Assembly (NCBI RefSeq): GCF_011694815.1
Contig: NZ_CP050177.1
Span: forward strand, 1,364,001-1,428,000
Length of the DNA: 64,000 nt
Direction: 5' to 3'
DNA from: Streptomyces liangshanensis
Lineage (GTDB): Bacteria; Actinomycetota; Actinomycetes; Streptomycetales; Streptomycetaceae
Shown here: positions 1 to 64,000 of the stretch, piece by piece
Layout of the letters: every line of letters starts with the position of its first letter
Position numbering within the stretch: position 1 is the stretch's first letter
The notes under the pieces: model-generated
The model's database searches: none
What the model was told of the DNA's origin: nothing
Seen by the model: the letters and a program-made list of their open reading frames with translations, nothing else
Made by a program: the position numbers and the translations under genes

Positions 1-399
1 CTGCTGGCCGCGGAGCGTGTCCCGGATGACGGGTGCGGCCTCCGCGTCCCGTGCGGCGACTTCGTGCGCGAACTGGCCGGCCATGCAGCCCTTGCGCTCG
101 GCATCGTCCAGCACCGAGTGCGCGCTGCCGACCAGGAACGCGCGGAGTCGGTCGATGGCCGACTCGTCCGGGCCCGCCAGGGACCGTTCCAGCGTCGGCA
201 GACCCTGTTCGGCGTAGGTCGTGAGCGTACGGAGGAACAGCGGGTGCTTGCCGCTGAACGACGCGTAGAGACTCCCGCGCCCGAGACCCGTCGCGGCCGA
301 GAGGTCGTCGAGCGTGGTCCCCGCGTAACCCGTGAGCCGGAACTGCCGCATCGCCGCGTCGAGCACGGTCTGCTCATCAAAACTCCGTGGCCTGGCCAT
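1..399 (-). CDS. TetR-family transcriptional regulator, C-terminus cut by window edge
   Basis: The visible 133 residues begin MARPRSFDEQTVLDAAM and carry a TetR helix-turn-helix at about residues 10-50 (TTLDDLSAATGLGRGSLYASF). A ligand-binding half starting with a Cys-Met-Ala segment of the kind seen in AcrR/YxaF-like members follows. The reading frame is still open at base 1, so the last part lies outside. ATG at 399-397 is chosen because TACAGT (minus strand, bases 411-406) ends six bases before it. That suggests a leaderless mRNA, and there is no Shine-Dalgarno sequence. It is divergent from the MDR gene at 554, whose promoter holds a dyad, so it is the likely repressor of that gene. The ligand is unknown. 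Confidence 0.9.
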   Translation of the reverse strand, partial: MARPRSFDEQTVLDAAMRQFRLTGYAGTTLDDLSAATGLGRGSLYASFSGKHPLFLRTLTTYAEQGLPTLERSLAGPDESAIDRLRAFLVGSAHSVLDDAERKGCMAGQFAHEVAARDAEAAPVIRDTLRGQQ

Positions 400-406
400 A
401 TGCGCA

Positions 407-435
407 CTGTACGACATGATGACGAAGCAGTACAG
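407..435. promoter_or_regulatory. Inverted repeat over the tetR start region
   Basis: CTGTAC (407-412) and GTACAG (430-435) form a 6-bp inverted repeat around the presumed minus-strand promoter of the first tetR gene. AGTACAGAAC at 429-438 recurs exactly at 474-483 inside the promoter of the divergent gene. I infer one regulator binding both, giving autoregulation. Confidence 0.5.
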
Positions 436-463
436 AACTCGGCGTCTCCTCGTCCCCGCATTC

Positions 464-492
464 TTGACGTTCTAGTACAGAACACGTAGCTT
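464..492 (+). promoter_or_regulatory. Sigma-70 promoter with an operator between -35 and -10
   Basis: TTGACG at 464-469 and TAGCTT at 487-492 are separated by 17 bases, a good vegetative promoter for the gene at 554. The dyad GTTCTAGTACAGAAC (arms GTTCT and AGAAC, 469-483) fills the spacer. A bound repressor there would block polymerase. The adjacent tetR gene is the obvious candidate. Confidence 0.65.
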
Positions 493-553
493 CGGCGAAG
501 GGCCGGCCCGACGCGGCCTCTTCCCTTTCCGTCCCAGAGCGCGTGGAGCCACC

Positions 554-1546
554 ATGAAAGCCGTACAGATCGCCGCGTTCGGCAGCCCCGCCGACGTCCT
601 CACCGTCACCGACCTGCCGGACCCGCCGCGGCCCGTCGGCGACGAGGTCGTCGTGGCGGTGGAGTACTCGCCGGTCAACATGCACGACCTCGCCTTCGTC
701 GGCGGTCTCTTCTTCGAGCCGCCGCTGCCCGCGATCCCCGGCAACGAAGGCGTCGGCCGCGTGGTCGCGACCGGACCGGACGTGACCGGTGTCGCGACGG
801 GCGACCGCGTGGTCCTGCCTCTCCTCAGCGGCGCCTGGCGCGAGCGGGTGACGGTCCCGGCCGCCGGGCTCACCGCACTGCCGGACGGTGACGTGCGGCA
901 GTACGCGATGCTCGCCAGCAATCCCCCGACCGCCGGGCTGATCCTGGACGAGTTCGTCCCCCTCCGGCCGGGCGACTGGGTGGCGCAGAACGCGGCGAAC
1001 GGCGGCGTCGGGCGCGCCCTGATCGCGTTCGCGCGCGCCCGGGGCGTACGCACCGTCAATCTCGTCCGGCGCCCCGAGGCGGTCGCGGAGCTGAAGGCCG
1101 CCGGCGCCGATGTCGTCGTGGTCGACGGGCCGGACGCCGCCGACGAGATCCGGTCGCTGATCGGCGACGCGCAGGTACGGCTCGCCGCGGCGGCGGTCGG
1201 CGGACCGGCCGCTTCGACGCTGCTGCGGGTCCTGGCGCCGGGCGCCACCGTGGTGGACTACGGGAGTTACGGCATCGCCGTCGATCCGCGGGACGCGGAG
1301 GTCACCGAGCGCGGGATCACCGTGACGAAGTTCTTCGTCGGCGCCTTCGACCGCGCGACCAAGCTCGTACCGCTCGTGGACGAAGCGGTACGCCTGGTCG
1401 AATCCGGCGCACTCACCCAGCCGGTCGCCGCCGTCTACCCGCTGGCCGAGGCACGCGAGGCGGCGGCGCACACACTCCGCGGCGGAAAGGTCCTCCTGCG
1501 CGTCGCCGAAGAACAAGGCGGGGCGAGCGGCAACGCAGGGAGCTGA
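554..1546 (+). CDS. MDR-superfamily NADPH oxidoreductase, 2-enoyl-thioester-reductase/quinone-reductase type
   Basis: This 330-residue cytosolic protein has an N-terminal GroES-like barrel (about 1-115, including the PxIPGNEGVGRVV segment) and a Rossmann domain with NAANGGVGRALIAFARARG near residues 145-163. The Cys/His zinc ligands of classical alcohol dehydrogenases are not visible, which fits the zinc-free enoyl-reductase and quinone-reductase branches. It should transfer hydride from NADPH to an activated double bond or quinone; the substrate cannot be read from sequence. ATG 554 follows GGAG with 5-base spacing. It is monocistronic, divergent from a tetR gene, and ends in a hairpin terminator. 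Confidence 0.88.
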   Translation: MKAVQIAAFGSPADVLTVTDLPDPPRPVGDEVVVAVEYSPVNMHDLAFVGGLFFEPPLPAIPGNEGVGRVVATGPDVTGVATGDRVVLPLLSGAWRERVTVPAAGLTALPDGDVRQYAMLASNPPTAGLILDEFVPLRPGDWVAQNAANGGVGRALIAFARARGVRTVNLVRRPEAVAELKAAGADVVVVDGPDAADEIRSLIGDAQVRLAAAAVGGPAASTLLRVLAPGATVVDYGSYGIAVDPRDAEVTERGITVTKFFVGAFDRATKLVPLVDEAVRLVESGALTQPVAAVYPLAEAREAAAHTLRGGKVLLRVAEEQGGASGNAGS

Positions 1547-1677
1547 AACCGTCAAGGAATCGTCAGGCTGAGCGGGGCCGCCGAATCAGATCGCCCACAC
1601 ACCAGGCTCGTCCGCGTCGGTGCCGACGGGGCGCCCGTTCGCGCGATCGCCACCACCGGCGACAACCAGGCTCGGGT

Positions 1678-1700
1678 GGCCGGGGGTTGCCCCCCCGGCC
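1678..1700. terminator. GC-rich hairpin between convergent genes
   Basis: GGCCGGGGG (1678-1686) pairs with CCCCCGGCC (1692-1700) around a 5-base loop. It lies between the MDR gene (ends 1546) and the converging tetR gene (ends 1715), so it could stop transcription from both sides. There is no T-run, as is usual for Streptomyces terminators. Confidence 0.6.
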
Positions 1701-1714
1701 GCCCGGCGGTGGGG

Positions 1715-2293
1715 TCAGAGGATCGCGAGTCGGGCGACCAGGAGTTCCACCCTGCGCTCGGTGTCCTCCGGGGGGAGGCGGCGTGCTCGGGTCAGGGTGG
1801 CCAGTCCGTGCAGGGCCGCCCAGAAGACCTCGGTGAACAGCTCCGGGTGGACGCCGTCCCCGGCGACCTCGCCGAGGCTCTCCAGCAGGGCGGCGAAGGC
1901 GTCCCGCAGGGGGCGCGGGGTCTCCTCGTCCGCGAAGGCCAGGCCGCCGTCGAGCCGGAAGAGGGCGTCGTAGACCGCCGGGTTGCGTGCGGCGAAGTCG
2001 AGGTAGGCGCGGGCGAGGGCGGTGACGCGGGCACGGGGGCCGTCCGCGGCGGCGGTCGCGGCCCGCAGGGCCACCGCCATCTCGGTGGCGCCTTCGAGGG
2101 CGACGGCGCCGATGATCTCGCGCTTGCCGCGGAAGTGGCTGTAGAGGACGGGCTGGCTGTACTCGATGCGCTCGGCGAGCTTGCGGGTGGTGACCGCGTC
2201 CCAGCCCTGCCGCTCGGCGATCTCTCGCGCCGTCGCCACGATGAGGCGTTCGCGGTCCGCCCGCTCACGCTGCTTGCGTTCCTGTACCGACAT
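1715..2293 (-). CDS. TetR-family regulator with WHG-type C-terminal domain
   Basis: The protein has 192 residues. The helix-turn-helix lies at about residues 18-62 (TTRKLAERIEYSQPVLYSHF). The effector half includes FWAALHGLATL near residue 160, matching the WHG C-terminal family. It is divergent from the DUF1772 gene at 2385, and the 91-base gap carries an 8-bp inverted repeat over that promoter, so it probably represses both genes. ATG 2293 has no usable Shine-Dalgarno; minus-strand TAGGAT (2305-2300) ends six bases before the ATG, again suggesting a leaderless message. Confidence 0.92.
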   Translation of the reverse strand: MSVQERKQRERADRERLIVATAREIAERQGWDAVTTRKLAERIEYSQPVLYSHFRGKREIIGAVALEGATEMAVALRAATAAADGPRARVTALARAYLDFAARNPAVYDALFRLDGGLAFADEETPRPLRDAFAALLESLGEVAGDGVHPELFTEVFWAALHGLATLTRARRLPPEDTERRVELLVARLAIL

Positions 2294-2309
2294 ACCTCGA
2301 TCCTAGCAC

Positions 2310-2369
2310 CGCTAGACAATCGAGCGACAGAAGGTCTAGCGTTGCCTCATCGGCTAGCAGCACTAGATT
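2310..2369 (+). promoter_or_regulatory. Divergent promoter with TetR-like operator
   Basis: CGCTAGAC (2310-2317) and GTCTAGCG (2334-2341) are perfect inverted arms. TTGCCT (2342-2347) and TAGATT (2364-2369), 16 bases apart, form a plausible promoter for the gene at 2385. Additional CTAG cores at 2354-2357 and 2363-2366 continue the pattern. The dyad abuts the -35 box, consistent with repression by the flanking TetR protein. Confidence 0.55.
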
Positions 2370-2384
2370 CCTGGAGGGGTCGTC

Positions 2385-2831
2385 ATGCTCAACGCACTTG
2401 AGGTGTTCACCACCGTGGTGGTCGGCCTGATGGTGGGGGTGGAACTCTCCGTCGCGTTGGTCATCAACCGGATCCTCGACGCGCTCCCCGGCGACAGCGG
2501 CCAACTGGGCCGCGCCCACGGGGGCCGGATGCTCGGCGCCGTGATGCCGGTCTGGTACATCGGCTCGCTCGTCCTGGCGGCAGCCTGGGCCGTCGCGGGC
2601 CGGCACGACCCGGGCGCCGCCCTCGTCGTCACCGCCGGCGGGCTGCTGATCCTCAGCGTGATCATGTCGGTCCTGCTCCTCGTCCCGATCAACAACCGGG
2701 GCAAGACGTGGACCCCCGAGAACCGGCCCGCGGACTGGAAGGAGCAGATGAACCGCTGGGACCGCTACCACTACGCCCGCGTCGCGGTCATCGTCGCCGC
2801 CTTTGCCCTCCTGGTGACCGCGCTCACCTGA
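2385..2831 (+). CDS. DUF1772 (anthrone-oxygenase-like) integral membrane protein
   Basis: A 148-residue membrane protein with four predicted hydrophobic helices: about 5-27, 48-70, 80-100 and 130-147. The segment N-R-x8-W-T-P-E-N-x-P-x-D-W between helices 3 and 4 is typical of DUF1772. Fungal relatives are described as anthrone oxygenases, but most bacterial members have no known reaction. ATG 2385 follows GGAGGGG (2372-2378) at good spacing. Its sole neighbour in regulation is the divergent TetR gene, which suggests induction by a small molecule. Confidence 0.85.
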   Translation: MLNALEVFTTVVVGLMVGVELSVALVINRILDALPGDSGQLGRAHGGRMLGAVMPVWYIGSLVLAAAWAVAGRHDPGAALVVTAGGLLILSVIMSVLLLVPINNRGKTWTPENRPADWKEQMNRWDRYHYARVAVIVAAFALLVTALT

Positions 2832-2861
2832 CCCGCAGGTCGCGGCTCACCCGCACAAGCG

Positions 2862-3530
2862 TTACGGGTGGAAGCGCCAGCGCCCCTCGGACACGACGTC
2901 CACCGCGCCGTTCCTGACGCGTACGGCCGTGTCGTCGTCGAGGAAGTAGACCGGGAAGTCCGCCCGCGCGACGATGCGATCGGCCCACGCGTCGTCCCGC
3001 TCGGGGAAGTCCGGCGAGTAGAGGTGCGGCTTGAGGTACCAGTCGAAGAGGCCGAACGGCGGCTCCACATCGGTCGCGCCGAGTACGTGGAGGTCGGCGG
3101 CGTCCCCGATGACGTCGGCGGAGTGCCCGGTGAGGTTCCGGCTGAAGATCATCGACCCGGCGCTCCACCCCACGTAGACCCGGCTCTCCAACGCCTCCAG
3201 GATCCCGCCGGCCAGGCCGTTGCCGGTGACGCTGCGCGCGAGGTGGTAGTGGTTGCCGCCCGAGACGTAGACGACGTCGGCGTGGAGCAGCCGGTCGAGC
3301 ACCGTCCGCCGGGGCAGGCCGTTGAGTTCCAGTACGTCGAACTCACGCCAGCCGAGGCCGCGCACCCGGTTCATGTCCGCGACGAGCCACCCGTGGTCCC
3401 CCGGCTCGGCGACCGACGCCGTGGGAACGTACACGACGTTCGCCGCCCCGAACGGCTTGCCCACCATGTCCCGCAGCGCGTCCCGCAGTGTCTCGTTGCG
3501 CAGGCCGCCGGCCGTCAGCAGAAGCTCCAT
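2862..3530 (-). CDS. Peptidase S51/type 1 glutamine-amidotransferase-like protein
   Basis: A protein of 222 residues from ATG 3530. It has the class I amidotransferase-like fold of peptidase E: LLTAGGL at the N-terminus, YVSGGNHYHL near residues 88-97, and GWSAGS at 121-126 with Ser123 as the probable nucleophile. Peptidase E and cyanophycinase relatives cleave Asp-containing peptides, but this substrate is not proven. There is no signal peptide, so it is cytosolic. A TTG codon at 3542 in frame would add four residues, and neither start has a strong ribosome site. It converges on the DUF1772 gene. Confidence 0.85.
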   Translation of the reverse strand: MELLLTAGGLRNETLRDALRDMVGKPFGAANVVYVPTASVAEPGDHGWLVADMNRVRGLGWREFDVLELNGLPRRTVLDRLLHADVVYVSGGNHYHLARSVTGNGLAGGILEALESRVYVGWSAGSMIFSRNLTGHSADVIGDAADLHVLGATDVEPPFGLFDWYLKPHLYSPDFPERDDAWADRIVARADFPVYFLDDDTAVRVRNGAVDVVSEGRWRFHP

Positions 3531-3660
3531 CGGGCGAGCCAACCACGACCGGCGGGCGCGTGCAATGAACCGTCGTCCGGGGCGTAGGAACGCCGGTTGG
3601 CCCGGCGCTCAGTCCTCGGAGCGGCGGGGCGAAGTCCGTGCGGCGGGGGGACGGGCGGCC

Positions 3661-4488
3661 TCAGTCCGCGAGCCCCGCCGCCGCGGCCGTGTCCGCGTAG
3701 AGCTGTGCGGTGGTGATGCGGCCGCCGGCCACCCCGAAGAGCCACAGGTTCTGGATGACGTGGGGCGTGCCCGTCGACTTGGGGACCGCGGTGTTGGTGA
3801 GCTGGACGACCAGGTGTCCGTCGGCCTCGATGATCCGGTCGACGTGGACGGTGAAGGACTCCCACACGGCGTCGCCGCCGGGCAGGCCCGAGAACAGGTT
3901 CTCGAAGGGCTGGATGCCGGTGAACTCACCGCCGTAGGGCAGCGAGCGCGGGACCCGCAGGACGAGGTCGTCGCGGAGCATGGGACGGACGAGGTCCCGG
4001 TCGTGGCGCTCGAACAGTTCGGTGAGGGCGTACCGCAGCTCCCCCGTGGTGTACGCCGCCGCGCGGGCCGGGGCCCTGTCGGCGGCGTTCAACGCCTCGG
4101 CCGCCAGCACGTCGGTGCCGATGACGCCGCCGGCGAAGGAGAAGCTGTCCGGGCCGGCGAGCGACATCATCACGAAGACGTCCTCGGGCCGGACGCCCGC
4201 GCCCTCGCCCAGCAGGCGGACCAGGGTCCGGTAGAAGCGGCGCTTGGCCGGCTCGCCGCGTTCGAGTCCGTCGATGACGCGGACGACGAGCCAGTCGTCG
4301 GAGCGCGGCCCTCCCCGGAAGGCGCGGTCGAAGACCATCTCCCCCGGGTCGTGCTGGTGGATGAGCTGAAAGTTGTCGTCGGGCTTCATGCTCAGCTCGG
4401 CGACCAGGGCGTCATGGACCGCACGCGAGACGGCCCGGAGATACTCGGGTTTCTTGCCGCGGGCGAGTGAGATGTCGACGAAGGGCAT
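3661..4488 (-). CDS. Two-domain protein: tautomerase-like N-half fused to SnoaL-like C-half
   Basis: A 275-residue protein. Residues 1-135 begin MPFVDIS, keeping the Pro directly after the start Met that serves as catalytic base in 4-oxalocrotonate tautomerases. They contain two related beta-alpha halves (VDISLARGKKPEYLRAV and PAKRRFYRTLVRLLGEGAG). Residues 140-270 resemble SnoaL/NTF2-like polyketide cyclase or ester-binding folds (LTELFERHDRDLVRPMLRDD, followed by a beta sheet). No stop or frameshift separates the halves. ATG 4488 follows GAGGAG. The combined reaction is unknown; a small aromatic or polyketide-like substrate is a guess. Confidence 0.8.
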   Translation of the reverse strand: MPFVDISLARGKKPEYLRAVSRAVHDALVAELSMKPDDNFQLIHQHDPGEMVFDRAFRGGPRSDDWLVVRVIDGLERGEPAKRRFYRTLVRLLGEGAGVRPEDVFVMMSLAGPDSFSFAGGVIGTDVLAAEALNAADRAPARAAAYTTGELRYALTELFERHDRDLVRPMLRDDLVLRVPRSLPYGGEFTGIQPFENLFSGLPGGDAVWESFTVHVDRIIEADGHLVVQLTNTAVPKSTGTPHVIQNLWLFGVAGGRITTAQLYADTAAAAGLAD

Positions 4489-4604
4489 GAGTCACTCCTC
4501 TCCGGGACCGGCCCGGTCCTGGGGCCGGTCCCGCCGGGTCCTGGGGGCCTACCGTGTGCGCGGTGCTTGAGCCCAGCCTGAGGCTGATGCCCGGGCCGCG
4601 CCTG

Positions 4605-4651
4605 TTGGTCGCGCCGCCGCGCTTCGCTACTATGTAGACCAGCATATCCAT
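4605..4651 (+). promoter_or_regulatory. tetR promoter and operator-like site
   Basis: TTGGTC (4605-4610) and TACTAT (4628-4633) are 17 bases apart, a good promoter for the tetR gene at 4670. The following stretch 4630-4651 matches 12 of 22 positions of the perfect dyad at 5389-5410. It includes TAGACCAG, a core similar to the LmrA/YxaF box I recall from Bacillus. I infer autoregulation. Confidence 0.5.
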
Positions 4652-4669
4652 CGGAGAAGGAGTCGCCAC

Positions 4670-5275
4670 GTGAGGCAGCGATCGGATGCCAGGCAGAAGA
4701 TGGTGCAGGCGGCCAAGCAGCTCATCCGGGAGCGCGGTTACCACGCCACGGCGTTCTCCGACGTTCTCAAGCTCAGCGCCGCCCCGCGCGGGTCGGTGTA
4801 CTTCCACTTCCCCGGCGGCAAGACGCAGCTGGTGATCGAGGCGGCCGAGGCGCACGCGTACGAACAGGTCGGGATCATCGACAGCGCCGCCGAGGGGGCG
4901 GACTCCGCCACGGCGCTGGTGGAGCGGTATGTCGACATGGGCCGCGACGGCATGGTGGCCAGCGGCTACGCGCGCGGCTGCGGCATCGCCCCGCTGGTGA
5001 CCGAGGGCGCGGAGGGCGAGGCGGCGGAGATCGGCGAGACGGGCCGGCGCGCGTTCTCGGAGATGACCGACCGGCTGGCCTTCCACTTCGTGGCCTTCGG
5101 GGTCGAGCGGACCGCGGCGCGCGCGCTGGCCACCGCGGTCCTCGCCGGGGTGGAGGGCGCGATGATCACCTCCCGCGCGCTGCACAGCCCCGGCCCCTTC
5201 GACTCGGTACGGGACGGGCTGGTCAGCCACGCGGTCGCCGTCTCCCCGAAGGGCTCCGTCCGCAGGCACGGCTGA
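4670..5275 (+). CDS. TetR-family regulator, LmrA/YxaF type
   Basis: 201 residues from GTG 4670, preceded by GGAGAAGGAG (4653-4662). The helix-turn-helix is at about residues 22-50 (TAFSDVLKLSAAPRGSVYFHF). The C-terminal half has the YARGCGIAPLVTE and EGAMITSRAL segments typical of the LmrA/YxaF C-terminal family, whose members answer to flavonoids or drugs in Bacillus. The next genes downstream are an exporter, oxidoreductase and hydrolase operon whose promoter bears a perfect 22-bp dyad. This protein is therefore the likely repressor of an export and detoxification operon. Confidence 0.93.
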   Translation: MRQRSDARQKMVQAAKQLIRERGYHATAFSDVLKLSAAPRGSVYFHFPGGKTQLVIEAAEAHAYEQVGIIDSAAEGADSATALVERYVDMGRDGMVASGYARGCGIAPLVTEGAEGEAAEIGETGRRAFSEMTDRLAFHFVAFGVERTAARALATAVLAGVEGAMITSRALHSPGPFDSVRDGLVSHAVAVSPKGSVRRHG

Positions 5276-5313
5276 CCCCGGCGGCAGCGGGCCGCGGGAC
5301 GAGGGCACCCCGA

Positions 5314-5350
5314 GCGGGGCAGGCCGGGCGGGGCAGGCCGGGCGGGGCGG
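5314..5350. repeat. 14-bp tandem repeat, about 2.6 copies
   Basis: The unit GCGGGGCAGGCCGG starts at 5314 and 5328, and a truncated third copy starts at 5342. It lies in the gap between the tetR gene and its target operon. It looks like slippage-prone GC repeat DNA; no function is evident. Confidence 0.7.
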
Positions 5351-5370
5351 GGCAGCGGGACGGGGGCGCG

Positions 5371-5410
5371 TTGACGCGTCGGAACGAGCTATGTATGTTG
5401 ACATACATAG
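5371..5410 (+). promoter_or_regulatory. Promoter of the MFS operon with a perfect operator dyad
   Basis: TTGACG (5371-5376) and TATGTT (5394-5399) are 17 bases apart. A perfect dyad with arms CTATGTATGT (5389-5398) and ACATACATAG (5401-5410), separated by TG, covers the -10 box and start site. Such an AT-rich perfect palindrome is conspicuous in this GC-rich DNA. The TetR encoded just upstream is the probable ligand. Confidence 0.8.
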
Positions 5411-5506
5411 CCAGCCCCCAGCGAGAACCGCTCACGCGCCCCACGAGGCGGCGGCCAGGGCAGAGACCCGGCGCCCCCGGCGCACATCCCCAGCGAAGGC
5501 ACGTCC

Positions 5507-6949
5507 ATGACCGTCCCATCCGTCGCACCGTCACGTCACCGTCATCCGGGCGTCCTGCTCGCCGTTCTCTCCACGGCCACGTTCATGACCACGCTGGACG
5601 TGTTCATCGTGAACGTGGGCCTGCGCCCCATCGGCGCGGCGCTGCACGAGAGTTCGCTCGCGAACCTGAGCTGGATCCTCAACGCCTACGCGATCGTCTT
5701 CGCGGCACTGCTCGTGCCCGCGGGCCGGCTGGCCGACCGCTACGGCGTGAAGGGCACGTTCCTGTCCGGACTCGCGGTCTTCGGCCTGGGCAGCGTGGGC
5801 GCGGCCCTGTGCGGCGACGTCTGGCTCCTGGTGGCACTGCGGTGCGTCCAGGCGGTCGGCGCGGCCGCGATCGTACCGACCAGCCTCGCCCTGATCCTCA
5901 ACGGCATGCCGAAGGAACGCATCCCCCGGTCGATCCAGATCTGGGCGATCAGCGGCTCGCTCGGCGCGTCGGCGGGACCGACCCTCGGCGGCCTCCTCGT
6001 CGAGGCGTCGTGGCGCTGGATCTTCATCGTCAACGCGCCGATCGCGCTGGGGGCCCTCCTGATCGCGGTACGGACGGCCCCGGACCCCCGGCACAACACC
6101 GAGACCCGCATACCCGACCTGCTCGGCGGCGCGCTCCTGATCACCGGGATCGGCGCGCTGACCCTCGCGCTGGTCCAGGGACCCACCTGGGGCTGGGGCA
6201 GCGGACGGACCCTCGGCGCGCTCGTGGCCGCGGTCCTGGCGCTCGGCGCCACCGTGCTGCGTTCCGCCCGCGCGAGTGCCCCGGTCATCGACCTCACCCT
6301 GTTCCGGAACCGCACCTTCACCTGGGCCAACGTCGGCGTGTTCCTGCTCTCGCTGGCCTTCGGGCTGCAACTGCTCGGCCTGGTGTTCTGGATGCAGGAG
6401 GGCTGGGGCTGGTCGGCGATCCGCACCGGTCTGGCCATCTCCCCCGGACCGGTCATGGTCTCGGTGACCTCGCTCGGCCTGCGCCGCTACACCGCGAAGC
6501 TCCCGGCCGGCCTGGTCGCCGCCGCGGGTGGCGTCCTGCTGGGCCTCGGAGCCGTACTGATCGGATCGTCGCTGGGCGCGAGCCCGGACTACTACGAGGT
6601 GCTGCCGGGCTGGATCCTGTGCGGCGCCGGTACGGGGCTGTGGACCCCGACCCTCATCGGCGCGGCGAGCAGCGGCCTGGCCCCCCACCAGACCTCGACC
6701 GGCAGCGCGGTCGTCCAGATGAACCGGCAGATCGGCCTGACCCTCGGCGTGGCACTTCTGGTGGTCGTCGTCGGCTCCTCGCAGATCGACCTCGCCGCAC
6801 TCCCCCAATTCCTCCACGCCTGGTGGTGGTCGGCGGCCCTGTCCCTGCTCGGCGCCCTCACCTGCCTGTTCCTGCTGCGAAGCGGCTCCGCGGGACCGGC
6901 CCGCACCACCGCCCCGGCGGCGAAGCCACCTGTCCCCGCCGAGCGCTGA
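5507..6949 (+). CDS. MFS drug/metabolite exporter, DHA2-like (14 TM)
   Basis: 480 residues with about 14 hydrophobic helices. Typical DHA2 marks are the TM1 segment FMTTLDVFIVNVGLR, the loop 2-3 motif GRLADRYGVKGTF, and an antiporter motif C variant (GSLGASAGPTLGG) in TM5. It should export a hydrophobic compound in exchange for protons. ATG 5507 follows GAAGG. It is the first gene of a rightward operon (quinone oxidoreductase, alpha/beta hydrolase, patatin) and probably under the upstream TetR. Confidence 0.92.
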   Translation: MTVPSVAPSRHRHPGVLLAVLSTATFMTTLDVFIVNVGLRPIGAALHESSLANLSWILNAYAIVFAALLVPAGRLADRYGVKGTFLSGLAVFGLGSVGAALCGDVWLLVALRCVQAVGAAAIVPTSLALILNGMPKERIPRSIQIWAISGSLGASAGPTLGGLLVEASWRWIFIVNAPIALGALLIAVRTAPDPRHNTETRIPDLLGGALLITGIGALTLALVQGPTWGWGSGRTLGALVAAVLALGATVLRSARASAPVIDLTLFRNRTFTWANVGVFLLSLAFGLQLLGLVFWMQEGWGWSAIRTGLAISPGPVMVSVTSLGLRRYTAKLPAGLVAAAGGVLLGLGAVLIGSSLGASPDYYEVLPGWILCGAGTGLWTPTLIGAASSGLAPHQTSTGSAVVQMNRQIGLTLGVALLVVVVGSSQIDLAALPQFLHAWWWSAALSLLGALTCLFLLRSGSAGPARTTAPAAKPPVPAER

Positions 6950-6965
6950 GCCGCCCCCGCAACCC

Positions 6966-6998
6966 CCTGCCTCACCTGCCTCACCTGCCTCACCTGCC
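6966..6998. repeat. 9-bp tandem repeat CCTGCCTCA
   Basis: Three full and one partial copy of CCTGCCTCA fill the short gap between the exporter stop and the ribosome site of the next gene. It is probably neutral microsatellite DNA. Confidence 0.75.
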
Positions 6999-7024
6999 GA
7001 GAACCCTCCCCCAAGGAGCATGTG

Positions 7025-7993
7025 ATGCGCCGTATCGAATTCGACCGTACCGGCGGGCCGGACGTGCTGACCCTCGTCGAGCGGGACACCCCCGCGCCCG
7101 GCCCCGGCGAACTGCTCGTCCGGATCACCGCCGCCGGCGTCAACTACTTCGACGTCAACCAGCGTGAGGGCGCGTTCCCCGTCGAGCTGCCCCACGCCGT
7201 CGGCGGGGAGGGGACCGGAACGGTCACCGCCGTCGGCGAGGGCGTCCACCAGCACGCCCCGGGCGACCGGGTCGCGTGGCTCGGGCTGAGCGGCAGCTAC
7301 GCCGACCAGGCGATCGTCCCGGCGGCCTCCGCCGTCGCGGTGCCCGACGCGATCACCGGCGAGACCGCCGTCGCGATCATGCTCCAAGGCGTCACCGCCC
7401 ACTACCTCGCCACCTCCACGTGGCCGGTACGGCCCGGGCAGACCGCGCTCGTGCACGCCGCCGCGGGCGGGGTCGGGCAACTGCTCACGCAGATCGTCAA
7501 GCTGCGCGGCGGGCGGGTCGTCGCGACCGTGTCCACCGAGGAGAAGGCCGCGATCGCCCGCGCCAACGGCGCGGACCACGTCATCGACTACTCCACCACG
7601 GACTTCGCCGACGCCACCCTCGAACTCCTCGGCGGGAGAGGCGTGGACGTCGTGTACGACGGCGTCGGCAGGAGCACCTTCGCGGGCGGGCTGAGAGTGC
7701 TGCGTACCCGGGGCATGCTCGTCGTGTACGGGCTGTCCAGCGGACCGGTGCCCCCGTTCGACCTGCACGAGCTGAACGCCAACGGCTCGCTGTCCGTCAC
7801 CGGCCCCAACCCGGGGGACTACCTGCGGAGCCCCGAGGAGTTCGGCGGCCGCGTCAAGGACCTGTTCACCTGGGTGGGCGCCGGCGACCTCACCGTGAAC
7901 ATCGGGGCGCGCTACCCGCTGGCCGAGGCCGCCCGCGCCCACGACGACCTGGAGAACCGCCGCACCACGGGCAAGCTGCTCCTGATCCCGTGA
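7025..7993 (+). CDS. Zinc-free quinone oxidoreductase (QOR-like MDR)
   Basis: 322 residues. The GroES-like half carries the quinone-reductase-type GVNYFDVNQREG and LPHAVGGEGTGTV segments. The Rossmann half has AAAGGVGQLLTQIVKLRGG near residues 142-160, the NADPH-binding AxxGGVG motif. It should reduce quinones or alpha,beta-unsaturated carbonyls with NADPH. ATG 7025 is six bases after AAGGAG (7013-7018); GTG 7022 is in frame but too close. It is second in the exporter operon, consistent with detoxifying the same electrophile or quinone. Confidence 0.9.
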   Translation: MRRIEFDRTGGPDVLTLVERDTPAPGPGELLVRITAAGVNYFDVNQREGAFPVELPHAVGGEGTGTVTAVGEGVHQHAPGDRVAWLGLSGSYADQAIVPAASAVAVPDAITGETAVAIMLQGVTAHYLATSTWPVRPGQTALVHAAAGGVGQLLTQIVKLRGGRVVATVSTEEKAAIARANGADHVIDYSTTDFADATLELLGGRGVDVVYDGVGRSTFAGGLRVLRTRGMLVVYGLSSGPVPPFDLHELNANGSLSVTGPNPGDYLRSPEEFGGRVKDLFTWVGAGDLTVNIGARYPLAEAARAHDDLENRRTTGKLLLIP

Positions 7994-8043
7994 CCCCGCC
8001 GGCCCCCCGCACGTCCGCCGCCCACCTGAAAGGGAGTTCCGGG

Positions 8044-8742
8044 ATGTCATCGCCCGCTCTTGTCCTCGTCCACGGCTCTTTCCACCGCGAGGAGATGTGG
8101 GGTGCCCTGATCGGGGAGCTGCCCGGCATCGACGTCCGCACGATCCAACTCCCGTCCAGCGCACCGGTTCCCGTCGACGAGCTGGGGGACATGTACAAGG
8201 ACGCGGAAGCCGTCAGGCGACTCGTCCTGGACATCGGCGGCCCCGTTGTCGTCTGCGCGCACTCCTACGGCGGCGTCCCGGTCAGTGAAGGGCTCGCGGA
8301 AATCGGCGCGGTGGAGCACCTCGTCTACCTGAACTCCTTCGTCCTGGACGTCGGCGAGTCCATGCTCGGCAACCGCGGCGGAAGCTACCCGCCCCACTGG
8401 GGAGTGCACGAGGACGAGCAGTACATCGAGATGCTCGGCGCCGAGAAGGTCTTCTACAACGACCTGCCCGAACGGGAGGCGAAAGCGGCGGCGGCCGGTC
8501 TGGGGCCCCAGTCGCTGGTCTCGATGCGGCAGCCCCTCACCCGGGCGGCCTGGCACACCACCCCGAGCACCTACGTGATCGGCGAGAGGGACGCGGGCCT
8601 CCCCGCGCCGATGCGCGAGAAGTTCGGCGCGCGCCTCGGGAACGTACGGCGGATGGACACCTCTCACTCCCCGTTCTACTCCCGGCCGGCCGAAACGGCG
8701 GCACTCCTGCGGGAGGTTCTCACGGGCCGGCCGACCCGGTGA
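8044..8742 (+). CDS. Alpha/beta-hydrolase family protein
   Basis: 232 residues from ATG 8044, which follows AAGGGAG. The fold is evident from LVLVHGSFH at the N-terminus (oxyanion-hole HG), the nucleophile elbow CAHSYGG with Ser74, and DTSHSPF near the C-terminus supplying the catalytic His. It lacks a signal peptide. Relatives are esterases and C-C or C-Cl hydrolases; the substrate is unknown. The open frame runs far upstream into the oxidoreductase gene, but the ribosome site and the domain start both point to 8044. Third gene of the operon. Confidence 0.88.
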   Translation: MSSPALVLVHGSFHREEMWGALIGELPGIDVRTIQLPSSAPVPVDELGDMYKDAEAVRRLVLDIGGPVVVCAHSYGGVPVSEGLAEIGAVEHLVYLNSFVLDVGESMLGNRGGSYPPHWGVHEDEQYIEMLGAEKVFYNDLPEREAKAAAAGLGPQSLVSMRQPLTRAAWHTTPSTYVIGERDAGLPAPMREKFGARLGNVRRMDTSHSPFYSRPAETAALLREVLTGRPTR

Positions 8743-9638
8743 GCGGGATCCGGGGGAACAGCGAGCCGGCCCCCATGAACGCCCTCGTGCTGGGCGGGGG
8801 CGGCCCCGCGGGAGCCTCCTGGACGTCGGCCTTCCTGCACGGGCTGGCATCCGGCGGGCTCCCGCCCGACGCCTTCGGCACGGTGATGGGCACGTCGGCG
8901 GGGGCCGCGGCGGGCGCCTGGCTGACGATGCGTCCGGAAGGCCTTCCCGGCGTCGCGGAAAGGATGCGGGAGCGTGCCGCTTCCCGTGCGGGCGCTCCCG
9001 GGGGCGGCCAGGTCGACACGGACCTCGTACGACGGGCTCTCGACCGGTCCGCCCGGGGCGGGGAATCGGCGCTGGACATCGCGCGGGCCGCCGTGGCCGC
9101 GCTGTCACCGATATCGGCGGACGCGGCACGGTCCACCTGGGCGGCGGCTCTGCCCGAGGGCGCCTGGCCCGGGCGGCTGCGGGTGACGGCGGTGGACGCC
9201 CGTACCGGACGGGCGTCCGTGTGGTCGGCCCGGGACGACATTCCGCTGGCCGTCGCCGTCGCCGCCTCCACCGCGGCCCCGGGGGTGTCACCGCCGGTGG
9301 AGATCGCCGGGTCGGTCTGGGTCGACGGGGGCGTCCGGTCCAACACCAACGCCGACCTGCTCCTGGAGATCGGCGACCACGACGGGGAGGGGCGGGCCGT
9401 CCCCGCCGAGAAGCCGGGCCGGGTGCTCGTCCTGGCACCCCGGCCCACCGCCGGTCTGGCGCGGGAGACGGACCTCCTGGTCGCGCACGGGTACCGCGTG
9501 CGTGTGGTCGGGGCCTCGCCCCTCCACATGTCCCCCGCCGATCTCCTCGATCCCCGCGTCACCGACACCGCGGCGGCCACCGGCTCGGTGCAGGCCCACG
9601 ACCTGGCCGGGGAGCTGGCGGAGTGGTGGTACGGCTGA
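8739..9638 (+). CDS. Patatin-like phospholipase
   Basis: 299 residues from GTG 8739. It has the patatin catalytic set: oxyanion loop GGGGPAG (20-26), nucleophile elbow GTSAG (Ser53), and VDGGVRSN with catalytic Asp196. It should hydrolyse acyl esters of phospholipids or other lipids. GTG overlaps the hydrolase stop by four bases (GTGA), suggesting coupled translation. ATG 8775 (MNALVLGGGG) fits the fold start equally well, and neither has a clear ribosome site. Last gene of the MFS/oxidoreductase/hydrolase operon. Confidence 0.85.
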   Translation: MSGIRGNSEPAPMNALVLGGGGPAGASWTSAFLHGLASGGLPPDAFGTVMGTSAGAAAGAWLTMRPEGLPGVAERMRERAASRAGAPGGGQVDTDLVRRALDRSARGGESALDIARAAVAALSPISADAARSTWAAALPEGAWPGRLRVTAVDARTGRASVWSARDDIPLAVAVAASTAAPGVSPPVEIAGSVWVDGGVRSNTNADLLLEIGDHDGEGRAVPAEKPGRVLVLAPRPTAGLARETDLLVAHGYRVRVVGASPLHMSPADLLDPRVTDTAAATGSVQAHDLAGELAEWWYG

Positions 9639-9778
9639 TGGCGCCCCCGGCCCGTCGGCTTACGTGTCAACTGGGCGGGCGTGCTTGGGGCGTTGGGGGG
9701 TAGGCGGGGTCCACGGCACGAACAGCCCGCCGCGGACGGCGCGGATCACACCGCGCCCCCGCCTCCGAGAGGATTCAC

Positions 9779-10042
9779 ATGGCGAAGAACAAGGCTCAGA
9801 CCGGGGACAAGGCAGCGACGGCGGCCGGGAAGTCACTGGCGGGCAAGAAGGCAGGCAAGGCCGGGAAGACGGCGGCGGCCAGCGCGGTGTCCCAGGCGCC
9901 GAAGAGCAAGGGGGAGACCGGCAAGAAGGCCGCCTCGGCCGCCGGCAAGACCCTGAACAGCAAGAAGGCCACCAAGGCGGAGAAGACGGCGGCCGCGAGC
10001 ACCCTGGCGCAGGCCCCCGCGCGGAGCGGCGGGAAGAAGTAG
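9779..10042 (+). CDS. Small Lys/Ala-rich basic protein with an internal duplication
   Basis: 87 residues, nearly all Lys, Ala, Gly, Thr and Ser, strongly basic. It is two head-to-tail copies of one module of about 38 residues. The first copy includes KAATAAGKSLAGKKAGKAGK and the second KAASAAGKTLNSKKATKAEK, and each ends in TAAAS-(A/T)-(V/L)-(S/A)-QAP. The composition recalls histone-H1-like or nucleoid-associated tails, but no domain is recognised. ATG 9779 follows AGAGGA. It stands alone between the patatin and a tetR gene. DNA binding is an inference from charge only. Confidence 0.75.
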   Translation: MAKNKAQTGDKAATAAGKSLAGKKAGKAGKTAAASAVSQAPKSKGETGKKAASAAGKTLNSKKATKAEKTAAASTLAQAPARSGGKK

Positions 10043-10144
10043 CCCGGGCCCCCGCTCCCCCCGGCCGCGCACTCGTCCCCGGCCGCCCGCTCACCATCGA
10101 GTGGGCTGAGGCGACCGGTCTAATGTGAGTGTTACGGTGGAGGT

Positions 10145-10732
10145 ATGTCAGCCGCCAAGACCGAGACGCGCCGAAGGATCCTGGACACCGCCCGGCGGAT
10201 CGTCGTCGCCAAGGGATACGCCGCCGTCGGCATCAACGAGGTGCTCGCCGCGGCCGGTGTCCCGAAGGGGTCGTTCTACCACCACTTCGGCTCCAAGGAC
10301 GCCTTCGGCGAGGCGATGATGGACAGCTACTTCGGCGACTACTTCGCCACCATGGACCGCATCACCGCCGACACCACGAAGACGGCCGCCGAGCACCTCA
10401 TGGAGTACTGGCGGTACTTCTACGACACCCAGGCCGCCGACCACTGCCAGGGCGGCTGCCTGGTCGTCAAGCTCGGCGCGGAGATCTCCGACCTGTCGGA
10501 GGCCATGCGCCTCACGACCAAGGCCGGCACGGCGGAGATCGTCGACCGGATCGAGGCCATGATCACCCGCGGCGTCACGGACGGGTCCGTGTCCGTCGAC
10601 GACCTTCCCCGCGCCACCGCCGAGACCCTCTACGACCTGTGGATCGGGGCGAGCATGATCGCGAAGATCCACGGCTCCCCCGGCCAGCTCGATCGCGCCA
10701 TGACCGTCACCCGCCGGATCCTGCACGTCTGA
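10145..10732 (+). CDS. TetR/AcrR-family regulator
   Basis: 195 residues with helix-turn-helix at about 24-52 (AAVGINEVLAAAGVPKGSFYHHF). The effector half includes CQGGCLVVKLGAE near residue 105, as in many AcuR/NemR-like TetR proteins in which cysteines may sense electrophiles. ATG 10145 follows GGTGGAGG. TAATGT at 10121-10126 could be the -10 box. There is no divergent target; neighbours are the Lys-rich protein upstream and a secreted peptidase downstream. The target is unknown. Confidence 0.92.
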   Translation: MSAAKTETRRRILDTARRIVVAKGYAAVGINEVLAAAGVPKGSFYHHFGSKDAFGEAMMDSYFGDYFATMDRITADTTKTAAEHLMEYWRYFYDTQAADHCQGGCLVVKLGAEISDLSEAMRLTTKAGTAEIVDRIEAMITRGVTDGSVSVDDLPRATAETLYDLWIGASMIAKIHGSPGQLDRAMTVTRRILHV

Positions 10733-10803
10733 CGCGTCACCTCTCCCCCGCGCGGGGGACACCACTCACCCGGCGAGGGGATCCGTACGGGAGGGCCGGC
10801 GAC

Positions 10804-12195
10804 TTGACTGGCCGCATGCGGACAACTCACCTACTCCCCCGCCGACTTGCCCTGCGTGAGGCCCTCGTCGTCCTCGCCCTGCTGGCCGTCCCGCCGCTCG
10901 CCGGACCCCTGCCCGGCACCGTGACCCCGGCCGCCGCGGCCACCGCGGCGACCTCCGAGCAACCGCCCGCGGGAGACATCCGTACCCGCGTCGAGGCCGT
11001 CCCCGGCATGCGGGTGATCGCGGAGCGGCCCGCGGCGCCCGGCTACCGCTTCTTCGAGCTGGCCTACCGGCAGCCCGTGGACCACCGGCACCCCGCGAAC
11101 GGGACGTTCGACCAGCGGCTGACGCTCCTGCACCGGTCGGCCGACTCGCCCATGGTGCTCTACACCGGCGGATACGACCTGATCACGAGCCCGGACTTCC
11201 GCGCCGAGCCCACGCTGCTGGTGGACGGCAACCAGATCGTCACCGAGCAGCGGTTCTTCGGCGAATCCCGGCCCGACCCGGCCGACTGGTCGAAGCTGGA
11301 CATCCGGCAGGCCGCGAGCGACCACCACCGCCTGATCCAGGCGCTCAAGCCGCTCTACGACGGCCGGTGGATCTCGGCGGGGGTCAGCAAGGGCGGCATG
11401 GCCTCGGTCTACCACCGCCGCTTCTACCCCCACGATGTGGACGGCACGGTGGTCTACTCGGCTCCCCACAACGTCGACGACCGGGACGACAGCGCGTACG
11501 ACACGTTCCTCGCGCGGGTGGGCACACCGGCCTGCCGCGCCGCGCTGGAGACCGTACAGCGTGAACTGCTCCTGCGGCGGGACGGGATGGTCGCCCGGTA
11601 CGAGGAGTGGGCGGCCGCCCAGGGGCGTGACTTCACCGTCATCGGCGGTGCCGACAAGGCGTTCGAGCTCGCCGTGCTGCGCGCCGTACCGATGTACTGG
11701 CAGTACGGCGCACCGGACTGCGCCGGCGTACCGGCCCCCACGGCCTCCACCGAGGACCTCTACGCCTGGCTGGACCGGACGTCCGGCCTCGCGAACTACA
11801 CGGACGAGACGCTCGTGCCCCTCACGCCGTACTTCTACCAACTGGGCACCCAGCTCGGCTATCCGCAGTACCGCACCCCGCATCTGGCCGGCCTGCTCCG
11901 CCACCCCGGCGTCCAGGACGTGCGGACCTACGTGTCGCGCGACATCCCCCTGCGCTTCCAGCCGCACGCGATGGCGGACATCGACCGGTGGGTGCGGACG
12001 GAGGGACGCGGGCTCCTCTTCGTGTACGGGGAGATCGACGCCGCGACCGCCGAGCGGTTCCGCCTCGGCCCGGGCAGCCGGGACGCGCGGGTCCTCGTCG
12101 CGCCGGGCACCAACCACCGCGCGCGCATCGCGTCCCTGGCCCCGGAGGACGCGACGCGCGCCACGGCGACGGTCCTGCGGTGGGCCGGGCGGTGA
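10804..12195 (+). CDS. Secreted S37-family tripeptidyl aminopeptidase
   Basis: 463 residues from TTG 10804, chosen because GGGAGGG (10789-10795) sits eight bases upstream; ATG 10816 would be 20 bases away. A signal peptide with a long hydrophobic core (ALVVLALLAVPPLAGPL) and an AAAA cleavage region precedes the mature enzyme. S37 features are FFELAYRQPVDHRHP, EQRFFGESRP, and GVSKGGM bearing the nucleophile Ser195. The family releases tri- or tetrapeptides from N-termini outside the cell. It is probably monocistronic. Confidence 0.9.
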   Translation: MTGRMRTTHLLPRRLALREALVVLALLAVPPLAGPLPGTVTPAAAATAATSEQPPAGDIRTRVEAVPGMRVIAERPAAPGYRFFELAYRQPVDHRHPANGTFDQRLTLLHRSADSPMVLYTGGYDLITSPDFRAEPTLLVDGNQIVTEQRFFGESRPDPADWSKLDIRQAASDHHRLIQALKPLYDGRWISAGVSKGGMASVYHRRFYPHDVDGTVVYSAPHNVDDRDDSAYDTFLARVGTPACRAALETVQRELLLRRDGMVARYEEWAAAQGRDFTVIGGADKAFELAVLRAVPMYWQYGAPDCAGVPAPTASTEDLYAWLDRTSGLANYTDETLVPLTPYFYQLGTQLGYPQYRTPHLAGLLRHPGVQDVRTYVSRDIPLRFQPHAMADIDRWVRTEGRGLLFVYGEIDAATAERFRLGPGSRDARVLVAPGTNHRARIASLAPEDATRATATVLRWAGR

Positions 12196-12246
12196 GCGGA
12201 CCGCCCCGCGAGGCGCCCGGTCGTGCCGGCGAGGCGCGCGGCGCCG

Positions 12247-13263
12247 TCACGCCAGGCGCGGGAGCGCCTCGCGGGTGACCTGCCCCAGGAGCGGCCGCCC
12301 CGCCGCCCACCGCTCGACCTCCTCCACCGCGTACTGCCCGAGCCGGCGGACCTCGGTGCCCTGCGCTCCCGCGACGTGCGGGGTGACCAGGACGTTGGGC
12401 AGGGAGAGCAGGGGGTGGCCGGGGGGCAGCGGCTCGGGGTCGGTGACGTCGAGGTACGCCTCCAGCCGGCCGGCGCGGCACTCGCGCGTCAGGGCCTCCG
12501 TGTCGACGAGGGCGCCCCGCGCGGTGTTGATCAGCGCGCCTCCGTCGGGGATGAGGGCGAGCAGGCCGGCGTCGAGCAGGCCCGCCGTCTCCGGCAGGAG
12601 CGGCGCGTGGACGCTCACCACCCCGGACCGGCGGCACAGGTCCGCCAGGCCGACCCGTTCCGCGCCGAGCCGCCGCGCCTCGTCGTCGGTCACGTAGGGG
12701 TCGCTGAGCAGGATCCGGTAGCGCGCGTCGGACCTGGCCAGTTCGGCGATCACCCGGCGGCCGATGCGGGAGGCGCCGACGATGCCCACCGTGTGCCCGT
12801 CGGCGCCCGAACGGCTGCTGAAGGCAGGCCACTTGTCCCGGTAGCCGGCCGCCATGGTGAGCGTGCGCCGGGCGGCGAGCGTGACGAGCGCGACCGTATG
12901 CGCCACCATGGGGCCCGCGTTGGCGTCGGCCGCCGAGGACACGACGATGCCGCGCTCCCACACCGCGTCGCTCACCAGCGACTTGACGCTCCCGGCCGCG
13001 TGCGCGACGGCACGCAGCCGGGGGGCCCGTTCCAGGACTCCCGCCGTGAGCCGGGGACAGCCCCAGCCGCTGACCAGGACCTCCGCGTCGGCGAGCGCCG
13101 CCGCGAACACCTCGTCCAGGTCCGGGCCGGCCGGATCCGGGGCGAGGCGGACCACGGCGGACAGCCGCGCCCGCAGGTCCGGCGGGAGGACGGACCCGGC
13201 GACGGCCGGGTCCATGACGCACACGGCGGTGGGACGGTGGCCGCGTCCCGCTCGGACGGTCAT
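12247..13263 (-). CDS. D-isomer-specific 2-hydroxyacid dehydrogenase
   Basis: 338 residues. The NAD-binding domain has GIVGASRIGRRVI (about 174-186), a variant of GxGxxG with Ala-Ser-Arg. INTARGALVD, the PDGG loop, DVTDPEPLPPGHPL and TPHVAGAQG match the D-lactate/phosphoglycerate dehydrogenase family. The Arg of TARG, the Glu of DPEP and the His of TPH are the expected catalytic residues. It reduces or oxidises a 2-oxo/2-hydroxy acid. It begins 33 bases after the alpha-mannosidase stop on the same strand, so it is the last gene of the glycan operon. A sugar-acid intermediate is the likely but unproven substrate. Confidence 0.9.
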   Translation of the reverse strand: MTVRAGRGHRPTAVCVMDPAVAGSVLPPDLRARLSAVVRLAPDPAGPDLDEVFAAALADAEVLVSGWGCPRLTAGVLERAPRLRAVAHAAGSVKSLVSDAVWERGIVVSSAADANAGPMVAHTVALVTLAARRTLTMAAGYRDKWPAFSSRSGADGHTVGIVGASRIGRRVIAELARSDARYRILLSDPYVTDDEARRLGAERVGLADLCRRSGVVSVHAPLLPETAGLLDAGLLALIPDGGALINTARGALVDTEALTRECRAGRLEAYLDVTDPEPLPPGHPLLSLPNVLVTPHVAGAQGTEVRRLGQYAVEEVERWAAGRPLLGQVTREALPRLA

Positions 13264-13296
13264 GGCAGGGGACCTCTTTCGGTGGGTACGGCGTGG

Positions 13297-16200
13297 TCAG
13301 GCGCGGGGCAGCCGGAGAGTCACCATCTGGAAGGGCCGCAGGGCGAGTTCGACGCCGTCCGCGGTCCGTACCGGTGGCTCGGCGGCCGCGAGGGGACGCT
13401 CCAGCAGATCCGTGAGGACGGCCCGCCCGGCGTCCGCGCCGTCGACGCGCACGGTGGCGCGGGCCCGGGCGCCGTGCGCCTCGTACAGGCGGACCACCAG
13501 GTCACCGCTCCCGTCGTCGGCCAGCTTCGTCGCGCTCACCACGACGGCGTCCTGGTCGACGGACACCAGCGGCGCGACCTCGGCGGCGGTGCCGGTGACG
13601 CGCCGTACCGGCAGGTTGGCGTGGTGGCCCTCGCGGACCGCGTCGCCGATCGTCGCACCCGGCACCAGCGCGTGCCGGAAGCGGTGGACGCCCTGGTCGG
13701 TCTCCGGATCGGGGAAGCGGGGCGCCCGCAGCAACGAGGCCCGTACGGTGGTCGTCGTACCGCCGTCGCCCCCGGTCCGTACCTCCCGCGTCACGTCGTG
13801 CCCGTACGTCGCGTCGTTGACCAGCGCGACACCCCAGCCCGGTTCGCCGACGTGGACGAAGCGGTGGTTGCACGCCTCGAAGCGGGCCCATTCCCAGCTC
13901 GTGTTCTGGTGCGTGGGCCGGTACACATGGCCGAACTGCGTCTCCGAGGCGTACCGGTCGGCCTTCACGTCCAGCGGGAAGGCGAGCTTCAGGAAGCGCT
14001 CGGTCTCGTGCCAGTCCACCTCCGTGACGAGGTCGAGCCGCTTGGTGTCGACGGGGACGGACAGCAGTTGGGTGACCCGCGAGGCGCCGAAGGCCCGCTC
14101 GACCCGGACCGCCGCGCCCTCGGCGCGGAGGACCGTCACGTCGGTCAGGTCGGTGCCGACGTTCCGGTAGAAGGCGTCGACGTCCCAGGCGTCCCACTGG
14201 TTGGGCAGGTCGGGGTGCAGTTGCAGCAGGTTGGCGGCCTGTCCCGGGGCCAGGGCCTCCCGTCCGGCGGCGTGGTCGTACACGGAGATCACCAGGCCGC
14301 GTGCGTCGACCACGACCCGGAGCAGGCCGTTGTCCAGCACGTAACCGCCCTCGTCGCGCGGTACCGGCACCACCGTGTCGCCCAGGGCCGGCCGCGCCGC
14401 GGCGCCGCCCGCCGCCACGCCATCGCGTGCGTGCGGCGCCGGGTTGAACACCAGCTCCGTACCGCCCGAGGCGTCGCCCGCGAGGGCGCGCTGCGCCTCC
14501 CCGATGATGCCGTCCAGTTCCCCGGCCAGGCGGGCGTACGTCTCGCGGGCCTCGCGGTGCACCCAGGCGATGGACGAGCCGGGCAGGATGTCGTGGAACT
14601 GGTGGAGCAGCACCGTCTTCCAGATGCGGTCCAGCGCTTCGTACGGGTACGGCGCGCCGGTGCGGACGGTCGCGGTGGCGGCCCACAACTCCGCCTCCGT
14701 CAGGAGGGATTCGCTGCGGCGGTTGCCGCGCTTGGTCTGCGCCTGGCTGGTGAGGGTCGCCCGGTGCAGTTCGAGGTACAGCTCGCCGACCCATACGGGC
14801 GGCTCGGGGTATTCGGCCTGTGCCTGGTCGAAGAAGGCGGCGGGGCTCTCCCACGCGACGGTCGCCGAACCCTCCAGGTCGCGCAGCCGGGCCGCCTTGG
14901 CGACCATCTCGCGGGTGGTGCCGCCCCCGCCGTCGCCGAAGCCGACCGGCGCGAGGGAGCGGGAAGCGACGCCCTTCTCCTTGAAGTTCCTTGCCGCGTG
15001 GGCGATCTGAGCCCCCGTCACCTCGCAGTTGTAGGTGTCGACGGGCGGGAAGTGGGTGAAGACGCGCGAGCCGTCGATGCCCTCCCACCGGAAGGTGTGG
15101 TGCGGGAAGGAGTTCGTCCGGCTCCAGGAGATCTTCTGGGTGAGCAGCCGGGTGGCGCCCGCCGCCCGGATGATCTGTGGCAGTCCGGCCGCGAAGCCGA
15201 AGGTGTCGGGGAGCCAGACCTCGCTGTCCTCGACGCCGAACTCCTCCAGGAAGAAACGCTTGCCGTGGACGAACTGACGGGCCATCGCCTCCGAGCCCGG
15301 CATGTTGGTGTCGGACTCCACCCACATGCCGCCGACGGGCACGAACCTGCCGTCCGCGACCGCCTTCTTGACCCGGGCGTACACCTCGGGCCGGTGCTCC
15401 TTGATCCACGCGTACTGCTGGGCCTGCGACATGGCGAAGACGAAATCGGGGTCGGCGTCCAGCAGCGCGGTCATGTTCGAGGCGGTCCTGGCGACCTTGC
15501 GGACGGTCTCGCGCAGCGGCCACAGCCACGCCGAGTCGATGTGGGCGTGGCCGACGGCGCTGACGCGGTGGGCGGCGGGGACGGCGGGCGCGGCGAGCAC
15601 GCCGGCCAGTTCGTCCCGGGCGGCCGCGGCGGTGCCGTTCACGTCCTGGAGGTCCACGGCGTCGAGCGCGCGGCCGATCGCGCGCAGGATCTCCCAGCGG
15701 CGCGCCCCGTCCACGGGCAGCTCCGCCATCAACTCCCCGAGGACCTCCAGGTCGAGGACGAGGTCCCACACCGTCTCGTCCAGGACGGCGAGCCGCATCT
15801 CCCCCAGCACGTACTGGGGCGCGTCACCCGCCGTCGCCGGGTCACCCAGAAGGGTTGGTTGGAAGGGCACGCCGGACGCTTCGAGATCGGGGTTCGAGGA
15901 GGCTTCGACGTACCAGTGGACCTGTTCCCCGCCGGTCACCGGGGAGCCGACGGGCACGTACGCGTTGCGCGGGTGGAGTCCCTTGACCGGGGTGCCGTCG
16001 GGCCGGTACACGAGGCCCTCGCACTGGAATCCCGGGGTGCGGGGGGTGAATCCGAGGTCGAGCACGGCCTCGACGGTACGTCCCGCCCAGGCGGCCGGGA
16101 CCGTGCCGGTGACCTTGAACCAGCTGGTGCCCCAGGGCGCGCCCCAGGGGGTGCCGGGGGCGATGGGGCGGGTCGGGGCGGCCAGTCCCTCGGCGACGGG

Positions 16201-16329
16201 GACGGGTTCGCCCGGGGCGGTCCAGACCTCCACGGTCAGAGGCGTGGAGACGGGGTGGACGGCGGGCCGGAGACGTTCCCTGAGGACACGTTCGAGACGG
16301 GCCTCGACCAGCTTCCGGTCGTCGTGCAT
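13297..16329 (-). CDS. GH38 alpha-mannosidase (first of a tandem pair)
   Basis: 1010 residues, normal length for the bacterial GH38 class. An N-terminal beta domain (about 60-160) precedes the catalytic barrel with zinc ligands in GHAHIDSAWLWP (His261, Asp265) and the nucleophile Asp375 in WLPDTFGF. A C-terminal beta-sandwich follows. There is no signal peptide, so it acts on imported manno-oligosaccharides in the cytoplasm, hydrolysing terminal alpha-mannosides with retention. ATG 16329 follows AGGAGC. It is 79 bases downstream of its paralogue in the operon. Confidence 0.95.
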   Translation of the reverse strand: MHDDRKLVEARLERVLRERLRPAVHPVSTPLTVEVWTAPGEPVPVAEGLAAPTRPIAPGTPWGAPWGTSWFKVTGTVPAAWAGRTVEAVLDLGFTPRTPGFQCEGLVYRPDGTPVKGLHPRNAYVPVGSPVTGGEQVHWYVEASSNPDLEASGVPFQPTLLGDPATAGDAPQYVLGEMRLAVLDETVWDLVLDLEVLGELMAELPVDGARRWEILRAIGRALDAVDLQDVNGTAAAARDELAGVLAAPAVPAAHRVSAVGHAHIDSAWLWPLRETVRKVARTASNMTALLDADPDFVFAMSQAQQYAWIKEHRPEVYARVKKAVADGRFVPVGGMWVESDTNMPGSEAMARQFVHGKRFFLEEFGVEDSEVWLPDTFGFAAGLPQIIRAAGATRLLTQKISWSRTNSFPHHTFRWEGIDGSRVFTHFPPVDTYNCEVTGAQIAHAARNFKEKGVASRSLAPVGFGDGGGGTTREMVAKAARLRDLEGSATVAWESPAAFFDQAQAEYPEPPVWVGELYLELHRATLTSQAQTKRGNRRSESLLTEAELWAATATVRTGAPYPYEALDRIWKTVLLHQFHDILPGSSIAWVHREARETYARLAGELDGIIGEAQRALAGDASGGTELVFNPAPHARDGVAAGGAAARPALGDTVVPVPRDEGGYVLDNGLLRVVVDARGLVISVYDHAAGREALAPGQAANLLQLHPDLPNQWDAWDVDAFYRNVGTDLTDVTVLRAEGAAVRVERAFGASRVTQLLSVPVDTKRLDLVTEVDWHETERFLKLAFPLDVKADRYASETQFGHVYRPTHQNTSWEWARFEACNHRFVHVGEPGWGVALVNDATYGHDVTREVRTGGDGGTTTTVRASLLRAPRFPDPETDQGVHRFRHALVPGATIGDAVREGHHANLPVRRVTGTAAEVAPLVSVDQDAVVVSATKLADDGSGDLVVRLYEAHGARARATVRVDGADAGRAVLTDLLERPLAAAEPPVRTADGVELALRPFQMVTLRLPRA

Positions 16330-16408
16330 GAAGGGGGGCTCCTCTGGCTGCGGGACGCGGGACGCGTCGGGGGCCGGCAGTGGCTCGGGACGGGCGGCGC
16401 GGTCGGTC

Positions 16409-19400
16409 CTACGGCGTGGCGGGGCCTCGGTGCAGGCGCAGGGTGCGGATCTGGAAGGGGCGCATCCGGAAGGCGGCGGAGTGGGCGTTCCCGGACGGCG
16501 GCAGGTCGCGTTCCGGGTTCTCCAGGAGGTCGCAGTCGCTGACCCGGGCCACCGGGAAGCCCGCCGTGAGGGTCGCGGAGACCGCGCCGCCGCACGCCTC
16601 GTACAGCCGCACCACGACGTCCCCGCCGCGGTCGTCGGCCAGCTTCACCGACTCCACGACCACGTCGGGGGTGTCCACGGTGACCAGGGGGGCGGTGGTG
16701 GCACGGGTGGGCCGCAGCGGCAGGTTCAGGGCGTACCCGCCCGCGACGGCCTCCTCGATCCCGGCTCCGACCAGCAGCGCGTAGGTGAAGGAGTGGCGGC
16801 CGCGGTCCGCCTGGGGGTCGGGGCTGTGCGGGGAGCGCAGCAGGGACAGGCGCAGGGTCGTGGTGGTGCCGCCGTCCTCGCGGGTGTCGCGGCGGATGTC
16901 GTGCCCGTACGTGGAGTCGTTGAGCACGGCGGCTCCCCAGTGCCGTTCGCCGACGTGGACCCAGCGGTGGGCCCACAGTTCGAAGCGTGCCGCGTCCCAG
17001 CTGGTGTTCTCGTGGGTGGGCCGCTGCACGTGCCCGAACTGGATCTCGGCGCTCTCGCGTTCCGCGTGCACGTCGAGCGGCCAGGCCGCCTTGAGGACGG
17101 TGTCGCGCTCCTGCCAGTCGATGTCGGTGCGCACGGTGAGCTGTCCGCTCCCCGCCGTCAGCTCCAGGTGCTGGACCAGGACGGAGGCGCCGAACCGGCG
17201 TTCCACCCGGACGGAGGCCAGCAGCGGGCCGTCCTCCTCCAGGGTCACGGCGTGGGCCTCGCGCAGGTCGTGCACGGTGTCGCGGTAGTACGGGTCGATG
17301 TTCCAGGCGGACCAGACGTTGGGGTCGTCGGGGTGCAGCTGGAGCAGGTTGCCCACGGTTCCGGGCGCGAGGGCCTCGCGGGCGGCGCCGTGGTCGTACG
17401 CCGACGTCACGAGGCCCTGGCTGTTGATCCGTACTGTGAGCCGGCCGTTGGCCAGGTGGAATCCGCCGTCCTCGGCGCGGGCCGTGACGGGGGTCTCGGG
17501 CGCGTCGAGTGTGCCGCCGGTGCCGAGGGCCGGGACCTCGGCGAGCACGGCCAGCCGCCCGTCGGAGAGCGGCTGGCCGCCGGGCACCCCGGGCCGGGTG
17601 GGGTCGGCCGGGAGGAAGGCCACTTCGCGGCGGTCGTACGGGCCCGCGTTGAGGAAGGAGCCGGCGCCCGGGAAGGAGCCGTCGGGGCCGTCGCCGAGGT
17701 GGCCGGCGGCCTCGGCGATGATCTCCTCCAGCTCCGCGTGCAGTTCGCCGTACACCCGCTCGGCCTGTTGGTGCACCCACGCGATGGAGGTGCCGGGCAG
17801 GATGTCGTGGAACTGGTGGAGCAGCACCCGCCGCCAGAGCGACTCCAGCCGCTCGTACGGGTACGGGGCGCCGGCCCGGACCGCCGCCGTCGCGGCCCAC
17901 AACTCGGCCTCGCGCAGCAGGGATTCGGCCCGCCGGTTGCCGCGCTTGGTGCGGGCCTGGCTGGTGTAGGTGCCCCGGTGGTTCTCCAGGTACAACTCCC
18001 CCCGCCACACGGGCGGGCGGGGGTACTCGGCGCGGGCCGCCTCGAAGAACGCGTTCGGGTCGCCGACCTCCACGCGGGGGGAGCCTTCGAGGTCGCGGAG
18101 CCTGCGGGCCTTCTCCAGCATCGAGCGGGTGGGACCGCCGCCGCCGTCCCCGAAGCCGAAGGGCGCGAGCGAGCGGGTGGCCGGCCCCTTCTCGGCGAAG
18201 TTCCGCTCGGCGTGGGCGAGTTCACGCCCGGTGAGCTCGGCGTTGTAGGTGTCGACGGGCGGGAAGTGGGTGAAGATCCGGCTGCCGTCGATGCCCTCCC
18301 AGTCGAAGGTGTGGTGCGGCAGGCGGTTCGTCTCGTTCCAGGACAGCTTCTGGGTGAGGAACCACTTCGCCCCGGCGAGCCGGGCGAGTTGGGGGTACGC
18401 GGCGGTGTACCCGAAGGAGTCGGGCAGCCAGACCCCCTCCTGCGCGACGCCGAACTCCTCGGCGAAGAACCGCCGCCCGTACACCAGTTGGCGGGCGAGG
18501 GCCTCGCCGCCCGGCAGGTTGCCGTCCGCCTCGACCCACATGCCGCCGACCGGCACCCAGGTCCCCGCGGTGACCGCCTTCTTGATGCGCTCGAAGACCT
18601 CGGGGTGCTGCTCCTTGACCCACGCGTACTGCTGCGCGGACGAGCAGGCGAAGACCAGCTCCGGGTACTCCGCGGCGAGGGTCGTCATGTTGGTGAAGGT
18701 CCTGGCGGCCTTGCGCATGGTCTCCCGGACGGGCCACAGCCACGCGGAGTCGATGTGCGCGTGGCCGACGGCCGTGACCGCGTGCGCGGACGCGTGGGCG
18801 GGGCGGGACAGAACGTCGGCGAGCACGTCCCGGCTCGCGCGCGCCGTACCGCTGACGTCGTGGGCGTCCAGCGCGTCGCAGGCCCGGCGCAGGGCGAAGA
18901 GGATCTCGTGGCGGCGCGCGGACCCCTCGGGCAGCTCGTGCATCAACTCGTCGAGCACCTCGACGTCGTGCAGCAGGCCCCAGACCTGCTCGTCGCGCAC
19001 GGCGATCTCGGCCCGGTCGAGGCGGTACTGGTGCGCGTCGCCCGCCGTCTCCAGGGACCCGAAGTGGGTGCCCCGGGCCTGGCTGCCGGAGATGTTGGGG
19101 TTGGCGGCCAGCTCGACCATCAGGTCGACGCTCTCGCCGCCGGCCGCGTCGGTGGTGAGCAGGGCGCTGCGGCTGTAGGGGTGGAGTCCCTGCACGGGGA
19201 CGCCGCCGATGTGGACGAGCCCCTCGGCCTGTCCGCCGGGGCCGCGGGTCAGGTCGAACCCGAGGTCGAAGACGGCTTCGACGCGGCTGCCCGCCCACGC
19301 GGCGGGGATCTCGGCGTGCGCCTTGAGCCAGGTGGTGCCCCAGGGCCGGCCCCAGGTCTCGCCGAGGGCCATCGGCCCGTACGAGGCGCGTGCGGCCTCG

Positions 19401-19537
19401 GCGTACGGCACCGGCTCGCCGTCGACGTGCCAGGCCCGGAGGTCCAGGGGGCGGGCCGCGCTGTACAGGGCGGGCCTGATGACGCGCTCCAGCAGTTTGC
19501 GGACGCGTGCCTCGGTGATCCGTCGGTCGTCGTGCAC
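16409..19537 (-). CDS. GH38 alpha-mannosidase (second of a tandem pair)
   Basis: 1042 residues. It is collinear with the next enzyme throughout (both start MHDDR and share long motifs such as FTHFPPVDTYN, TKRGNRR and LLHQFHDILPG), so a gene duplication is clear. The zinc motif is GHAHIDSAWLWP (His259, Asp263) and the nucleophile is Asp373 in WLPDSFGY. It differs mainly in an insertion near residues 640-710. Being cytosolic, it probably cleaves a different alpha-mannosidic linkage from its partner. ATG 19537 follows AAAGGGA. Confidence 0.95.
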   Translation of the reverse strand: MHDDRRITEARVRKLLERVIRPALYSAARPLDLRAWHVDGEPVPYAEAARASYGPMALGETWGRPWGTTWLKAHAEIPAAWAGSRVEAVFDLGFDLTRGPGGQAEGLVHIGGVPVQGLHPYSRSALLTTDAAGGESVDLMVELAANPNISGSQARGTHFGSLETAGDAHQYRLDRAEIAVRDEQVWGLLHDVEVLDELMHELPEGSARRHEILFALRRACDALDAHDVSGTARASRDVLADVLSRPAHASAHAVTAVGHAHIDSAWLWPVRETMRKAARTFTNMTTLAAEYPELVFACSSAQQYAWVKEQHPEVFERIKKAVTAGTWVPVGGMWVEADGNLPGGEALARQLVYGRRFFAEEFGVAQEGVWLPDSFGYTAAYPQLARLAGAKWFLTQKLSWNETNRLPHHTFDWEGIDGSRIFTHFPPVDTYNAELTGRELAHAERNFAEKGPATRSLAPFGFGDGGGGPTRSMLEKARRLRDLEGSPRVEVGDPNAFFEAARAEYPRPPVWRGELYLENHRGTYTSQARTKRGNRRAESLLREAELWAATAAVRAGAPYPYERLESLWRRVLLHQFHDILPGTSIAWVHQQAERVYGELHAELEEIIAEAAGHLGDGPDGSFPGAGSFLNAGPYDRREVAFLPADPTRPGVPGGQPLSDGRLAVLAEVPALGTGGTLDAPETPVTARAEDGGFHLANGRLTVRINSQGLVTSAYDHGAAREALAPGTVGNLLQLHPDDPNVWSAWNIDPYYRDTVHDLREAHAVTLEEDGPLLASVRVERRFGASVLVQHLELTAGSGQLTVRTDIDWQERDTVLKAAWPLDVHAERESAEIQFGHVQRPTHENTSWDAARFELWAHRWVHVGERHWGAAVLNDSTYGHDIRRDTREDGGTTTTLRLSLLRSPHSPDPQADRGRHSFTYALLVGAGIEEAVAGGYALNLPLRPTRATTAPLVTVDTPDVVVESVKLADDRGGDVVVRLYEACGGAVSATLTAGFPVARVSDCDLLENPERDLPPSGNAHSAAFRMRPFQIRTLRLHRGPATP

Positions 19538-19570
19538 AGTGCGGGATCCCTTTCGTGGTGGTTCTCGGGG

Positions 19571-19610
19571 AGTCGTGAAGGGAAGTCGTGAAGGGGAGTC
19601 GTGAAGGGGA
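19571..19610. repeat. Tandem AGTCGTGAAGGG repeats, three copies
   Basis: Three near-identical copies of AGTCGTGAAGGG (about 13 bases apart) occupy the leader between the binding-protein stop and the mannosidase start. Placement in an operon gap leaves open a role in mRNA processing or differential expression, but slippage is the simpler reading. Confidence 0.65.
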
Positions 19611-19634
19611 CGGGTGGCCGGATCCTGGCCGGGG

Positions 19635-21260
19635 TCAGGAGTGCAGCCCGGCCCATACCTGTTCGAACTCGCCGCGCATCTTGTCGCCGATCGACGTGCG
19701 CCACGCTTTCACGGCGCTCCGCACGTCGTCCCAGTCCGCGTCGGACCGCATGTAGCCCTTCAGCGGGCCCTGGATGATGTCCTCCTTGGCCTGGCTGCCG
19801 TAGGTGACGTTGGTCTCCGAGTACAGGCCGTACGAAGCGTCGGGCGCGAGGACCTTCACGGCACGCTGCTGCCACGCGTACTGGCGCCGTACGGGCCCCG
19901 CGTCCTGCGGGTAGTAGAGGCTCTGGGCGGCGTCCGTGGTGCTGCTGGTGGGGAGCACCACGTTCGTGGCGCCCACCGGGGTCATGATCGGGTCCGGTCC
20001 CTTGTACGCGAAGTCGTGGCCTTCCACGCCGTACTTGCGCAGCAGGTAGTGGTCGGTGCCGAAGGGCGAGGCGAGCAGGTTGAACGCGCGGAGCAGTTGC
20101 TCGATGCGTTCCTTGGGGGCCTTCTTGAGGGAGAGCATCGCGAAGTTGGACGGGCCGGCCCAGTGGGTTCCCTCGCCGCCGTCGAACCCGGGGGCGATCA
20201 TCGCGTCGATGTCGAACTTCGGGTCGGTGGCGCCGTACTGGAGGAGGTATTGGTTCCAGGCGAGGTTGCCGTCGTAGTTCATGGCGATCTGGCCGTTGCC
20301 GAACCAGTCCTTGAACTTGCCGACGGTGGTGAAGCCGTCCGGGTGGATCGTCTGCGCCTTGACCAGTTGGCGCATGGCGTCGAGGGCCTGGCGGAGGATG
20401 TCGGTCTCCTCCAGCCACCAGGTGAACTTCCCGTCCGTCTCCCGCCAGGTGTTCGCCCCGTGCAGCATCTCCAGGACGAAGTACAGGGTGACGAGCGGGT
20501 CCCCGTTGGCGTACTTCGCGTGCCGGGGGTCGGAGAGGTCCTTGCTGAGCTGGAGGAACTCCTTGAACGACCGCGGGCGCGGGTCGAGGTCCTTCTCCTT
20601 GAAGAGGTCGGCCCGGTAGAACATGGCGGATCCGCTGTTGGCGCGGGGCATCGGCAGGCCGTACAGGCCGCCGGCGACGATCATGGGGCCCCAGGACGCG
20701 GTGGGGATGTTCGCCAGGTAGGGGTAGCGCCGCACGCCACCGCCGGAGAGGTACGGCGAGAGGTCCTCGAAGAGCGCGTTGAGCATGCCGGGCTGCCGGG
20801 GCGCCGTGGGCAGCACGAGCATCGCGTCGGGGAGGTCGCCGCCGGCCACGGTCAGGGAGAACTTCACCGGGTAGTTCGCCACCGGCACGATCTCGTAGTT
20901 CAGGTCGGTGCCGAGGGTCTCGTTGAGCTTCCGCCACATCGGGTTCTTGGACGCGGGCGGCGGTACGGGGTTGAACGTCAGGGTCATGACGTCGATGGGC
21001 GGTCCCTCGGCGGGCGGCCCGTCGGGCGCGGCCGCGACCGGGTGCTTCGGATAGTGGTAGTAGCCGTTGAGCACCCCCGACTCGGTGCCGGGGAGGTCAG
21101 GTCGCAACCCCCGGTAGGGGACGAAGTCCGGCGGTTTCACGGCGGCGTTGGCCGCGGGGGGCGGCGGGGCCGCGGCGTCCCCGCAGGCCGCGAGGGCGGG
21201 CAGGGCGGCGGTGGCGAGTCCCGCGAGGAGGACGTTTCGGCGGGTGGGGTGCGCACCCAT
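19635..21260 (-). CDS. Lipoprotein oligosaccharide-binding protein of a CUT1 ABC importer
   Basis: 541 residues from ATG 21260, preceded by GAAGAAGGGA. The signal peptide has a twin-arginine-like start (TRRNVLLAG) and lipobox LAAC with Cys26, so it is a lipid-anchored extracellular receptor. Length and motifs (FKEFLQLSKDLSDPRH, PRANSGSAMFYRADLF) match the LplA/YtcQ group of large solute-binding proteins for complex oligosaccharides. The two permeases lie directly upstream. No ATPase gene is nearby, so a shared ATPase such as MsiK is likely. The ligand is presumably a mannose-containing oligosaccharide, judging by the GH38 neighbours. Confidence 0.92.
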   Translation of the reverse strand: MGAHPTRRNVLLAGLATAALPALAACGDAAAPPPPAANAAVKPPDFVPYRGLRPDLPGTESGVLNGYYHYPKHPVAAAPDGPPAEGPPIDVMTLTFNPVPPPASKNPMWRKLNETLGTDLNYEIVPVANYPVKFSLTVAGGDLPDAMLVLPTAPRQPGMLNALFEDLSPYLSGGGVRRYPYLANIPTASWGPMIVAGGLYGLPMPRANSGSAMFYRADLFKEKDLDPRPRSFKEFLQLSKDLSDPRHAKYANGDPLVTLYFVLEMLHGANTWRETDGKFTWWLEETDILRQALDAMRQLVKAQTIHPDGFTTVGKFKDWFGNGQIAMNYDGNLAWNQYLLQYGATDPKFDIDAMIAPGFDGGEGTHWAGPSNFAMLSLKKAPKERIEQLLRAFNLLASPFGTDHYLLRKYGVEGHDFAYKGPDPIMTPVGATNVVLPTSSTTDAAQSLYYPQDAGPVRRQYAWQQRAVKVLAPDASYGLYSETNVTYGSQAKEDIIQGPLKGYMRSDADWDDVRSAVKAWRTSIGDKMRGEFEQVWAGLHS

Positions 21261-21358
21261 GGGGGTCCCTTCTTCCGTGCGGTCCGTGCGGTCGGTGCGG
21301 GGTGTGGCGGCCCCGGGGACGGCGGCCGGCGGGGCGCCGTGGACGTCGTCCGGGCGGC

Positions 21359-22288
21359 TCATCCCTTGACCGCGCCGATCATCACTCCCTTGGTCAGGTG
21401 CTTCTGGAGGAACGGGTAGACGGCGATGATCGGGACGATGGACAGGACGAGGATCGCCGCCTGCAACGCGACGGTGGGCGGCAGCGCGGCGGCGGGGTCG
21501 GCCGTCTGTCCCTGCCCGATGGCGGCGTTGTTGACCACGTAGGTCTGGAGGACGAGTTGGAGCGGCCACTTGACCGACTGGTTGATGTAGATGAGGGCGT
21601 TGAAGAAGGCGTTCCAGTACGAGACGGCGTAGAAGAGGCCGATCACCGCGACCGACGCCTTCGACAGCGGCAGGACGATCCGGGTGAGGATGCGCCATTC
21701 GCTCGCGCCGTCGATGCGGGCCGCGTCGATCAGCTCGCCGGGCAGGCCGGTGAAGAACGAGCGCAGGACGATCACGTTGAAGGCGTTCACGGCCGTGGGC
21801 AGGATCAGCGACCAATAGCTGTTGATGAGGCCGAGCTGCTTGACGACCAGGTAGCTCGGGATGAGACCGGGCACGAACAGCAGCGAGAAGACGAGGAGCA
21901 GCAGGATCGGTTTGTGGCCGAAGGTGCCGGGCCGGCTCAGTCCGTACGCGAGCGAGATGGACGCGGACAGGCTGACCAGGGTGCCGACGAGCGTGACACC
22001 GATGCTGACGAGCATCGCGCGGGACACCAGCCCGCCGCCCAGCAGGGCGCGGTAGGAGTCGAGTGTGGGGTGGTCGGGCCACAGCACGAAACCGCCGGTG
22101 CGGTTGATCTGGGCCGTGTCGGCGAGGGACGTGGAGAGCACGGTCAGGAAGGGGATCGCCACCACTGCCACACACGCCAGCAGGACGACGAACTTCACCG
22201 ACCGCCACCAGGGGGAGCCCCCGGACTGGCCGGGAATGGCGCTGTAGGAGCGGGTGGACCCGCGCCGCGCGGTGGAGAGTGTGCTCAT
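21359..22288 (-). CDS. CUT1 ABC transporter permease, LplC/YtcP type
   Basis: 309 residues with six hydrophobic helices. The EAA loop is at about 205-225 (ELIDAARIDGASEWRILTRI), the contact site for the ATPase. The C-terminus ends KHLTKGVMIGAVKG, as usual in this group. ATG 22288 overlaps the upstream permease stop by four bases (ATGA), giving coupled translation. Together with the larger permease it forms the membrane channel for the binding protein encoded next. Confidence 0.94.
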   Translation of the reverse strand: MSTLSTARRGSTRSYSAIPGQSGGSPWWRSVKFVVLLACVAVVAIPFLTVLSTSLADTAQINRTGGFVLWPDHPTLDSYRALLGGGLVSRAMLVSIGVTLVGTLVSLSASISLAYGLSRPGTFGHKPILLLLVFSLLFVPGLIPSYLVVKQLGLINSYWSLILPTAVNAFNVIVLRSFFTGLPGELIDAARIDGASEWRILTRIVLPLSKASVAVIGLFYAVSYWNAFFNALIYINQSVKWPLQLVLQTYVVNNAAIGQGQTADPAAALPPTVALQAAILVLSIVPIIAVYPFLQKHLTKGVMIGAVKG

Positions 22289-23253
22289 TTGCGGTAGATC
22301 CCTTCCTCGCCGAGGAGATGGGCGATCTTGTTCGCCCCCAGGACCAGCGCCACCCCGACCAGGCCCTTGACCAGGCCGACGGCCGCGCTGACGCCCCACT
22401 GCCCCGCCACGAGACCGTTGTTGTAGACGTAGGTGTCCAGCACTTCCGTGGTGTTCTTGTCGAGACCCGTCTGCTGGAGGACGATCTGCTCGAAACCGAC
22501 ACTCAGGGCGTCGCCGAGCCGGAGGATCAGCAGCAGCACCACAAGTCCGCGCAGGGCCGGGAGCGTCACGTGCCAGGTCTGCCGCAGCCTGCCGGCGCCG
22601 TCGACGGCGGAGGCCTCGTACAGGTCGGTGTCGATCCGGGTGAGCGCCGCGAGGAACAGGATGGTCGCCCACCCGGTGTCCTTCCAGATGACCTGCGAGG
22701 TCAGCAGTTCCTTGAACAGGTCGGGGTTGCCGATGATGTTCCAGGTGCCCCATTCGTGTGCCTGGAGGAAGACGTTCAGCAGCCCGCCGTTGCCGAGCAT
22801 CTGCTGGAAGATGGCCACAACGACGACCCAGGACAGGAAGTGCGGCAGGTACAGCACGTTCTGCACGATCCGCTTGATCCGTTCGCTGACCAGGCTGTTC
22901 AGCAGCAGTGCCAGCAGGATCGGCAGCGGGAAGACGAACACCACCTGGATCAGGGTCAGTTCCAGTGTGTTGACCAGGGCGTGCAGGAACGCCGGGTCAC
23001 CGTCGAAGAGGATCTTGAAGTTGTCGAACCCGCTCCACCGGCTGTGCATGATGCCGGTGAAGGGCTGGTAGTCCTGGAACGCGATGACGTTGCCGAGCAG
23101 CGGCACGTACTGGAAGAGCAACAGCACGACGGTGCCGGGGACCGCGAACCAGAACAGCGCCTTGTCGCGGTGTCGGGGGGACGCGGGCCGAGCGCTCTCG
23201 CGTGGCCTCTCCCGCGGGTCCGGCCGGAGCGCCGGCCGGTCAACTGCAGTCAT
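22285..23253 (-). CDS. CUT1 ABC transporter permease, LplB/YteP type
   Basis: 322 residues from ATG 23253 (AAGGGA upstream); the open frame continues further but lacks a start with a ribosome site. The hydrophilic N-terminus is followed by six helices and an EAA loop ASAVDGAGRLRQTWHVTLP near 225-243. First gene of the leftward glycan operon: permeases, binding protein, two GH38 mannosidases, hydroxyacid dehydrogenase. A promoter is visible at 23316-23345. It is divergent from the fused ROK regulator, which is the likely controller. Confidence 0.93.
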   Translation of the reverse strand: MTAVDRPALRPDPRERPRESARPASPRHRDKALFWFAVPGTVVLLLFQYVPLLGNVIAFQDYQPFTGIMHSRWSGFDNFKILFDGDPAFLHALVNTLELTLIQVVFVFPLPILLALLLNSLVSERIKRIVQNVLYLPHFLSWVVVVAIFQQMLGNGGLLNVFLQAHEWGTWNIIGNPDLFKELLTSQVIWKDTGWATILFLAALTRIDTDLYEASAVDGAGRLRQTWHVTLPALRGLVVLLLILRLGDALSVGFEQIVLQQTGLDKNTTEVLDTYVYNNGLVAGQWGVSAAVGLVKGLVGVALVLGANKIAHLLGEEGIYRK

Positions 23254-23313
23254 GTCGTCTGGTCCCTTTCCCCGGGATTCGGCCGGCCCCGTCCGCATCC
23301 GGACCGGCGGGGG

Positions 23314-23345
23314 CCATGTAAATCCCTTGGATTGCTCGACGTCAA
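23314..23345 (-). promoter_or_regulatory. Promoter of the leftward glycan operon, with element shared with 28012-28043
   Basis: On the minus strand TTGACG (23345-23340) is followed after 17-18 bases by TTTACA/TTACAT. The 32-base stretch matches the one at 28012-28043 on the plus strand at 22 positions, including TTGACGT, CAATCCA and ATTT at identical spacing. Such conservation outside the -35 box suggests a common regulator site or sigma class. Confidence 0.65.
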
Positions 23346-23505
23346 TGCTTCTGAGCTGTGAAAACCCGCTACCGGAGTGTTGCAGGGCGATTTCGTGAGG
23401 TGTAGAGATAGGGCAGTGCCCGGCGCGTTCCTCCAGGTCGCAGCCCCCTTGGGGGACGGCGCGGCGGCACTTGTCCCCGCAGGTCGACATGAACCGAATG
23501 GCCAC

Positions 23506-23519
23506 TAACTACTTTTACA
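23506..23519 (-). promoter_or_regulatory. Candidate ROK operator, copy 1
   Basis: The minus strand reads TGTAAAAGTAGTTA, identical at 13 of 14 positions to 27841-27854. It is AT-rich against a GC-rich background and sits 20 bases before the regulator start, suggesting autoregulation. Confidence 0.55.
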
Positions 23520-23538
23520 GACAAGGTTCCTGAGGATC

Positions 23539-25761
23539 ATGCACAAGCCAGGTGAATTGTCATTGACGGACCGGGATCTCGCGGAACTCAACGCCTGGGC
23601 GAAGGACCGGAGCGACCGCGCTCTCCGGCTCAGAATCGTGCGGGACGCGGCAGCGGGGCTGTCCGTCTCGCAGAGCGCGCGTGAACTCAGGATCTCGCGC
23701 CCGACGGTGACCGCCTGGCGGCAGCGGTACGCGGCGAACGGCCTGGCCGGACTCGAACACCGGCCGCGCAGCGGGCGTCCCGCCCGTATCGACGAGGCGG
23801 ACGTCGTCGCCGCGACGCTGGCCGGTCCGCCGACGCCCCAACGCGTGTGGTCGGCGCGGGCGTTGGCCGATCATCTGGGGCTCTCGCACACCGCGCTCGG
23901 CAAGGTGTGGCAGCGGTGGCAGGTCCGGCCCGGCGCCGCCGACACCCCTCTCCTGCTCCCGGTCGATCCCCCGCTGCCCTGCCATCACCCGGAACTCCTC
24001 GCCGCGGGCTCGTCGGCGGACGGCGCGGCCTACGTGGTGATCGCCGAGGCCGCCGCCGGCCAACAGCCGCGGGTGGGCGCCGCGACGGCCGAGGAACGGC
24101 AGATGCGGTACGCGGCGCTGACGGCGATGATGCGGGGCACGCAGCCGGACGACCCGGACGCCGCCGGCCCCCGGAGCAAGGGCGCGCCGGCGCGCCGGCC
24201 GGCCGACGGCGGGACGCGGCGGCCGGCGCCGCAGGCGGCCGCGCCGGCCCTCCCGCCGTCGCTCGCCGCCCGGTGGTCCGCGCGCCGCCTGCACGTCATC
24301 ACCTGGGGCGACTGCGTTGGACCCCAGGGGCTGCCGCACACCGCGAGGCGGCACACCGCGCCCGCCGCCATGGGCTGGGCCTCGACCGTCTGCCTGATGG
24401 CGCAGCTCGAACTGCGCCACCAGCCGCGCCCGGCGCGCGTGGCGCTGGACTCGCTGGCCGACGCGGCGCGGGAGTTGCCCAAGTCGCCGCCGGGCACGCC
24501 GTTCCGGTGGCTGCGCCAGGGCCGGCAGGAGGCGGCCGCCCGCCGCCGTACGGTGCACCGCGCCTTCGACCAGCCCGCGTTGGGCTCGTTCAACGAGAAG
24601 CTGGTGATCGAGTCCGTCCGGGTCAGGGGCTCCCTCAGCCGGGTCGAGATCGCGGAACGCACCGGGCTGACCCCGCAGGCGGTCTCACGGATCACCCGCA
24701 ACCTGCTGACGACCGGGTTCCTGGTGGAGGAGGAGCGCCGCTCGACGGGCAAGGGCAAGCCGCGCGTTCCGCTGAAGCTGTCCGAGGACGCCGCGTGCGC
24801 CATCGGCATCCACGTGGACCCGGAGAAGATCACCCACGTGTTGGTCGACCTGTGCGGCAACGTACGGGACACCCACACGCTCGACGTCACCGCGCGGAGC
24901 GATCCGCAGACGTGCATGGACTGGATGACCCGGACGACCACCCGGACCATCGAAGCGGCGGGCCCGCTCGGGGCGAAGATCCTGGGCGTCGGGGTGGCGG
25001 CGCCGGGCCCGCTCGACGTGCACGAGGGGGTCCTCCTCGACCCGCCGCTGTGGGCGGGGTGGGGCGAGGTCCCGTTGCGCGCCGAACTGAACCGGATACT
25101 GCGGCTTCCCGTGCTGCTGGAGAAGGACGCGACGGCGGCCGCGATCGGCGAGCGGTGGCTCGGCGCCGGGGAGAGCGGCAGCGACTTCGTCTACCTCTAC
25201 CTCGGCGCGGGGGCGGGCAGCGGGGCGTTCCTCAACGGGGACGTGTACCGCGGCACGTCGGGCAACGCCGGTGAGTTCGGTGAGCTGACGGCGTACGCGC
25301 TCGGCCGGGTGGCGCCCGGCGGCGGCCCCGAGATGGTGCCCGAATGCGCCCCGATGTCCGCCGTCGTAGCCCGGGCCGGGGACGCGGGGCTCACCGTGCC
25401 GGGCGGTGAGGTCACGTACGACGCGGTGTGCGGCGCGGCAGCGCACGGGGACGCCCGCGCGGTCGGCGCGATCCGTGAGGTGGCGCGGGTGGTGGCGCGG
25501 GGCGCGGTCGCCATGACGGACCTGTACGACACCGAGCTGATGATCGTCGGCGGCCCGGCGGTGCCGCCCGAGGTCGCCGAGCTGTACCTGGCGGAGATCT
25601 CGGCGGCGGTGAACCGCTTCCCGATGGCCCGCCGGGTCCGCAGCGTGCGGGTCACGTACTCGACGCTGAGCGCCTCGGCGGCCGCGGTCGGAGCCGCGGC
25701 CGGTGTCTTCCACATGGCGTTCGCGCCACGCCTGCGCACCCACAGCGGCGCCGCCGCCTGA
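23539..25761 (+). CDS. Fusion regulator: IS630-transposase-type DNA-binding domain plus ROK-family repressor
   Basis: 740 residues in one unbroken frame. Residues 25-130 match the N-terminal helix-turn-helix region of IS630-type transposases: LRIVRDAAAGLSVSQSAREL, SRPTVTAWRQRYAANGLAGL, PRSGRPARI and WSARALADHLGLSHTAL. Residues 131-345 are Ala/Pro/Arg-rich with no recognised catalytic DDE set. Residues 350-410 form a MarR-like winged helix of ROK repressors (LSRVEIAERTGLTPQAVSRI), and 418-735 the ROK sugar-binding fold (GVGVAAPGPLD, EKDATAAAIGE). The ROK zinc motif CxCGx2GCxE is absent. ATG 23539 follows CTGAGGA. Divergent from the glycan operon and upstream of the lyase, it is the likely sugar-responsive repressor. 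Confidence 0.85.
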   Translation: MHKPGELSLTDRDLAELNAWAKDRSDRALRLRIVRDAAAGLSVSQSARELRISRPTVTAWRQRYAANGLAGLEHRPRSGRPARIDEADVVAATLAGPPTPQRVWSARALADHLGLSHTALGKVWQRWQVRPGAADTPLLLPVDPPLPCHHPELLAAGSSADGAAYVVIAEAAAGQQPRVGAATAEERQMRYAALTAMMRGTQPDDPDAAGPRSKGAPARRPADGGTRRPAPQAAAPALPPSLAARWSARRLHVITWGDCVGPQGLPHTARRHTAPAAMGWASTVCLMAQLELRHQPRPARVALDSLADAARELPKSPPGTPFRWLRQGRQEAAARRRTVHRAFDQPALGSFNEKLVIESVRVRGSLSRVEIAERTGLTPQAVSRITRNLLTTGFLVEEERRSTGKGKPRVPLKLSEDAACAIGIHVDPEKITHVLVDLCGNVRDTHTLDVTARSDPQTCMDWMTRTTTRTIEAAGPLGAKILGVGVAAPGPLDVHEGVLLDPPLWAGWGEVPLRAELNRILRLPVLLEKDATAAAIGERWLGAGESGSDFVYLYLGAGAGSGAFLNGDVYRGTSGNAGEFGELTAYALGRVAPGGGPEMVPECAPMSAVVARAGDAGLTVPGGEVTYDAVCGAAAHGDARAVGAIREVARVVARGAVAMTDLYDTELMIVGGPAVPPEVAELYLAEISAAVNRFPMARRVRSVRVTYSTLSASAAAVGAAAGVFHMAFAPRLRTHSGAAA

Positions 25762-25840
25762 GTCGCACCGGCCGCCGGCCCGCACATCTTCCCCGCGTCA
25801 CCCACCCCCCTTCCGACCCCCTTCCGAGAGGACCGACCCG

Positions 25841-27829
25841 ATGACATCGCCGCACCCCGATCCCGCGGCACCCGGCGCCGAGGGTCCGGTCGGCCCCGGC
25901 GACGGGTCCGGATACCCGCGGCTGACCGAGCTGTTCCCGGCCTCGCTGGTGAGGGCCCGGATGCCGCGGATCGGCGAGTGGAGCCCCGTACCCCCGCCGG
26001 CGGACGGACGATGGCGGGCGGTCGGCGCCGGCACGCGGACCCGGGTCGTGGCGGCGGCCTCCGCGTCGCTCGGGCTCCCCTGGCCCGGGCTGCCCGCGTC
26101 CCTGTTCGCCCGGTTCGCCCGCGACGGTGACCGCTCCGGCTACCAGGCGGCGGCGTTCGCACGACGGGCCCGCCTCGCCCGGGCGGTCCTCGCGACGGCC
26201 CTGACGGCCGGGGCCCCGGCGGCCGCGGCGGGGGACGCGGACGCGTTCGCCGACGAGGTGATGGACGGCGTGTGGGCCCTGTGCGAGGAGACGACCTGGG
26301 CCTGGCCCGCCCACGAGTTCCGGGTCCTCGGCCCGCCGCGCGGCCTGCTGGCCGACCCCGGCCGTCCCACCCTGGACCTCGGCGCCTCGGGTACGGCGGT
26401 GCTGCTCGCCCTCACCGACACGCTGGTGGGCGACGCGCTGGACCGGCGCGATCCGCTGGTACGGCGCCGGCTGCGCCGCGAGGTGTCCGCCCGGGTCCTG
26501 GGGCCCTATCTGGAGCGGGACGAGTGGGGGTGGTACGACGGTTCGACGGCCAAGCTCAACAACTGGAACCCGTGGATCCACTCGGAACTGCTGCTGGCCA
26601 CCGCCCTGACCGAGGAGTCCGACGAGCGCCGCGCCGCCCTCGTGTGCCGCATTCTCCAGGGGTTGGAGAACTACCTGCGGGCCCATCCCCGGGACGGCGG
26701 CTGCGACGAGGGCCCGCACTACTGGTGGCGGGCGGGCGCCAGCCTCTTCGAATGCCTGGAGACCCTCACCTCGCTGCTCGGCACGGACGCGGGCGTCTTC
26801 GCGCATCCGCTGGTCCGCGCCCTGGCCCGGTACCCCGTGTCCACCTGGATCGGCGACGGCTGGGCCGTCAACTTCGCCGACGGACCGGCCCGGCCGCGCG
26901 AGACCGCCCCCGCGCTGCTCCATCGCTTCGGCCGCCGGACCGGTCAGCCGGAGGTGAGCGCCCACGCCCGGGCCCTGCGCGGGTCCGACGGGGGACTCCC
27001 GCTCGACGAGGAGCCGTTCGACCTCCGCCGCGCCCTGGACGACCTGCTCGACCCCGAGTGGCACGCGGCGCCGCCGGCCGCCTTCCCGCTGCCCGGGCAC
27101 ACCTGGCTGCCCGACACGCAGGTGCTGGTCGCCCGCGCGGAACCGGGCACCACGCGGGGACTGCTCGTCGCGGCCAAGGGCGGTCACAACGACGAGAGCC
27201 ACAACCACAACGACGTCGGTTCGTTCCTCGTCGCCCTCGACGCGCGGCCGCTGGTCATCGACGCCGGGGTGGGCACGTACCGCAGGGAGACGTTCAACGA
27301 GGACCGTTACGGGATCTGGTCGATGACCAGCGCGTACCACAACGTGCCCGTCGTCAACGGCTTCGGCCAGCCGCCGGGGGCGCGGTTCCGCGCGGAGGCC
27401 GTGGCCGCCCGCCACCGCGCGGACCTGGACGAGCTGACCTGTGACCTGGCGGCGGCCTACCCGCCGGAGGCCGGACTGGAGACCTGGTCGAGGACCGTCC
27501 GGCTCGTCCGCGGCGCCGACGCGCGGGCCGAGGTCACCGACGCCTGGCGGTTCCGTACGGCTCCCGCGTCCCTGGCCCTGCACCTCCTGGTCAGCGGTAC
27601 GGTCACGATGGGGCCGGACGGCACGGCGGACGTCGTCCCGGCGGACGGGCGCGGTCTGCGACTCAGCTGGGACCACGCCGCGTTCGGCGCCCGGGCGGAA
27701 CCGGTCCCGCTCGACGACCCGGCGTTCACCCGGGTGTGGGGACCCGTGATCCACCGGCTGGTCCTCACGGCCCGCCGTCCGGCGGGCGAGGGCGGCCACA
27801 CCCTGGAGGCACGGCCGTCGGCGCCCTGA
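25841..27829 (+). CDS. Heparinase II/III-family polysaccharide lyase-like protein
   Basis: 662 residues from ATG 25841, after GAGAGGA. An alpha/alpha-toroid region (about 60-420, with DEWGWYDGSTAKLNNWNPWIH and DEGPHYWWRAGASLFE) is followed by the family's beta-sandwich. GGHNDESHNHNDVGSF lies at 447-462; the HNHND core carries the conserved His of heparinase II and alginate or oligo-uronate lyases. There is no signal peptide, so it would act inside on imported fragments by beta-elimination at a uronic acid. It is 79 bases after the fusion regulator, probably one operon. The uronate substrate is inferred from the family only. Confidence 0.88.
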   Translation: MTSPHPDPAAPGAEGPVGPGDGSGYPRLTELFPASLVRARMPRIGEWSPVPPPADGRWRAVGAGTRTRVVAAASASLGLPWPGLPASLFARFARDGDRSGYQAAAFARRARLARAVLATALTAGAPAAAAGDADAFADEVMDGVWALCEETTWAWPAHEFRVLGPPRGLLADPGRPTLDLGASGTAVLLALTDTLVGDALDRRDPLVRRRLRREVSARVLGPYLERDEWGWYDGSTAKLNNWNPWIHSELLLATALTEESDERRAALVCRILQGLENYLRAHPRDGGCDEGPHYWWRAGASLFECLETLTSLLGTDAGVFAHPLVRALARYPVSTWIGDGWAVNFADGPARPRETAPALLHRFGRRTGQPEVSAHARALRGSDGGLPLDEEPFDLRRALDDLLDPEWHAAPPAAFPLPGHTWLPDTQVLVARAEPGTTRGLLVAAKGGHNDESHNHNDVGSFLVALDARPLVIDAGVGTYRRETFNEDRYGIWSMTSAYHNVPVVNGFGQPPGARFRAEAVAARHRADLDELTCDLAAAYPPEAGLETWSRTVRLVRGADARAEVTDAWRFRTAPASLALHLLVSGTVTMGPDGTADVVPADGRGLRLSWDHAAFGARAEPVPLDDPAFTRVWGPVIHRLVLTARRPAGEGGHTLEARPSAP

Positions 27830-27840
27830 CGGGGATCGCA

Positions 27841-27854
27841 TGTAAAAGTAATTA
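27841..27854 (+). promoter_or_regulatory. Candidate ROK operator, copy 2
   Basis: TGTAAAAGTAATTA begins 12 bases after the lyase stop codon. The outer bases GTAA and TTAC (with the next base) form a short dyad. It is the near-identical partner of 23506-23519 and may regulate the esterase and GH99-like genes. Confidence 0.55.
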
Positions 27855-28011
27855 CGATCCATCTCGCGGCGGGGAACAAACCGTCAGGTGACAGGCCATG
27901 GAAGCGTGTCGCCCCCGACATGGCCAGTTCACCCGCCCGAAACAGGGAGAGGGCCGGAAGGTAACAAGGTTTCCACGCGGGAGTTCACCCAGGTCCAGCC
28001 CGCCGAAGGTA

Positions 28012-28043
28012 TTGACGTAACACAATCCACTGAATTTCCTTGC
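28012..28043 (+). promoter_or_regulatory. Promoter-like element upstream of the esterase
   Basis: TTGACG at 28012-28017 begins a 32-base segment sharing 22 bases with the promoter of the leftward glycan operon (23345-23314, minus strand). The -10 box is not obvious here. The shared bases include CAATCCA at the same distance from TTGACGT. Confidence 0.5.
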
Positions 28044-28189
28044 ACTCAACCGCCCCTGAGACAGGGCGGCGACCCGGACGCGCAGGACCTTGCCGCGCCA
28101 CCCCCACGGGCCGCTCGCCGAACCGGCCCGGTTCTCTCCCCCCACCCCCCACTTGGGATCCCCGACTCCCTCCCCCAAAGGAGTTCCCC

Positions 28190-28930
28190 ATGCAACAGCC
28201 GACCAGGCGCAGCGTGATCGTCACCGGCGCGCTCGCCACCGCCGCGGTCGCCCTCGGCCGCTTCCCCGCCTCGGCGGCCGTCCCCGGCCAGTCCAACGGC
28301 GGAGTGCGCGTCATGCCGCTCGGCGACTCGATCACCGACGGCTTCACCCCCTACCCGGGGGGCTATCGCGTGAGACTGTGGCAGCTCCTGGCCGCCGGCG
28401 GGTACACCGTCGACTTCGTCGGAACGCAGACCAACGGCCCCACGGCGCTGGGCGACCGTGACCACGAGGGGCACTCCGGCTGGCGCATCGACCAACTGGA
28501 CACGAACATCAACACCTGGCTGGGCCAGACCGACCCGCGCACCGTCCTGCTCCTCATCGGGACGAACGACCTCAACCAGAACTACGACATCGCGAACGCG
28601 CCCCGGCGCCTCTCCGCGCTGATCGACAAGATCCGCGCGGCGAAACCGCGGAGCGAACTGTTCGTGGCGACCATCCCGCCGCAGTCGAACGCCACCCTCG
28701 AAGGCCGGGTCAGGGCGTACAACGCCGCGATTCCGTCCGTGGTGGCCCAGAAGGGCTCTCGCGTCCATCTGGTTAAGATGTATGACGCACTGACCACTTC
28801 GGACCTCGCGGACGGCATTCACCCCACGAAAGCCGGCTACGAGAAGATGGCCTCGGTGTGGTTCAACGCACTGCGCTCGGTGCCGTCCTCGCTCGCGCCT
28901 CTCGCGGCGACGCGGACCGCGGCGCGCTGA
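28190..28930 (+). CDS. Tat-exported GDSL/SGNH-hydrolase esterase
   Basis: 246 residues. The N-terminus PTRRSVIVTGALATAAVALG followed by ASAA is a twin-arginine signal peptide. The SGNH blocks are block I GDSITDG (Ser47), block III GTND (Asn126) and block V DGIHPT (Asp208, His211). It should remove ester groups, such as acetyl, from a carbohydrate outside the cell. ATG 28190 follows AAAGGAG. It precedes a second Tat-exported protein, and both may prepare the glycan for import by the adjacent ABC system. Confidence 0.92.
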   Translation: MQQPTRRSVIVTGALATAAVALGRFPASAAVPGQSNGGVRVMPLGDSITDGFTPYPGGYRVRLWQLLAAGGYTVDFVGTQTNGPTALGDRDHEGHSGWRIDQLDTNINTWLGQTDPRTVLLLIGTNDLNQNYDIANAPRRLSALIDKIRAAKPRSELFVATIPPQSNATLEGRVRAYNAAIPSVVAQKGSRVHLVKMYDALTTSDLADGIHPTKAGYEKMASVWFNALRSVPSSLAPLAATRTAAR

Positions 28931-29042
28931 CCGCCCGGCCCGGCCCGGCGGCCACGCCCCGCCGTACCTCGACGCGCGCCGCCGACGCGCGGTCGGCCGC
29001 CTTTCGCACGTACCCCCACGACACCATTCACAGAGGATCAGC

Positions 29043-30368
29043 ATGAGCGAACGAGACCATTCCCGGCGTACCTTCCTGCGCGGGGCCGGCGCCGCCGGCA
29101 TAGGCGCCGCCGCGTGGGCCGGCGCCGGGAGCCTGTCCGCCGCGCACGCGGGAACCCCCGGCGCGGAAGCCGCCGCGGCGCCGCGGCCGAACGCCGCCGC
29201 CGCGACCATCGGTGTCAAGGGCAAGGTGTACGCCGGCTACCAGGGCTGGTTCGGCGCGGCCGGTGACGGCTCCCCCCAGAACGCGTGGATCCACTGGGCC
29301 GGTAAGACACCGTCCCCGGGGAACCAGACGTTCGAGCTGTACCCCGACATCTCGGTCTACCCGGCGTCCGGCCTCTACCAGACCGGCTACGCGAACCTCG
29401 GCAACGGCCAGCCGGCCAAGCTGTTCAGCTCGTACTCGACGGCCGTGGTCGACCAGCACTTCAAGTGGATGCAGCAGTACGGCATCGACGGCGCGGCCCT
29501 CCAGCGCTTCGGCGGCGAGGTCGCCGACACCACACGCCCCAACTTCAGGCAGCGCAACGACATCCAGTCGAAGGCGCGGGACGCGGCCCAGAAGTACGGG
29601 CGCGGCTTCTACATCGAGTACGACATCAGCGGCCTCACCGACGCCAACCTCGTCTCCACGCTCCAGAACGACTGGACGAACACCATCACCGGGTCGCTCG
29701 GGCTGACCAACTCGCCCGCCTACGCGCGCGAGGGCGGCAAGCCCGTGGTCGAGCTGTGGGGCCTCGGGGTGAGCAACCGGGCCGGCACGGCGCAGAGTTG
29801 CCTGGCGCTCGTCAACTGGTTCAAGAGCAAGGGCTGTTACGTGATCGGCGGGGTGCCGCGCGGCTGGCGCACCGACAGCAACGCCAAGCCGGGCTTCGCC
29901 CCCGTCTACGCGGCGCTCAACATGGTCTCGCCGTGGAACGTCGGCAACTCCGTGGTCGACCAGAAGCTGTTCGACGACGACGTGGCCAAGCTGAAGGCGA
30001 GCGGGCAGGACTACCAGCCGGTCATCTTCCCGGGCTTCGCCTGGTCCAACTGGAAGGCCGGGTCGCCCAGGAACGAGATCCCGCGCAAGGCGGGCACCTT
30101 CATGTGGCAGCAGGCCGTGGCGGTCGCCCGGAGCGGCACGAAGTCGGCCTTCATCGCGATGTTCGACGAGTACGACGAGGCCACCGCCATCGCGCCGGCC
30201 GCGACGGACAAGTCGCAGATCCCCACGAACCAGTACTTCCTGACGCTCGACGCCGACGGGACGAAGGTCTCGTCCAACTACTACATGCGGCTCGCCGGGG
30301 CGGCGACCAAGATGATCAACGGCTCGGCCCCCGTCAGCACCACGATCCCGATCCCGCCCGTCGGGTGA
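29043..30368 (+). CDS. Tat-exported GH99/GH71-like glycoside hydrolase
   Basis: 441 residues with a clear Tat signal peptide (SRRTFLRGAGAAGIGAAAW, then AHA). The mature part begins VYAGYQGWFGAAGDG and has alternating beta/alpha segments (HFKWMQQYGIDGAALQRFGGE, GFYIEYDISG). It ends the barrel with MFDEYDEATAI at about 373-383, where acidic residues would be catalytic. This pattern resembles the GH71/GH99-like barrel group; GH99 includes endo-alpha-mannosidases, which would fit the cytosolic GH38 enzymes. The exact family assignment is tentative. ATG 29043 follows AGAGGA. A strong hairpin follows the stop. Confidence 0.78.
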   Translation: MSERDHSRRTFLRGAGAAGIGAAAWAGAGSLSAAHAGTPGAEAAAAPRPNAAAATIGVKGKVYAGYQGWFGAAGDGSPQNAWIHWAGKTPSPGNQTFELYPDISVYPASGLYQTGYANLGNGQPAKLFSSYSTAVVDQHFKWMQQYGIDGAALQRFGGEVADTTRPNFRQRNDIQSKARDAAQKYGRGFYIEYDISGLTDANLVSTLQNDWTNTITGSLGLTNSPAYAREGGKPVVELWGLGVSNRAGTAQSCLALVNWFKSKGCYVIGGVPRGWRTDSNAKPGFAPVYAALNMVSPWNVGNSVVDQKLFDDDVAKLKASGQDYQPVIFPGFAWSNWKAGSPRNEIPRKAGTFMWQQAVAVARSGTKSAFIAMFDEYDEATAIAPAATDKSQIPTNQYFLTLDADGTKVSSNYYMRLAGAATKMINGSAPVSTTIPIPPVG

Positions 30369-30406
30369 TCTGAGGGCCCACCCGGCGGAGGGGACGGCGA
30401 GGGAAG

Positions 30407-30436
30407 CGGGTGGTGGACGGAGACGTCCGCCACCCG
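30407..30436 (+). terminator. Hairpin terminator after the GH99-like gene
   Basis: CGGGTGGTGGACG (30407-30419) pairs with CGTCCGCCACCCG (30424-30436) with one G-T wobble and a 4-base loop. Flanking GGGAAG and CTTTCCC can extend the base. It marks the right end of the glycan locus. Confidence 0.75.
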
Positions 30437-30520
30437 TCGCCGCTTTCCCCGTCCCACAGGTGTGAAGGGCCGATCCGGGGGCAGACGAGCGACGTCAGCA
30501 GGGCGGCGATGGGAGAACAG

Positions 30521-30955
30521 ATGACCCCCGGCAAGGCGACGCAGCGCGTACCGAGACCGTCGTACGGACAGCTCCTGGAGAAGATCCGGTACGACGGCGT
30601 CTACCCCACCCGCCGGCGCGCCGAGGAAGCGCTGCTGGCCGTGCTCCCCGTCCTCGCCCCGCAACTGACCGACCAGGGCCGCGCCCTGCTCGCCGACCGC
30701 CTCCCGGACGAGGTCTCCGCACTCCTCACCGCCGAGGCGTCGTCCCCCTCCCGACTGCTCACGAACCGGGACTTCGTCGAGCACGTCGCGGCCCGGACCG
30801 GCACCGACTACGCCGTCGCGAACTGGGACACCGAGGCCGTGCTCAGCAACCTCGCCTCGCTCGCCGGCCCCGCACTCCTCCCCCGCCTCCTGGCCCAACT
30901 CCCGGCCGGCTACGCCGCCTTGTTCGGCCACGCCCCGCACGCCCGGGCGGCCTGA
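30521..30955 (+). CDS. DUF2267-family small protein
   Basis: 144 residues from ATG 30521 (GGGAGAA just upstream; ATG 30509 is an alternative). YGQLLEKIRYDGVYPTRRRAEEALLAVLPVLAPQLT and LADRLPDEVSALL match the helical DUF2267 repeat, and a second related unit follows from about residue 80. The function of this family is not established. It is convergent with the next tetR gene and shows no clear operon partner. Confidence 0.8.
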   Translation: MTPGKATQRVPRPSYGQLLEKIRYDGVYPTRRRAEEALLAVLPVLAPQLTDQGRALLADRLPDEVSALLTAEASSPSRLLTNRDFVEHVAARTGTDYAVANWDTEAVLSNLASLAGPALLPRLLAQLPAGYAALFGHAPHARAA

Positions 30956-30983
30956 ACCCGGACGGCACCACTCACGGCCCCGC

Positions 30984-31583
30984 TCACGGCACCGCCGGGA
31001 GCGACGCGGCGGTGACCGCGCCGAGCATGATGTGTCCGGTCGCCCGCACCGCCGCGTCGCGGCCCAGCCGCCCGGCGGTGACCTCGCGCGACAGGGCCTC
31101 CGCGGCACCGACCACGCCGAGCATCAGCGCCGTACCCCCCGCCTCGGGGAGTCGTACGAACCGCTCCACGGCCCGCAGGTAGAGCGCGGCGTAGCGCTCA
31201 CGGCCCTCCCGCAGCAACTCCTCGGCGCCGGCGAGCGAGTGCAGCGCGGCCGTCACCGCGCCGAACTCCTTGCCGATGTGCAGGACGCAGTCCACGTACG
31301 CCTCCGAGAGGCCGCGGACGGTCTCCTCCAACGAGTTCGCGTGCGCGTCCAGCGCCGCCCTCGTCATCTCCGTCTGCTGCTCGTCGACCCGCCGGTAGAG
31401 GGCGATCAGCAGGCCCGTCCGCGTCTCGAAGTGGTCGTAGGCGACGGGCTTCGACACCCCGGCGTCCTCGGCGAGCCTGGCCAGGGTCAGCACGTCGGCC
31501 CCCTCGGCGCGGACGATCGCCAGCGCGGTGTCGAGCAACTGCGCCCGGCGCCGTTCGCGCGACAGCCGACGTGACACCACCAC
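30984..31583 (-). CDS. TetR-family regulator
   Basis: 199 residues from GTG 31583, after AAGGAGGGAGG; a second GTG follows directly. The helix-turn-helix is at about 32-60 (LTLARLAEDAGVSKPVAYDHF), and the effector half contains EEYxxxVL-like helices and ALHSLAGAEELL. It is divergent from a saccharopine-dehydrogenase-like oxidoreductase gene. The shared promoter region holds phased direct repeats GTAACYTACTA and 7-bp inverted arms, its probable binding site. Confidence 0.92.
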   Translation of the reverse strand: MVVSRRLSRERRRAQLLDTALAIVRAEGADVLTLARLAEDAGVSKPVAYDHFETRTGLLIALYRRVDEQQTEMTRAALDAHANSLEETVRGLSEAYVDCVLHIGKEFGAVTAALHSLAGAEELLREGRERYAALYLRAVERFVRLPEAGGTALMLGVVGAAEALSREVTAGRLGRDAAVRATGHIMLGAVTAASLPAVP

Positions 31584-31645
31584 GGGCCTCCCTCCTTCTC
31601 GCGGGGATCCCTCCCCCGCGGACCCATGACCAGGAGCCTAGTGGC

Positions 31646-31687
31646 TTGACACGTAACCTACTAGCAGTAACTTACTAAGTGTAGGTT
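31646..31687 (+). promoter_or_regulatory. Promoter with direct repeats GTAACYTACTA
   Basis: TTGACA (31646-31651) and TAACTT (31668-31673) are 16 bases apart. GTAACCTACTA (31653-31663) and GTAACTTACTA (31667-31677) repeat with a 14-base period. AACCTAC (31655-31661) and GTAGGTT (31681-31687) are inverted arms. The site lies between a tetR gene and its divergent neighbour. Confidence 0.6.
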
Positions 31688-31725
31688 CCATGCGCGACCC
31701 ACCCACACCTCCCGGGAGTCCTCTG

Positions 31726-32727
31726 ATGTTTCGCATACTTGTCGCCGGCGGCTACGGACTGGTCGGAGCGCGGATCGTGAGCACCCTCCGTACCGCGGGC
31801 CACGCGGTCGAGATCGTCGTCGGGGGCCGCCACCCCGAGGAGGGCGCCGCCCTGGCGCGTGAGTGGGACGCGCGCGTGGTGGCGCTCGACACCGACCACC
31901 CGGAGGACGGGCTCACCGAGGCGGGACCGGTCGACCTGGTCGTCGCCGCGGTGCAGGACCCGGACGACCGGCTGCTGCGGGCGGCCCTCCTGTCCGGCGC
32001 CGGGCACCTGGGCATCGTCCGCAAGGCGGACACCGTCGGCCGTACGGCGATCACGGCGGCCGCCCTCGCCCGGCGCCCGGCCCTGATCATGGGGCACTGG
32101 CAGGCGGGGGCCGCGACGTTCGCCGCGCTGGCCGGGGCGCGGGACTTCCACCGGGTGGAGCGGGTGGAGCTGGCCGCCCTGTTCGACGCGGCCGATCCGG
32201 CGGGCCCGATGGCCACGGCGGACAGCGGGGCCTTCTTCGGCCGGACGCTCCTGCGCCGTGACGGGCGCTGGCGCGAGGTCGAGGAGAAGCGCGAGATCCG
32301 CCAGGTGGAGCGCGAGGGCGCCCCGGGCTTCGCCGCGCAGCCGATGGGCGTGCTGGACGTCCCGGCCGTGGCGGCCGTCACGGGCGCGCCGGACGTCCGC
32401 TTCGACATCGGTCTCGGCGCGTCCGCCGGCACGCTGGCCGGCGGACCGGCGTCCCACGAGATCTTCGCCGACCTCCGGGGCGTGGACGACCGGGGCAGGC
32501 CGGTGGCCCGGCGCACGGTCGTCAGCGACCCGCTCGGGCAGGCCCACCTGACCGCCGTCGGAGCCGTCATCGGCGTCGAGCGGATCCTCGGCCTGGACGG
32601 CGCCCCGCCGATGGCGGCCGGGGTGGCCTTCCCGGAGTCGGTGATCGACCCGGCCCGCGCGCTCGACCGCCTGCGCGCCTTCGGCGTGGACGTCACCACC
32701 GCCCCCCTGGCGCCGCTCGCGGCCTGA
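31726..32727 (+). CDS. Saccharopine-dehydrogenase-like NAD(P)-binding oxidoreductase
   Basis: 333 residues from ATG 31726, seven bases after GGGAG. The N-terminal Rossmann motif is VAGGYGLVGARIVSTLRTAGH (about 5-25). The rest of the chain (DLVVAAVQDPDDRLLRAAL, then a C-terminal mixed domain) follows the saccharopine-dehydrogenase/trans-acting enoyl-reductase layout. The reaction is unknown. It is induced or repressed, presumably, by the divergent TetR. ATG 31690 in frame has no ribosome site. Confidence 0.85.
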   Translation: MFRILVAGGYGLVGARIVSTLRTAGHAVEIVVGGRHPEEGAALAREWDARVVALDTDHPEDGLTEAGPVDLVVAAVQDPDDRLLRAALLSGAGHLGIVRKADTVGRTAITAAALARRPALIMGHWQAGAATFAALAGARDFHRVERVELAALFDAADPAGPMATADSGAFFGRTLLRRDGRWREVEEKREIRQVEREGAPGFAAQPMGVLDVPAVAAVTGAPDVRFDIGLGASAGTLAGGPASHEIFADLRGVDDRGRPVARRTVVSDPLGQAHLTAVGAVIGVERILGLDGAPPMAAGVAFPESVIDPARALDRLRAFGVDVTTAPLAPLAA

Positions 32728-32754
32728 ACCGCGCGACGACCCGCCGGACAGGCC

Positions 32755-33594
32755 CTAGGCGTTGCGTGAGCGGTGCGGGTGGGCCGGGTAGACGCCGAGT
32801 ACGCGTACTTCGGAGGAGAAGAAGCGCAGTTCGTCGAGGGCGTGGGCGACCCGGGTCTCTTCGGGGTTGCCCTCGATCTCGATGTAGAAGCGGCTGGGCT
32901 GCATGCCCGCCCCGAGCTGGTAGCTCTCGATCTTGGTGAGGTTGACGGCGTTGCTGGCGAAGCCGCCGAGCGCCTTGTAGAGGGCGCTGGGGATGTTGCG
33001 TACGAGGAAGAAGAGGCTGGTCACCGTGGGGACGCCGGGCTCCGGCGGGCGGGCGGGGTCGCGTGAGAGGACGATGAAGCGCGTGGTGTTGTCCGGGTCG
33101 TCGGCGACGTCCGCTGTGAGGACGCGCAGTCCGTACTGCTGGGCCGCGGCGGGTGGGGCCAGTGCCGCGTGCCCGGGGTCGCCCAGTTCCGCGACCTCGC
33201 GGGCGGCGCCCGCGGTGTCGTCGCTGACCAGGGTCCGCCAGCCGCCCTCCCGCAGGATCTTGCGGCACTGGCTCAGGGCGTGGACGTGGCTGCGGACGGT
33301 CTCGACCTGTTCCAGGGTCCCGTCGGGTACGCCCATGAGGTCGAAGCGGATGGCGAGGAAGTACTCGCCGATGATGGACAGGCCGGCGTCCGGCAGGAGG
33401 TGGTGCACGTCGGCGACCCGGCCGGCGGCCGAGTTGTCCACCGGGATGACCGCGAGGTCGGCGGTCCCCAGGAGCACGGCGTCGAGCGCCTGGTCGAAGC
33501 CGGTGCAGGGCAGTCCCGGGCTTCCGGGATACAGGTGGGCCACTGCCGTGGCCGAGTTGGACCCCGGTTCGCCCTGGTAAGCGATGACTGTCAT
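32755..33594 (-). CDS. pheA: Prephenate dehydratase with atypical ACT domain
   Basis: 279 residues. The two-lobed catalytic domain (1-180) has VIAYQGEPGSNS at the start, PVDNSAAGRV, and the DNTTRF motif (Thr171, Arg172, Phe173) required for decarboxylation and dehydration of prephenate to phenylpyruvate. The ACT domain (195-270) reads KIESYQLG at 221-228, where feedback-inhibited enzymes have the phenylalanine-binding ESRP. Allosteric control is therefore probably altered. ATG 33594 lies 15 bases after the stop of an acyl-CoA-dehydrogenase-like gene, so the two form an operon. It could serve a specialised aromatic pathway rather than bulk phenylalanine synthesis. Confidence 0.9.
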   Translation of the reverse strand: MTVIAYQGEPGSNSATAVAHLYPGSPGLPCTGFDQALDAVLLGTADLAVIPVDNSAAGRVADVHHLLPDAGLSIIGEYFLAIRFDLMGVPDGTLEQVETVRSHVHALSQCRKILREGGWRTLVSDDTAGAAREVAELGDPGHAALAPPAAAQQYGLRVLTADVADDPDNTTRFIVLSRDPARPPEPGVPTVTSLFFLVRNIPSALYKALGGFASNAVNLTKIESYQLGAGMQPSRFYIEIEGNPEETRVAHALDELRFFSSEVRVLGVYPAHPHRSRNA

Positions 33595-33609
33595 AGGTGG
33601 TGCGGTGTC

Positions 33610-34506
33610 CTAGTCAGAAGTGGTGCCGGCTGCGGGGAGCAGGCTGGTCGTGAACCGGGCGTGCTGGAGCACCGGCGCACTGCCGGCCATGATCCGCTCA
33701 AGGGGATGAACGGCCCGGGAACGCGGTAGCGCGTACTCGTACGCCGCCGCGTACACGTCGCGCACGAGATGATGCGATTCTTCCACCTGCCCGACGATGC
33801 CGTGGCTCGCGACCCCCTCGCCCGGGTGGGCGGCGAGGGTCAGGTCCCGTCGTACGCTCTCCCGCCGCCGCTCCAGCAGGGCGCCCAGCCCCGCGGTCGG
33901 CGCGCCGGACGGTTCGGCGTCCGGGTCCAGGTCCGCGACGCGTTCGAGCACGTGCCGGGCGACCCCCATGGCCATCCCGGTGACCGCGACCCACAGGAAC
34001 GCCGCCTCGTCCGCCCGCAGGTCCCGGCCCGCGGTACCGGCCGTCAGCCCGGCCGGTATGTAGAGGTCGCGCAGCCGTATCAGGCTCGCGTCGCCGTCGA
34101 TGCCGCCGGTCCGCTCCAGGGCGCCGACCTCCACGACGTACAGCGCGTGCCCCTCCGCCGGCCGGCCGTCCGCCGGGGCGGAGTCCGCCGGACCGGACCG
34201 CAGGGCCAGCCACCGCGCCCGCCGGTACGCCGACGGCAGCCGCCACGCCCCGGAGAGCAGCCGGCCGCCCTCGGCGGGCCGGGCGGTCGGGCGCGCGCCG
34301 CCCGGGCCCGCGGCGGGGTCGGCCGCAACCAGGGGCGCGGCCCAGTTGTGGGTCCGGCAGAAGGAGTCCCAGGCGCCGGTCGGGTCGGCGTGGCCCAGAC
34401 GCTCGTACACGTCGAACACCCGGGGCAGCCCGGCCTCGGGTCCCGCCGACCGGTCGTCGGACACCTGCGTCGATCTCCGCACGCTCCGCTGTGGCGGATA
34501 CGCCAT
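33610..34506 (-). CDS. Short acyl-CoA-dehydrogenase/flavin-monooxygenase-like protein
   Basis: 298 residues from ATG 34506 (AGGGAG upstream). LSGAWRLPSAYRRARWLALRSG near 95-116 resembles the middle beta domain of acyl-CoA dehydrogenase-fold flavoproteins such as HsaA-type hydroxylases. The C-terminal helices (VAVTGMAMGVARHVLERV, then ALLERRRESVRRDL) resemble their helical domain. At under 300 residues it lacks most of the N-terminal helical domain, and key flavin residues cannot be confirmed. It is coupled to prephenate dehydratase. Enzyme or regulatory subunit remains open. Confidence 0.7.
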   Translation of the reverse strand: MAYPPQRSVRRSTQVSDDRSAGPEAGLPRVFDVYERLGHADPTGAWDSFCRTHNWAAPLVAADPAAGPGGARPTARPAEGGRLLSGAWRLPSAYRRARWLALRSGPADSAPADGRPAEGHALYVVEVGALERTGGIDGDASLIRLRDLYIPAGLTAGTAGRDLRADEAAFLWVAVTGMAMGVARHVLERVADLDPDAEPSGAPTAGLGALLERRRESVRRDLTLAAHPGEGVASHGIVGQVEESHHLVRDVYAAAYEYALPRSRAVHPLERIMAGSAPVLQHARFTTSLLPAAGTTSD

Positions 34507-34608
34507 CGGCACTCCCTGCTGGTCGGAACTCGAAGCGCTCACCCCGCGAACGGCGCGCGGGCCGCGACCGCCCGCGGGGGCGCGGCGGGAAGGTCGGCGC
34601 TCCCGACC

Positions 34609-34632
34609 CTCCGATAAGTACACGTATCGGAG
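34609..34632. promoter_or_regulatory. Perfect 8-bp-arm dyad upstream of the pheA operon
   Basis: CTCCGATA (34609-34616) and TATCGGAG (34625-34632) flank 8 bases. It is 103 bases upstream of the leftward flavoprotein gene and 150 bases before the thioesterase gene. It is probably an operator for the leftward operon; no regulator gene is adjacent. Confidence 0.5.
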
Positions 34633-34735
34633 CGCACCATGACTCCAGTGTCCTTCGTCACAAAGGCCCCACCCGCACCCAAGGGCGCGGCGGGCGGGAA
34701 GCCGGGGGTGGCGTCGCCCGCAGGCCCACGTTAGA

Positions 34736-34769
34736 GTCAGCTGACTATTTGCACAAATAGTCAGCTGAC
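34736..34769. promoter_or_regulatory. HxlR-regulon operator, copy 1, in a 34-bp palindrome
   Basis: Core CTGACT-N12-AGTCAG is at 34741-34764. It is the longest copy: 16-bp arms (GTCAGCTGACTATTTG and its complement) with only two central bases unpaired, 34736-34769. It lies 17 bases before the GTG of the thioesterase-hxlR operon. Confidence 0.8.
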
Positions 34770-34786
34770 ATCGGAAGGGGTTCGCG

Positions 34787-35320
34787 GTGCCCAGATCTCG
34801 CACCTACACCTGGGAGGACCCCGGGACGACGGCGTCGGCCGTCGGCGGCACCGCCGGCCTGGAGTTCATGCGGGACGTGCTCGCCGGGCGGCTGCCGGCG
34901 CCGCCGTTCGCCGCCACCCTGGGCACCGTCCTGGAAGAGGTGGGACCGGGCCACGCCGTCTTCACCCTGGTCCCCGGCGAGGAGCACTACAACCCGCTGG
35001 GGACCGTGCACGGCGGCGTGTTCGCCACGCTCCTGGACTCCGCCGCGGGATGCGCGGTGCACACCCTGCTGCCCGCGGGCATGGCCTACACGTCGCTCGA
35101 CCTCACGGTGAAGTTCCTGCGCCCGGTGACCGCCGCGAGCGGGCGGATCCGGGCCGTGGGCAGCGTCCTCAGCAGCGGGCGGCGGACCGCGCTCGCGGAG
35201 GCGCGGATGTACGACGCCGAGGACCGGCTCCTGGCCCACGCGACCAGCAGCTGCATGATCTTCCCCGCACCCGCGTCCACACCCGCGTCCGCACCCGCAC
35301 CCGCGTCCACATCCGGGTGA
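34787..35320 (+). CDS. PaaI-type hotdog thioesterase
   Basis: 177 residues from GTG 34787. The hotdog motif YNPLGTVHGG (69-77) followed by ATLLDSAAG places His75-Gly-Gly and Asp84 as in the PaaI/YbgC-like acyl-CoA thioesterase group. TSLDLTVKFLRPV is the second strand signature. It should hydrolyse an aryl- or acyl-CoA. The last 18 residues are a low-complexity Pro/Ala/Ser/Thr tail. It shares an operon with the HxlR gene 16 bases downstream and has a 34-bp palindrome in its promoter. Confidence 0.9.
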   Translation: MPRSRTYTWEDPGTTASAVGGTAGLEFMRDVLAGRLPAPPFAATLGTVLEEVGPGHAVFTLVPGEEHYNPLGTVHGGVFATLLDSAAGCAVHTLLPAGMAYTSLDLTVKFLRPVTAASGRIRAVGSVLSSGRRTALAEARMYDAEDRLLAHATSSCMIFPAPASTPASAPAPASTSG

Positions 35321-35336
35321 GGAAGGAACGTCGACG

Positions 35337-35645
35337 GTGAGCATCCTGGACATGCTGGGACAGCGGTGGACGCTGCGGATCGTGCGGGAGGTGTCCCTCG
35401 GTGAGCACCGCTTCAGCCGGATCGCGGACGGTACGGGAGTGTCGAGGAACATCCTCGCGGACCGACTGCGCCAGCTCACCCACGCCGGGATCGTCGAGTG
35501 CCGGCCGTACAGCGAGCATCCTCCGCGCCACGAGTACCACCTCACGCCCGCGGGCCTCGAACTGGCCCGGATGATCGTGGAGTTGTGCACCTGGGACCAC
35601 CGGTGGAACGGGGCGCCGGGTCCCGAAGGCGCCCCTTCGGGCTGA
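35337..35645 (+). CDS. HxlR-family winged-helix regulator (short form)
   Basis: 102 residues from GTG 35337 with GAAGGAA upstream. LDMLGQRWTLRIVREV, FSRIADGTGVSRNILADRLRQLTHAGIVE, PPRHEYHLTPAGLELA is the HxlR winged helix. The usual N-terminal CP-x-L segment is missing because the protein starts at the first helix. HxlR proteins bind as dimers to short inverted repeats. It is co-transcribed with a thioesterase and probably one of two proteins reading the CTGACT-N12-AGTCAG sites. Confidence 0.88.
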   Translation: MSILDMLGQRWTLRIVREVSLGEHRFSRIADGTGVSRNILADRLRQLTHAGIVECRPYSEHPPRHEYHLTPAGLELARMIVELCTWDHRWNGAPGPEGAPSG

Positions 35646-35650
35646 CCGGC

Positions 35651-35750
35651 GCCCCTCTCGATCCCGCTCGGCCCCTCTCGATCCCGCTCGGCCCCTCTCG
35701 ATCCCGCTCGGCCCCTCTCGATCCCGCTCGGCCCCTCTCGATCCCGCTCG
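35651..35750. repeat. Five perfect tandem copies of a 20-bp unit
   Basis: GCCCCTCTCGATCCCGCTCG repeats exactly five times end to end, followed by partial GTCCCGCTCAGTCCCGC. It lies between convergent hxlR and ketosynthase genes and overlaps no coding region. No spacers, so it is not a CRISPR array. Confidence 0.95.
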
Positions 35751-35757
35751 GTCCCGC

Positions 35758-36990
35758 TCAGTCCCGCGCCGGGGGCACGAGGACCAGGCTCGCGTTGTGG
35801 CCGCCGAAGCCGAAGCTGTTGGAGAGGACGGGGCCGGGGGTCCAGCTCGTGGGCGAGCGCGGCACGTCGATGTCCAGGGCGGGGTCCTGGACGGTGAGGC
35901 CGAGGGTCGGCGGAAGGGTCCGGTGGCCGATCGTCAGGGCGACGGCCACGGCCTCGACCGCCCCGGCGGCGCCGAAGGAGTGGCCGGTGGCGCCCTTGAT
36001 GCTGGTGACCGGCGGGCGCGCCGTACCGAACACCCGGCGGACCGCAAGGGCCTCGGCATGGTCGTTCAGCGTGGTCGAGGTGCCGTGGGCGTTGATGTGC
36101 GCGATGTCGTCGGGCCGCAGGCCGGCGTCCTCGATCGCGAGCCGCATGCACCGTTCCGCGCCGGAGCCGTCGGGCGCCGGGGCGGTGACGTGGTGCGCGT
36201 CGGCGGTGGAGGCGGCGCCCTCGATGGTCATCCAGACCCGCGCGCCGCGGGCGAGCGCGGCCTCCAGGGGCTCCAGCACCACGACACCGGCGGCCTCGGA
36301 GGCGGCGAGGCCGTCCCGTTCGGTGTCGAAGGGGCGCGAGACGCCGGTGGGGCTCAGCGCCCGCATGTTCGCGAAGCCCGCGACGCACGTCGGCGTGAGG
36401 CTGGAGTCGCTGCCGCCGGCGACGACGAGATCGGCGGTGCCCGCGGCGATCATCCGCGCGCCGGCCGCGATGGCGTCGGCGCCCGCCGCGCACGCGGTGG
36501 TGACCGTCGTGGCCGGCCCGCGGAGCCCGTAGCGGATGCTCAGCGCGGCCGCGGCCGCGTTCGGCATCGTCATCGGGACGACGTGCGGGGACACCTGGCG
36601 CTCCCCGCGCTCCCGCAGCACGTCGGCCTGCGCCTCCAGCGTGGCCACGCCTCCGATGCCCGTCCCCAGGGACACGGCGGCGCGTTCCGCGTCGACGCCG
36701 GTCAACAGCCGTGCGGCCGGGGCCGGTTCGCCGGCTCCGCGCGGCACGAGCAGCCCGGCGTCCTCCAGCGCCTCGTCGGCCGCGGCGACCGCCATGGACG
36801 CCGAGATGTCGGAGTTGCGCGCCTGCTTGTGCGGCATCCAGCGGCGGGGGTCGAATCCGTCGAGCCTGCGCACCCGCGCCGCTCCCGCCGGGCGGGAGAG
36901 CCCCGCCCAGAACGCGTCCACGCCGATGCCCACGGGCGAGACGACACCGATGCCTGTCACGGCGACGCGGCGGTTCATGAGCGGTTTCAT
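35758..36990 (-). CDS. Beta-ketoacyl-ACP synthase II-like (FabF family)
   Basis: 410 residues with the complete condensing-enzyme triad: Cys167 in TTACAAG, His302 in NAHGTST, His337 in KGATGHSFG. It should condense an acyl thioester with malonyl-ACP. There is no neighbouring ACP, malonyl transferase or ketoreductase, so it may serve a stray or dedicated role rather than a whole polyketide cluster. ATG 36990 has AAGGA nine bases upstream; ATG 36978 is an alternative. Two HxlR-regulon dyads lie 105-161 bases upstream. Confidence 0.92.
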   Translation of the reverse strand: MKPLMNRRVAVTGIGVVSPVGIGVDAFWAGLSRPAGAARVRRLDGFDPRRWMPHKQARNSDISASMAVAAADEALEDAGLLVPRGAGEPAPAARLLTGVDAERAAVSLGTGIGGVATLEAQADVLRERGERQVSPHVVPMTMPNAAAAALSIRYGLRGPATTVTTACAAGADAIAAGARMIAAGTADLVVAGGSDSSLTPTCVAGFANMRALSPTGVSRPFDTERDGLAASEAAGVVVLEPLEAALARGARVWMTIEGAASTADAHHVTAPAPDGSGAERCMRLAIEDAGLRPDDIAHINAHGTSTTLNDHAEALAVRRVFGTARPPVTSIKGATGHSFGAAGAVEAVAVALTIGHRTLPPTLGLTVQDPALDIDVPRSPTSWTPGPVLSNSFGFGGHNASLVLVPPARD

Positions 36991-37094
36991 CCGAGAACAT
37001 CCTTACAGTTCGTCCCGTTCGGGAGCCTCGGCGCGACCGGTCACACCCTCGGGCGCCGTGGCGCCGGCCCGGCACCGGACCTGCGCGACACCCC

Positions 37095-37118
37095 CTGACT
37101 ACCCTTTGACAAAGTCAG
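37095..37118. promoter_or_regulatory. HxlR-regulon operator, copy 2
   Basis: CTGACT-N12-AGTCAG between the divergent ketosynthase and DUF302 genes. It contains TTGACA (37106-37111), a likely -35 box for the DUF302 gene, so binding would block its promoter. Copy 3 starts 33 bases further, about three helical turns. Confidence 0.75.
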
Positions 37119-37127
37119 CCTAGCGCA

Positions 37128-37151
37128 CTGACTATGAGGCACCATAGTCAG
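37128..37151. promoter_or_regulatory. HxlR-regulon operator, copy 3
   Basis: CTGACT-N12-AGTCAG with longer arms (CTGACTATG and CATAGTCAG). GACTAT at 37130-37135 could be the -10 box paired with TTGACA in copy 2. It ends 29 bases before the DUF302 start. Confidence 0.78.
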
Positions 37152-37180
37152 GTGAGCGGTACCGACAGCGAGGTAGCACC

Positions 37181-37663
37181 ATGAGCGGAACGACAACACG
37201 GACGTTCACGATCGAGCACGTCACCGTCGTCTCGAACCGGTCGTTCGACGACACGCGTGAGGCGTTCGAACGGATCCTGGGCCGGTTCGACGAGGGCATC
37301 TTCACCCGTCTCGGCTCGGGGGACGTCGCGGGTGCGCTGGAGGCGATGGAGGCGCTCGCCCCGCTGGTCATCGCGGGCGAGCGCAACCACGGCATCCTGC
37401 TGAGGACCGTCGGCCTCGACCGGCGCGCGATCCAGTACGACTGCGGCAACGCCCTGATGGCCACCCGCATGACACGCCATCAGCTCTCCGCGTCCATGTA
37501 CGCCCCGATCCGCGTGCTCCTGCGCGAGACCGACGGCGAGGTCGCCTTCGAGTACGACCGCCCCAGCACCACCTTCGGGCAGTTCGGCGACCCCGAGGTC
37601 GACAAGGTGACGCACCACCTCGACACGCTCTTCGAGGAGACGCTCCGCGAGGCGACCTCCTGA
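37181..37663 (+). CDS. DUF302 domain protein
   Basis: 160 residues from ATG 37181 with a weak GAGGT upstream. SFDDTREAFERILGRFDEG and LLRTVGLDRRAIQYDCGNALMATRM match the small alpha/beta DUF302 fold, which forms dimers. No enzymatic function is established. It is divergent from the ketosynthase and sits directly behind two HxlR-type operators, so it belongs to the same regulon. Confidence 0.85.
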   Translation: MSGTTTRTFTIEHVTVVSNRSFDDTREAFERILGRFDEGIFTRLGSGDVAGALEAMEALAPLVIAGERNHGILLRTVGLDRRAIQYDCGNALMATRMTRHQLSASMYAPIRVLLRETDGEVAFEYDRPSTTFGQFGDPEVDKVTHHLDTLFEETLREATS

Positions 37664-37716
37664 GGGGACGCCGGCGGCTCAGACGTCGTAGTGCGGCTCA
37701 GAGGCCCTGGTGCGGC

Positions 37717-38883
37717 TCAGACGTCGTAGTCCGTCAGCTCGAAGCGCTCCAGCGACCCGGTGGTCACCCGGTCGACCACCCCGCCGAGCAGCCGCGAGTA
37801 CGCGACCCTGACGAGGAGGTCACGCGCCCGGATCCGGCGCGGCACCAGGAAGGGGCCGATGCGACGGGCCTGCGCGTGCCCCTCGGCCACGTACGGCCGC
37901 ATGATCCGCTCGTACGAGGCGAAGGCGGTCGCCGGGTTGTCGGCGGCCCCGATCTCGCCTGCCAGGACGTACGCGCCCAGCAGCCCGAGTGCCGTACCCA
38001 GGCCGCCGACGCCCGCGGACCACGCCGCGTCGCCGAGCAGGACCGTACGCCCGGAGGACCAGCGGCCCAGCTCGATCAGCGCCAGCGGGCTGTGGAAGAA
38101 GTCGGGGGCCCCGGCGAGCCGGTCGAGGAACACGGCGGACTCCCAGCCCATTCCGGCGCAGTGCTCCGCCACGAAGGCCTTGAGCCGCTCCGGGTCCCGC
38201 GCGTCCCGGCCCACCGGCCCGGCCGCGAAGCCGAAGCTCGCCCACACCGTCGACTCGTCCGCCGGCTGGGTGACGAGGAGGCCGCGCCCCGGCTCGTTGT
38301 ACAGGACTCCCGTACGCCGCAGGCCGAGGTGGTTGGGCGCCGTCATCCCGGCGATGTGGTAGCCGAGATGGCGGGTGAAGCGCTCCTCCTCGCCGAAGGT
38401 GATCTCCCGCACCCCGGAGTGCGTGCCGTCGGCGCCCACCACGAGGTCGAACGTGCGCGGAGCCCCCTTCGCGAAGGTGGCCCCGACTCCCCCGGTCCCC
38501 TCGGTGAGCGACGTGATGCGGTCGCCGAACACGTACTCCACGGTGTCCCGGCCCGCCTCGTACAGGATCCGGGTGAGATCGCCGCGCAGGATCTCGATCT
38601 CGCCGCTCAGGAAGGCGGACGGCAGCGTGGCGCGACGGCGGCCCGCCGCGTCCACGAAGGCGATGTCGCCCATCCCGGTCCGCCGCTCGGACACGGCGTC
38701 GAGGATGCCCATGCGCCGCAGCAGTTCGGTCTGGCTCCCCCGGAAGTCGACGGCGGCCCCGGCCTCGCGGAGCCGCGGGGCCACTTCCACGACGGTCACC
38801 GTCGCGCCGCGGCGGGCGAGCCAGTACGCGAGGGCGGGGCCGGCGACACCCGCGCCGGAGACGAGGACGCGGGGAGCCTTCAC
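37717..38883 (-). CDS. FAD-dependent aromatic monooxygenase (PHBH fold)
   Basis: 388 residues from GTG 38883, after GGAAG. The FAD/NADH Rossmann motif is VSGAGVAGPALAYWLARRG (8-26); VVGADGTHSGVRE is the DG fingerprint. GRTVLLGDAAWSAGVGGLGTALG is the GD motif that binds FAD ribityl. It is a class A flavin monooxygenase, hydroxylating an aromatic or polyketide-like substrate. The neighbouring MFS exporter, thioesterase and ketosynthase suggest a small aromatic-compound tailoring or resistance set. The 14-base TCAGACGTCGTAGT appears twice around its stop codon (37679-37692 and 37718-37731 approximately). Confidence 0.9.
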   Translation of the reverse strand: MKAPRVLVSGAGVAGPALAYWLARRGATVTVVEVAPRLREAGAAVDFRGSQTELLRRMGILDAVSERRTGMGDIAFVDAAGRRRATLPSAFLSGEIEILRGDLTRILYEAGRDTVEYVFGDRITSLTEGTGGVGATFAKGAPRTFDLVVGADGTHSGVREITFGEEERFTRHLGYHIAGMTAPNHLGLRRTGVLYNEPGRGLLVTQPADESTVWASFGFAAGPVGRDARDPERLKAFVAEHCAGMGWESAVFLDRLAGAPDFFHSPLALIELGRWSSGRTVLLGDAAWSAGVGGLGTALGLLGAYVLAGEIGAADNPATAFASYERIMRPYVAEGHAQARRIGPFLVPRRIRARDLLVRVAYSRLLGGVVDRVTTGSLERFELTDYDV

Positions 38884-38936
38884 GTGTCTTCCGTTCGGGT
38901 AGGTCGGGTCGTTCGGGTGCGTCGGGCCGTACCGGC

Positions 38937-39611
38937 TCAGGGGGCGAGGACCAGGAGCGCGGTGCTCAGGCGGAGCCGGAATCCGAGGGACTCGTAGAGG
39001 CCGACGGCCTTCGTGTTCTCCGCGAGCACGTGCAGGAACGGGGTCTCGCCGCGCTCCTGGATCCCGGCGGCGACGGCGAGCAACAGGCGCGTCCCCAGCC
39101 CCTTCCCGCGCCACCGCGGGTCGGTGCAGACCGCGCTGATCTCCCGCCAGCCGACTATGTGCATGCGCTCCCCGGCCATGGCCACCAGTCGGCCCTCGTG
39201 GCGGACCCCGAGGTACGTGCCCATCTCGATCGTCCGGGGAAGGAAGGGTCCCGGCTTGGTGGCCTCCGCCAGGGCGAGCATCTCCGGGACGTCGTCCAGG
39301 CCGAGCCGTACCGCCTCCTCGTCGGGGGCGGCGGCGATCCCCTCCCCGGTGAACTGGAGCAGCGGGATGCGCCTCACCAACTCCCAGCCCTCCGGCGGCT
39401 CGACACCGGGATCGCCGACCGTCAGCGTCGCCCCCGGCCCGGCGAGCGCCGCGGCGTCGGCCCAGTCGGCCGCGTCGGGACGCTCCGGCAGGGCCACGAA
39501 GGGCGACATGTCGGCCGGGTAGCGCAGCGCGTTCCCCCGCCGCAGCGCGAACGGGGCCTGGGGCCCGGTCAGGGCCGAACGGATCGCGTGGTCCAGGGGA
39601 TGTGACGGCAT
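38937..39611 (-). CDS. GNAT-family N-acetyltransferase
   Basis: 224 residues from ATG 39611. The C-terminal GNAT domain has AVCTDPRWRGKGLGTRLLLAV (the R/Q-x2-G-x-G/A acetyl-CoA loop) and HVLAENTKAVGLYESLGF near the end. The N-terminal 100 residues are a second, degenerate domain as in FR47-like members. The acceptor is unknown. A far longer open frame on this strand reaches past 41900, but it runs antisense through the MFS gene and is not real. Confidence 0.88.
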   Translation of the reverse strand: MPSHPLDHAIRSALTGPQAPFALRRGNALRYPADMSPFVALPERPDAADWADAAALAGPGATLTVGDPGVEPPEGWELVRRIPLLQFTGEGIAAAPDEEAVRLGLDDVPEMLALAEATKPGPFLPRTIEMGTYLGVRHEGRLVAMAGERMHIVGWREISAVCTDPRWRGKGLGTRLLLAVAAGIQERGETPFLHVLAENTKAVGLYESLGFRLRLSTALLVLAP

Positions 39612-39722
39612 GGTGTGCGCGCCTCCGTCGGCGACAGGGCCGATGGGAATCAGCCTCCGGGGTTCACTCAGCGAACCGAATGCTACGCCAACCCCCGCCC
39701 GGCGCCGCAAGCATCCACCCAC

Positions 39723-39746
39723 CTGACTTTCGAAGAAGAGAGTCAG
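39723..39746. promoter_or_regulatory. HxlR-regulon operator, copy 4
   Basis: CTGACT-N12-AGTCAG upstream of the MFS gene at 39765. It covers the expected -35 position. Copy 5 starts 36 bases later. Confidence 0.75.
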
Positions 39747-39758
39747 ACTGCTACGTTC

Positions 39759-39782
39759 CTGACTATGCCTACAAAAAGTCAG
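39759..39782. promoter_or_regulatory. HxlR-regulon operator, copy 5, over the MFS start codon
   Basis: CTGACT-N12-AGTCAG overlapping ATG 39765. TACGTT at 39752-39757 ends seven bases before the ATG, so transcription likely starts at or next to the start codon. A repressor here would sit on the transcription start. Confidence 0.75.
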
Positions 39783-41444
39783 CAGCCCGCCGGCGGCCCG
39801 GGGTCCGGGGCCACCGCCGCCCGCCCCGCCGTTCCCGCGGGCCAGAACATCCCCCGCAGGTGGCTCGGCCTGATGGTGGTGTGCCTCGGCGTGATGATGG
39901 CGTTCGTCAACGTCACCGGCACCATCTCGGCCCTCACCCGCATCCAGGACGACCTGCACATCTCGGCCGCCACCCTCGTCTGGCTGACCAGCGCGTACAG
40001 CCTGGCCGTGGTCAGCCTGGTCATGTCCGCGGGCACCCTGAGCGACCTGATAGGACGCCGGCTGACGTTCATCCTGGGCTCCGTGGTCTTCACCCTCGGC
40101 AGCCTGATGGCCTTCGTGGCCGACAGCCCCGGCACCCTCATCGCCGCCCAGGCCGTCATGGGGCTGGGCGGGGCGGCCGTCCTGCCGTCCAGCCTCACCA
40201 TCGTGACCACGACGTTCACCGATCCGCACGAGCGCACCACCGCGATCAGCGCCTGGGCGGCCTGCTCGGGCCTCGGCCTCGCGGCCGGGCCGCTGATCGC
40301 CGGTGTGCTCCTGGAGCACTTCTCGTGGCACTCCGTCTACCTCACCAATCTCCTGATCGGCGCGGCGGCGGCCGCGCTGGCCCCGTTCTTCGTGCACGAG
40401 AGCAAGCACCCGTCGCGCCGCCTCGACCTGGCCGGCGTCGTCCTCGGTACGGTGACCCTCGCCTCGGCGACGTACGCGATCATCCAGGGCGGCGCGAGCG
40501 GCTACACCGAGCCGCGGATCGTCGTCGCCTACGTGGTCTTCGCGCTCTCCGGGGCGCTGCTGGTCCGCGTGGAACTGCGGCACCACGACCCGATGCTCGA
40601 CCTGCGCCTCTTCCGCAACGCCTCGTTCAGCGCGGTGATGGGGGTGGCCGCCGCGGCCATGTTCGGCTTCGTCGGGGTCGCCCTGCTCACCGTGCTCTCC
40701 ATGCAGCGCGTCCAGCACCTCAGCACGCTCGGTGTCGGGGTGCGGATGCTGGTCCTCTTCGGCACCTTCGTCGCCGTCAGCGCCGTCGCCCCGCGCCTGG
40801 TGCGCAGGTTCGGGTTCACGGTGGTGCTCACCTCGGGCCTCGTGGCCATGGGCGCGGGAGCGCTCGCCCTCCTCGCGGTGGGCCCCTTCGACGGGTACGA
40901 GGCCGTGTGGCCCGGCCTGCTCGTCACGGGCGTCGGCGGCGGTCTGCTGGTCGCCCCGTCGTCCGCGGCCGCCGTCAGCAGTGTTCCCCCGCTCCAGGCC
41001 GGCATGGCCGCCTCGGCCATCAACATGGCCCGCCAGCTCGGGAACGTCCTCGGCCCCAGCGTGCTGGGCACGATCGTCACGACCCACTTCCCCGACAACC
41101 TCCACGAGCGGCTCACCGGCGCCGGCGTCCCCGCCGCCGACGCCCGGCGGATCGCGGAGGGCGCGGCGCACGGCAGCAGCGGGTCCGGGCTCCCCGCGTC
41201 CCTGGTCCACACGGTCGCCGACGCGGTGCCGCGCGCCTTCACGGACGCGGTGCACCGGGGGCTGCTCGTCGCCGGCGTCGTCGTCCTGCTCGTCGCGATC
41301 CCGTCCGCGCTCTTCGTCCGGCACCGGCTGCCGGCCGCGTCCGCTCCCGTACCCACACCCGGCCAGGACACCGCTTCCGGCGGTCCTTCCGGCAGCGAGT
41401 CCGGGGCCGGAGCCGCTGGCGGGCCGACGGCCGGGGCCAGGTGA
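39765..41444 (+). CDS. MFS exporter, DHA2 family (14 TM)
   Basis: 559 residues from ATG 39765, without a Shine-Dalgarno and with a -10-like TACGTT seven bases upstream, so probably leaderless. DHA2 marks are FVNVTGTISALTRIQDDLHIS in TM1, the loop SDLIGRRLTFILG, motif C SGLGLAAGPLIAGVL in TM5, and a long Ala/Ser/Pro tail. It should expel a hydrophobic compound. Two HxlR-type dyads cover the promoter and start codon, and the hxlR gene follows 36 bases after the stop. Confidence 0.92.
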   Translation: MPTKSQQPAGGPGSGATAARPAVPAGQNIPRRWLGLMVVCLGVMMAFVNVTGTISALTRIQDDLHISAATLVWLTSAYSLAVVSLVMSAGTLSDLIGRRLTFILGSVVFTLGSLMAFVADSPGTLIAAQAVMGLGGAAVLPSSLTIVTTTFTDPHERTTAISAWAACSGLGLAAGPLIAGVLLEHFSWHSVYLTNLLIGAAAAALAPFFVHESKHPSRRLDLAGVVLGTVTLASATYAIIQGGASGYTEPRIVVAYVVFALSGALLVRVELRHHDPMLDLRLFRNASFSAVMGVAAAAMFGFVGVALLTVLSMQRVQHLSTLGVGVRMLVLFGTFVAVSAVAPRLVRRFGFTVVLTSGLVAMGAGALALLAVGPFDGYEAVWPGLLVTGVGGGLLVAPSSAAAVSSVPPLQAGMAASAINMARQLGNVLGPSVLGTIVTTHFPDNLHERLTGAGVPAADARRIAEGAAHGSSGSGLPASLVHTVADAVPRAFTDAVHRGLLVAGVVVLLVAIPSALFVRHRLPAASAPVPTPGQDTASGGPSGSESGAGAAGGPTAGAR

Positions 41445-41464
41445 CTTTTGTCGCCCATAGTCAG
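41441..41464. promoter_or_regulatory. HxlR-regulon operator, copy 6
   Basis: GTGACT-N12-AGTCAG, one base off the consensus, overlapping the MFS stop codon and 16 bases before the hxlR start. It suggests the second HxlR protein controls its own gene. Confidence 0.7.
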
Positions 41465-41480
41465 TGGGTACGCTGGTCCC

Positions 41481-41975
41481 ATGGATGACCTGTCGAAGTC
41501 CCCTGACGCACAGGCGCTCGCCAACTGCCCGGTCTCCCGGACCCTCGAAGTGGTCGGCACGCGCTCCACCCTGCTCCTCATGCGCGAGGCGTTCTTCGGG
41601 ACCCGCCGGTTCCAGGACTTCACCCGGCGGGTGGGCATCGGCGAGGCCGCCACGGCGGCCCGGCTGAAGGAAATGACGGCGTACGGGCTCCTGGAGAAGA
41701 TCCCCTACCAGGAGCCCGGCCAGCGCAAGCGGTACGAGTACCGGCTGACCGCGAAGGGCCAGGACCTCTTCGCCGCCATCACGTCGCTGCGCGACTGGGG
41801 CGAGACCTGGACGCCCGACGACGGGCACGGGCCCACCCCCTGGCGCTTCACGCACCAGGACTGCGGGGCGGAGGTCCACACGGTGACGCGCTGCTCGGCC
41901 GGCCACGACGTGCACGCCGGGGACTGCACCGCGGTCCGGGAACCCGAACGCGCTCTCGGCGGCCGGGTTTCCTGA
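41481..41975 (+). CDS. HxlR-family transcriptional regulator
   Basis: 164 residues from ATG 41481. It has the full HxlR pattern: NCPVSRTLEVVG, STLLLMREAFFGTRRFQDFTRRVGI, AARLKEMTAYGLLEKIPY and RYEYRLTAKGQDL. A C-terminal extension has HQDCGAEVHTVTRCSAGHDV, a Cys/His-rich tail of the kind that may bind metal or sense redox. TACGCT (41469-41474) ends six bases before ATG and there is no ribosome site, so a leaderless mRNA is likely. It is the best candidate reader of the six dyads. Confidence 0.92.
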   Translation: MDDLSKSPDAQALANCPVSRTLEVVGTRSTLLLMREAFFGTRRFQDFTRRVGIGEAATAARLKEMTAYGLLEKIPYQEPGQRKRYEYRLTAKGQDLFAAITSLRDWGETWTPDDGHGPTPWRFTHQDCGAEVHTVTRCSAGHDVHAGDCTAVREPERALGGRVS

Positions 41976-42015
41976 CCACGACCGGCCGCACCGTCGCGCG
42001 GCCTATCGTGGGCCG

Positions 42016-42684
42016 ATGCGCGCACACCACATCGACCGCCCGGCCGATCTCGACGAGGTCCGTGAGTCCTACGACCGCGTGGCCGACAACTACGCCCACA
42101 TGGTGCTGACCACGGGGATCGGCGACATCCGTACGCATCCCTGGCTCAAGGCGTCGATCGACGCCTTCGCCGACTCCGTGCGCGGGCTCGGTCCCGTCCT
42201 GGACGTCGGCTGCGGCCCCGGGACGGTGACCGGCTACCTCGCCGAACGCGGACTCGACGTCTCCGGGGTCGACCTCTCGCCCCGCATGATCGAGAACGCG
42301 CGCCGCCTGTACCCGGAGTGCCGCTTCGAGGTCTCCTCCACCACGGACCTCGACCTGGCCGAGGAGTCCCTCGGCGGGGTGCTCGGCTGGTGGTCGCTGT
42401 TCAACCTGCCGCGCGAGGTGCTGCCGCAGGTGCTCGCCATGTTCGCGCGCGCCCTGAAACCGGGCGGCCACCTCATCACCGCGACCCACGTCGGTGACGA
42501 GGACTTCCGGCGCACCGAGGCGTACGGCGGGGTGTCCGTCCGCTGGACGACCTACAAGTGGCGCCCGGAGCAGCTCGTGCGGTTGATCGAAGAGGCCGGT
42601 CTGCACCCGGTCGCGGAGCTGCGCCTGCCCGCGGACGAGCACACGGGGCCGGGTGTGGTCGTCATGGCCAGGCGCCCCGGCTGA
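42016..42684 (+). CDS. Class I SAM-dependent methyltransferase
   Basis: 222 residues. Motif I is VLDVGCGPGTVTGYLAERG (61-79), with DLSPRMIENARRL as the post-I acidic segment and LKPGGHLITATH as motif IV. DEVRESYDRVADNYAHMV is the usual N-terminal helix of ubiquinone/menaquinone-type small-molecule methyltransferases. The acceptor is unknown. ATG 42016 lacks a ribosome site; TATCGT (42004-42009) ends six bases before it, again leaderless in appearance. Confidence 0.9.
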   Translation: MRAHHIDRPADLDEVRESYDRVADNYAHMVLTTGIGDIRTHPWLKASIDAFADSVRGLGPVLDVGCGPGTVTGYLAERGLDVSGVDLSPRMIENARRLYPECRFEVSSTTDLDLAEESLGGVLGWWSLFNLPREVLPQVLAMFARALKPGGHLITATHVGDEDFRRTEAYGGVSVRWTTYKWRPEQLVRLIEEAGLHPVAELRLPADEHTGPGVVVMARRPG

Positions 42685-42732
42685 CCTCGGTCGCCCGCCG
42701 CCCGCCGCCCGCCGCCCGCTGCCCCTCACCCG

Positions 42733-43251
42733 TCACGGCGCGGCGGGCGGCAGTCCCGTGTCGTACTTCCGGAGCAGGCCCAGCATGCGCTCGTCGATCC
42801 GCTCCGGCCCCCACGGCTGGACCTGGACGCCGGGCAGCGGCGGGTCGCCCCCTTCGACGAAGAGGCCTTCCGCGCCGCCCGGGGTGAAGACGAAGAGCAG
42901 CTTGGCGGGCTGGATCCCGGCGTTGGTGAAGCGGTGGACGGTGCCGCGCGGGAGGTGCACGACGTCGCCGGTACGGGCGGTGAAGACGCGGTCCCCGTCG
43001 AGGAACTCCAGCTCGCCGGAGATGAGGTAGAAGGTCTCGTCGGTGGCGGCGTGGACGTGGGGCGCGGGACCGCCGCCCGGGGGCACGGTCGCCTCGATCA
43101 CGCCGATCACGCCGCCGGTCTGCTCGGCGGTGAGCCGGACGCCGTAGATGTCGCCGTTGAACCAGGTGGTGGTGCCGCCCCCGGCCGGTACGTGCACCCC
43201 GCCCGTGGGCGAGCCCGTGTCGTCGGGACGGTCCTGGATGGTGAAGCTCAT
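42733..43251 (-). CDS. Cupin-domain protein (quercetin-dioxygenase-like)
   Basis: 172 residues from ATG 43251. A single cupin barrel carries the complete metal site: His65, His67 and Glu72 in PHVHAATDE and His106 in PRGTVHRF. It could be a dioxygenase, isomerase or binding protein; the length fits small bicupin-less dioxygenase-like members. It is divergent from an AraC-family gene across a 314-base gap holding five GGTGCC repeats, so it is the likely AraC target. Confidence 0.87.
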   Translation of the reverse strand: MSFTIQDRPDDTGSPTGGVHVPAGGGTTTWFNGDIYGVRLTAEQTGGVIGVIEATVPPGGGPAPHVHAATDETFYLISGELEFLDGDRVFTARTGDVVHLPRGTVHRFTNAGIQPAKLLFVFTPGGAEGLFVEGGDPPLPGVQVQPWGPERIDERMLGLLRKYDTGLPPAAP

Positions 43252-43565
43252 GGCGTGCACTCCTCGGTGACGGCCGCCGTCGGCACTTCCGCGTGGCGGG
43301 CGGCGCTCTCTGCGTACGGGGGCGGCGTTCCCACGCCGCGCACCGACCACGCTAGGAACGCGGGCCGCGCGGCGCAGTGGACCCGCGTGCCCTCTCCGGT
43401 GGACACGGGTGCCACGGGCGACGGAGGCGGGTGCCATGGACGGGGGGAGTGAGGTGCCACGGGAGGGGACAGGTGCCGGGCGCGGGGACGGGTGCTAGCG
43501 TCGGGAGGGCCAGTGCTTGAACTCTCAACCGACCGGACGGCCGGTATCGGACAGGGGGCCACGGG
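43252..43565. promoter_or_regulatory. Divergent cupin/araC gap with five phased GGTGCC repeats
   Basis: Direct copies of GGTGCC (last copy GGTGCT) start at 43408, 43430, 43453, 43472 and 43491, 19-23 bases apart, close to two helical turns, and are usually preceded by G or A and followed by A or G. AraC proteins bind such head-to-tail repeats. No other gene is seen in the gap. Confidence 0.5.
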
Positions 43566-44600
43566 ATGACACCGGCCACGTACCCGCCACCGGCACCGGA
43601 CTCCGCGCCGGACGGCCGCACCTCTCTCGTGGACGTCTCGGTGCCCGGCCGCGCGCCCGACGCGTTCGACCTGCTGCGGCGCGGCTGGGACGACCAGGTG
43701 GGTACGACGATCCCGATACCGCCCTCCCGCCCGGTCGGCGGCGGCGACTACCGGATACGGATCCGCCACTCCGAGGTCGCCGACGCGGTGGTCGAGGACA
43801 TCTACAGCGAGGCCATCGTCGGCGGCACCGGCGGCCGGTTCAACCACCTCAACGGACGCGTGGTGCTGCACGTCGTCCACGGCGGCACCTGGGACTTCAC
43901 CCGCGCGGGGGGAAGGGGCGGCACGGTGGTGGCCCCGGCCGGCCGCTTCGTGGCGCGCTACAACGACCCTCCGTGGGAGTTCGGGATCGGCCCGCGCACC
44001 ACGTCCCAGGTGCTGATCCTGCCCGCCGCCGAACTGCGGCCCCACCTCGGCGACGGCCACGTCGACGGCCCCACCGACGCGCCCGCGCTCCGGCTGCTCC
44101 TCGCCTACCTGGACACCCTGGACTCCGTCCTCGACTCCCTCTCCCCCGGTGGCGTGCGCGCGGCGCGCGGCGCGTTGCTGGAGCTGGCCAAGGGGGTGCT
44201 CACCGAGGGCGTCGACGGCGACGAGCCGCGCTTCGCCCACGCGCTGGTCCGCGCCGCGCGGCAACTGGCCGACGAGCGCCTGGCCGACCCGGGCCTCGCC
44301 CCGCGGGTCCTGGCGGCGGAGCTGAACATCTCCGTACGCACCCTGCACCGCGTCTTCGCCGGCGACGGCGAGTCGGTGATGGCTTACGTACGGCGGCGGC
44401 GCCTGGAGCGGGCCCTCGGCGACCTGGCGTCGTCGCCCTCCCGGTTGAGCGTCAGCGAGGCGGCGGCCCGCTGGTCGTTCTCCGACGGCAGCCACCTGAT
44501 CCGCGCGTGCCGACGCGCGTACGGGCTGCCGCCGGCGGCGTACGCCCAGGAACTGCGCACCGGACAGGCGCCGCGAGCCGGGGACGGGGACAGGCCCTAG
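43566..44600 (+). CDS. AraC-family transcriptional regulator
   Basis: 344 residues. The N-terminal 200 residues are a beta-rich AraC-binding/cupin-like sensor (VVLHVVHGGTWDF). The C-terminal 100 have two helix-turn-helices: LAPRVLAAELNISVRTLHRVF and LSVSEAAARWSFSDGSHLIRACRRAYG. The second is the conserved AraC signature. ATG 43566 is preceded only by a weak GGGGG. It is divergent from the cupin gene. The effector is unknown. Confidence 0.92.
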   Translation: MTPATYPPPAPDSAPDGRTSLVDVSVPGRAPDAFDLLRRGWDDQVGTTIPIPPSRPVGGGDYRIRIRHSEVADAVVEDIYSEAIVGGTGGRFNHLNGRVVLHVVHGGTWDFTRAGGRGGTVVAPAGRFVARYNDPPWEFGIGPRTTSQVLILPAAELRPHLGDGHVDGPTDAPALRLLLAYLDTLDSVLDSLSPGGVRAARGALLELAKGVLTEGVDGDEPRFAHALVRAARQLADERLADPGLAPRVLAAELNISVRTLHRVFAGDGESVMAYVRRRRLERALGDLASSPSRLSVSEAAARWSFSDGSHLIRACRRAYGLPPAAYAQELRTGQAPRAGDGDRP

Positions 44601-44634
44601 GGCGACGGCCCGTTCCCGGCGCGCCGACGGGGCG

Positions 44635-46260
44635 TCAGGACGGCTGCTGGGCGAAGTCCTTCGTACGGATCGTGAAGAACGCGACCACACCGGAGGCGAG
44701 GGCGATGATCCCGCCGACGAGCAGGAGCTCGTTGAGGCCCGACGTGAAGGCCGCGGCGGCGAGGTTCTCGACCGGGCCCCGGACGGCGGGCGGCAGGGTG
44801 TCGACCGTCTGGCTGACCGTGCCGGACTGGACGGCGGTCGAGAGCCGGGAGCCGATCTCGCCGGCGCCGGGAATGCCGGCAATGTGGTCGGTCACGTACG
44901 ACTTGATCTTGCTGGAGAACAGGGTGCCGAGCAGCGCGATGCCGGTGGCGATGCCGATCTGGCGGAACGTCGAGTTGATGCCCGAGGCCATGCCCGCGTT
45001 CGCGGGCTGCACCACGCCGACGGCGGTCGACGCCAGCGGCGGGTTGACCAGGCCGAGGCCCGCGCCGGACATGAGCATGCCGGGGATCAGGTGCGTCCAC
45101 CCGCTCGACGCGTCGAGCCCGCGCATCCACAGCAGCCCGCCGCCGATCAGCAGCAGCCCGGGCCCGATCAGGTACTTCACCGGCATCCGGGAGGAGAGCC
45201 GGCCCGACACCGTGGACATCACCAGGATGCCGACGGAGATCAGCAGCAGCCGCACGCCCGCGCCCAGGGCGCTGAACCCGAGGATGTCCTGGAGGTAGAG
45301 CACGAGGTAGAGCAGCATCGACAGCAGCGAGGCGCTGAGGCCGAAGGCCGCGACCAGACCGCCGGTGAAGGTCGGCTTCCGGAAGAGCGACAGGTCGAAC
45401 ATCGCCTCGGAGACACGCAGCTCGACCACCACGAACGCGGTCATGAGCACGACCGACGCCGCGAGGCACGCGATGACCGCCGGGTCGGAGAACGACTCGT
45501 GGCTGGACTGGATCAGCGCGTACACCAGGCTCGACAGGGCCGCGGTGAACAGGACGAAGCCCGGCCAGTCGGGGTGGCGGGCCGCCGGGTTCCGGGAGTC
45601 GGCGACCTTGAGCACGGTGATCACGACGGCGATCACCCCGATCGGCAGGTTGACGTAGAAGATCCACTCCCAGGACAGGCCGGTGGTCAGGAGCCCGCCG
45701 AGCAGCGGTCCGATGGCGACCGCCAGGCCGGTGATGGTGCCCCAGATCCCGAAGGCGACCCCGCGGTCCTTGCCGCGGAACGCGTCCGCGAGGAGGGCGA
45801 GCGAGACCGAGAACATGATGGAGCCGCCGATGCCCTGGAGCCCCCGGGACAGTTGCAGCATCAGCGAGCCGTTCGCGAGGCCGCACAGCAGCGACGCGAG
45901 GCTGAAGATCGTCAGGCCGATCACGTACAGCTTCTTGCGCCCGTACAGGTCGGCGAGGCTGCCCGCGGTCAGGAGCAGGGCGGCGAGCGTCAGCGAGTAG
46001 GCGTCGACGACCCACTGGAGGTCGGAGAAGCTGGCGTGCAGCGAGCGCTGGATGTCGGGCAGCGCCACGTTCACGATGGTGATGTCGAGCAGCAGCATGA
46101 ACGTGCCGAGGCAGACGGCGGTCAGCGTCCACCACTTGTTCTGCGCGGGCGGGGCGTGCCCGGCCCGCGGCCGGTGGATCGGGCCGTGGCCGGAGGGGCC
46201 GGCCCGGTGGGCGGGGTGGGATCCGCCCGGTTCGGGCGCCTCGGGTTCGGCATCAGGCAT
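44635..46260 (-). CDS. MFS exporter, EmrB/QacA (DHA2) family
   Basis: 541 residues from ATG 46260, after GAGGAG. A Pro/Gly/His-rich cytoplasmic head of about 40 residues precedes 14 helices. Family marks are LLLDITIVNVALPDIQ in TM1, GSLADLYGRKKLYVIG in loop 2-3, and motif C ITGLAVAIGPLLGGLL. It exports drugs or dyes by proton antiport. It converges with the AraC gene. No dedicated regulator is adjacent on its 5' side. Confidence 0.93.
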   Translation of the reverse strand: MPDAEPEAPEPGGSHPAHRAGPSGHGPIHRPRAGHAPPAQNKWWTLTAVCLGTFMLLLDITIVNVALPDIQRSLHASFSDLQWVVDAYSLTLAALLLTAGSLADLYGRKKLYVIGLTIFSLASLLCGLANGSLMLQLSRGLQGIGGSIMFSVSLALLADAFRGKDRGVAFGIWGTITGLAVAIGPLLGGLLTTGLSWEWIFYVNLPIGVIAVVITVLKVADSRNPAARHPDWPGFVLFTAALSSLVYALIQSSHESFSDPAVIACLAASVVLMTAFVVVELRVSEAMFDLSLFRKPTFTGGLVAAFGLSASLLSMLLYLVLYLQDILGFSALGAGVRLLLISVGILVMSTVSGRLSSRMPVKYLIGPGLLLIGGGLLWMRGLDASSGWTHLIPGMLMSGAGLGLVNPPLASTAVGVVQPANAGMASGINSTFRQIGIATGIALLGTLFSSKIKSYVTDHIAGIPGAGEIGSRLSTAVQSGTVSQTVDTLPPAVRGPVENLAAAAFTSGLNELLLVGGIIALASGVVAFFTIRTKDFAQQPS

Positions 46261-46433
46261 GCTCACTCCTCGTCCATGGCCTGAGGGGCGTACCGGTCCC
46301 ACCGACTATCTCCCCCCGGCGGCCACGGGCCGTCTTCACCGCGCGGGCCACCCGGGCGAACCTGTCCCCGGGCGCGCGGCGGCGGCGCGCGGCCCGTGTC
46401 GGGTCCGGCGCGCCGCGCGGGGGTGCGAGGAGG

Positions 46434-47030
46434 TCAGGGCGTGGTCGTGGAGACCACGTAGACACGGGGGAAGGCCGGGTCCGAGAGGTCGACGACGACG
46501 TCCTGGCTGGGTCTGGGGTCCTTCTGGTCGTGGCTCACGCCCGCCCAGGCGTGGCCGGGGATGTCGAAGTCCCAGCCCACCGTGCGCTGGTCTCGGGCGG
46601 AGATGGGGATGGAGCCGTCCTTGAGGGAGGAGCGGGAGACGCCCATCTCGCCCAGGAAGGTGTCGAGCCGCCCCGAGGTGACGTCGAACTGGACGTAGAG
46701 CCGGCTGGACTTCCAGTTGCTGGTCTCGTAGTAGCGCAGGCCGGTGGCGCCGCCGGGCACGGGGACCTCGTAGATGCGGCGCTTCATCTTGGAGGGGCGC
46801 AGCGGCTGGAGTCCGGTGGCGGAGGACTCCGCCTCCTTGTCCCGGCCGCTGCGGCGGCTCTGCTCGGCCGAGACCACCAGGTAGCCGGCGGGGATGCCGA
46901 CGAGCAGCACGATGACGATGGCCGTCAGCCAGCGGCGGCGGTTGCGGTGGCGGCGGTCCTCCGGGGGCTTGCCGTCGTCACCGGGCCGTACGGGCTGCGG
47001 CTGCGGCACGTGCGCGGGGAGGCTGCTCAT
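46434..47030 (-). CDS. Single-pass membrane protein of unknown function
   Basis: 198 residues from ATG 47030, overlapping the ROK kinase stop by four bases (ATGA). An N-terminal cytoplasmic part rich in Pro, Asp and Arg, one transmembrane helix (WLTAIVIVLLVGIPAGYLVV, about 35-54), and an extracytoplasmic domain of 140 residues rich in beta strands. No family recognised. Coupled translation with the sugar kinase links it to the sugar ABC operon. Confidence 0.82.
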   Translation of the reverse strand: MSSLPAHVPQPQPVRPGDDGKPPEDRRHRNRRRWLTAIVIVLLVGIPAGYLVVSAEQSRRSGRDKEAESSATGLQPLRPSKMKRRIYEVPVPGGATGLRYYETSNWKSSRLYVQFDVTSGRLDTFLGEMGVSRSSLKDGSIPISARDQRTVGWDFDIPGHAWAGVSHDQKDPRPSQDVVVDLSDPAFPRVYVVSTTTP

Positions 47031-48190
47031 GAGGGCGGTTCCTCGGTCGGGGCCGTACGGCTGGTACGGATGGCCTGGGCGTACCGCTCGTAGCGTTCGT
47101 AGCGCTCGACGCGGCGGCGGGTGGCCCTGCGGAAGCGGCGCGCCACGAGTCTGGCGAGGTCGGCGGCGCCGACCATGCCGGCCTCCGGGCCCAGCTCGGC
47201 CTTGACGATGTGTGCCTCGGGGCGGTAGCCGCGGCCGGTGAGGTGGCGGCGGAAGGCGTCCCTGGCGGGGCCGATGAGCAGGTCGTCGGCGGCGCTGACG
47301 CCGCCGCCGATGACGAAGCAGGACGGGTCGAGGGCGGCGGCGAGGTTGGCGATGCCGACGCCGAGCCACTGGCCGATGTCCTGGAACAGCTCGATGCACA
47401 TGGCGTCGCCCTCGCGGGCGAGTTCGGTGATGAGCGGGCCGGTGATCTCGTGGACGTTGCCCTTGACCCGGTCGATGATGTTGTACGCGACCGGGGAGTC
47501 GGCGACGGCCAGTTCCCTGGCCTCGCGGACGAGCGCGTTGCCGGAGCTGTACTGCTCCCAGCAGCCGCGGTTGCCGCAGGGGCAGCGGTGGCCGCCGGGC
47601 ACGACCTGCATGTGGCCGAACTCGCCGGCGACGCCGTACTTGCCGCGCTTGACGCGGCCGTCCTCCAGGATCGCGCCGCCGATGCCGGTGCCGAGCGTGA
47701 TCATGACGAGGTGGTCCTCGCCGCGTCCGGCGCCGAAGCGCCACTCGGCCCAGGCGGCGGTGTTGGCGTCGTTGTCGACCATCACGGGGACGGCGAGGCG
47801 TCCGGCGATCGAGTCGCGCAGGGGCTCGTCGCGCCAGGCGAGGTGCGGGGCGAAGAGGACGCGGGAGCGGTCGGCGTCGACCCAGCCGGCCGCGCCGATG
47901 CCGACGGCGTGCACGTCGTGGCGGTCGGAGAGGTCGAGGACCAGCTCCACGATGGTGTCCTCGACGACGCGGGGGCTCTTGGACTTGTCCGGGGTCTCGG
48001 TCCGGATCTTCTCCAGGATGTTGCCGTCCGGGTCGACGACCCCGGCCATCACCTTCGTACCGCCGATGTCGATGCCGACGGTCGGCACGCGGGGCGCCGT
48101 GAGGACGGAGCGGCGTTCCCTGGTGCCGACGGTCCTGAGGACCGTGCCGCGGGCGGACCCGCGGTGCGCGAAGTCGCGGTACGTGCTCAT
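47027..48190 (-). CDS. ROK-family glucokinase-like sugar kinase
   Basis: 387 residues from ATG 48190, after AGGGAG. The ATP site is GIDIGGTKVMAGVVD (about 39-53), the catalytic region VDNDANTAAWAEWRFGAG, and the ROK zinc motif CPCGNRGCWE is intact. A tail rich in Arg/Tyr (ERYERYERYAQ) follows. It phosphorylates a hexose, probably glucose or the sugar imported by the ABC genes upstream. The synteny with GntR, binding protein, permease and ATPase resembles SCO6256-SCO6260. A hairpin 200 bases upstream separates it from the ATPase gene. Confidence 0.92.
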   Translation of the reverse strand: MSTYRDFAHRGSARGTVLRTVGTRERRSVLTAPRVPTVGIDIGGTKVMAGVVDPDGNILEKIRTETPDKSKSPRVVEDTIVELVLDLSDRHDVHAVGIGAAGWVDADRSRVLFAPHLAWRDEPLRDSIAGRLAVPVMVDNDANTAAWAEWRFGAGRGEDHLVMITLGTGIGGAILEDGRVKRGKYGVAGEFGHMQVVPGGHRCPCGNRGCWEQYSSGNALVREARELAVADSPVAYNIIDRVKGNVHEITGPLITELAREGDAMCIELFQDIGQWLGVGIANLAAALDPSCFVIGGGVSAADDLLIGPARDAFRRHLTGRGYRPEAHIVKAELGPEAGMVGAADLARLVARRFRRATRRRVERYERYERYAQAIRTSRTAPTEEPPS

Positions 48191-48387
48191 CGGCCCGGCT
48201 CCCTGGTGTCCGTCGGCTCAGGCCTGCCGTACCGAGTGCGTCCTCGGCTGATCGCTCGCACGAGTCGTGTTGTCCCTGCGGGGTCGGGGCCGGGCCCTGG
48301 CGGGCGGCGGCGGCGGACGGTGCCCGCCAAGGCCGATTCTGCCATCCGCCCTGCCCGGGGTCGCCACGGACCGGGTTTCGCGGGGTG

Positions 48388-48437
48388 GTACGGGCCCGGC
48401 GCGGCCCGGTCGCACGGCCGGGGCGCGGGGCCCGTAC
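48388..48437 (-). terminator. Long hairpin between ABC ATPase and ROK kinase genes
   Basis: GTACGGGCCC (48388-48397) pairs with GGGCCCGTAC (48428-48437); the 30 bases between can fold further. It lies in the 291-base gap within a same-strand gene series and may attenuate read-through, leaving the kinase with its own promoter. Nothing else is evident in the gap. Confidence 0.5.
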
Positions 48438-48481
48438 GCCTCCCGCGTCGCTCCCGTACGGCGTCGGGCGCGGCCCCGCGC

Positions 48482-49279
48482 TCAGTCCGCGGCCGGTCCC
48501 GGGGCGGCCGGGCGGGACAGCTCGTGGGTGAGTTCCTCCAGCTCGGAGCCCCCGGCCATCTGGCGCGTCAGCTCGTCCAGGGTGATCGAGTCCTTGGTGT
48601 GGCTGCCCGCCATGACCCCGCGCTTGAGCAGCGTGAAGCGGTCGCCGACCAGGAAGGCGTGGTGCGGGTTGTGGGTGATGAGGACCACGCCGAGGCCGGC
48701 GTCGCGCGCGGCGGCCACGTACTTCAGCACCACGCCGGACTGCTTGACCCCGAGCGCGGCGGTCGGCTCGTCCAGGACGAGGACCTTCGCGCCGAAGTGG
48801 ACGGCCCGGGCGATGGCCACGCACTGGCGCTCGCCGCCCGACAGCGTGCCGATGGGCTGGTCGACGTCGCGCAGGTCGATGCCCATGCGCAGCAGCTCGG
48901 CGCGGGTGGTGGCGCGCATGAGGTCCACGTCGAGCCGCTTGAACGGGCCGCGCCCGCGGGTCGGCTCGGAGCCGAGGAAGAAGTTGCGCCACACCGGCAT
49001 CAGCGGGACGACGGCGAGGTCCTGGTAGACCGTGGCGATGCCCCGGTCCAGGGCCTCGCGCGGGGACGACAGCGTGGTCCTCTCCCCGTCGATGAGGAAG
49101 TCGCCCGAGTCGTGCCGGTGCAGCCCCGAGATGATCTTGATCAGGGTGGACTTGCCCGCGCCGTTGTCGCCGAGGACGCAGCTGATGGAGCCGGCGTGGA
49201 CCTCCAGCGAGACCCCTTCGAGCGCGCGGACGTTGCCGTAGTACTTGCTGACGTCGTCCAGTTCGACCAGGGCCGTCAT
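48482..49279 (-). CDS. Sugar ABC transporter ATPase (CUT2 type, single domain)
   Basis: 265 residues from ATG 49279, overlapping the permease stop (ATGA). Walker [10 protein letters not shown] (37-45), signature LSGGERQ, Walker [12 protein letters not shown] and H-loop THNPHH are all present. CUT2 ATPases such as RbsA often have two such domains; this one is single, as in the FrcA-like group. It powers import by the permease next to it. Confidence 0.94.
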
Positions 49280-50352
49280 CGTGTCGCCTCCGCACGCTTG
49301 CGCACCCAGGCGTTGAGCAGGGTGGCGAGAAGGAGCATCGCTCCGAGGAAGAACTTGAACCAGTCGGGGTTCCACTCCGCGTACACGATGCCCTTGCTGG
49401 TCATGCCGAAGATGAACGCGCCGACGGCGGAGCCGACGGCGGAGCCGTACCCGCCGGTGATCAGGCAGCCGCCGATCACGGCCGCGATGATGTAGGTCAG
49501 TTCGTTGCCGACGCCCTCGCCGGACTGCACGACGTCGAACGAGAACAGCAGGTGCTGGCCGGAGATCCAGGCGCAGAACGCCACGCCCATGTAGAGGCCG
49601 ATCCGGGTCTTCGCGACGGGCACGCCGACGGCCCGCGCGGCGTCGGCGTTGCCGCCGACCGCGAAGATCCAGTTGCCGAAGCGGGTGCGCAGCAGGATCC
49701 AGGTGGCGACGGCGACGAGGGCGATCCACCAGAGGATGGTGACCTTGAACTCGGTATTGCCGACGGTCAGCTGGGAGGCGAAGAGCTTCTTCGCGGAGGA
49801 GAAGCCCTCCATGTCGCCGATGGCCTTGGTGGAGACCGTGCTGCTGATGAGCTTCGTCAGGCCGAGGTTGAGGCCGGTGAGCATCAGGAACGTGCCCAGC
49901 GTGATGATGAAGCTGGGCAGTTTGGTACGGGTGAGCATGAAGCCGTTGAAGGCGCCGAGGGCGAGGGTGACGAGCAGCGAGACGAACACGCCGACCCAGA
50001 CGTTCGCCGTCATCTGGTAGCTGAACATCGAGGTGACCAGGGCGGAGCTGGTGACCATGACCCCGGCGGAGAGGTCGAACTCGCCGCCGATCATGAGGAG
50101 CGCCACCGGGACGGCCATGATCCCGATCGTGGAGGCCGCGTAGAGGACCGTGCCGAAGCTGGTCATCCGCAGGAACGAGTCCGCGACGACCGCGAAGAAG
50201 AGGAAGACGGCGAGGGCTCCGACGACGGCGCCCAGTTCGGGGCGGCCGAGGAGCTTGCGCCAGGGGGAGGTTCCGAGGAGCCGTTCGTCGGCGGGGCCCG
50301 GTCCGCCGGGTCCGCCGGGCCGGTCGTTCACGGGGGGTGCGCTGGTGGTCAT
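49276..50352 (-). CDS. Sugar ABC transporter permease (RbsC/FrcB-like)
   Basis: 358 residues with 9-10 helices. [20 protein letters not shown] is the CUT2 permease signature, and [20 protein letters not shown] and [23 protein letters not shown] are further RbsC-like motifs. ATG 50352 overlaps the binding-protein stop by four bases. It forms a homodimeric channel for a monosaccharide. Confidence 0.94.
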
Positions 50353-51377
50353 CGCGTACCCCGTTTGGTGTAGCCCGCCAGTGCCCCGGCGTCCCGCTGG
50401 GTGATGATCTGCGGTCCGGTGAGGACGGGACGGCCGCCGCCGAGCACGTCGGCGTTGTAGCGGTAGAGCCAGAGCAGGTCCACGGCCTCGTACCCCTGGA
50501 GGTAGGGCTGCTGGTCGACGGCGAAGCCGAGGGTGCCGGCCTGGAGCGAGGCGGCGACGGCGGCGTTGAGGTCGAAGGTGTCGATCTCGGCCTTGCTGTC
50601 CGCGGACTTCTTCGCCTGGGCGGCGGCGTCCGCGAAGGGCGCCCCGAGGGTGACGACGGCGTCGATGGACGGGTCGGCCTGGAGCTTCGCCTCGATGGAG
50701 GCCTGGACGTCGGGCATGTTCGTGCCGTCGACGTACAGGTTGGTCATCGATCCGTCGAAGGTCTTCTTCGCCCCGGCGCAGCGCTGTTCGTGGCCGACGT
50801 TGCCCTGTTCGTGGATGACGCAGAGCGCCTTCTTCTTGCCGCGCTTGTCGAGTTCGTCGCCGACGGCCTCGCCCGCGATCGACTCGTCCTGGCCGATGTG
50901 GGCCAGCGCGCCGAAGGCCTTGGACTGCTCGGCGCCGGAGTTGACCGTGATCACGGGGATGCCGGCCTTGCGGGCCTTGGCGAGGACGTCCTTCATCGCG
51001 TCGGGCTTGGCGAGCGTGACGATCAGCCCGTCGACCTTCTTGTCGATGTACGACTGGACCTGCTGGGCCTGCTCCTGGCCCTGGTCGCTGTGCGCGTACA
51101 GGAACTTGATGTTGTCCTTCTCGGCCGCCTGCTTCGCGCCCCGCTGGACGATGTCCCAGAAGGTGTCGCCGTCCCCGGAGTGGGTGACCATGGCGACGGT
51201 CCAGTTCGGGGTGGACACGGCGGCCCGGCCCGCGGCCTGTCCCTCCGCGGAGGCCCGCGCCGCCCGCTGTTCGGCCCGCAGGCCGCCTGTGCTGCTGCAA
51301 CCCGCGAGCGCCGAGGCCCCGAGTACCGCAGCCAGCACCGCGCCCACGGCGCGTACCCCTGTACCGACCTTTGCCAC
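50349..51377 (-). CDS. Sugar-binding lipoprotein, Peripla_BP_4 type
   Basis: 342 residues from GTG 51377, nine bases after GGAAAGGG. Signal peptide with lipobox LAGC (Cys27). The mature protein has the type I binding fold ([53 protein letters not shown]) as in ribose, galactose and inositol receptors. It is the first gene of the importer operon. GntR regulator and oxidoreductase neighbours suggest a cyclitol or monosaccharide ligand, unproven. Confidence 0.93.
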
Positions 51378-51534
51378 GACGCCGCACCCTTTCCTGACCT
51401 GTCCCTGCCGGTTCCGGCGCCCAAGTATCGGTCATGGGGCGCCGGCGGGTAACCGTCGGGTACGGAACCGGTGAAATCCAGGGGTGTGCCGGGGGCGGGC
51501 CCGGGGCGGACCCGGGGCCGACCCGGGTGCGGGC

Positions 51535-52323
51535 TCAGGGGCGTACGAGCAGCTGGAACTCGAAGGCGTAGCGCGACGCGCGGTAGATGTGGGAGCCGAA
51601 CTCGACGGCCCGGCCGGTGTCGTCGAACGTGGTCCGCTCCATGGTGAGCAGCGGAGCCCCGGCCGGTTCGGTGAGCTGTCCCGCCTCCTCCGGGGTGGCG
51701 GCCCGCGCGCCGACGGACTGGCGGGCACTGTGCAGGGTGATGCCGCCGGAGCGCATCATCCGGTAGAGGCCGGTGGCCTCCAGGCGCGGGGTGTCGCACT
51801 CGAACATGCCGGGGGGCAGGTGGTTGCGGAGGTACGCCATGGGCTCGTCGTGCGCGTACCGCAGGCGCTCGATCAGCCGGACCTCGGCGCCCTCCGTCAC
51901 GCCGAGCGCCGCCGCGATCCGGGCCGTGGCCGGTTCCAGGGTGTTGGCGAGGACGCGGGTGGCGGGGCGCTGGCCGGCCGCCTCCAGGTCGTCGAAGAGG
52001 CTGCTCAGCTCCAGCGGGCGCTTGACCTGGCTGTGGACGACCTGGGTGCCGACCCCCCGGCGGCGCACCAGCAGGCCCTTGTCGACGAGGGACTGGATGG
52101 CCTGGCGGACGGTGGGGCGGGACAGCCCGAGGCGGCCCGCCAGTTCGATCTCGTTGCCGAGGAGGCTGCCCGGAGCGAGCCTGCCCTGCTCGATGGCGCC
52201 CTCCAGCTGCTGGGACAGTTGGAAGTACAGCGGGACCGGGCTGGTGCGGTCCACGCTGAGCTGGAGCGGCAGGGTGGGCTCCGTCTCCTGCCCGGGCTGG
52301 GACGATCTCGGCTGATGGGGCAC
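51535..52323 (-). CDS. GntR-family (HutC subfamily) regulator
   Basis: 262 residues from GTG 52323. The winged helix is at about 27-95 (PVPLYFQLSQQLEGAIEQGRLAPGSLLGNEIELAGRLGLSRPTVRQAI) with the GntR SRxTVRxA signature. A UTRA effector domain (110-258) follows. It is divergent from the inositol-dehydrogenase-like gene and upstream of the ABC operon. TTGTCAGGACAA at 52374-52385 in the shared gap is a fitting operator. Effectors of this subfamily are usually phosphosugars. Confidence 0.93.
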   Translation of the reverse strand: MPHQPRSSQPGQETEPTLPLQLSVDRTSPVPLYFQLSQQLEGAIEQGRLAPGSLLGNEIELAGRLGLSRPTVRQAIQSLVDKGLLVRRRGVGTQVVHSQVKRPLELSSLFDDLEAAGQRPATRVLANTLEPATARIAAALGVTEGAEVRLIERLRYAHDEPMAYLRNHLPPGMFECDTPRLEATGLYRMMRSGGITLHSARQSVGARAATPEEAGQLTEPAGAPLLTMERTTFDDTGRAVEFGSHIYRASRYAFEFQLLVRP

Positions 52324-52373
52324 GTCGCCGAGCGTAGCCGCCGGGAATGTCGGCGGGAAGTGGTGAAGTTCGA

Positions 52374-52419
52374 TTGTCAGGACAAATGCTTGACACGGTG
52401 AGGAGCGTGCCGCCACCTT
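52374..52419 (+). promoter_or_regulatory. GntR operator and promoter of the oxidoreductase
   Basis: TTGTCAGGACAA (52374-52385) is a dyad with 5-bp arms and AG centre. TTGACA (52390-52395) and CACCTT (52414-52419) are 18 bases apart, and the hexamer ends six bases before ATG 52426, which has no ribosome site. The operator abuts the -35 box. Confidence 0.6.
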
Positions 52420-52425
52420 GGGGCC

Positions 52426-53430
52426 ATGCGCATCGGACTCATCGGCACAGGCCGCATCGGAACGTTCCACGCGGAAGTGCTCAGCCGCCATCGTGAGGTC
52501 GGGGCCCTGGTGGTCACCGACACCGACGCCGCACGGGCGTCCTTCGTCGCGGACCGGACAGGCTCCACCGCCGCTCCCTCCGTGGACGAGATCTTCGCCT
52601 GGGGCGTGGACGCCGTGGTGATCGCCTCGGCCACCTCGGCACACGCCGACCTGATCAGCAGGGCGGCGCGGGCCGGGCTGCCGGCGTTCTGCGAGAAGCC
52701 GATAGCACTCGACCTGCCGGGCACGCTGGGCGCGCTGGCGGACGTCGAGAAGGCGGGCACGGTGCTCCAGCTGGGCTTCATGCGCCGCTTCGACGCGGGG
52801 TACACCGCGGCGCGGGAGCTGGTGCGGTCGGGGAAGCTCGGCCGGCTGCACACCGTACGGGCGATCACCTCGGACCCGGCGCCGCCGCCCGCGGGCTACC
52901 TGCCGCTGTCCGGCGGGCTCTACCGCGACTGCCTGGTGCACGACTTCGACATCATGCGCTGGGTCACGGGGCGCGAGGTGGTGGAGGTGTACGCGACCGG
53001 GTCGGACGCCGGGCCCGCGATGTTCCGCGAGGCGGGCGACGTCGACACGGCCGCGGTGGTGCTCACGCTGGACGACGGGACGCTGGCCACCGCCACCGCC
53101 ACCCGCTTCAACGGCGCGGGGTACGACGTGCGGATGGAGCTGGCCGGCGAGCTGGACCAGTTCGCCGTCGGCCTGGACGACCGTACGCCGATCACGTCGA
53201 CCGAGCCGAAGGGGCCGCCGCGCTGCGACAACCCGTGGCCCGGGTTCCTGGAGCGGTTCGCCCCCGCGTACGAGGCGGAGCTCGACGCCTTCATCCAGGT
53301 CGTCAACGGGGACCTGGAGAATCCGTGCGACGGCCTCCAGGCGCTGCAGGCGCTGCGGATCGCGGAGGCGTGCGAGCGCTCGCGCCGCGAGCACCGGCCG
53401 GTCGCGCTGGCGGAGATCCCGGGCGCCTGA
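52426..53430 (+). CDS. Gfo/Idh/MocA oxidoreductase, inositol 2-dehydrogenase-like
   Basis: 334 residues. Rossmann motif GLIGTGRIGTFHAEVL (4-19); CEKPIA holds Lys91; RDCLVHDFDIMRWV supplies Asp168 and His172, the K/D-x3-H triad of myo-inositol 2-dehydrogenases. It oxidises a sugar or cyclitol with NAD. ATG 52426 lacks a ribosome site and appears leaderless. It is divergent from the GntR gene and likely under it, together with the importer. Confidence 0.91.
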   Translation: MRIGLIGTGRIGTFHAEVLSRHREVGALVVTDTDAARASFVADRTGSTAAPSVDEIFAWGVDAVVIASATSAHADLISRAARAGLPAFCEKPIALDLPGTLGALADVEKAGTVLQLGFMRRFDAGYTAARELVRSGKLGRLHTVRAITSDPAPPPAGYLPLSGGLYRDCLVHDFDIMRWVTGREVVEVYATGSDAGPAMFREAGDVDTAAVVLTLDDGTLATATATRFNGAGYDVRMELAGELDQFAVGLDDRTPITSTEPKGPPRCDNPWPGFLERFAPAYEAELDAFIQVVNGDLENPCDGLQALQALRIAEACERSRREHRPVALAEIPGA

Positions 53431-53493
53431 GGGCGCGCGGGGCGCCCCGGGGCCGGTGCGTCGGTACGGCCCGGCGGGGCGCGCGTTCTCAGC

Positions 53494-54678
53494 TCACCAG
53501 CGCACGGGGAGCCCGCGGGTGCCGCGGATCAGCCGTCCCGGCAGCCAGTCGTACGGCCCCGCCCCGGGGTCGAGTGCCAGGTCCGGGCAGCGTTCCAGCA
53601 GGGAGCGCACGGCGATCCGGCCCTCCAGCCGGGCGAGCGGGGCTCCCAGGCAGAAGTGGATGCCGTGGCCGAAGGCGAGGTGGCCGCCGCCCCGGCCCGG
53701 CGTCCTGGACCTGCGGATGTCGAACGCGTCCGGGGCGGTGAAGCGGGCCGGGTCGCGGTCGGCCGCGGCCAGGGCGATCAGGACCATGTCGCCGGGCGGG
53801 ACCACCACGTCCCCGTACGCGACCGGTTCCCGGGCGAACCGCCTGGTGCTGGTCTCCACCGGGCCGTCGTAGCGGAGCATCTCCTCGATCGCCCCGTCGA
53901 GGAGCGAGAAGTCGGCGCGTAGCGCGGCGAGTTGGCCGGGGTGGTCGAGCAGGGCCCGTACCCCGTTGGAGATGAGGTTGACGGTCGTCTCGTGCCCGGC
54001 GATCAGCAGGACGAAGGCCATGGCCCGCAACTCGGCGGTGGAGAGCCGGTCGTCGTCCTCGGCGTTGGTGCGCAGGAGCGCGGAGAGCAGGTCGTCGCCG
54101 GGGTGCGCGGCCCGCTTGTCCTCGATGAGGTGGTCGAGGTACTTGCCCAGTTCCTCGACCGGTTCGAGTACGTCCTCCGGCCGGCGGGGCGCGACGATGT
54201 CGTTGGTCCAGGCGCGGAACGTGTCGCGGTCCTCGTACGGCACACCGAGCAGTTCGCAGATGACGGTGATGGGCAGCGGGAAGGCCAACGCGTCGACCAG
54301 GTCGGCCCGTCCGGTGTCCGGCAGCGCGTCGAGCAGGTCGTCGGTGATCCGCTGGACGCGCGGGCGCAGGCTCTCGACGCGGCGGGCGGTGAACTCCCTG
54401 GCGATCAGCTTCCGCAACCGGGTGTGGTCGGGCGGGTCGACGGTCAGCATGTTGGGGCCCAGCAGTTCGTCGGGCAGCCCGCCGACGGCGTTGGACTTGG
54501 AGAGCCGGGGGTCGGCGAGCGCGGCGCGGCCCTCCTCGTACCCGACGACGAGCCAGAACCGCTGGCCCGTTTCGTCCCGTACCTCGTGAACGGGCCCCGC
54601 CTCGCGGAGCTTCGCGTAGAACGGGTAGGGATCGCTGATGAAGTCCGGTCCGTAGTCGTCCAGTTCGATGACAGCCAT
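53494..54678 (-). CDS. Cytochrome P450 (CYP107-like)
   Basis: 394 residues from ATG 54678; GTG 54696 is an in-frame alternative. I-helix AGHETTVNLI, K-helix EMLR (ExxR), heme loop FGHGIHFCLGAPLAR with the Cys ligand, and DPPDHTRLRKLIAREFT of the C-helix are all intact. It is soluble and bacterial-type, needing ferredoxin partners not encoded here. It starts four bases after the response-regulator stop, so kinase, regulator and P450 form one leftward operon. The substrate is unknown. Confidence 0.94.
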   Translation of the reverse strand: MAVIELDDYGPDFISDPYPFYAKLREAGPVHEVRDETGQRFWLVVGYEEGRAALADPRLSKSNAVGGLPDELLGPNMLTVDPPDHTRLRKLIAREFTARRVESLRPRVQRITDDLLDALPDTGRADLVDALAFPLPITVICELLGVPYEDRDTFRAWTNDIVAPRRPEDVLEPVEELGKYLDHLIEDKRAAHPGDDLLSALLRTNAEDDDRLSTAELRAMAFVLLIAGHETTVNLISNGVRALLDHPGQLAALRADFSLLDGAIEEMLRYDGPVETSTRRFAREPVAYGDVVVPPGDMVLIALAAADRDPARFTAPDAFDIRRSRTPGRGGGHLAFGHGIHFCLGAPLARLEGRIAVRSLLERCPDLALDPGAGPYDWLPGRLIRGTRGLPVRW

Positions 54679-54682
54679 CACG

Positions 54683-55372
54683 TCACCGTACGTCACCGCC
54701 CGGGCCGCCTCCGTCGCCGGTGGCCGGATCCGCGTCGTGCACCAACAGCGCGATCTGCACCCGGTTGTTGAGCCCCAGCTTGGCCAGGACGCGCGACACG
54801 TGCGCCTTCACCGTCGGCACGCTCATGTAGAGGTCGGCGGCGATCTCCGCGTTGGACCTGCCCCGGCCGACGGCGTACGCGACCTCCCGCTCCCGCTCGG
54901 CGAGGGAGGCGAGCCGGCCGGCCGCGCCACGCCGCCGGGTGTCCGGGGAGGTGCCCGCCACGTGGGTCATCAACTGGCGCGTAACCGCCGGTGACAGGAC
55001 CGGGTCGCCCGCCGCGACGCGCCGTACGGCGGCCACGATCCGGTCGGGCGGGGTGTCCTTGAGGACAAACCCGGCGGCGCCCGCGCGCAGCGCCCGCAGC
55101 ACCTGTTCGTCGGCGTGGAAGGTGGTCAGGACGAGCACCTCGGGGGCGCCGGGGCGGGAGCGCAGCGCCTCGGTGGCGGTCAGCCCGTCCATGGCGGGCA
55201 TGCGGATGTCCATCAGGACCACGTCGGGGGCGCACCGCTCGACGAGCGGGGCGACCTGGGTGCCGTCGGCGGCCTCCCCCACGATCTCGATGTCCTCGGC
55301 GCCGCCGAGCATGAAGGTCAGTCCCGCGCGGACGAGGGGGTCGTCGTCGACGATGAGCAGGCGGATGGTCAT
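54683..55372 (-). CDS. NarL/LuxR-type response regulator
   Basis: 229 residues. Receiver domain 1-120 with the acidic pair Asp10/Asp11, phospho-acceptor Asp55 in VVLMDIRMPAMDG and the conserved Lys in GFVLKDTPP. The C-terminal LuxR helix-turn-helix (about 160-225) is EREVAYAVGRGRSNAEIAADLYMSVPTVKAHVSRVLAKL. ATG 55372 overlaps the kinase stop by four bases. It is phosphorylated by the kinase next door. Confidence 0.95.
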   Translation of the reverse strand: MTIRLLIVDDDPLVRAGLTFMLGGAEDIEIVGEAADGTQVAPLVERCAPDVVLMDIRMPAMDGLTATEALRSRPGAPEVLVLTTFHADEQVLRALRAGAAGFVLKDTPPDRIVAAVRRVAAGDPVLSPAVTRQLMTHVAGTSPDTRRRGAAGRLASLAEREREVAYAVGRGRSNAEIAADLYMSVPTVKAHVSRVLAKLGLNNRVQIALLVHDADPATGDGGGPGGDVR

Positions 55373-56601
55373 GCGGCCCACGGTAGCCAGGCGCGGAGGG
55401 CGAAACCGCCGTCTCCCGTGGGTCCGTGGTCGAAGCGGCCGCCGGCCAGGGCGGCCCGTTCGGTCAGCCCGATGAGCCCCTGGCCCGAGCCGGGGACGCG
55501 CGGGACCTCCCCGGAGGGCGCCGCGTTGCGCACCTCCACGGTGAGCCCGTCGCCCGGGCCGCCGCTCACCGCGACGGTGGCCTCGGTGCCCGGCGCGTGC
55601 TTGCGGGCGTTGGTGAGGCCCTCCTGCGCGATGCGGTAGGCGGTACGGCCGGTGGCGGCGGGTACGGCGGACACGTCGGCGACCCCGCTGTCGAGCGTGA
55701 CCTTCATGCCGGCCGCGCGGGACTCGGCGACCAGCTCGTCCAGGGTGACGAGGGTGGGCTGCGGGCGGTCGCCGTCGTCGCCGGGGGCCCGGAGCACGCC
55801 GATGATCATCCGGAGGTCCTGCAACGCCTCGTGGGCGCTGTCCCTGATCACCCCGGCGGCCCTGGCGACCTCGGGCGCGGGCGCGTCCGGCCGGAATTCG
55901 AGGGCGCCGGCGTGGACGCTGAGCAGGGAGAGCCGGTGGGCGAGCACGTCGTGCATCTCGCGGGCGATGGACTCGCGGGCGAGGCGCTGCGCCTGTTCGG
56001 CGCGCAGGTCGGCCTCGGCCTCGGCGCGTACGGCGCGTTCGCGCAGCGCGGCGACGAGTTGGCGCCTGGCGCGTACGAGCAGGCCCCAGCCGACCGCCAG
56101 CAGGACCAGGAGGACCGTGGCGATCAGGGACGTGAGGAAGGACGTCGTGGGGTCGGGCCGGACGACGGACTGCACGGTCCCGGTCACGAGCGACAGCAGG
56201 GCGACGACGGCGACGGGGCGGAACGGGCGGTGCACGGCCACGCCGAACAGGCTCGCCAGCGCGGCGCCGCTGGCGACGGGCTCGACGGTGCTGAGCAGGG
56301 CGAGGGTGACCGCGAGGCCCACCGGCCAGCGGCGCCGGGTCCACAGGGCGCAGCAGGCGAGGGCGCCGAGCATCACGTCGAGGAAGACGACGCCGTCGGC
56401 GTTGCCCGCCACCTGGCTCGCGTCGGTGGCGAGCATGCCGAAGCCGGCGGCGGCGAGGAAGACCAGGGTGTCGACGACCCAGTCCCGGACGGTGCGGGGT
56501 GTGCCCCGGCGGACCGTTTCCGGGTCGGCCGTCTCGGAGTCGGCCGTCTCGGAGTCGACCATCTCCGCGGGGAGCAGCCAGGGGTAGTCCGTGCGCGTCA
56601 T
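55369..56601 (-). CDS. Two-component sensor histidine kinase (HisKA_3, DesK-like)
   Basis: 410 residues from ATG 56601. A short N-terminus with SETAD repeats, about five to six membrane helices (45-175), then the dimerisation/phosphotransfer helix with REMHDVLAHRLSLLSVH (His217). The ATPase domain contains YRIAQEGLTNARKHAPG and GQGLIGLTERA. TAGATT (minus strand, 56614-56609) ends seven bases before the ATG, which has no ribosome site. It senses an unknown membrane or cell-envelope signal. Confidence 0.92.
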   Translation of the reverse strand: MTRTDYPWLLPAEMVDSETADSETADPETVRRGTPRTVRDWVVDTLVFLAAAGFGMLATDASQVAGNADGVVFLDVMLGALACCALWTRRRWPVGLAVTLALLSTVEPVASGAALASLFGVAVHRPFRPVAVVALLSLVTGTVQSVVRPDPTTSFLTSLIATVLLVLLAVGWGLLVRARRQLVAALRERAVRAEAEADLRAEQAQRLARESIAREMHDVLAHRLSLLSVHAGALEFRPDAPAPEVARAAGVIRDSAHEALQDLRMIIGVLRAPGDDGDRPQPTLVTLDELVAESRAAGMKVTLDSGVADVSAVPAATGRTAYRIAQEGLTNARKHAPGTEATVAVSGGPGDGLTVEVRNAAPSGEVPRVPGSGQGLIGLTERAALAGGRFDHGPTGDGGFALRAWLPWAA

Positions 56602-56706
56602 ACCGACCAATCTAGGGAGGCCGGAGGGGGTGCGGGGCCTGGTCGGGCGCGCCCGCTACCAAAGTCACGCCCGCGCCTACTTCGGGCGCGCGCGCCGGGC
56701 CTTTTT

Positions 56707-56726
56707 GTCCTCAATCGCCGGACGGG
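56707..56726 (-). repeat. Interspersed Streptomyces repeat, copy 1 (inverted)
   Basis: Minus strand reads CCCGTCCGGCGATTGAGGAC. It faces the three direct copies further right, so the outer copies can base-pair as a large hairpin. Confidence 0.85.
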
Positions 56727-56816
56727 CTTGATTGTGCCCCCTGCGGGCCGGGTGCACTGGCGCGGGTCGTCGCCGGGGGTCGGGTCCGAACAACCCGGCC
56801 CGCCCCGGCCTTTCAA

Positions 56817-56837
56817 GCCCGTCCGGCGATTGAGGAC
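56817..56837 (+). repeat. Interspersed repeat, copy 2
   Basis: G followed by CCCGTCCGGCGATTGAGGAC, then ATC. Identical to copy 4 and the complement of copy 1. Confidence 0.85.
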
Positions 56838-56877
56838 ATCTTTGACCCGCACGGTCATCGAGCCCGAGCATCATCCA

Positions 56878-56898
56878 GCCCGTCCGGCGCTTGAGGAC
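56878..56898 (+). repeat. Interspersed repeat, copy 3
   Basis: CCCGTCCGGCGCTTGAGGAC, one substitution from the others, 61 bases after copy 2. Confidence 0.85.
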
Positions 56899-56941
56899 AT
56901 CGGTGAGCCGCGCCCGCGCTACGGGTCGACGCGCAAGCCAA

Positions 56942-56962
56942 GCCCGTCCGGCGATTGAGGAC
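56942..56962 (+). repeat. Interspersed repeat, copy 4
   Basis: CCCGTCCGGCGATTGAGGAC, ending three bases before the allantoicase stop codon region, 64 bases after copy 3. The 363-base gap between kinase and allantoicase genes holds only these repeats; no gene is supported. Confidence 0.85.
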
Positions 56963-56964
56963 GT

Positions 56965-58110
56965 CTAGGGGGTCAGGTTGTGGTGGTGGGTTTTCAGGTG
57001 GGTGGTGGCCTCCTCGGTGAGGGAGCCGTAGAGGCGTAGTCGGGAGATGCCGCCGTCGGGGAAGATGTCCACGCGCGCGTGGGTCGCCACGACGGTCGCG
57101 TCCAGGACGAAGCGGTGGTTCGTGTCCGGCTGGAGGCGCGTCCGCGGCAGGACCTCGGTCCAGGCGTCCGGCTCGGCCGACTCCGCGTCCCGTACCGACA
57201 GCGCGGCCCACCCGGCCGCATTCCCCTTCAGGTACGCCGTGTCGATCTCGACCGCCCGGACCCCACCCCTCCCCACCAGCCGGTAGCGGATCCAGTCGTG
57301 GCCCAGGTCCCGGCGCCGCCGCGTCTCCCAGCCGTCGTCCATCTGCCGGGAGCGCCCGGGGTGCACGGTGTGCTCGGGCGGGGAGTAGAAGCGGTCGGAG
57401 GCGTCCTCGACGACACCGCCGTTCTCCAGCGCGACGAGGTCGACCGTACCGAGCGCGGCCAGCCACGCCGGGTCGGGCGCGACCTCGCCGTACACGCGCA
57501 ACCGGGCGACCCCGCCGTCGGGGTGCTGGTTGAGGCGCAGGTGGGTGAAGCGCTGTCCGGCGTCGACCACGAAGCCGTTCGCGGCGTGCCCGCCGACGGG
57601 GGTGCGGGGTACGAGCGTGGTCCACTTCACCGTGTCGGCGAGGAGGTCCTCGGGCGACGGGGAGCCGGGCAGCGAGGTCGCCTCGACGGAGACCGCCTGG
57701 GGGTGGTTGCCGCGGAAGTGGGCGGTGTCGACCACGACGCCGTGGACGACGCCGGGCGCGCCGAGCCGGATCAGCGCCCAGTCGTGGTCGTCCTCGGCGG
57801 GGTGCGGCCGGCCGGCGTCGGTACCGCGCCGGCGCCGGGTCTCCCAGCCGTCCATGATCTTGCCCTTGTGCCCGAACCGCTCGGGGTCGAAGACGGCCGG
57901 CCCGGGCACGAGCAGGTTCTCGCGCTCGGCGAAGAACTCGTCGTTGGCGGCGACGACCCCGGCGCCCAGCCGCCGGTCGGCGAGGTCGACCAGGTGCGTG
58001 AAGGGGAAGGGCGCGGCGCGGTAGTCGGCGTAGGGGTCGCCGCCGCCGTACGGGCGGGCGGCGCCGGTGAAGGAGGGCGGGGGTGCCGGGGGCGGAGGTG
58101 CCTGGGTCAC
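56965..58110 (-). CDS. alc: Allantoicase
   Basis: 381 residues from GTG 58110. Two homologous beta-jelly-roll modules are visible: each has a DGWETRRRR segment (one preceded by GKIM, the other by RSRQM) and a (R/A)LR(V/L)YG strand. This is the allantoicase tandem repeat. It hydrolyses allantoate to ureidoglycolate and urea in the cytoplasm. The start overlaps the allantoinase stop by four bases (GTGA), and RBS GAGGAACG lies within that gene. It is second in the allantoin operon. Confidence 0.95.
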
Positions 58111-59456
58111 GGTCGGTCGTTCCTCTCGATCAGTCGGCCGGCGGGCTCGGTGAGGGTGCCCTCGTGGGCGATACGGGTGCCTCGCAGCCAGGTCGACCGC
58201 ACGACGCCGTGCAGGGTCCTGCCCGCGTACGCCGTGACCGGGTTGCGGTGCTGGAGGGCGGCGGGGTCGACGGTGAAGGTCGCGTCGGGCGCGAGGACCA
58301 CGAGGTCGGCGTCGCGGCCCGCCTCGACGGCGCCCTTCCCGGCGAGCCCGGCGAGCGCGGCGGGCCCGGTGGACATCCAGCGGGCGACGTCCGCGAGGGT
58401 GTGGCCGCGGCGGCGGGCCTCGGTCCAGACGGCCGGGAGCCCGAGCTGGAGCGAGGAGATGCCGCCCCACGCGGTGGCGAAGTCGGGGGTCTTGAGGTCG
58501 GTGGTGCAGGGCGAGTGGTCGGAGACGACGCAGTCGATGGTGCCGTCGGCGAGCCCCTGCCAGAGCGCGTCCTGGTTCGCCGCCTCCCTGATGGGCGGGC
58601 AGCACTTGAACTCCGTGGCCCCGTCCGGGACTTCCTCGGCCGTGAGGGTGAGGAAGTGCGGGCAGGTCTCGGCGGTGATGCGGACGCCCTCGCGCTGGGC
58701 GGCCGCGATCAGCGGCAGGGCGTCCGACGACGACAGGTGCAGGACGTGCACCCGCGCGTCGAGCCGTTTCGCCTCCGCGATCAGCAGGCCGACCGCCGCG
58801 TTCTCGGCGGCGCGCGGGCGGGAGGCGAGGAAGCCCGCGTAGTCGCCGCCGCCCCGCTGAGGCGCGGCGGCCAGGGCGTGCGGGTCCTCGGCGTGCACGA
58901 TCAGCAGGCCGCCGAAGCCGGTGATCTCGGTGAGCGCGCGGCGCAGCTGTTCGCGGTCCAGTTCGGGGAACTCGTCCACGCCGGACGGCGACAGGAAGCA
59001 CTTGAAGCCGAAGACCCCGGCGTCGTACAGCGGCCGCAGGTCCTTGACGTTGCCGGGGATCGCGCCGCCCCAGAAGCCGGTGTCGACGTGCGTCCGCGGC
59101 CGCGCCACGTCCTGTTTGACGCGCAGGTGCGCGGCCGTGGTGGTGGGCGGCAGGGAGTTGAGCGGCATGTCGAGCAGGGTGGTGATCCCGCCGGCCGCGG
59201 CGGCGCGGGTCGCGGTGCGGAAGCCTTCCCAGGCGGTACGGCCCGGGTCGTTCACGTGGACGTGGGTGTCGACCAGGCCGGGCAGGACCACGTCGTCCCC
59301 GGCGTCCTCCAGCCGCGCGCCGGGCGGCACGCCGGTGTCGTACGGGAGGACGGCCGCGATCCTGCCGTCGGCGGCGGTCACGGCGACCGAGGCGGGGCGG
59401 ATGCCCTCCGGGGTGACGACGCGCGTCGAGCGCAGGACCAGGCTCACTTCGGACAT
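58107..59456 (-). CDS. allB: Allantoinase
   Basis: 449 residues. Amidohydrolase fold with metal ligands His65 and His67 (DTHVHVND), the carbamylated Lys152 in GFKCFL, His188 in VHAEDP, His240 in VHVLHLSS and Asp313 in SDHSP. It opens the allantoin ring to allantoate. ATG 59456. It is transcribed with allantoicase away from the divergent IclR regulator, with at least two candidate operators between. Confidence 0.96.
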
Positions 59457-59498
59457 CGGTGCCCCTCGTTTCCCCACCGCGCGTTCCCGCCGCTGGAA

Positions 59499-59515
59499 TT
59501 CAACGAACTGTTGAA
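59499..59515. promoter_or_regulatory. Dyad upstream of allantoinase
   Basis: TTCAACGAACTGTTGAA has perfect 6-bp arms with a 5-base centre, the same geometry as the TTCCG sites nearby. It lies 43 bases before the allB start. It may be a variant AllR site or a second regulator's. Confidence 0.5.
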
Positions 59516-59590
59516 GGAGTCTTCCCCTCGCGCCGGGCCCCGTCAAGACCGGCCCGCCGGGGCGCGGGCCCTCGCGCCGGGTTGGGCCTT

Positions 59591-59605
59591 TTCCGTGAAG
59601 CGGAA
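59591..59605. promoter_or_regulatory. AllR-type operator, site 1
   Basis: TTCCGTGAAGCGGAA is a 5-bp-arm dyad (TTCCG/CGGAA). It is between divergent allB and allR. IclR proteins bind 15-bp dyads of this kind. Confidence 0.65.
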
Positions 59606-59611
59606 TCCACT

Positions 59612-59626
59612 TTCCGTCAGACAGAA
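59612..59626. promoter_or_regulatory. AllR-type operator, site 2
   Basis: TTCCGTCAGACAGAA, 21 bases after site 1 (two helical turns), imperfect dyad. TATCGT at 59629-59634 may be the -10 box of allR, so occupancy would give autoregulation. Confidence 0.6.
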
Positions 59627-59722
59627 GGTATCGTTGCTGTCATACAGCACGAAAAGATCACCCCGGGCCCGGCCCGGTAGGCTGCGTGCCTGCCCACCCG
59701 CCCGCCCCGAAAGGACCGTGCC

Positions 59723-60526
59723 GTGCCGTCGTCCAGCGCCAGCACCACCGACGCCGCAAAAACCCCCGCCAGCGGCGGCGTCCAGTCCCTGGAGCGCGCC
59801 TTCGACCTGCTCGAACGGATGGCGGACGCGGGCGGCGAGGTCGGGCTGAGCGAGCTGTCGGCCAGCAGCGGGCTGCCGCTGCCCACCATCCACCGCCTCA
59901 TGCGCACGCTGGTGGCCTGCGGTTACGTACGCCAGCAGTCGAACCGGCGGTACGCGCTCGGCCCCCGCCTGATCCGCCTCGGCGAGTCGTCGGCGCGGCT
60001 GCTCGGCACCTGGGCGCGGCCCTACCTGGCCCGGCTGGTCGAGGAGACCGGCGAGACCGCGAACATGGCGCTGCTGGACGGCGACGAGATCGTGTATGTC
60101 GCGCAGGTCCCGTCCAAGCACTCCATGCGGATGTTCACGGAGGTGGGCCGGCGGGTCCTGCCGCACTCGACCGGGGTGGGCAAGGCGCTGCTCGCGCACA
60201 CCCCGCCGGAGGAGGTGCGCGCCCTGCTCGCGAGGACGGGCATGCCCGCGGCCACCGAGAAGACGATCACGACGGCCGAGGGCTTCCTCGCCGCGCTGGA
60301 GACGGTACGGGGCGCCGGGTACGCCGTCGACGACAACGAGCAGGAGATGGGGGTCCGCTGCGTCGCGGTCTCCGTCCCCGACTCCCCGACGGCGGCGGCC
60401 ATTTCGATCTCGGGCCCGGCGGGCCGGGTGACGGAGGCGGTCACCGAGCGGATCGTCCCGGTGCTCCAGGAGGTCGCCCGGGACCTGTCCGTGGCGCTGG
60501 CGAGCACGACACCGCAGCAGGGCTGA
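59723..60526 (+). CDS. allR: IclR-family regulator of allantoin metabolism
   Basis: 267 residues from GTG 59723, after GAAAGGA. N-terminal winged helix at about 20-75 (LERAFDLLERMADAGGEVGLSELSASSGLPLPTIHRLMRTL), then the IclR effector domain with VGKALLAHTPPEEV and AISISGPAGRV. Position, divergence from allB-alc and the paired TTCC/GGAA dyads match AllR (SCO6246 as I recall), a repressor released by allantoin-pathway intermediates. Confidence 0.92.
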   Translation: MPSSSASTTDAAKTPASGGVQSLERAFDLLERMADAGGEVGLSELSASSGLPLPTIHRLMRTLVACGYVRQQSNRRYALGPRLIRLGESSARLLGTWARPYLARLVEETGETANMALLDGDEIVYVAQVPSKHSMRMFTEVGRRVLPHSTGVGKALLAHTPPEEVRALLARTGMPAATEKTITTAEGFLAALETVRGAGYAVDDNEQEMGVRCVAVSVPDSPTAAAISISGPAGRVTEAVTERIVPVLQEVARDLSVALASTTPQQG

Positions 60527-60557
60527 CGGAGTCCGGCGGGTCCGGGTCCGGGTTCGC

Positions 60558-60959
60558 TCAGCGGGGGCGGGGCTCGTACCCGAAGAGGTCCACGGCCGCC
60601 CGTACCGCCAGCAGCGGGGAGGTGAGCGCGCTCACCGACCCGATCGAGCCGACGATCAGCAGCAGCGAGCGGCGCATGCGGGGCACCTCGGGCGCACCGC
60701 CCGCCGCCATCGCGGCGAGCGCGGCAAGCTCGTCCTCGGCGATCGCCCGGTCCCGGAACTCCGCCGGATAGGCGGCCAGTTCGCGCCGCAGCCGCGACAC
60801 GGCGGCCCGCAGCTCGACCACACCGGAGTCGTCACGCGTGAGCGCACCGGGCTCGTCGCGCCGGCCGGGCTCTTCCCGCGGTACGACGCCGGGCTCCTCG
60901 CGCAGCCCACCCCGTACCTGGATGTCCGTCACCCGCGTCTGCCCCGCACTGCGCAGCAC
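60558..60959 (-). CDS. DUF5955-like small protein
   Basis: 133 residues from GTG 60959, six bases after GGGGGG. The N-terminal part is charged (EEPGRRDEPGALTRDD), then two helices (VVELRAAVSRLRRELAAY, EFRDRAIAEDELAALAAM), then a hydrophobic C-terminal stretch LLLIVGSIGSVSALTSPLLAVRAAV that could be membrane-associated. The family is named from pattern memory and has no known function. It converges with allR. Confidence 0.72.
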   Translation of the reverse strand: MLRSAGQTRVTDIQVRGGLREEPGVVPREEPGRRDEPGALTRDDSGVVELRAAVSRLRRELAAYPAEFRDRAIAEDELAALAAMAAGGAPEVPRMRRSLLLIVGSIGSVSALTSPLLAVRAAVDLFGYEPRPR

Positions 60960-61165
60960 AGCGATCCCCCCTCGCCCTGGCACGGCAGCCCGCGCCGATG
61001 TGTTCCTGCCTCCCGCGGCGATGGTCAAGCGCCAAGGTTCGCAGGCAAGTTAACGTCATCCCGCGCGGTATGCGCCACTCCGCGGACCGAATCCGGTGGG
61101 AATGCGAAAGGATTTCCTGCGAACCCCATATGCGGCCACACCCCTGGATGAGGTATCCAGGGCAT

Positions 61166-61822
61166 ATGACCGCCGCACCGTACGAACGGAACCCCTTCCG
61201 TACCCCCGGCGCCCGCCCCCGCGTGGCCGGACTGCTGCTCGCCGCCGGCGGGGGACGGCGGCTCGGCGGGCGCCCCAAGGCGCTGCTCGCCCACCGGGGC
61301 GCCCTCCTGGTCGAGCACGCGGCGGGCGTCCTGCACGCCGGGGGCTGCGATCCGGTGCACGTGGTGCTCGGCGCGGCCGCCGAGGAGGTGCGCCGCCGCG
61401 CGGAGCTGCCGGGGTCCGTCCTGGTCGACAACCGGGGGTGGGCCGACGGCATGGGCTCCTCGCTGCGCGCCGGGCTGACCTCGCTGGCCGCCACCGACGC
61501 CCGGGCCGTCCTGGTGCTGCTCGTGGACCAGCCGGGGATCGGGGCGGAGGCGGTGGCCCGGGTCGTGGCCGCGTGCCGTTCGGCCGAGGCGCCCGCCGAC
61601 GCGCTCGTGTCGGCCGCGTACGACGGGCGGCGCGGGCATCCCGTGGTGTTCGGCGCGCACCGCTGGGTGGAGATCGCGGCGGATGCCCGGGGCGATCGCG
61701 GGGCACGCGCGTACCTGACGGCGCGCGAGGACGACATCACCCTGGTCGAGTGCGGGGATGTCGCGCGGGCGTTCGACATCGACACGGAGGAGGATCTGCG
61801 GCACCTGGAGCCGCCCGCGTAG
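61166..61822 (+). CDS. Nucleotidyltransferase, MobA/MocA-like
   Basis: 218 residues from ATG 61166. VAGLLLAAGGGRRLGGRPKALL (about 19-40) is the NTP-binding loop of molybdenum-cofactor cytidylyl or guanylyl transferases; LVLLVDQPGI is the metal-binding Asp loop, and SAAYDGRRGHPVVF the substrate loop. It could mature a molybdopterin cofactor for a purine-degrading dehydrogenase, which would suit the allantoin locus. It has no strong ribosome site. Family certain, substrate inferred. Confidence 0.87.
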   Translation: MTAAPYERNPFRTPGARPRVAGLLLAAGGGRRLGGRPKALLAHRGALLVEHAAGVLHAGGCDPVHVVLGAAAEEVRRRAELPGSVLVDNRGWADGMGSSLRAGLTSLAATDARAVLVLLVDQPGIGAEAVARVVAACRSAEAPADALVSAAYDGRRGHPVVFGAHRWVEIAADARGDRGARAYLTAREDDITLVECGDVARAFDIDTEEDLRHLEPPA

Positions 61823-61910
61823 AAGGGGCGCGGAGGAAGGGGCGGGCGTGTGGCACTGCGCGCCACGATGCCTCGACGCGGAGAGTCTCGACATCAACAA
61901 ACCATTGAAC

Positions 61911-61925
61911 TTCCACCATGAGGAA
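61911..61925. promoter_or_regulatory. AllR-type operator upstream of malate synthase
   Basis: TTCCACCATGAGGAA keeps TTCC and GGAA at the same 15-base spacing as the allR/allB sites. It lies about 145 bases before malate synthase. It links glyoxylate disposal to allantoin use. Confidence 0.55.
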
Positions 61926-62068
61926 ACTACTATCCACAGGTCAGGTGCGCCCACCCCCCGGGGGAGGCACCTGCGACCGCATCCCGGCGCCACGGCACTC
62001 AGTGCCGTCCGAGGCGAGCAACCGGCCGCCGGGCACCGCCCGGCAGCTCGCCGAAGGAGTCGAAAGAC

Positions 62069-63700
<1,632 letters not shown>

Positions 63701-63711
63701 GGAGTCCGTGG

Positions 63712-63741
63712 CCCCGCCCGCGATGAGTTTCGCGGGCGGGG
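63712..63741 (+). terminator. Strong hairpin terminator after malate synthase
   Basis: CCCCGCCCGCGA (63712-63723) pairs perfectly with TCGCGGGCGGGG (63730-63741) around a 6-base loop, 12 bases after the stop codon. Confidence 0.85.
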
Positions 63742-63756
63742 GCGGTCTTCCCTGGC

Positions 63757-64000
63757 ATGGATACAGATACGAGTACGACGGCGGGCGCGGACCTCGGGCC
63801 CGGGACCGGGCCCGCCGAGCCGGGCCCGGTCGATCTGGGGCCGGTGTGCCGCGCGACGGCCCGGGTGGCGGCCGGGATCCCGGACGAACTGCTGGACGGG
63901 CCGACCCCCTGTCCCGCGTACACCGTCCGGGGCATGCTCGCGCACCTGGCCGGGCTCACGATCGCCTTCCGGGACGCCGCGGGCAAGAAGAGCGGCCCGA
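63757..64000 (+). CDS. DinB/mycothiol-dependent maleylpyruvate-isomerase-fold protein (TIGR03086-like), N-terminus only
   Basis: 81 codons are visible from ATG 63757 to the window edge. After an acidic Gly/Pro/Asp-rich start, DLGPVCRATARVAAGIPDEL, PTPCPAYTVRGMLAHLAG and TIAFRDAAGK match the N-terminal helices of the DinB-like family. CPxxT/WxVxxLLxHL with its His is the first metal-binding segment. Function is unknown. It lies directly behind a terminator, so it has its own promoter. Confidence 0.8.
   Translation, partial: MDTDTSTTAGADLGPGTGPAEPGPVDLGPVCRATARVAAGIPDELLDGPTPCPAYTVRGMLAHLAGLTIAFRDAAGKKSGP

Follow-up and report, generated by a model that had tools for sequence, protein, structure and literature searches.

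The product of the second hxlR gene in this cluster, HxlR2, very probably binds six copies of the dyad CTGACT-N12-AGTCAG, as judged from sequence comparison between genomes. HxlR2 is likely a dimeric regulator acting at these dyads, most likely repressing its own gene as well as the exporter gene, the thioesterase operon and the ketosynthase/DUF302 genes. The GNAT-monooxygenase gene pair is probably part of the HxlR2 regulon as well; the monooxygenase would belong to it by its position behind GNAT. The features are collected in Table 1. Positions are those of the window, the whole stretch of 64,000 nucleotides that was analysed.

Table 1. Predicted operators, small elements and genes of the HxlR2 cluster
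Feature	Position	Strand	Remarks
-10-like TAGAGT	34732-34737		near O1; by eye
Predicted operator O1	34741..34764	.	exact; inner palindrome nearly perfect; upstream of thioesterase
Hotdog-fold (4HBT) thioesterase	34787..35320	+	family search
HxlR1	35337..35645	+	short HxlR protein, 102 aa; upstream stop in frame
FabF-like beta-ketoacyl synthase	35758..36990	-	active-site Cys/His/His motifs present
Predicted operator O2	37095..37118	.	exact; tandem with O3, starts 33 bp apart
Predicted operator O3	37128..37151	.	exact; encloses ATG of 16-codon upstream ORF
Possible 16-codon upstream ORF MRHHSQVSGTDSEVAP (putative)	37134..37184	+	its TGA overlaps DUF302 ATG
DUF302 protein	37181..37663	+	family search
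FAD monooxygenase	37717..38883	-	family and structure-relative search
GNAT acetyltransferase	38937..39611	-	divergent from exporter across O4/O5
Predicted operator O4	39723..39746	.	exact; tandem with O5, starts 36 bp apart
-10-like TACGTT	39752..39757	+	between O4 and O5; ends 7 nt before exporter ATG
Predicted operator O5	39759..39782	.	exact; exporter ATG (39765) directly after left half-site
MFS exporter, DHA2-pump relative	39765..41444	+	N-terminus MPTKSQ written by O5
Predicted operator O6	41441..41464	.	one mismatch; upstream of hxlR2; spans MFS stop codon (41442-41444); overlaps -35/-10-like pair of hxlR2 (by eye)
HxlR2, proposed regulator	41481..41975	+	Cys16 kept near N-terminus; long C-terminal part

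The window scan found the dyad exactly at O1 to O5 and with one mismatch at O6, which confirmed the number and places given in the preliminary description. It had also seen no other copy in the window, and the next best match (21077) indeed has 2 mismatches. Placement at promoters was borne out too: sites lie before the thioesterase, MFS and hxlR2 genes, and O2 and O3 occupy the gap from which the ketosynthase and DUF302 genes diverge. At ≤3 mismatches the window has no excess of dyads (12 observed, 16.9 expected), so the signal consists of near-perfect matches.

A scan of the whole genome (one contig, 7,716,784 bases), proposed in the preliminary description, gave 6 exact dyads, 5 of them inside 5,042 bp here and thus only one outside the cluster. 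The relaxed pattern CTRRCT-N12-AGYYAG returned the same 6 sites and added none (control, 3). At ≤1 mismatch the genome has 11 dyads, whereas the reversed pattern, used as control, has 2. When seven related loci (336 kb altogether) were put through three mononucleotide shuffles, 3 matches with 2 mismatches arose and none with 0-1. The sixth exact genomic dyad lies at C1:2309167, and its ATG opens a 587-aa ORF starting MVGVSQ; no TANNNT was found before this ATG and no second site was seen nearby. By eye, the 587-aa ORF is amidohydrolase-like.

The dyad follows one clade of HxlR proteins. It was found (≤2 mismatches) no more than 100 bp upstream in 9/9 genes of the HxlR2 clade, that is, the window gene and 8 orthologues with 55-62% identity. 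In the same search, none of 21 HxlR paralogues with 47-52% identity had a dyad in the scanned upstream stretch; these are the ones with loci among 40 listed paralogue matches. The preliminary description had proposed a single dimeric regulator, one or both HxlR proteins. Genome comparison strongly supports the single HxlR regulator, and the clade distribution narrows "one or both" to HxlR2.

The conserved N-terminal cysteine of HxlR/DUF24 factors has a sensing role. Counted by eye, 22/23 operator-linked HxlR proteins have an N-terminal Cys. The 21 dyad-free paralogues have it too, so it is a feature of the family and is not linked to the operator. HxlR2 is perhaps a thiol-sensing regulator.

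We searched other genomes for tandem dyads. These occur in 12/384 same-genus genomes and in 10/296 genomes of a class sample, and the reversed control gave 0 in both sets. Outside the genus, they were found in 7 genomes from 6 genera. An hxlR gene lies within about 2 kb of 17/19 foreign tandem places. Among foreign same-genus places 10/11 adjoin hxlR, and in the 11th (G336) the hxlR gene comes after the exporter; in the class sample, 6/8 new places adjoin hxlR. Named examples are a plasmid of Streptomyces sp. NBC_00316 and the Nocardia farcinica NCTC11134 record. The layout of G336 matches the window (GNAT, two sites, MFS, one site, HxlR), with the third site just 3′ of the exporter stop and before hxlR. 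Despite this common layout, the G336 HxlR is only 45% identical to HxlR2. Place L178 neighbours an SDR-thioesterase pair and lacks an hxlR gene within 1.5 kb, and L179 has no recognisable partner gene. Single exact dyads are unspecific; hxlR adjoins only 5/23 foreign exact sites. Three plasmids encode MFS homologues with 66-67% identity, but over the 11.5 kb inspected they show no site and no HxlR gene. Sites and regulator recur in some other actinobacteria, Streptomyces among them, but the whole window cluster was not found conserved in the other genomes compared.

At several exporters the operator is fused to the start codon. The left half-site abuts the ATG in 8/12 exporters directly adjoining sites, and their proteins therefore start M-x-x-x-S-Q; the fusion is absent in the other 4. 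In 7/7 exporters tested, the operator ATG is preceded by a TANNNT, which ends 6-8 nt away from it. As background, 16 of 2045 ATGs in these loci have TANNNT at nearly the same offsets. For the upstream ORF at O3, TANNNT was looked for at the expected place and not found. A dyad pattern with built-in ATG had 12 matches in 6/197 genomes (reversed control, 4). Six of these matches stand at the start of an exporter or hxlR gene and one is the C1:2309167 dyad. The remaining matches start neither: G471, the + sites of G514 and G524, and both readings of window 37128.

From these data we tentatively propose, at somewhat under even confidence, that in several actinobacterial genera an HxlR clade controls leaderless exporters through an operator that is also their first six codons, here with recruited ketosynthase and DUF302 genes and perhaps the monooxygenase gene. 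In the favoured reading of HxlR2 as a repressor, one dimer at the exporter promoter would sit upstream of the -10 element, with the -10 element between the two dimers. The second dimer would cover the transcription start, which would fall on the start codon and so give a leaderless message. Binding would be lost most likely through reaction of Cys16 with an electrophile or oxidant, or through binding of a ligand. Release of HxlR2 would then allow the inducing compound to be exported and modified.

Family searches confirmed the gene set of the preliminary description (thioesterase, two HxlR proteins, FabF-like synthase, DUF302, FAD monooxygenase and exporter) and added GNAT. Against Pfam HxlR (cut-off 20.8), HxlR2 scored 58.5 bits and HxlR1 80.7 bits. 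The ketosynthase scored 407.8 bits against equivalog TIGR03150, under its 493.75 cut-off, and 389.9 bits against subfamily NF005589, just over the 387 cut-off. The MFS protein scored 167.2 bits against MFS_1 (cut-off 33.4) and 188.8 bits against TIGR00711 (DHA2 permease), under the 230.2 cut-off. The nearest solved relatives of the FAD monooxygenase are tetracycline destructases and 6-hydroxynicotinate 3-monooxygenase, and it fails the tetracycline destructase model NF033476 (200.3 bits; cut-off 550). Thioesterase homologues 66-70% identical adjoin HxlR2 orthologues in six genomes.

The DUF302 protein shares 76-79% identity with two named Streptomyces proteins, and three weak relatives (32-35% identity) occur in 3/391 other same-genus genomes. 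No match at E ≤ 1e-20 was found in 198 other relatives, many of which overlap the same-genus genome set. Among 46 loci of DUF302 relatives in named genomes, some have HxlR, thioesterase or ketosynthase genes nearby. Dyads at ≤2 mismatches were absent near DUF302 relatives at the six loci scanned, the three weak same-genus loci (L031-L033) and three of the 46 (L034-L036).

To the preliminary description, the gene set looked like a small undescribed aromatic or acyl metabolite pathway. We consider it less likely than not that these genes make such a product, which HxlR2 would sense and the exporter secrete. A ketosynthase with intact motifs, a thioesterase and an FAD monooxygenase are grouped together, and six Methylobacterium loci have ketosynthase or thioesterase relatives near DUF302. 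However, no acyl carrier protein gene was recognised in the stretch by inspection, and the ketosynthase was not matched at the loci of other genomes opened. Recurrent partners in those genomes are the regulator, an exporter, a short-chain dehydrogenase (SDR) and a thioesterase, a set that suits export and detoxification no less than biosynthesis.

On clade evidence HxlR1 was set aside as a candidate for main regulator, since it is the HxlR2 clade that carries the dyad. HxlR1 could still bind the dyads or compete with HxlR2 in a two-regulator circuit, but we judge this improbable. Its gene follows the thioesterase gene under O1, and the protein retains a winged-helix domain that Pfam HxlR recognises. 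However, HxlR1 has neither the N-terminal Cys region nor the C-terminal extension of its relatives, and none of 30 HxlR1-like loci has a dyad closer than 2 mismatches. These loci are broad relatives found with a longer relative, P0130, as stand-in query for HxlR1; the single 2-mismatch match (L137) is taken as chance. The lack of a convincing dyad at these loci and the missing parts of HxlR1 also narrow the regulator to HxlR2.

HxlR proteins can be activators. We give little credence to a reading in which HxlR2 activates transcription and depends for this on the upstream member of every tandem pair. Tandem sites can serve activation, and Bacillus subtilis HxlR is an activator by its PDB entry names. 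Nevertheless, one site of the exporter pair lies over the presumed transcription start and the start codon, which suits a repressor, and the overlap of O6 with the promoter-like pair of hxlR2 also speaks against activation. Finally, the dyads can hardly be due to chance or unrelated to HxlR: exact dyads have a background of about 0.1 per genome (23 foreign sites in 149 genomes; reversed control, 12 in 150), but five of the six genomic copies fall within 5 kb here, the tandem controls were empty and the association with HxlR2 is clade-specific.

We found no description of an operator for the HxlR2 clade in the available excerpts of the open-licence literature. The operator very probably belongs to one specific HxlR clade, as its genomic distribution suggests. 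Tandem CTGRCT-N12-AGYCAG together with M-x3-S-Q at exporter N-termini gives a signature that can be searched for, and the proposed circuit of regulator, operator and exporter becomes open to test. The arrangement also suggests a way in which leaderless genes can incorporate a repressor site where their coding sequence begins. If the proposal on leaderless exporters is true, the operator sets the N-terminal sequence of the exporter, and members of the regulon can be found from protein sequences alone. The ketosynthase, DUF302 and perhaps monooxygenase genes would then have been recruited here to form a new pathway, for detoxification or for a metabolite.

We compared the system with known ones. 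LfrA/QacA-type multidrug MFS exporters are the best NCBIfam matches of the window MFS protein, which is far under the curated LfrA cut-off (195.2 vs 825 bits). The best-scoring solved structure for HxlR2 is PA1607 (PDB 2F2E; residues 13-143, E 1.9e-20 by sequence). Bacillus subtilis HxlR (PDB 7BZD/7BZE/7BZG) is of the same Pfam family and matches HxlR2 weakly (E 0.0011-0.0021); its entries name it a transcriptional activator, whereas HxlR2 is a proposed repressor. Bacillus subtilis HxlR was put to use in formaldehyde sensors, according to the portion of PMC7835342 at hand. In the available part of PMC6212828, CatR and YodB, MarR/DUF24 (HxlR-type) repressors, control catDE in Bacillus subtilis; CatR senses catechols, and the genes on which YodB acts serve the detoxification of quinones and diamide. 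One promoter is drawn there with two CatR boxes, -35, -10 and +1. Compared with the window system, the CatR/YodB target genes differ and start-codon fusion is not mentioned for catDE in that part of the paper. However, both systems have HxlR-type regulators and paired sites on one promoter.

A pattern scan of the window found the six CTGACT-N12-AGTCAG dyads of the preliminary description exactly where it had placed them. The genome-wide scan that it proposed recovered six exact copies in the single contig of 7,716,784 bases, five of them inside the window. The relaxed pattern CTRRCT-N12-AGYYAG gave no genomic site beyond the six exact ones. The sixth copy lacks a recognizable −10-like TANNNT before its ATG.

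Coordinates of predicted operators and associated features (window positions unless a fetched locus, L, is named)
Feature	Position	Remark
O1	34741	exact dyad
O2	37095	exact dyad
O3	37128	exact dyad
O4	39723	exact dyad
O5	39759-39782	exact dyad; surrounds the MFS exporter ATG at 39765
O6	41441-41464	one mismatch; overlaps the MFS exporter stop codon
HxlR1	35337-35645	102 aa; behind the thioesterase
HxlR2	41481-41975	
Repeat region	~35650-35760	where the HxlR1 and ketosynthase genes converge; 20-bp unit ctcgatcccgctcggcccct repeated several times (by eye)
16-codon ORF	37134-37184	starts within O3; its TGA overlaps the DUF302 ATG
Sixth genomic exact dyad	L006:5168-5191 (G000 C1:2309167)	ORF from its ATG begins MVGVSQ
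Tandem exact dyads, genome G539	L179:1501-1557	

We searched for tandem sites, defined as CTGRCT-N12-AGYCAG twice with 7–18 bp between. They occurred in 12 of 384 same-genus genomes at 13 places, two in the window, and the reversed control gave none in the 384. An hxlR gene is next to 10 of the 11 foreign places in the 3 kb fetched; in the remaining one, in genome G336, hxlR lies behind the exporter. In a class-level sample, 10 of 296 genomes carried the pattern (reversed control, 0): the source genome, two already found, and seven genomes from six further genera, which together hold eight places. Here hxlR adjoins six of the eight, an SDR-thioesterase pair adjoins the place in L178, and the tandem in L179 has no HxlR match within 1.5 kb and no recognizable partner. 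Start-to-start spacing was 33–40 bp in 25 pairs, where the search itself allowed 31–42. Single exact dyads are by themselves weak evidence: 23 foreign sites were found in 149 genomes versus 12 for the control in 150, and only 5 of the 23 adjoin hxlR. One single dyad (L026, G108) lies between an HxlR gene without the N-terminal cysteine and an FAD-dependent desaturase-like gene. Overall, a dyad-marked regulon is well supported by comparison between genomes.

The preliminary description named one or both HxlR proteins as regulator; of the two, HxlR2 is the far more likely and HxlR1 the less likely candidate. A search of 246 same-genus genomes with HxlR2 gave matches at E ≤ 1e-35 in 49 of them, and 30 loci among the matches listed were compared. 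All nine loci with relatives at least 55% identical (window included) have one or two dyads with at most 2 mismatches, at most 100 bp upstream. Among the matches listed, none of the 21 loci with relatives 47–52% identical has a dyad; the paralogue scan covered up to 400 bp upstream and 60 bp inside the gene. Exact dyads from a separate pattern search in G117, G016 and G020 are among these upstream sites. HxlR1 is shortened at both ends compared with its relatives. Since it is too short to search well, a longer relative (P0130) was used as query, and its 30 loci gave a single 2-mismatch match, taken as chance. On these comparisons, the regulator is very probably HxlR2. HxlR2 relatives also appear in eleven plasmid records at E ≤ 1e-25, four of which were examined for dyads. 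In Streptomyces sp. NBC_00316 (L190), two CTGRCT-N12-AGYCAG dyads stand in tandem. Nocardia farcinica NCTC11134 (L191) carries one exact dyad and one with 2 mismatches, 32 bp apart, upstream of the HxlR gene. All matches in L192 have 3 mismatches, and L193 has no match.

In the window, G336, G133, G109, G514, G449, G524 and NBC_00316, the left half-site runs straight into the exporter ATG, and the protein therefore starts M-x-x-x-S-Q. The public annotation of the NBC_00316 exporter has the identical start. Two hxlR genes, those of G449 and G612, show the same fusion, as does a thioesterase-like gene of G612; the fusion is absent from four other exporters directly adjoining sites (G201, G373, G275 and G412). 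A TANNNT ends 6–8 nt upstream of the ATG in 7/7 fused exporters (NBC_00316 agrees by eye) and in two of the three fused non-exporter genes. None stands at this spacing before the O3 upstream ORF. As an approximate background, 16 of 2045 ATGs of the same loci have TANNNT starting 13–15 nt upstream, the observed starts being 12–14. Used as a general pattern over 197 genomes, CTGRCT-ATG-N9-AGYCAG matched at 12 places in 6 of them, against 4 matches for its reversed control, and half of the 12 begin an exporter or hxlR gene. A leaderless message with an operator over its start would be expected to show such a fusion.

Thioesterases 66–70% identical to that of the window lie beside HxlR2 orthologues in G117, G016, G136, G275, G380 and G373, and an SDR and/or MFS exporter is divergent beside most of those examined. 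Because such genes recur there, the thioesterase and MFS exporter have likely long belonged to the regulon. Genome G336 keeps the window order of GNAT, two sites, exporter, one site and HxlR (protein identities 47% for GNAT, 69% for the exporter and 45% for HxlR). The ketosynthase, DUF302 and monooxygenase genes have no match in 19 kb of G336, and look like local additions. MFS homologues 66–67% identical on three of four listed plasmids have neither dyad nor HxlR in the fetched 11.5 kb. The FAD monooxygenase is similar both to tetracycline destructases and to 6-hydroxynicotinate 3-monooxygenase, but scores below the cut-off of the tetracycline destructase model. Relatives of DUF302 from Planotetraspora and proteobacteria (L034–L079) lie near HxlR relatives in 7, thioesterase relatives in 5 and ketosynthase relatives in 3 of 46 loci. 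Translation of the 16-codon ORF and DUF302 could be coupled through their overlap.

In YodB, CatR and HypR, the N-terminal cysteine has a role in thiol or electrophile sensing. By eye, it is kept in HxlR2 and in 22 of 23 operator-linked HxlR proteins, and is equally present in paralogues without the dyad. By analogy, its retention in HxlR2 suggests thiol or electrophile sensing. Two HxlR2 dimers would flank the −10 element, one covering the start, an arrangement that would fit repression. The regulon would be of a known kind, HxlR autoregulation, with unusual operator placement. CatR of B. subtilis is a repressor, and two CatR boxes are placed on the catDE promoter (PMC6212828).
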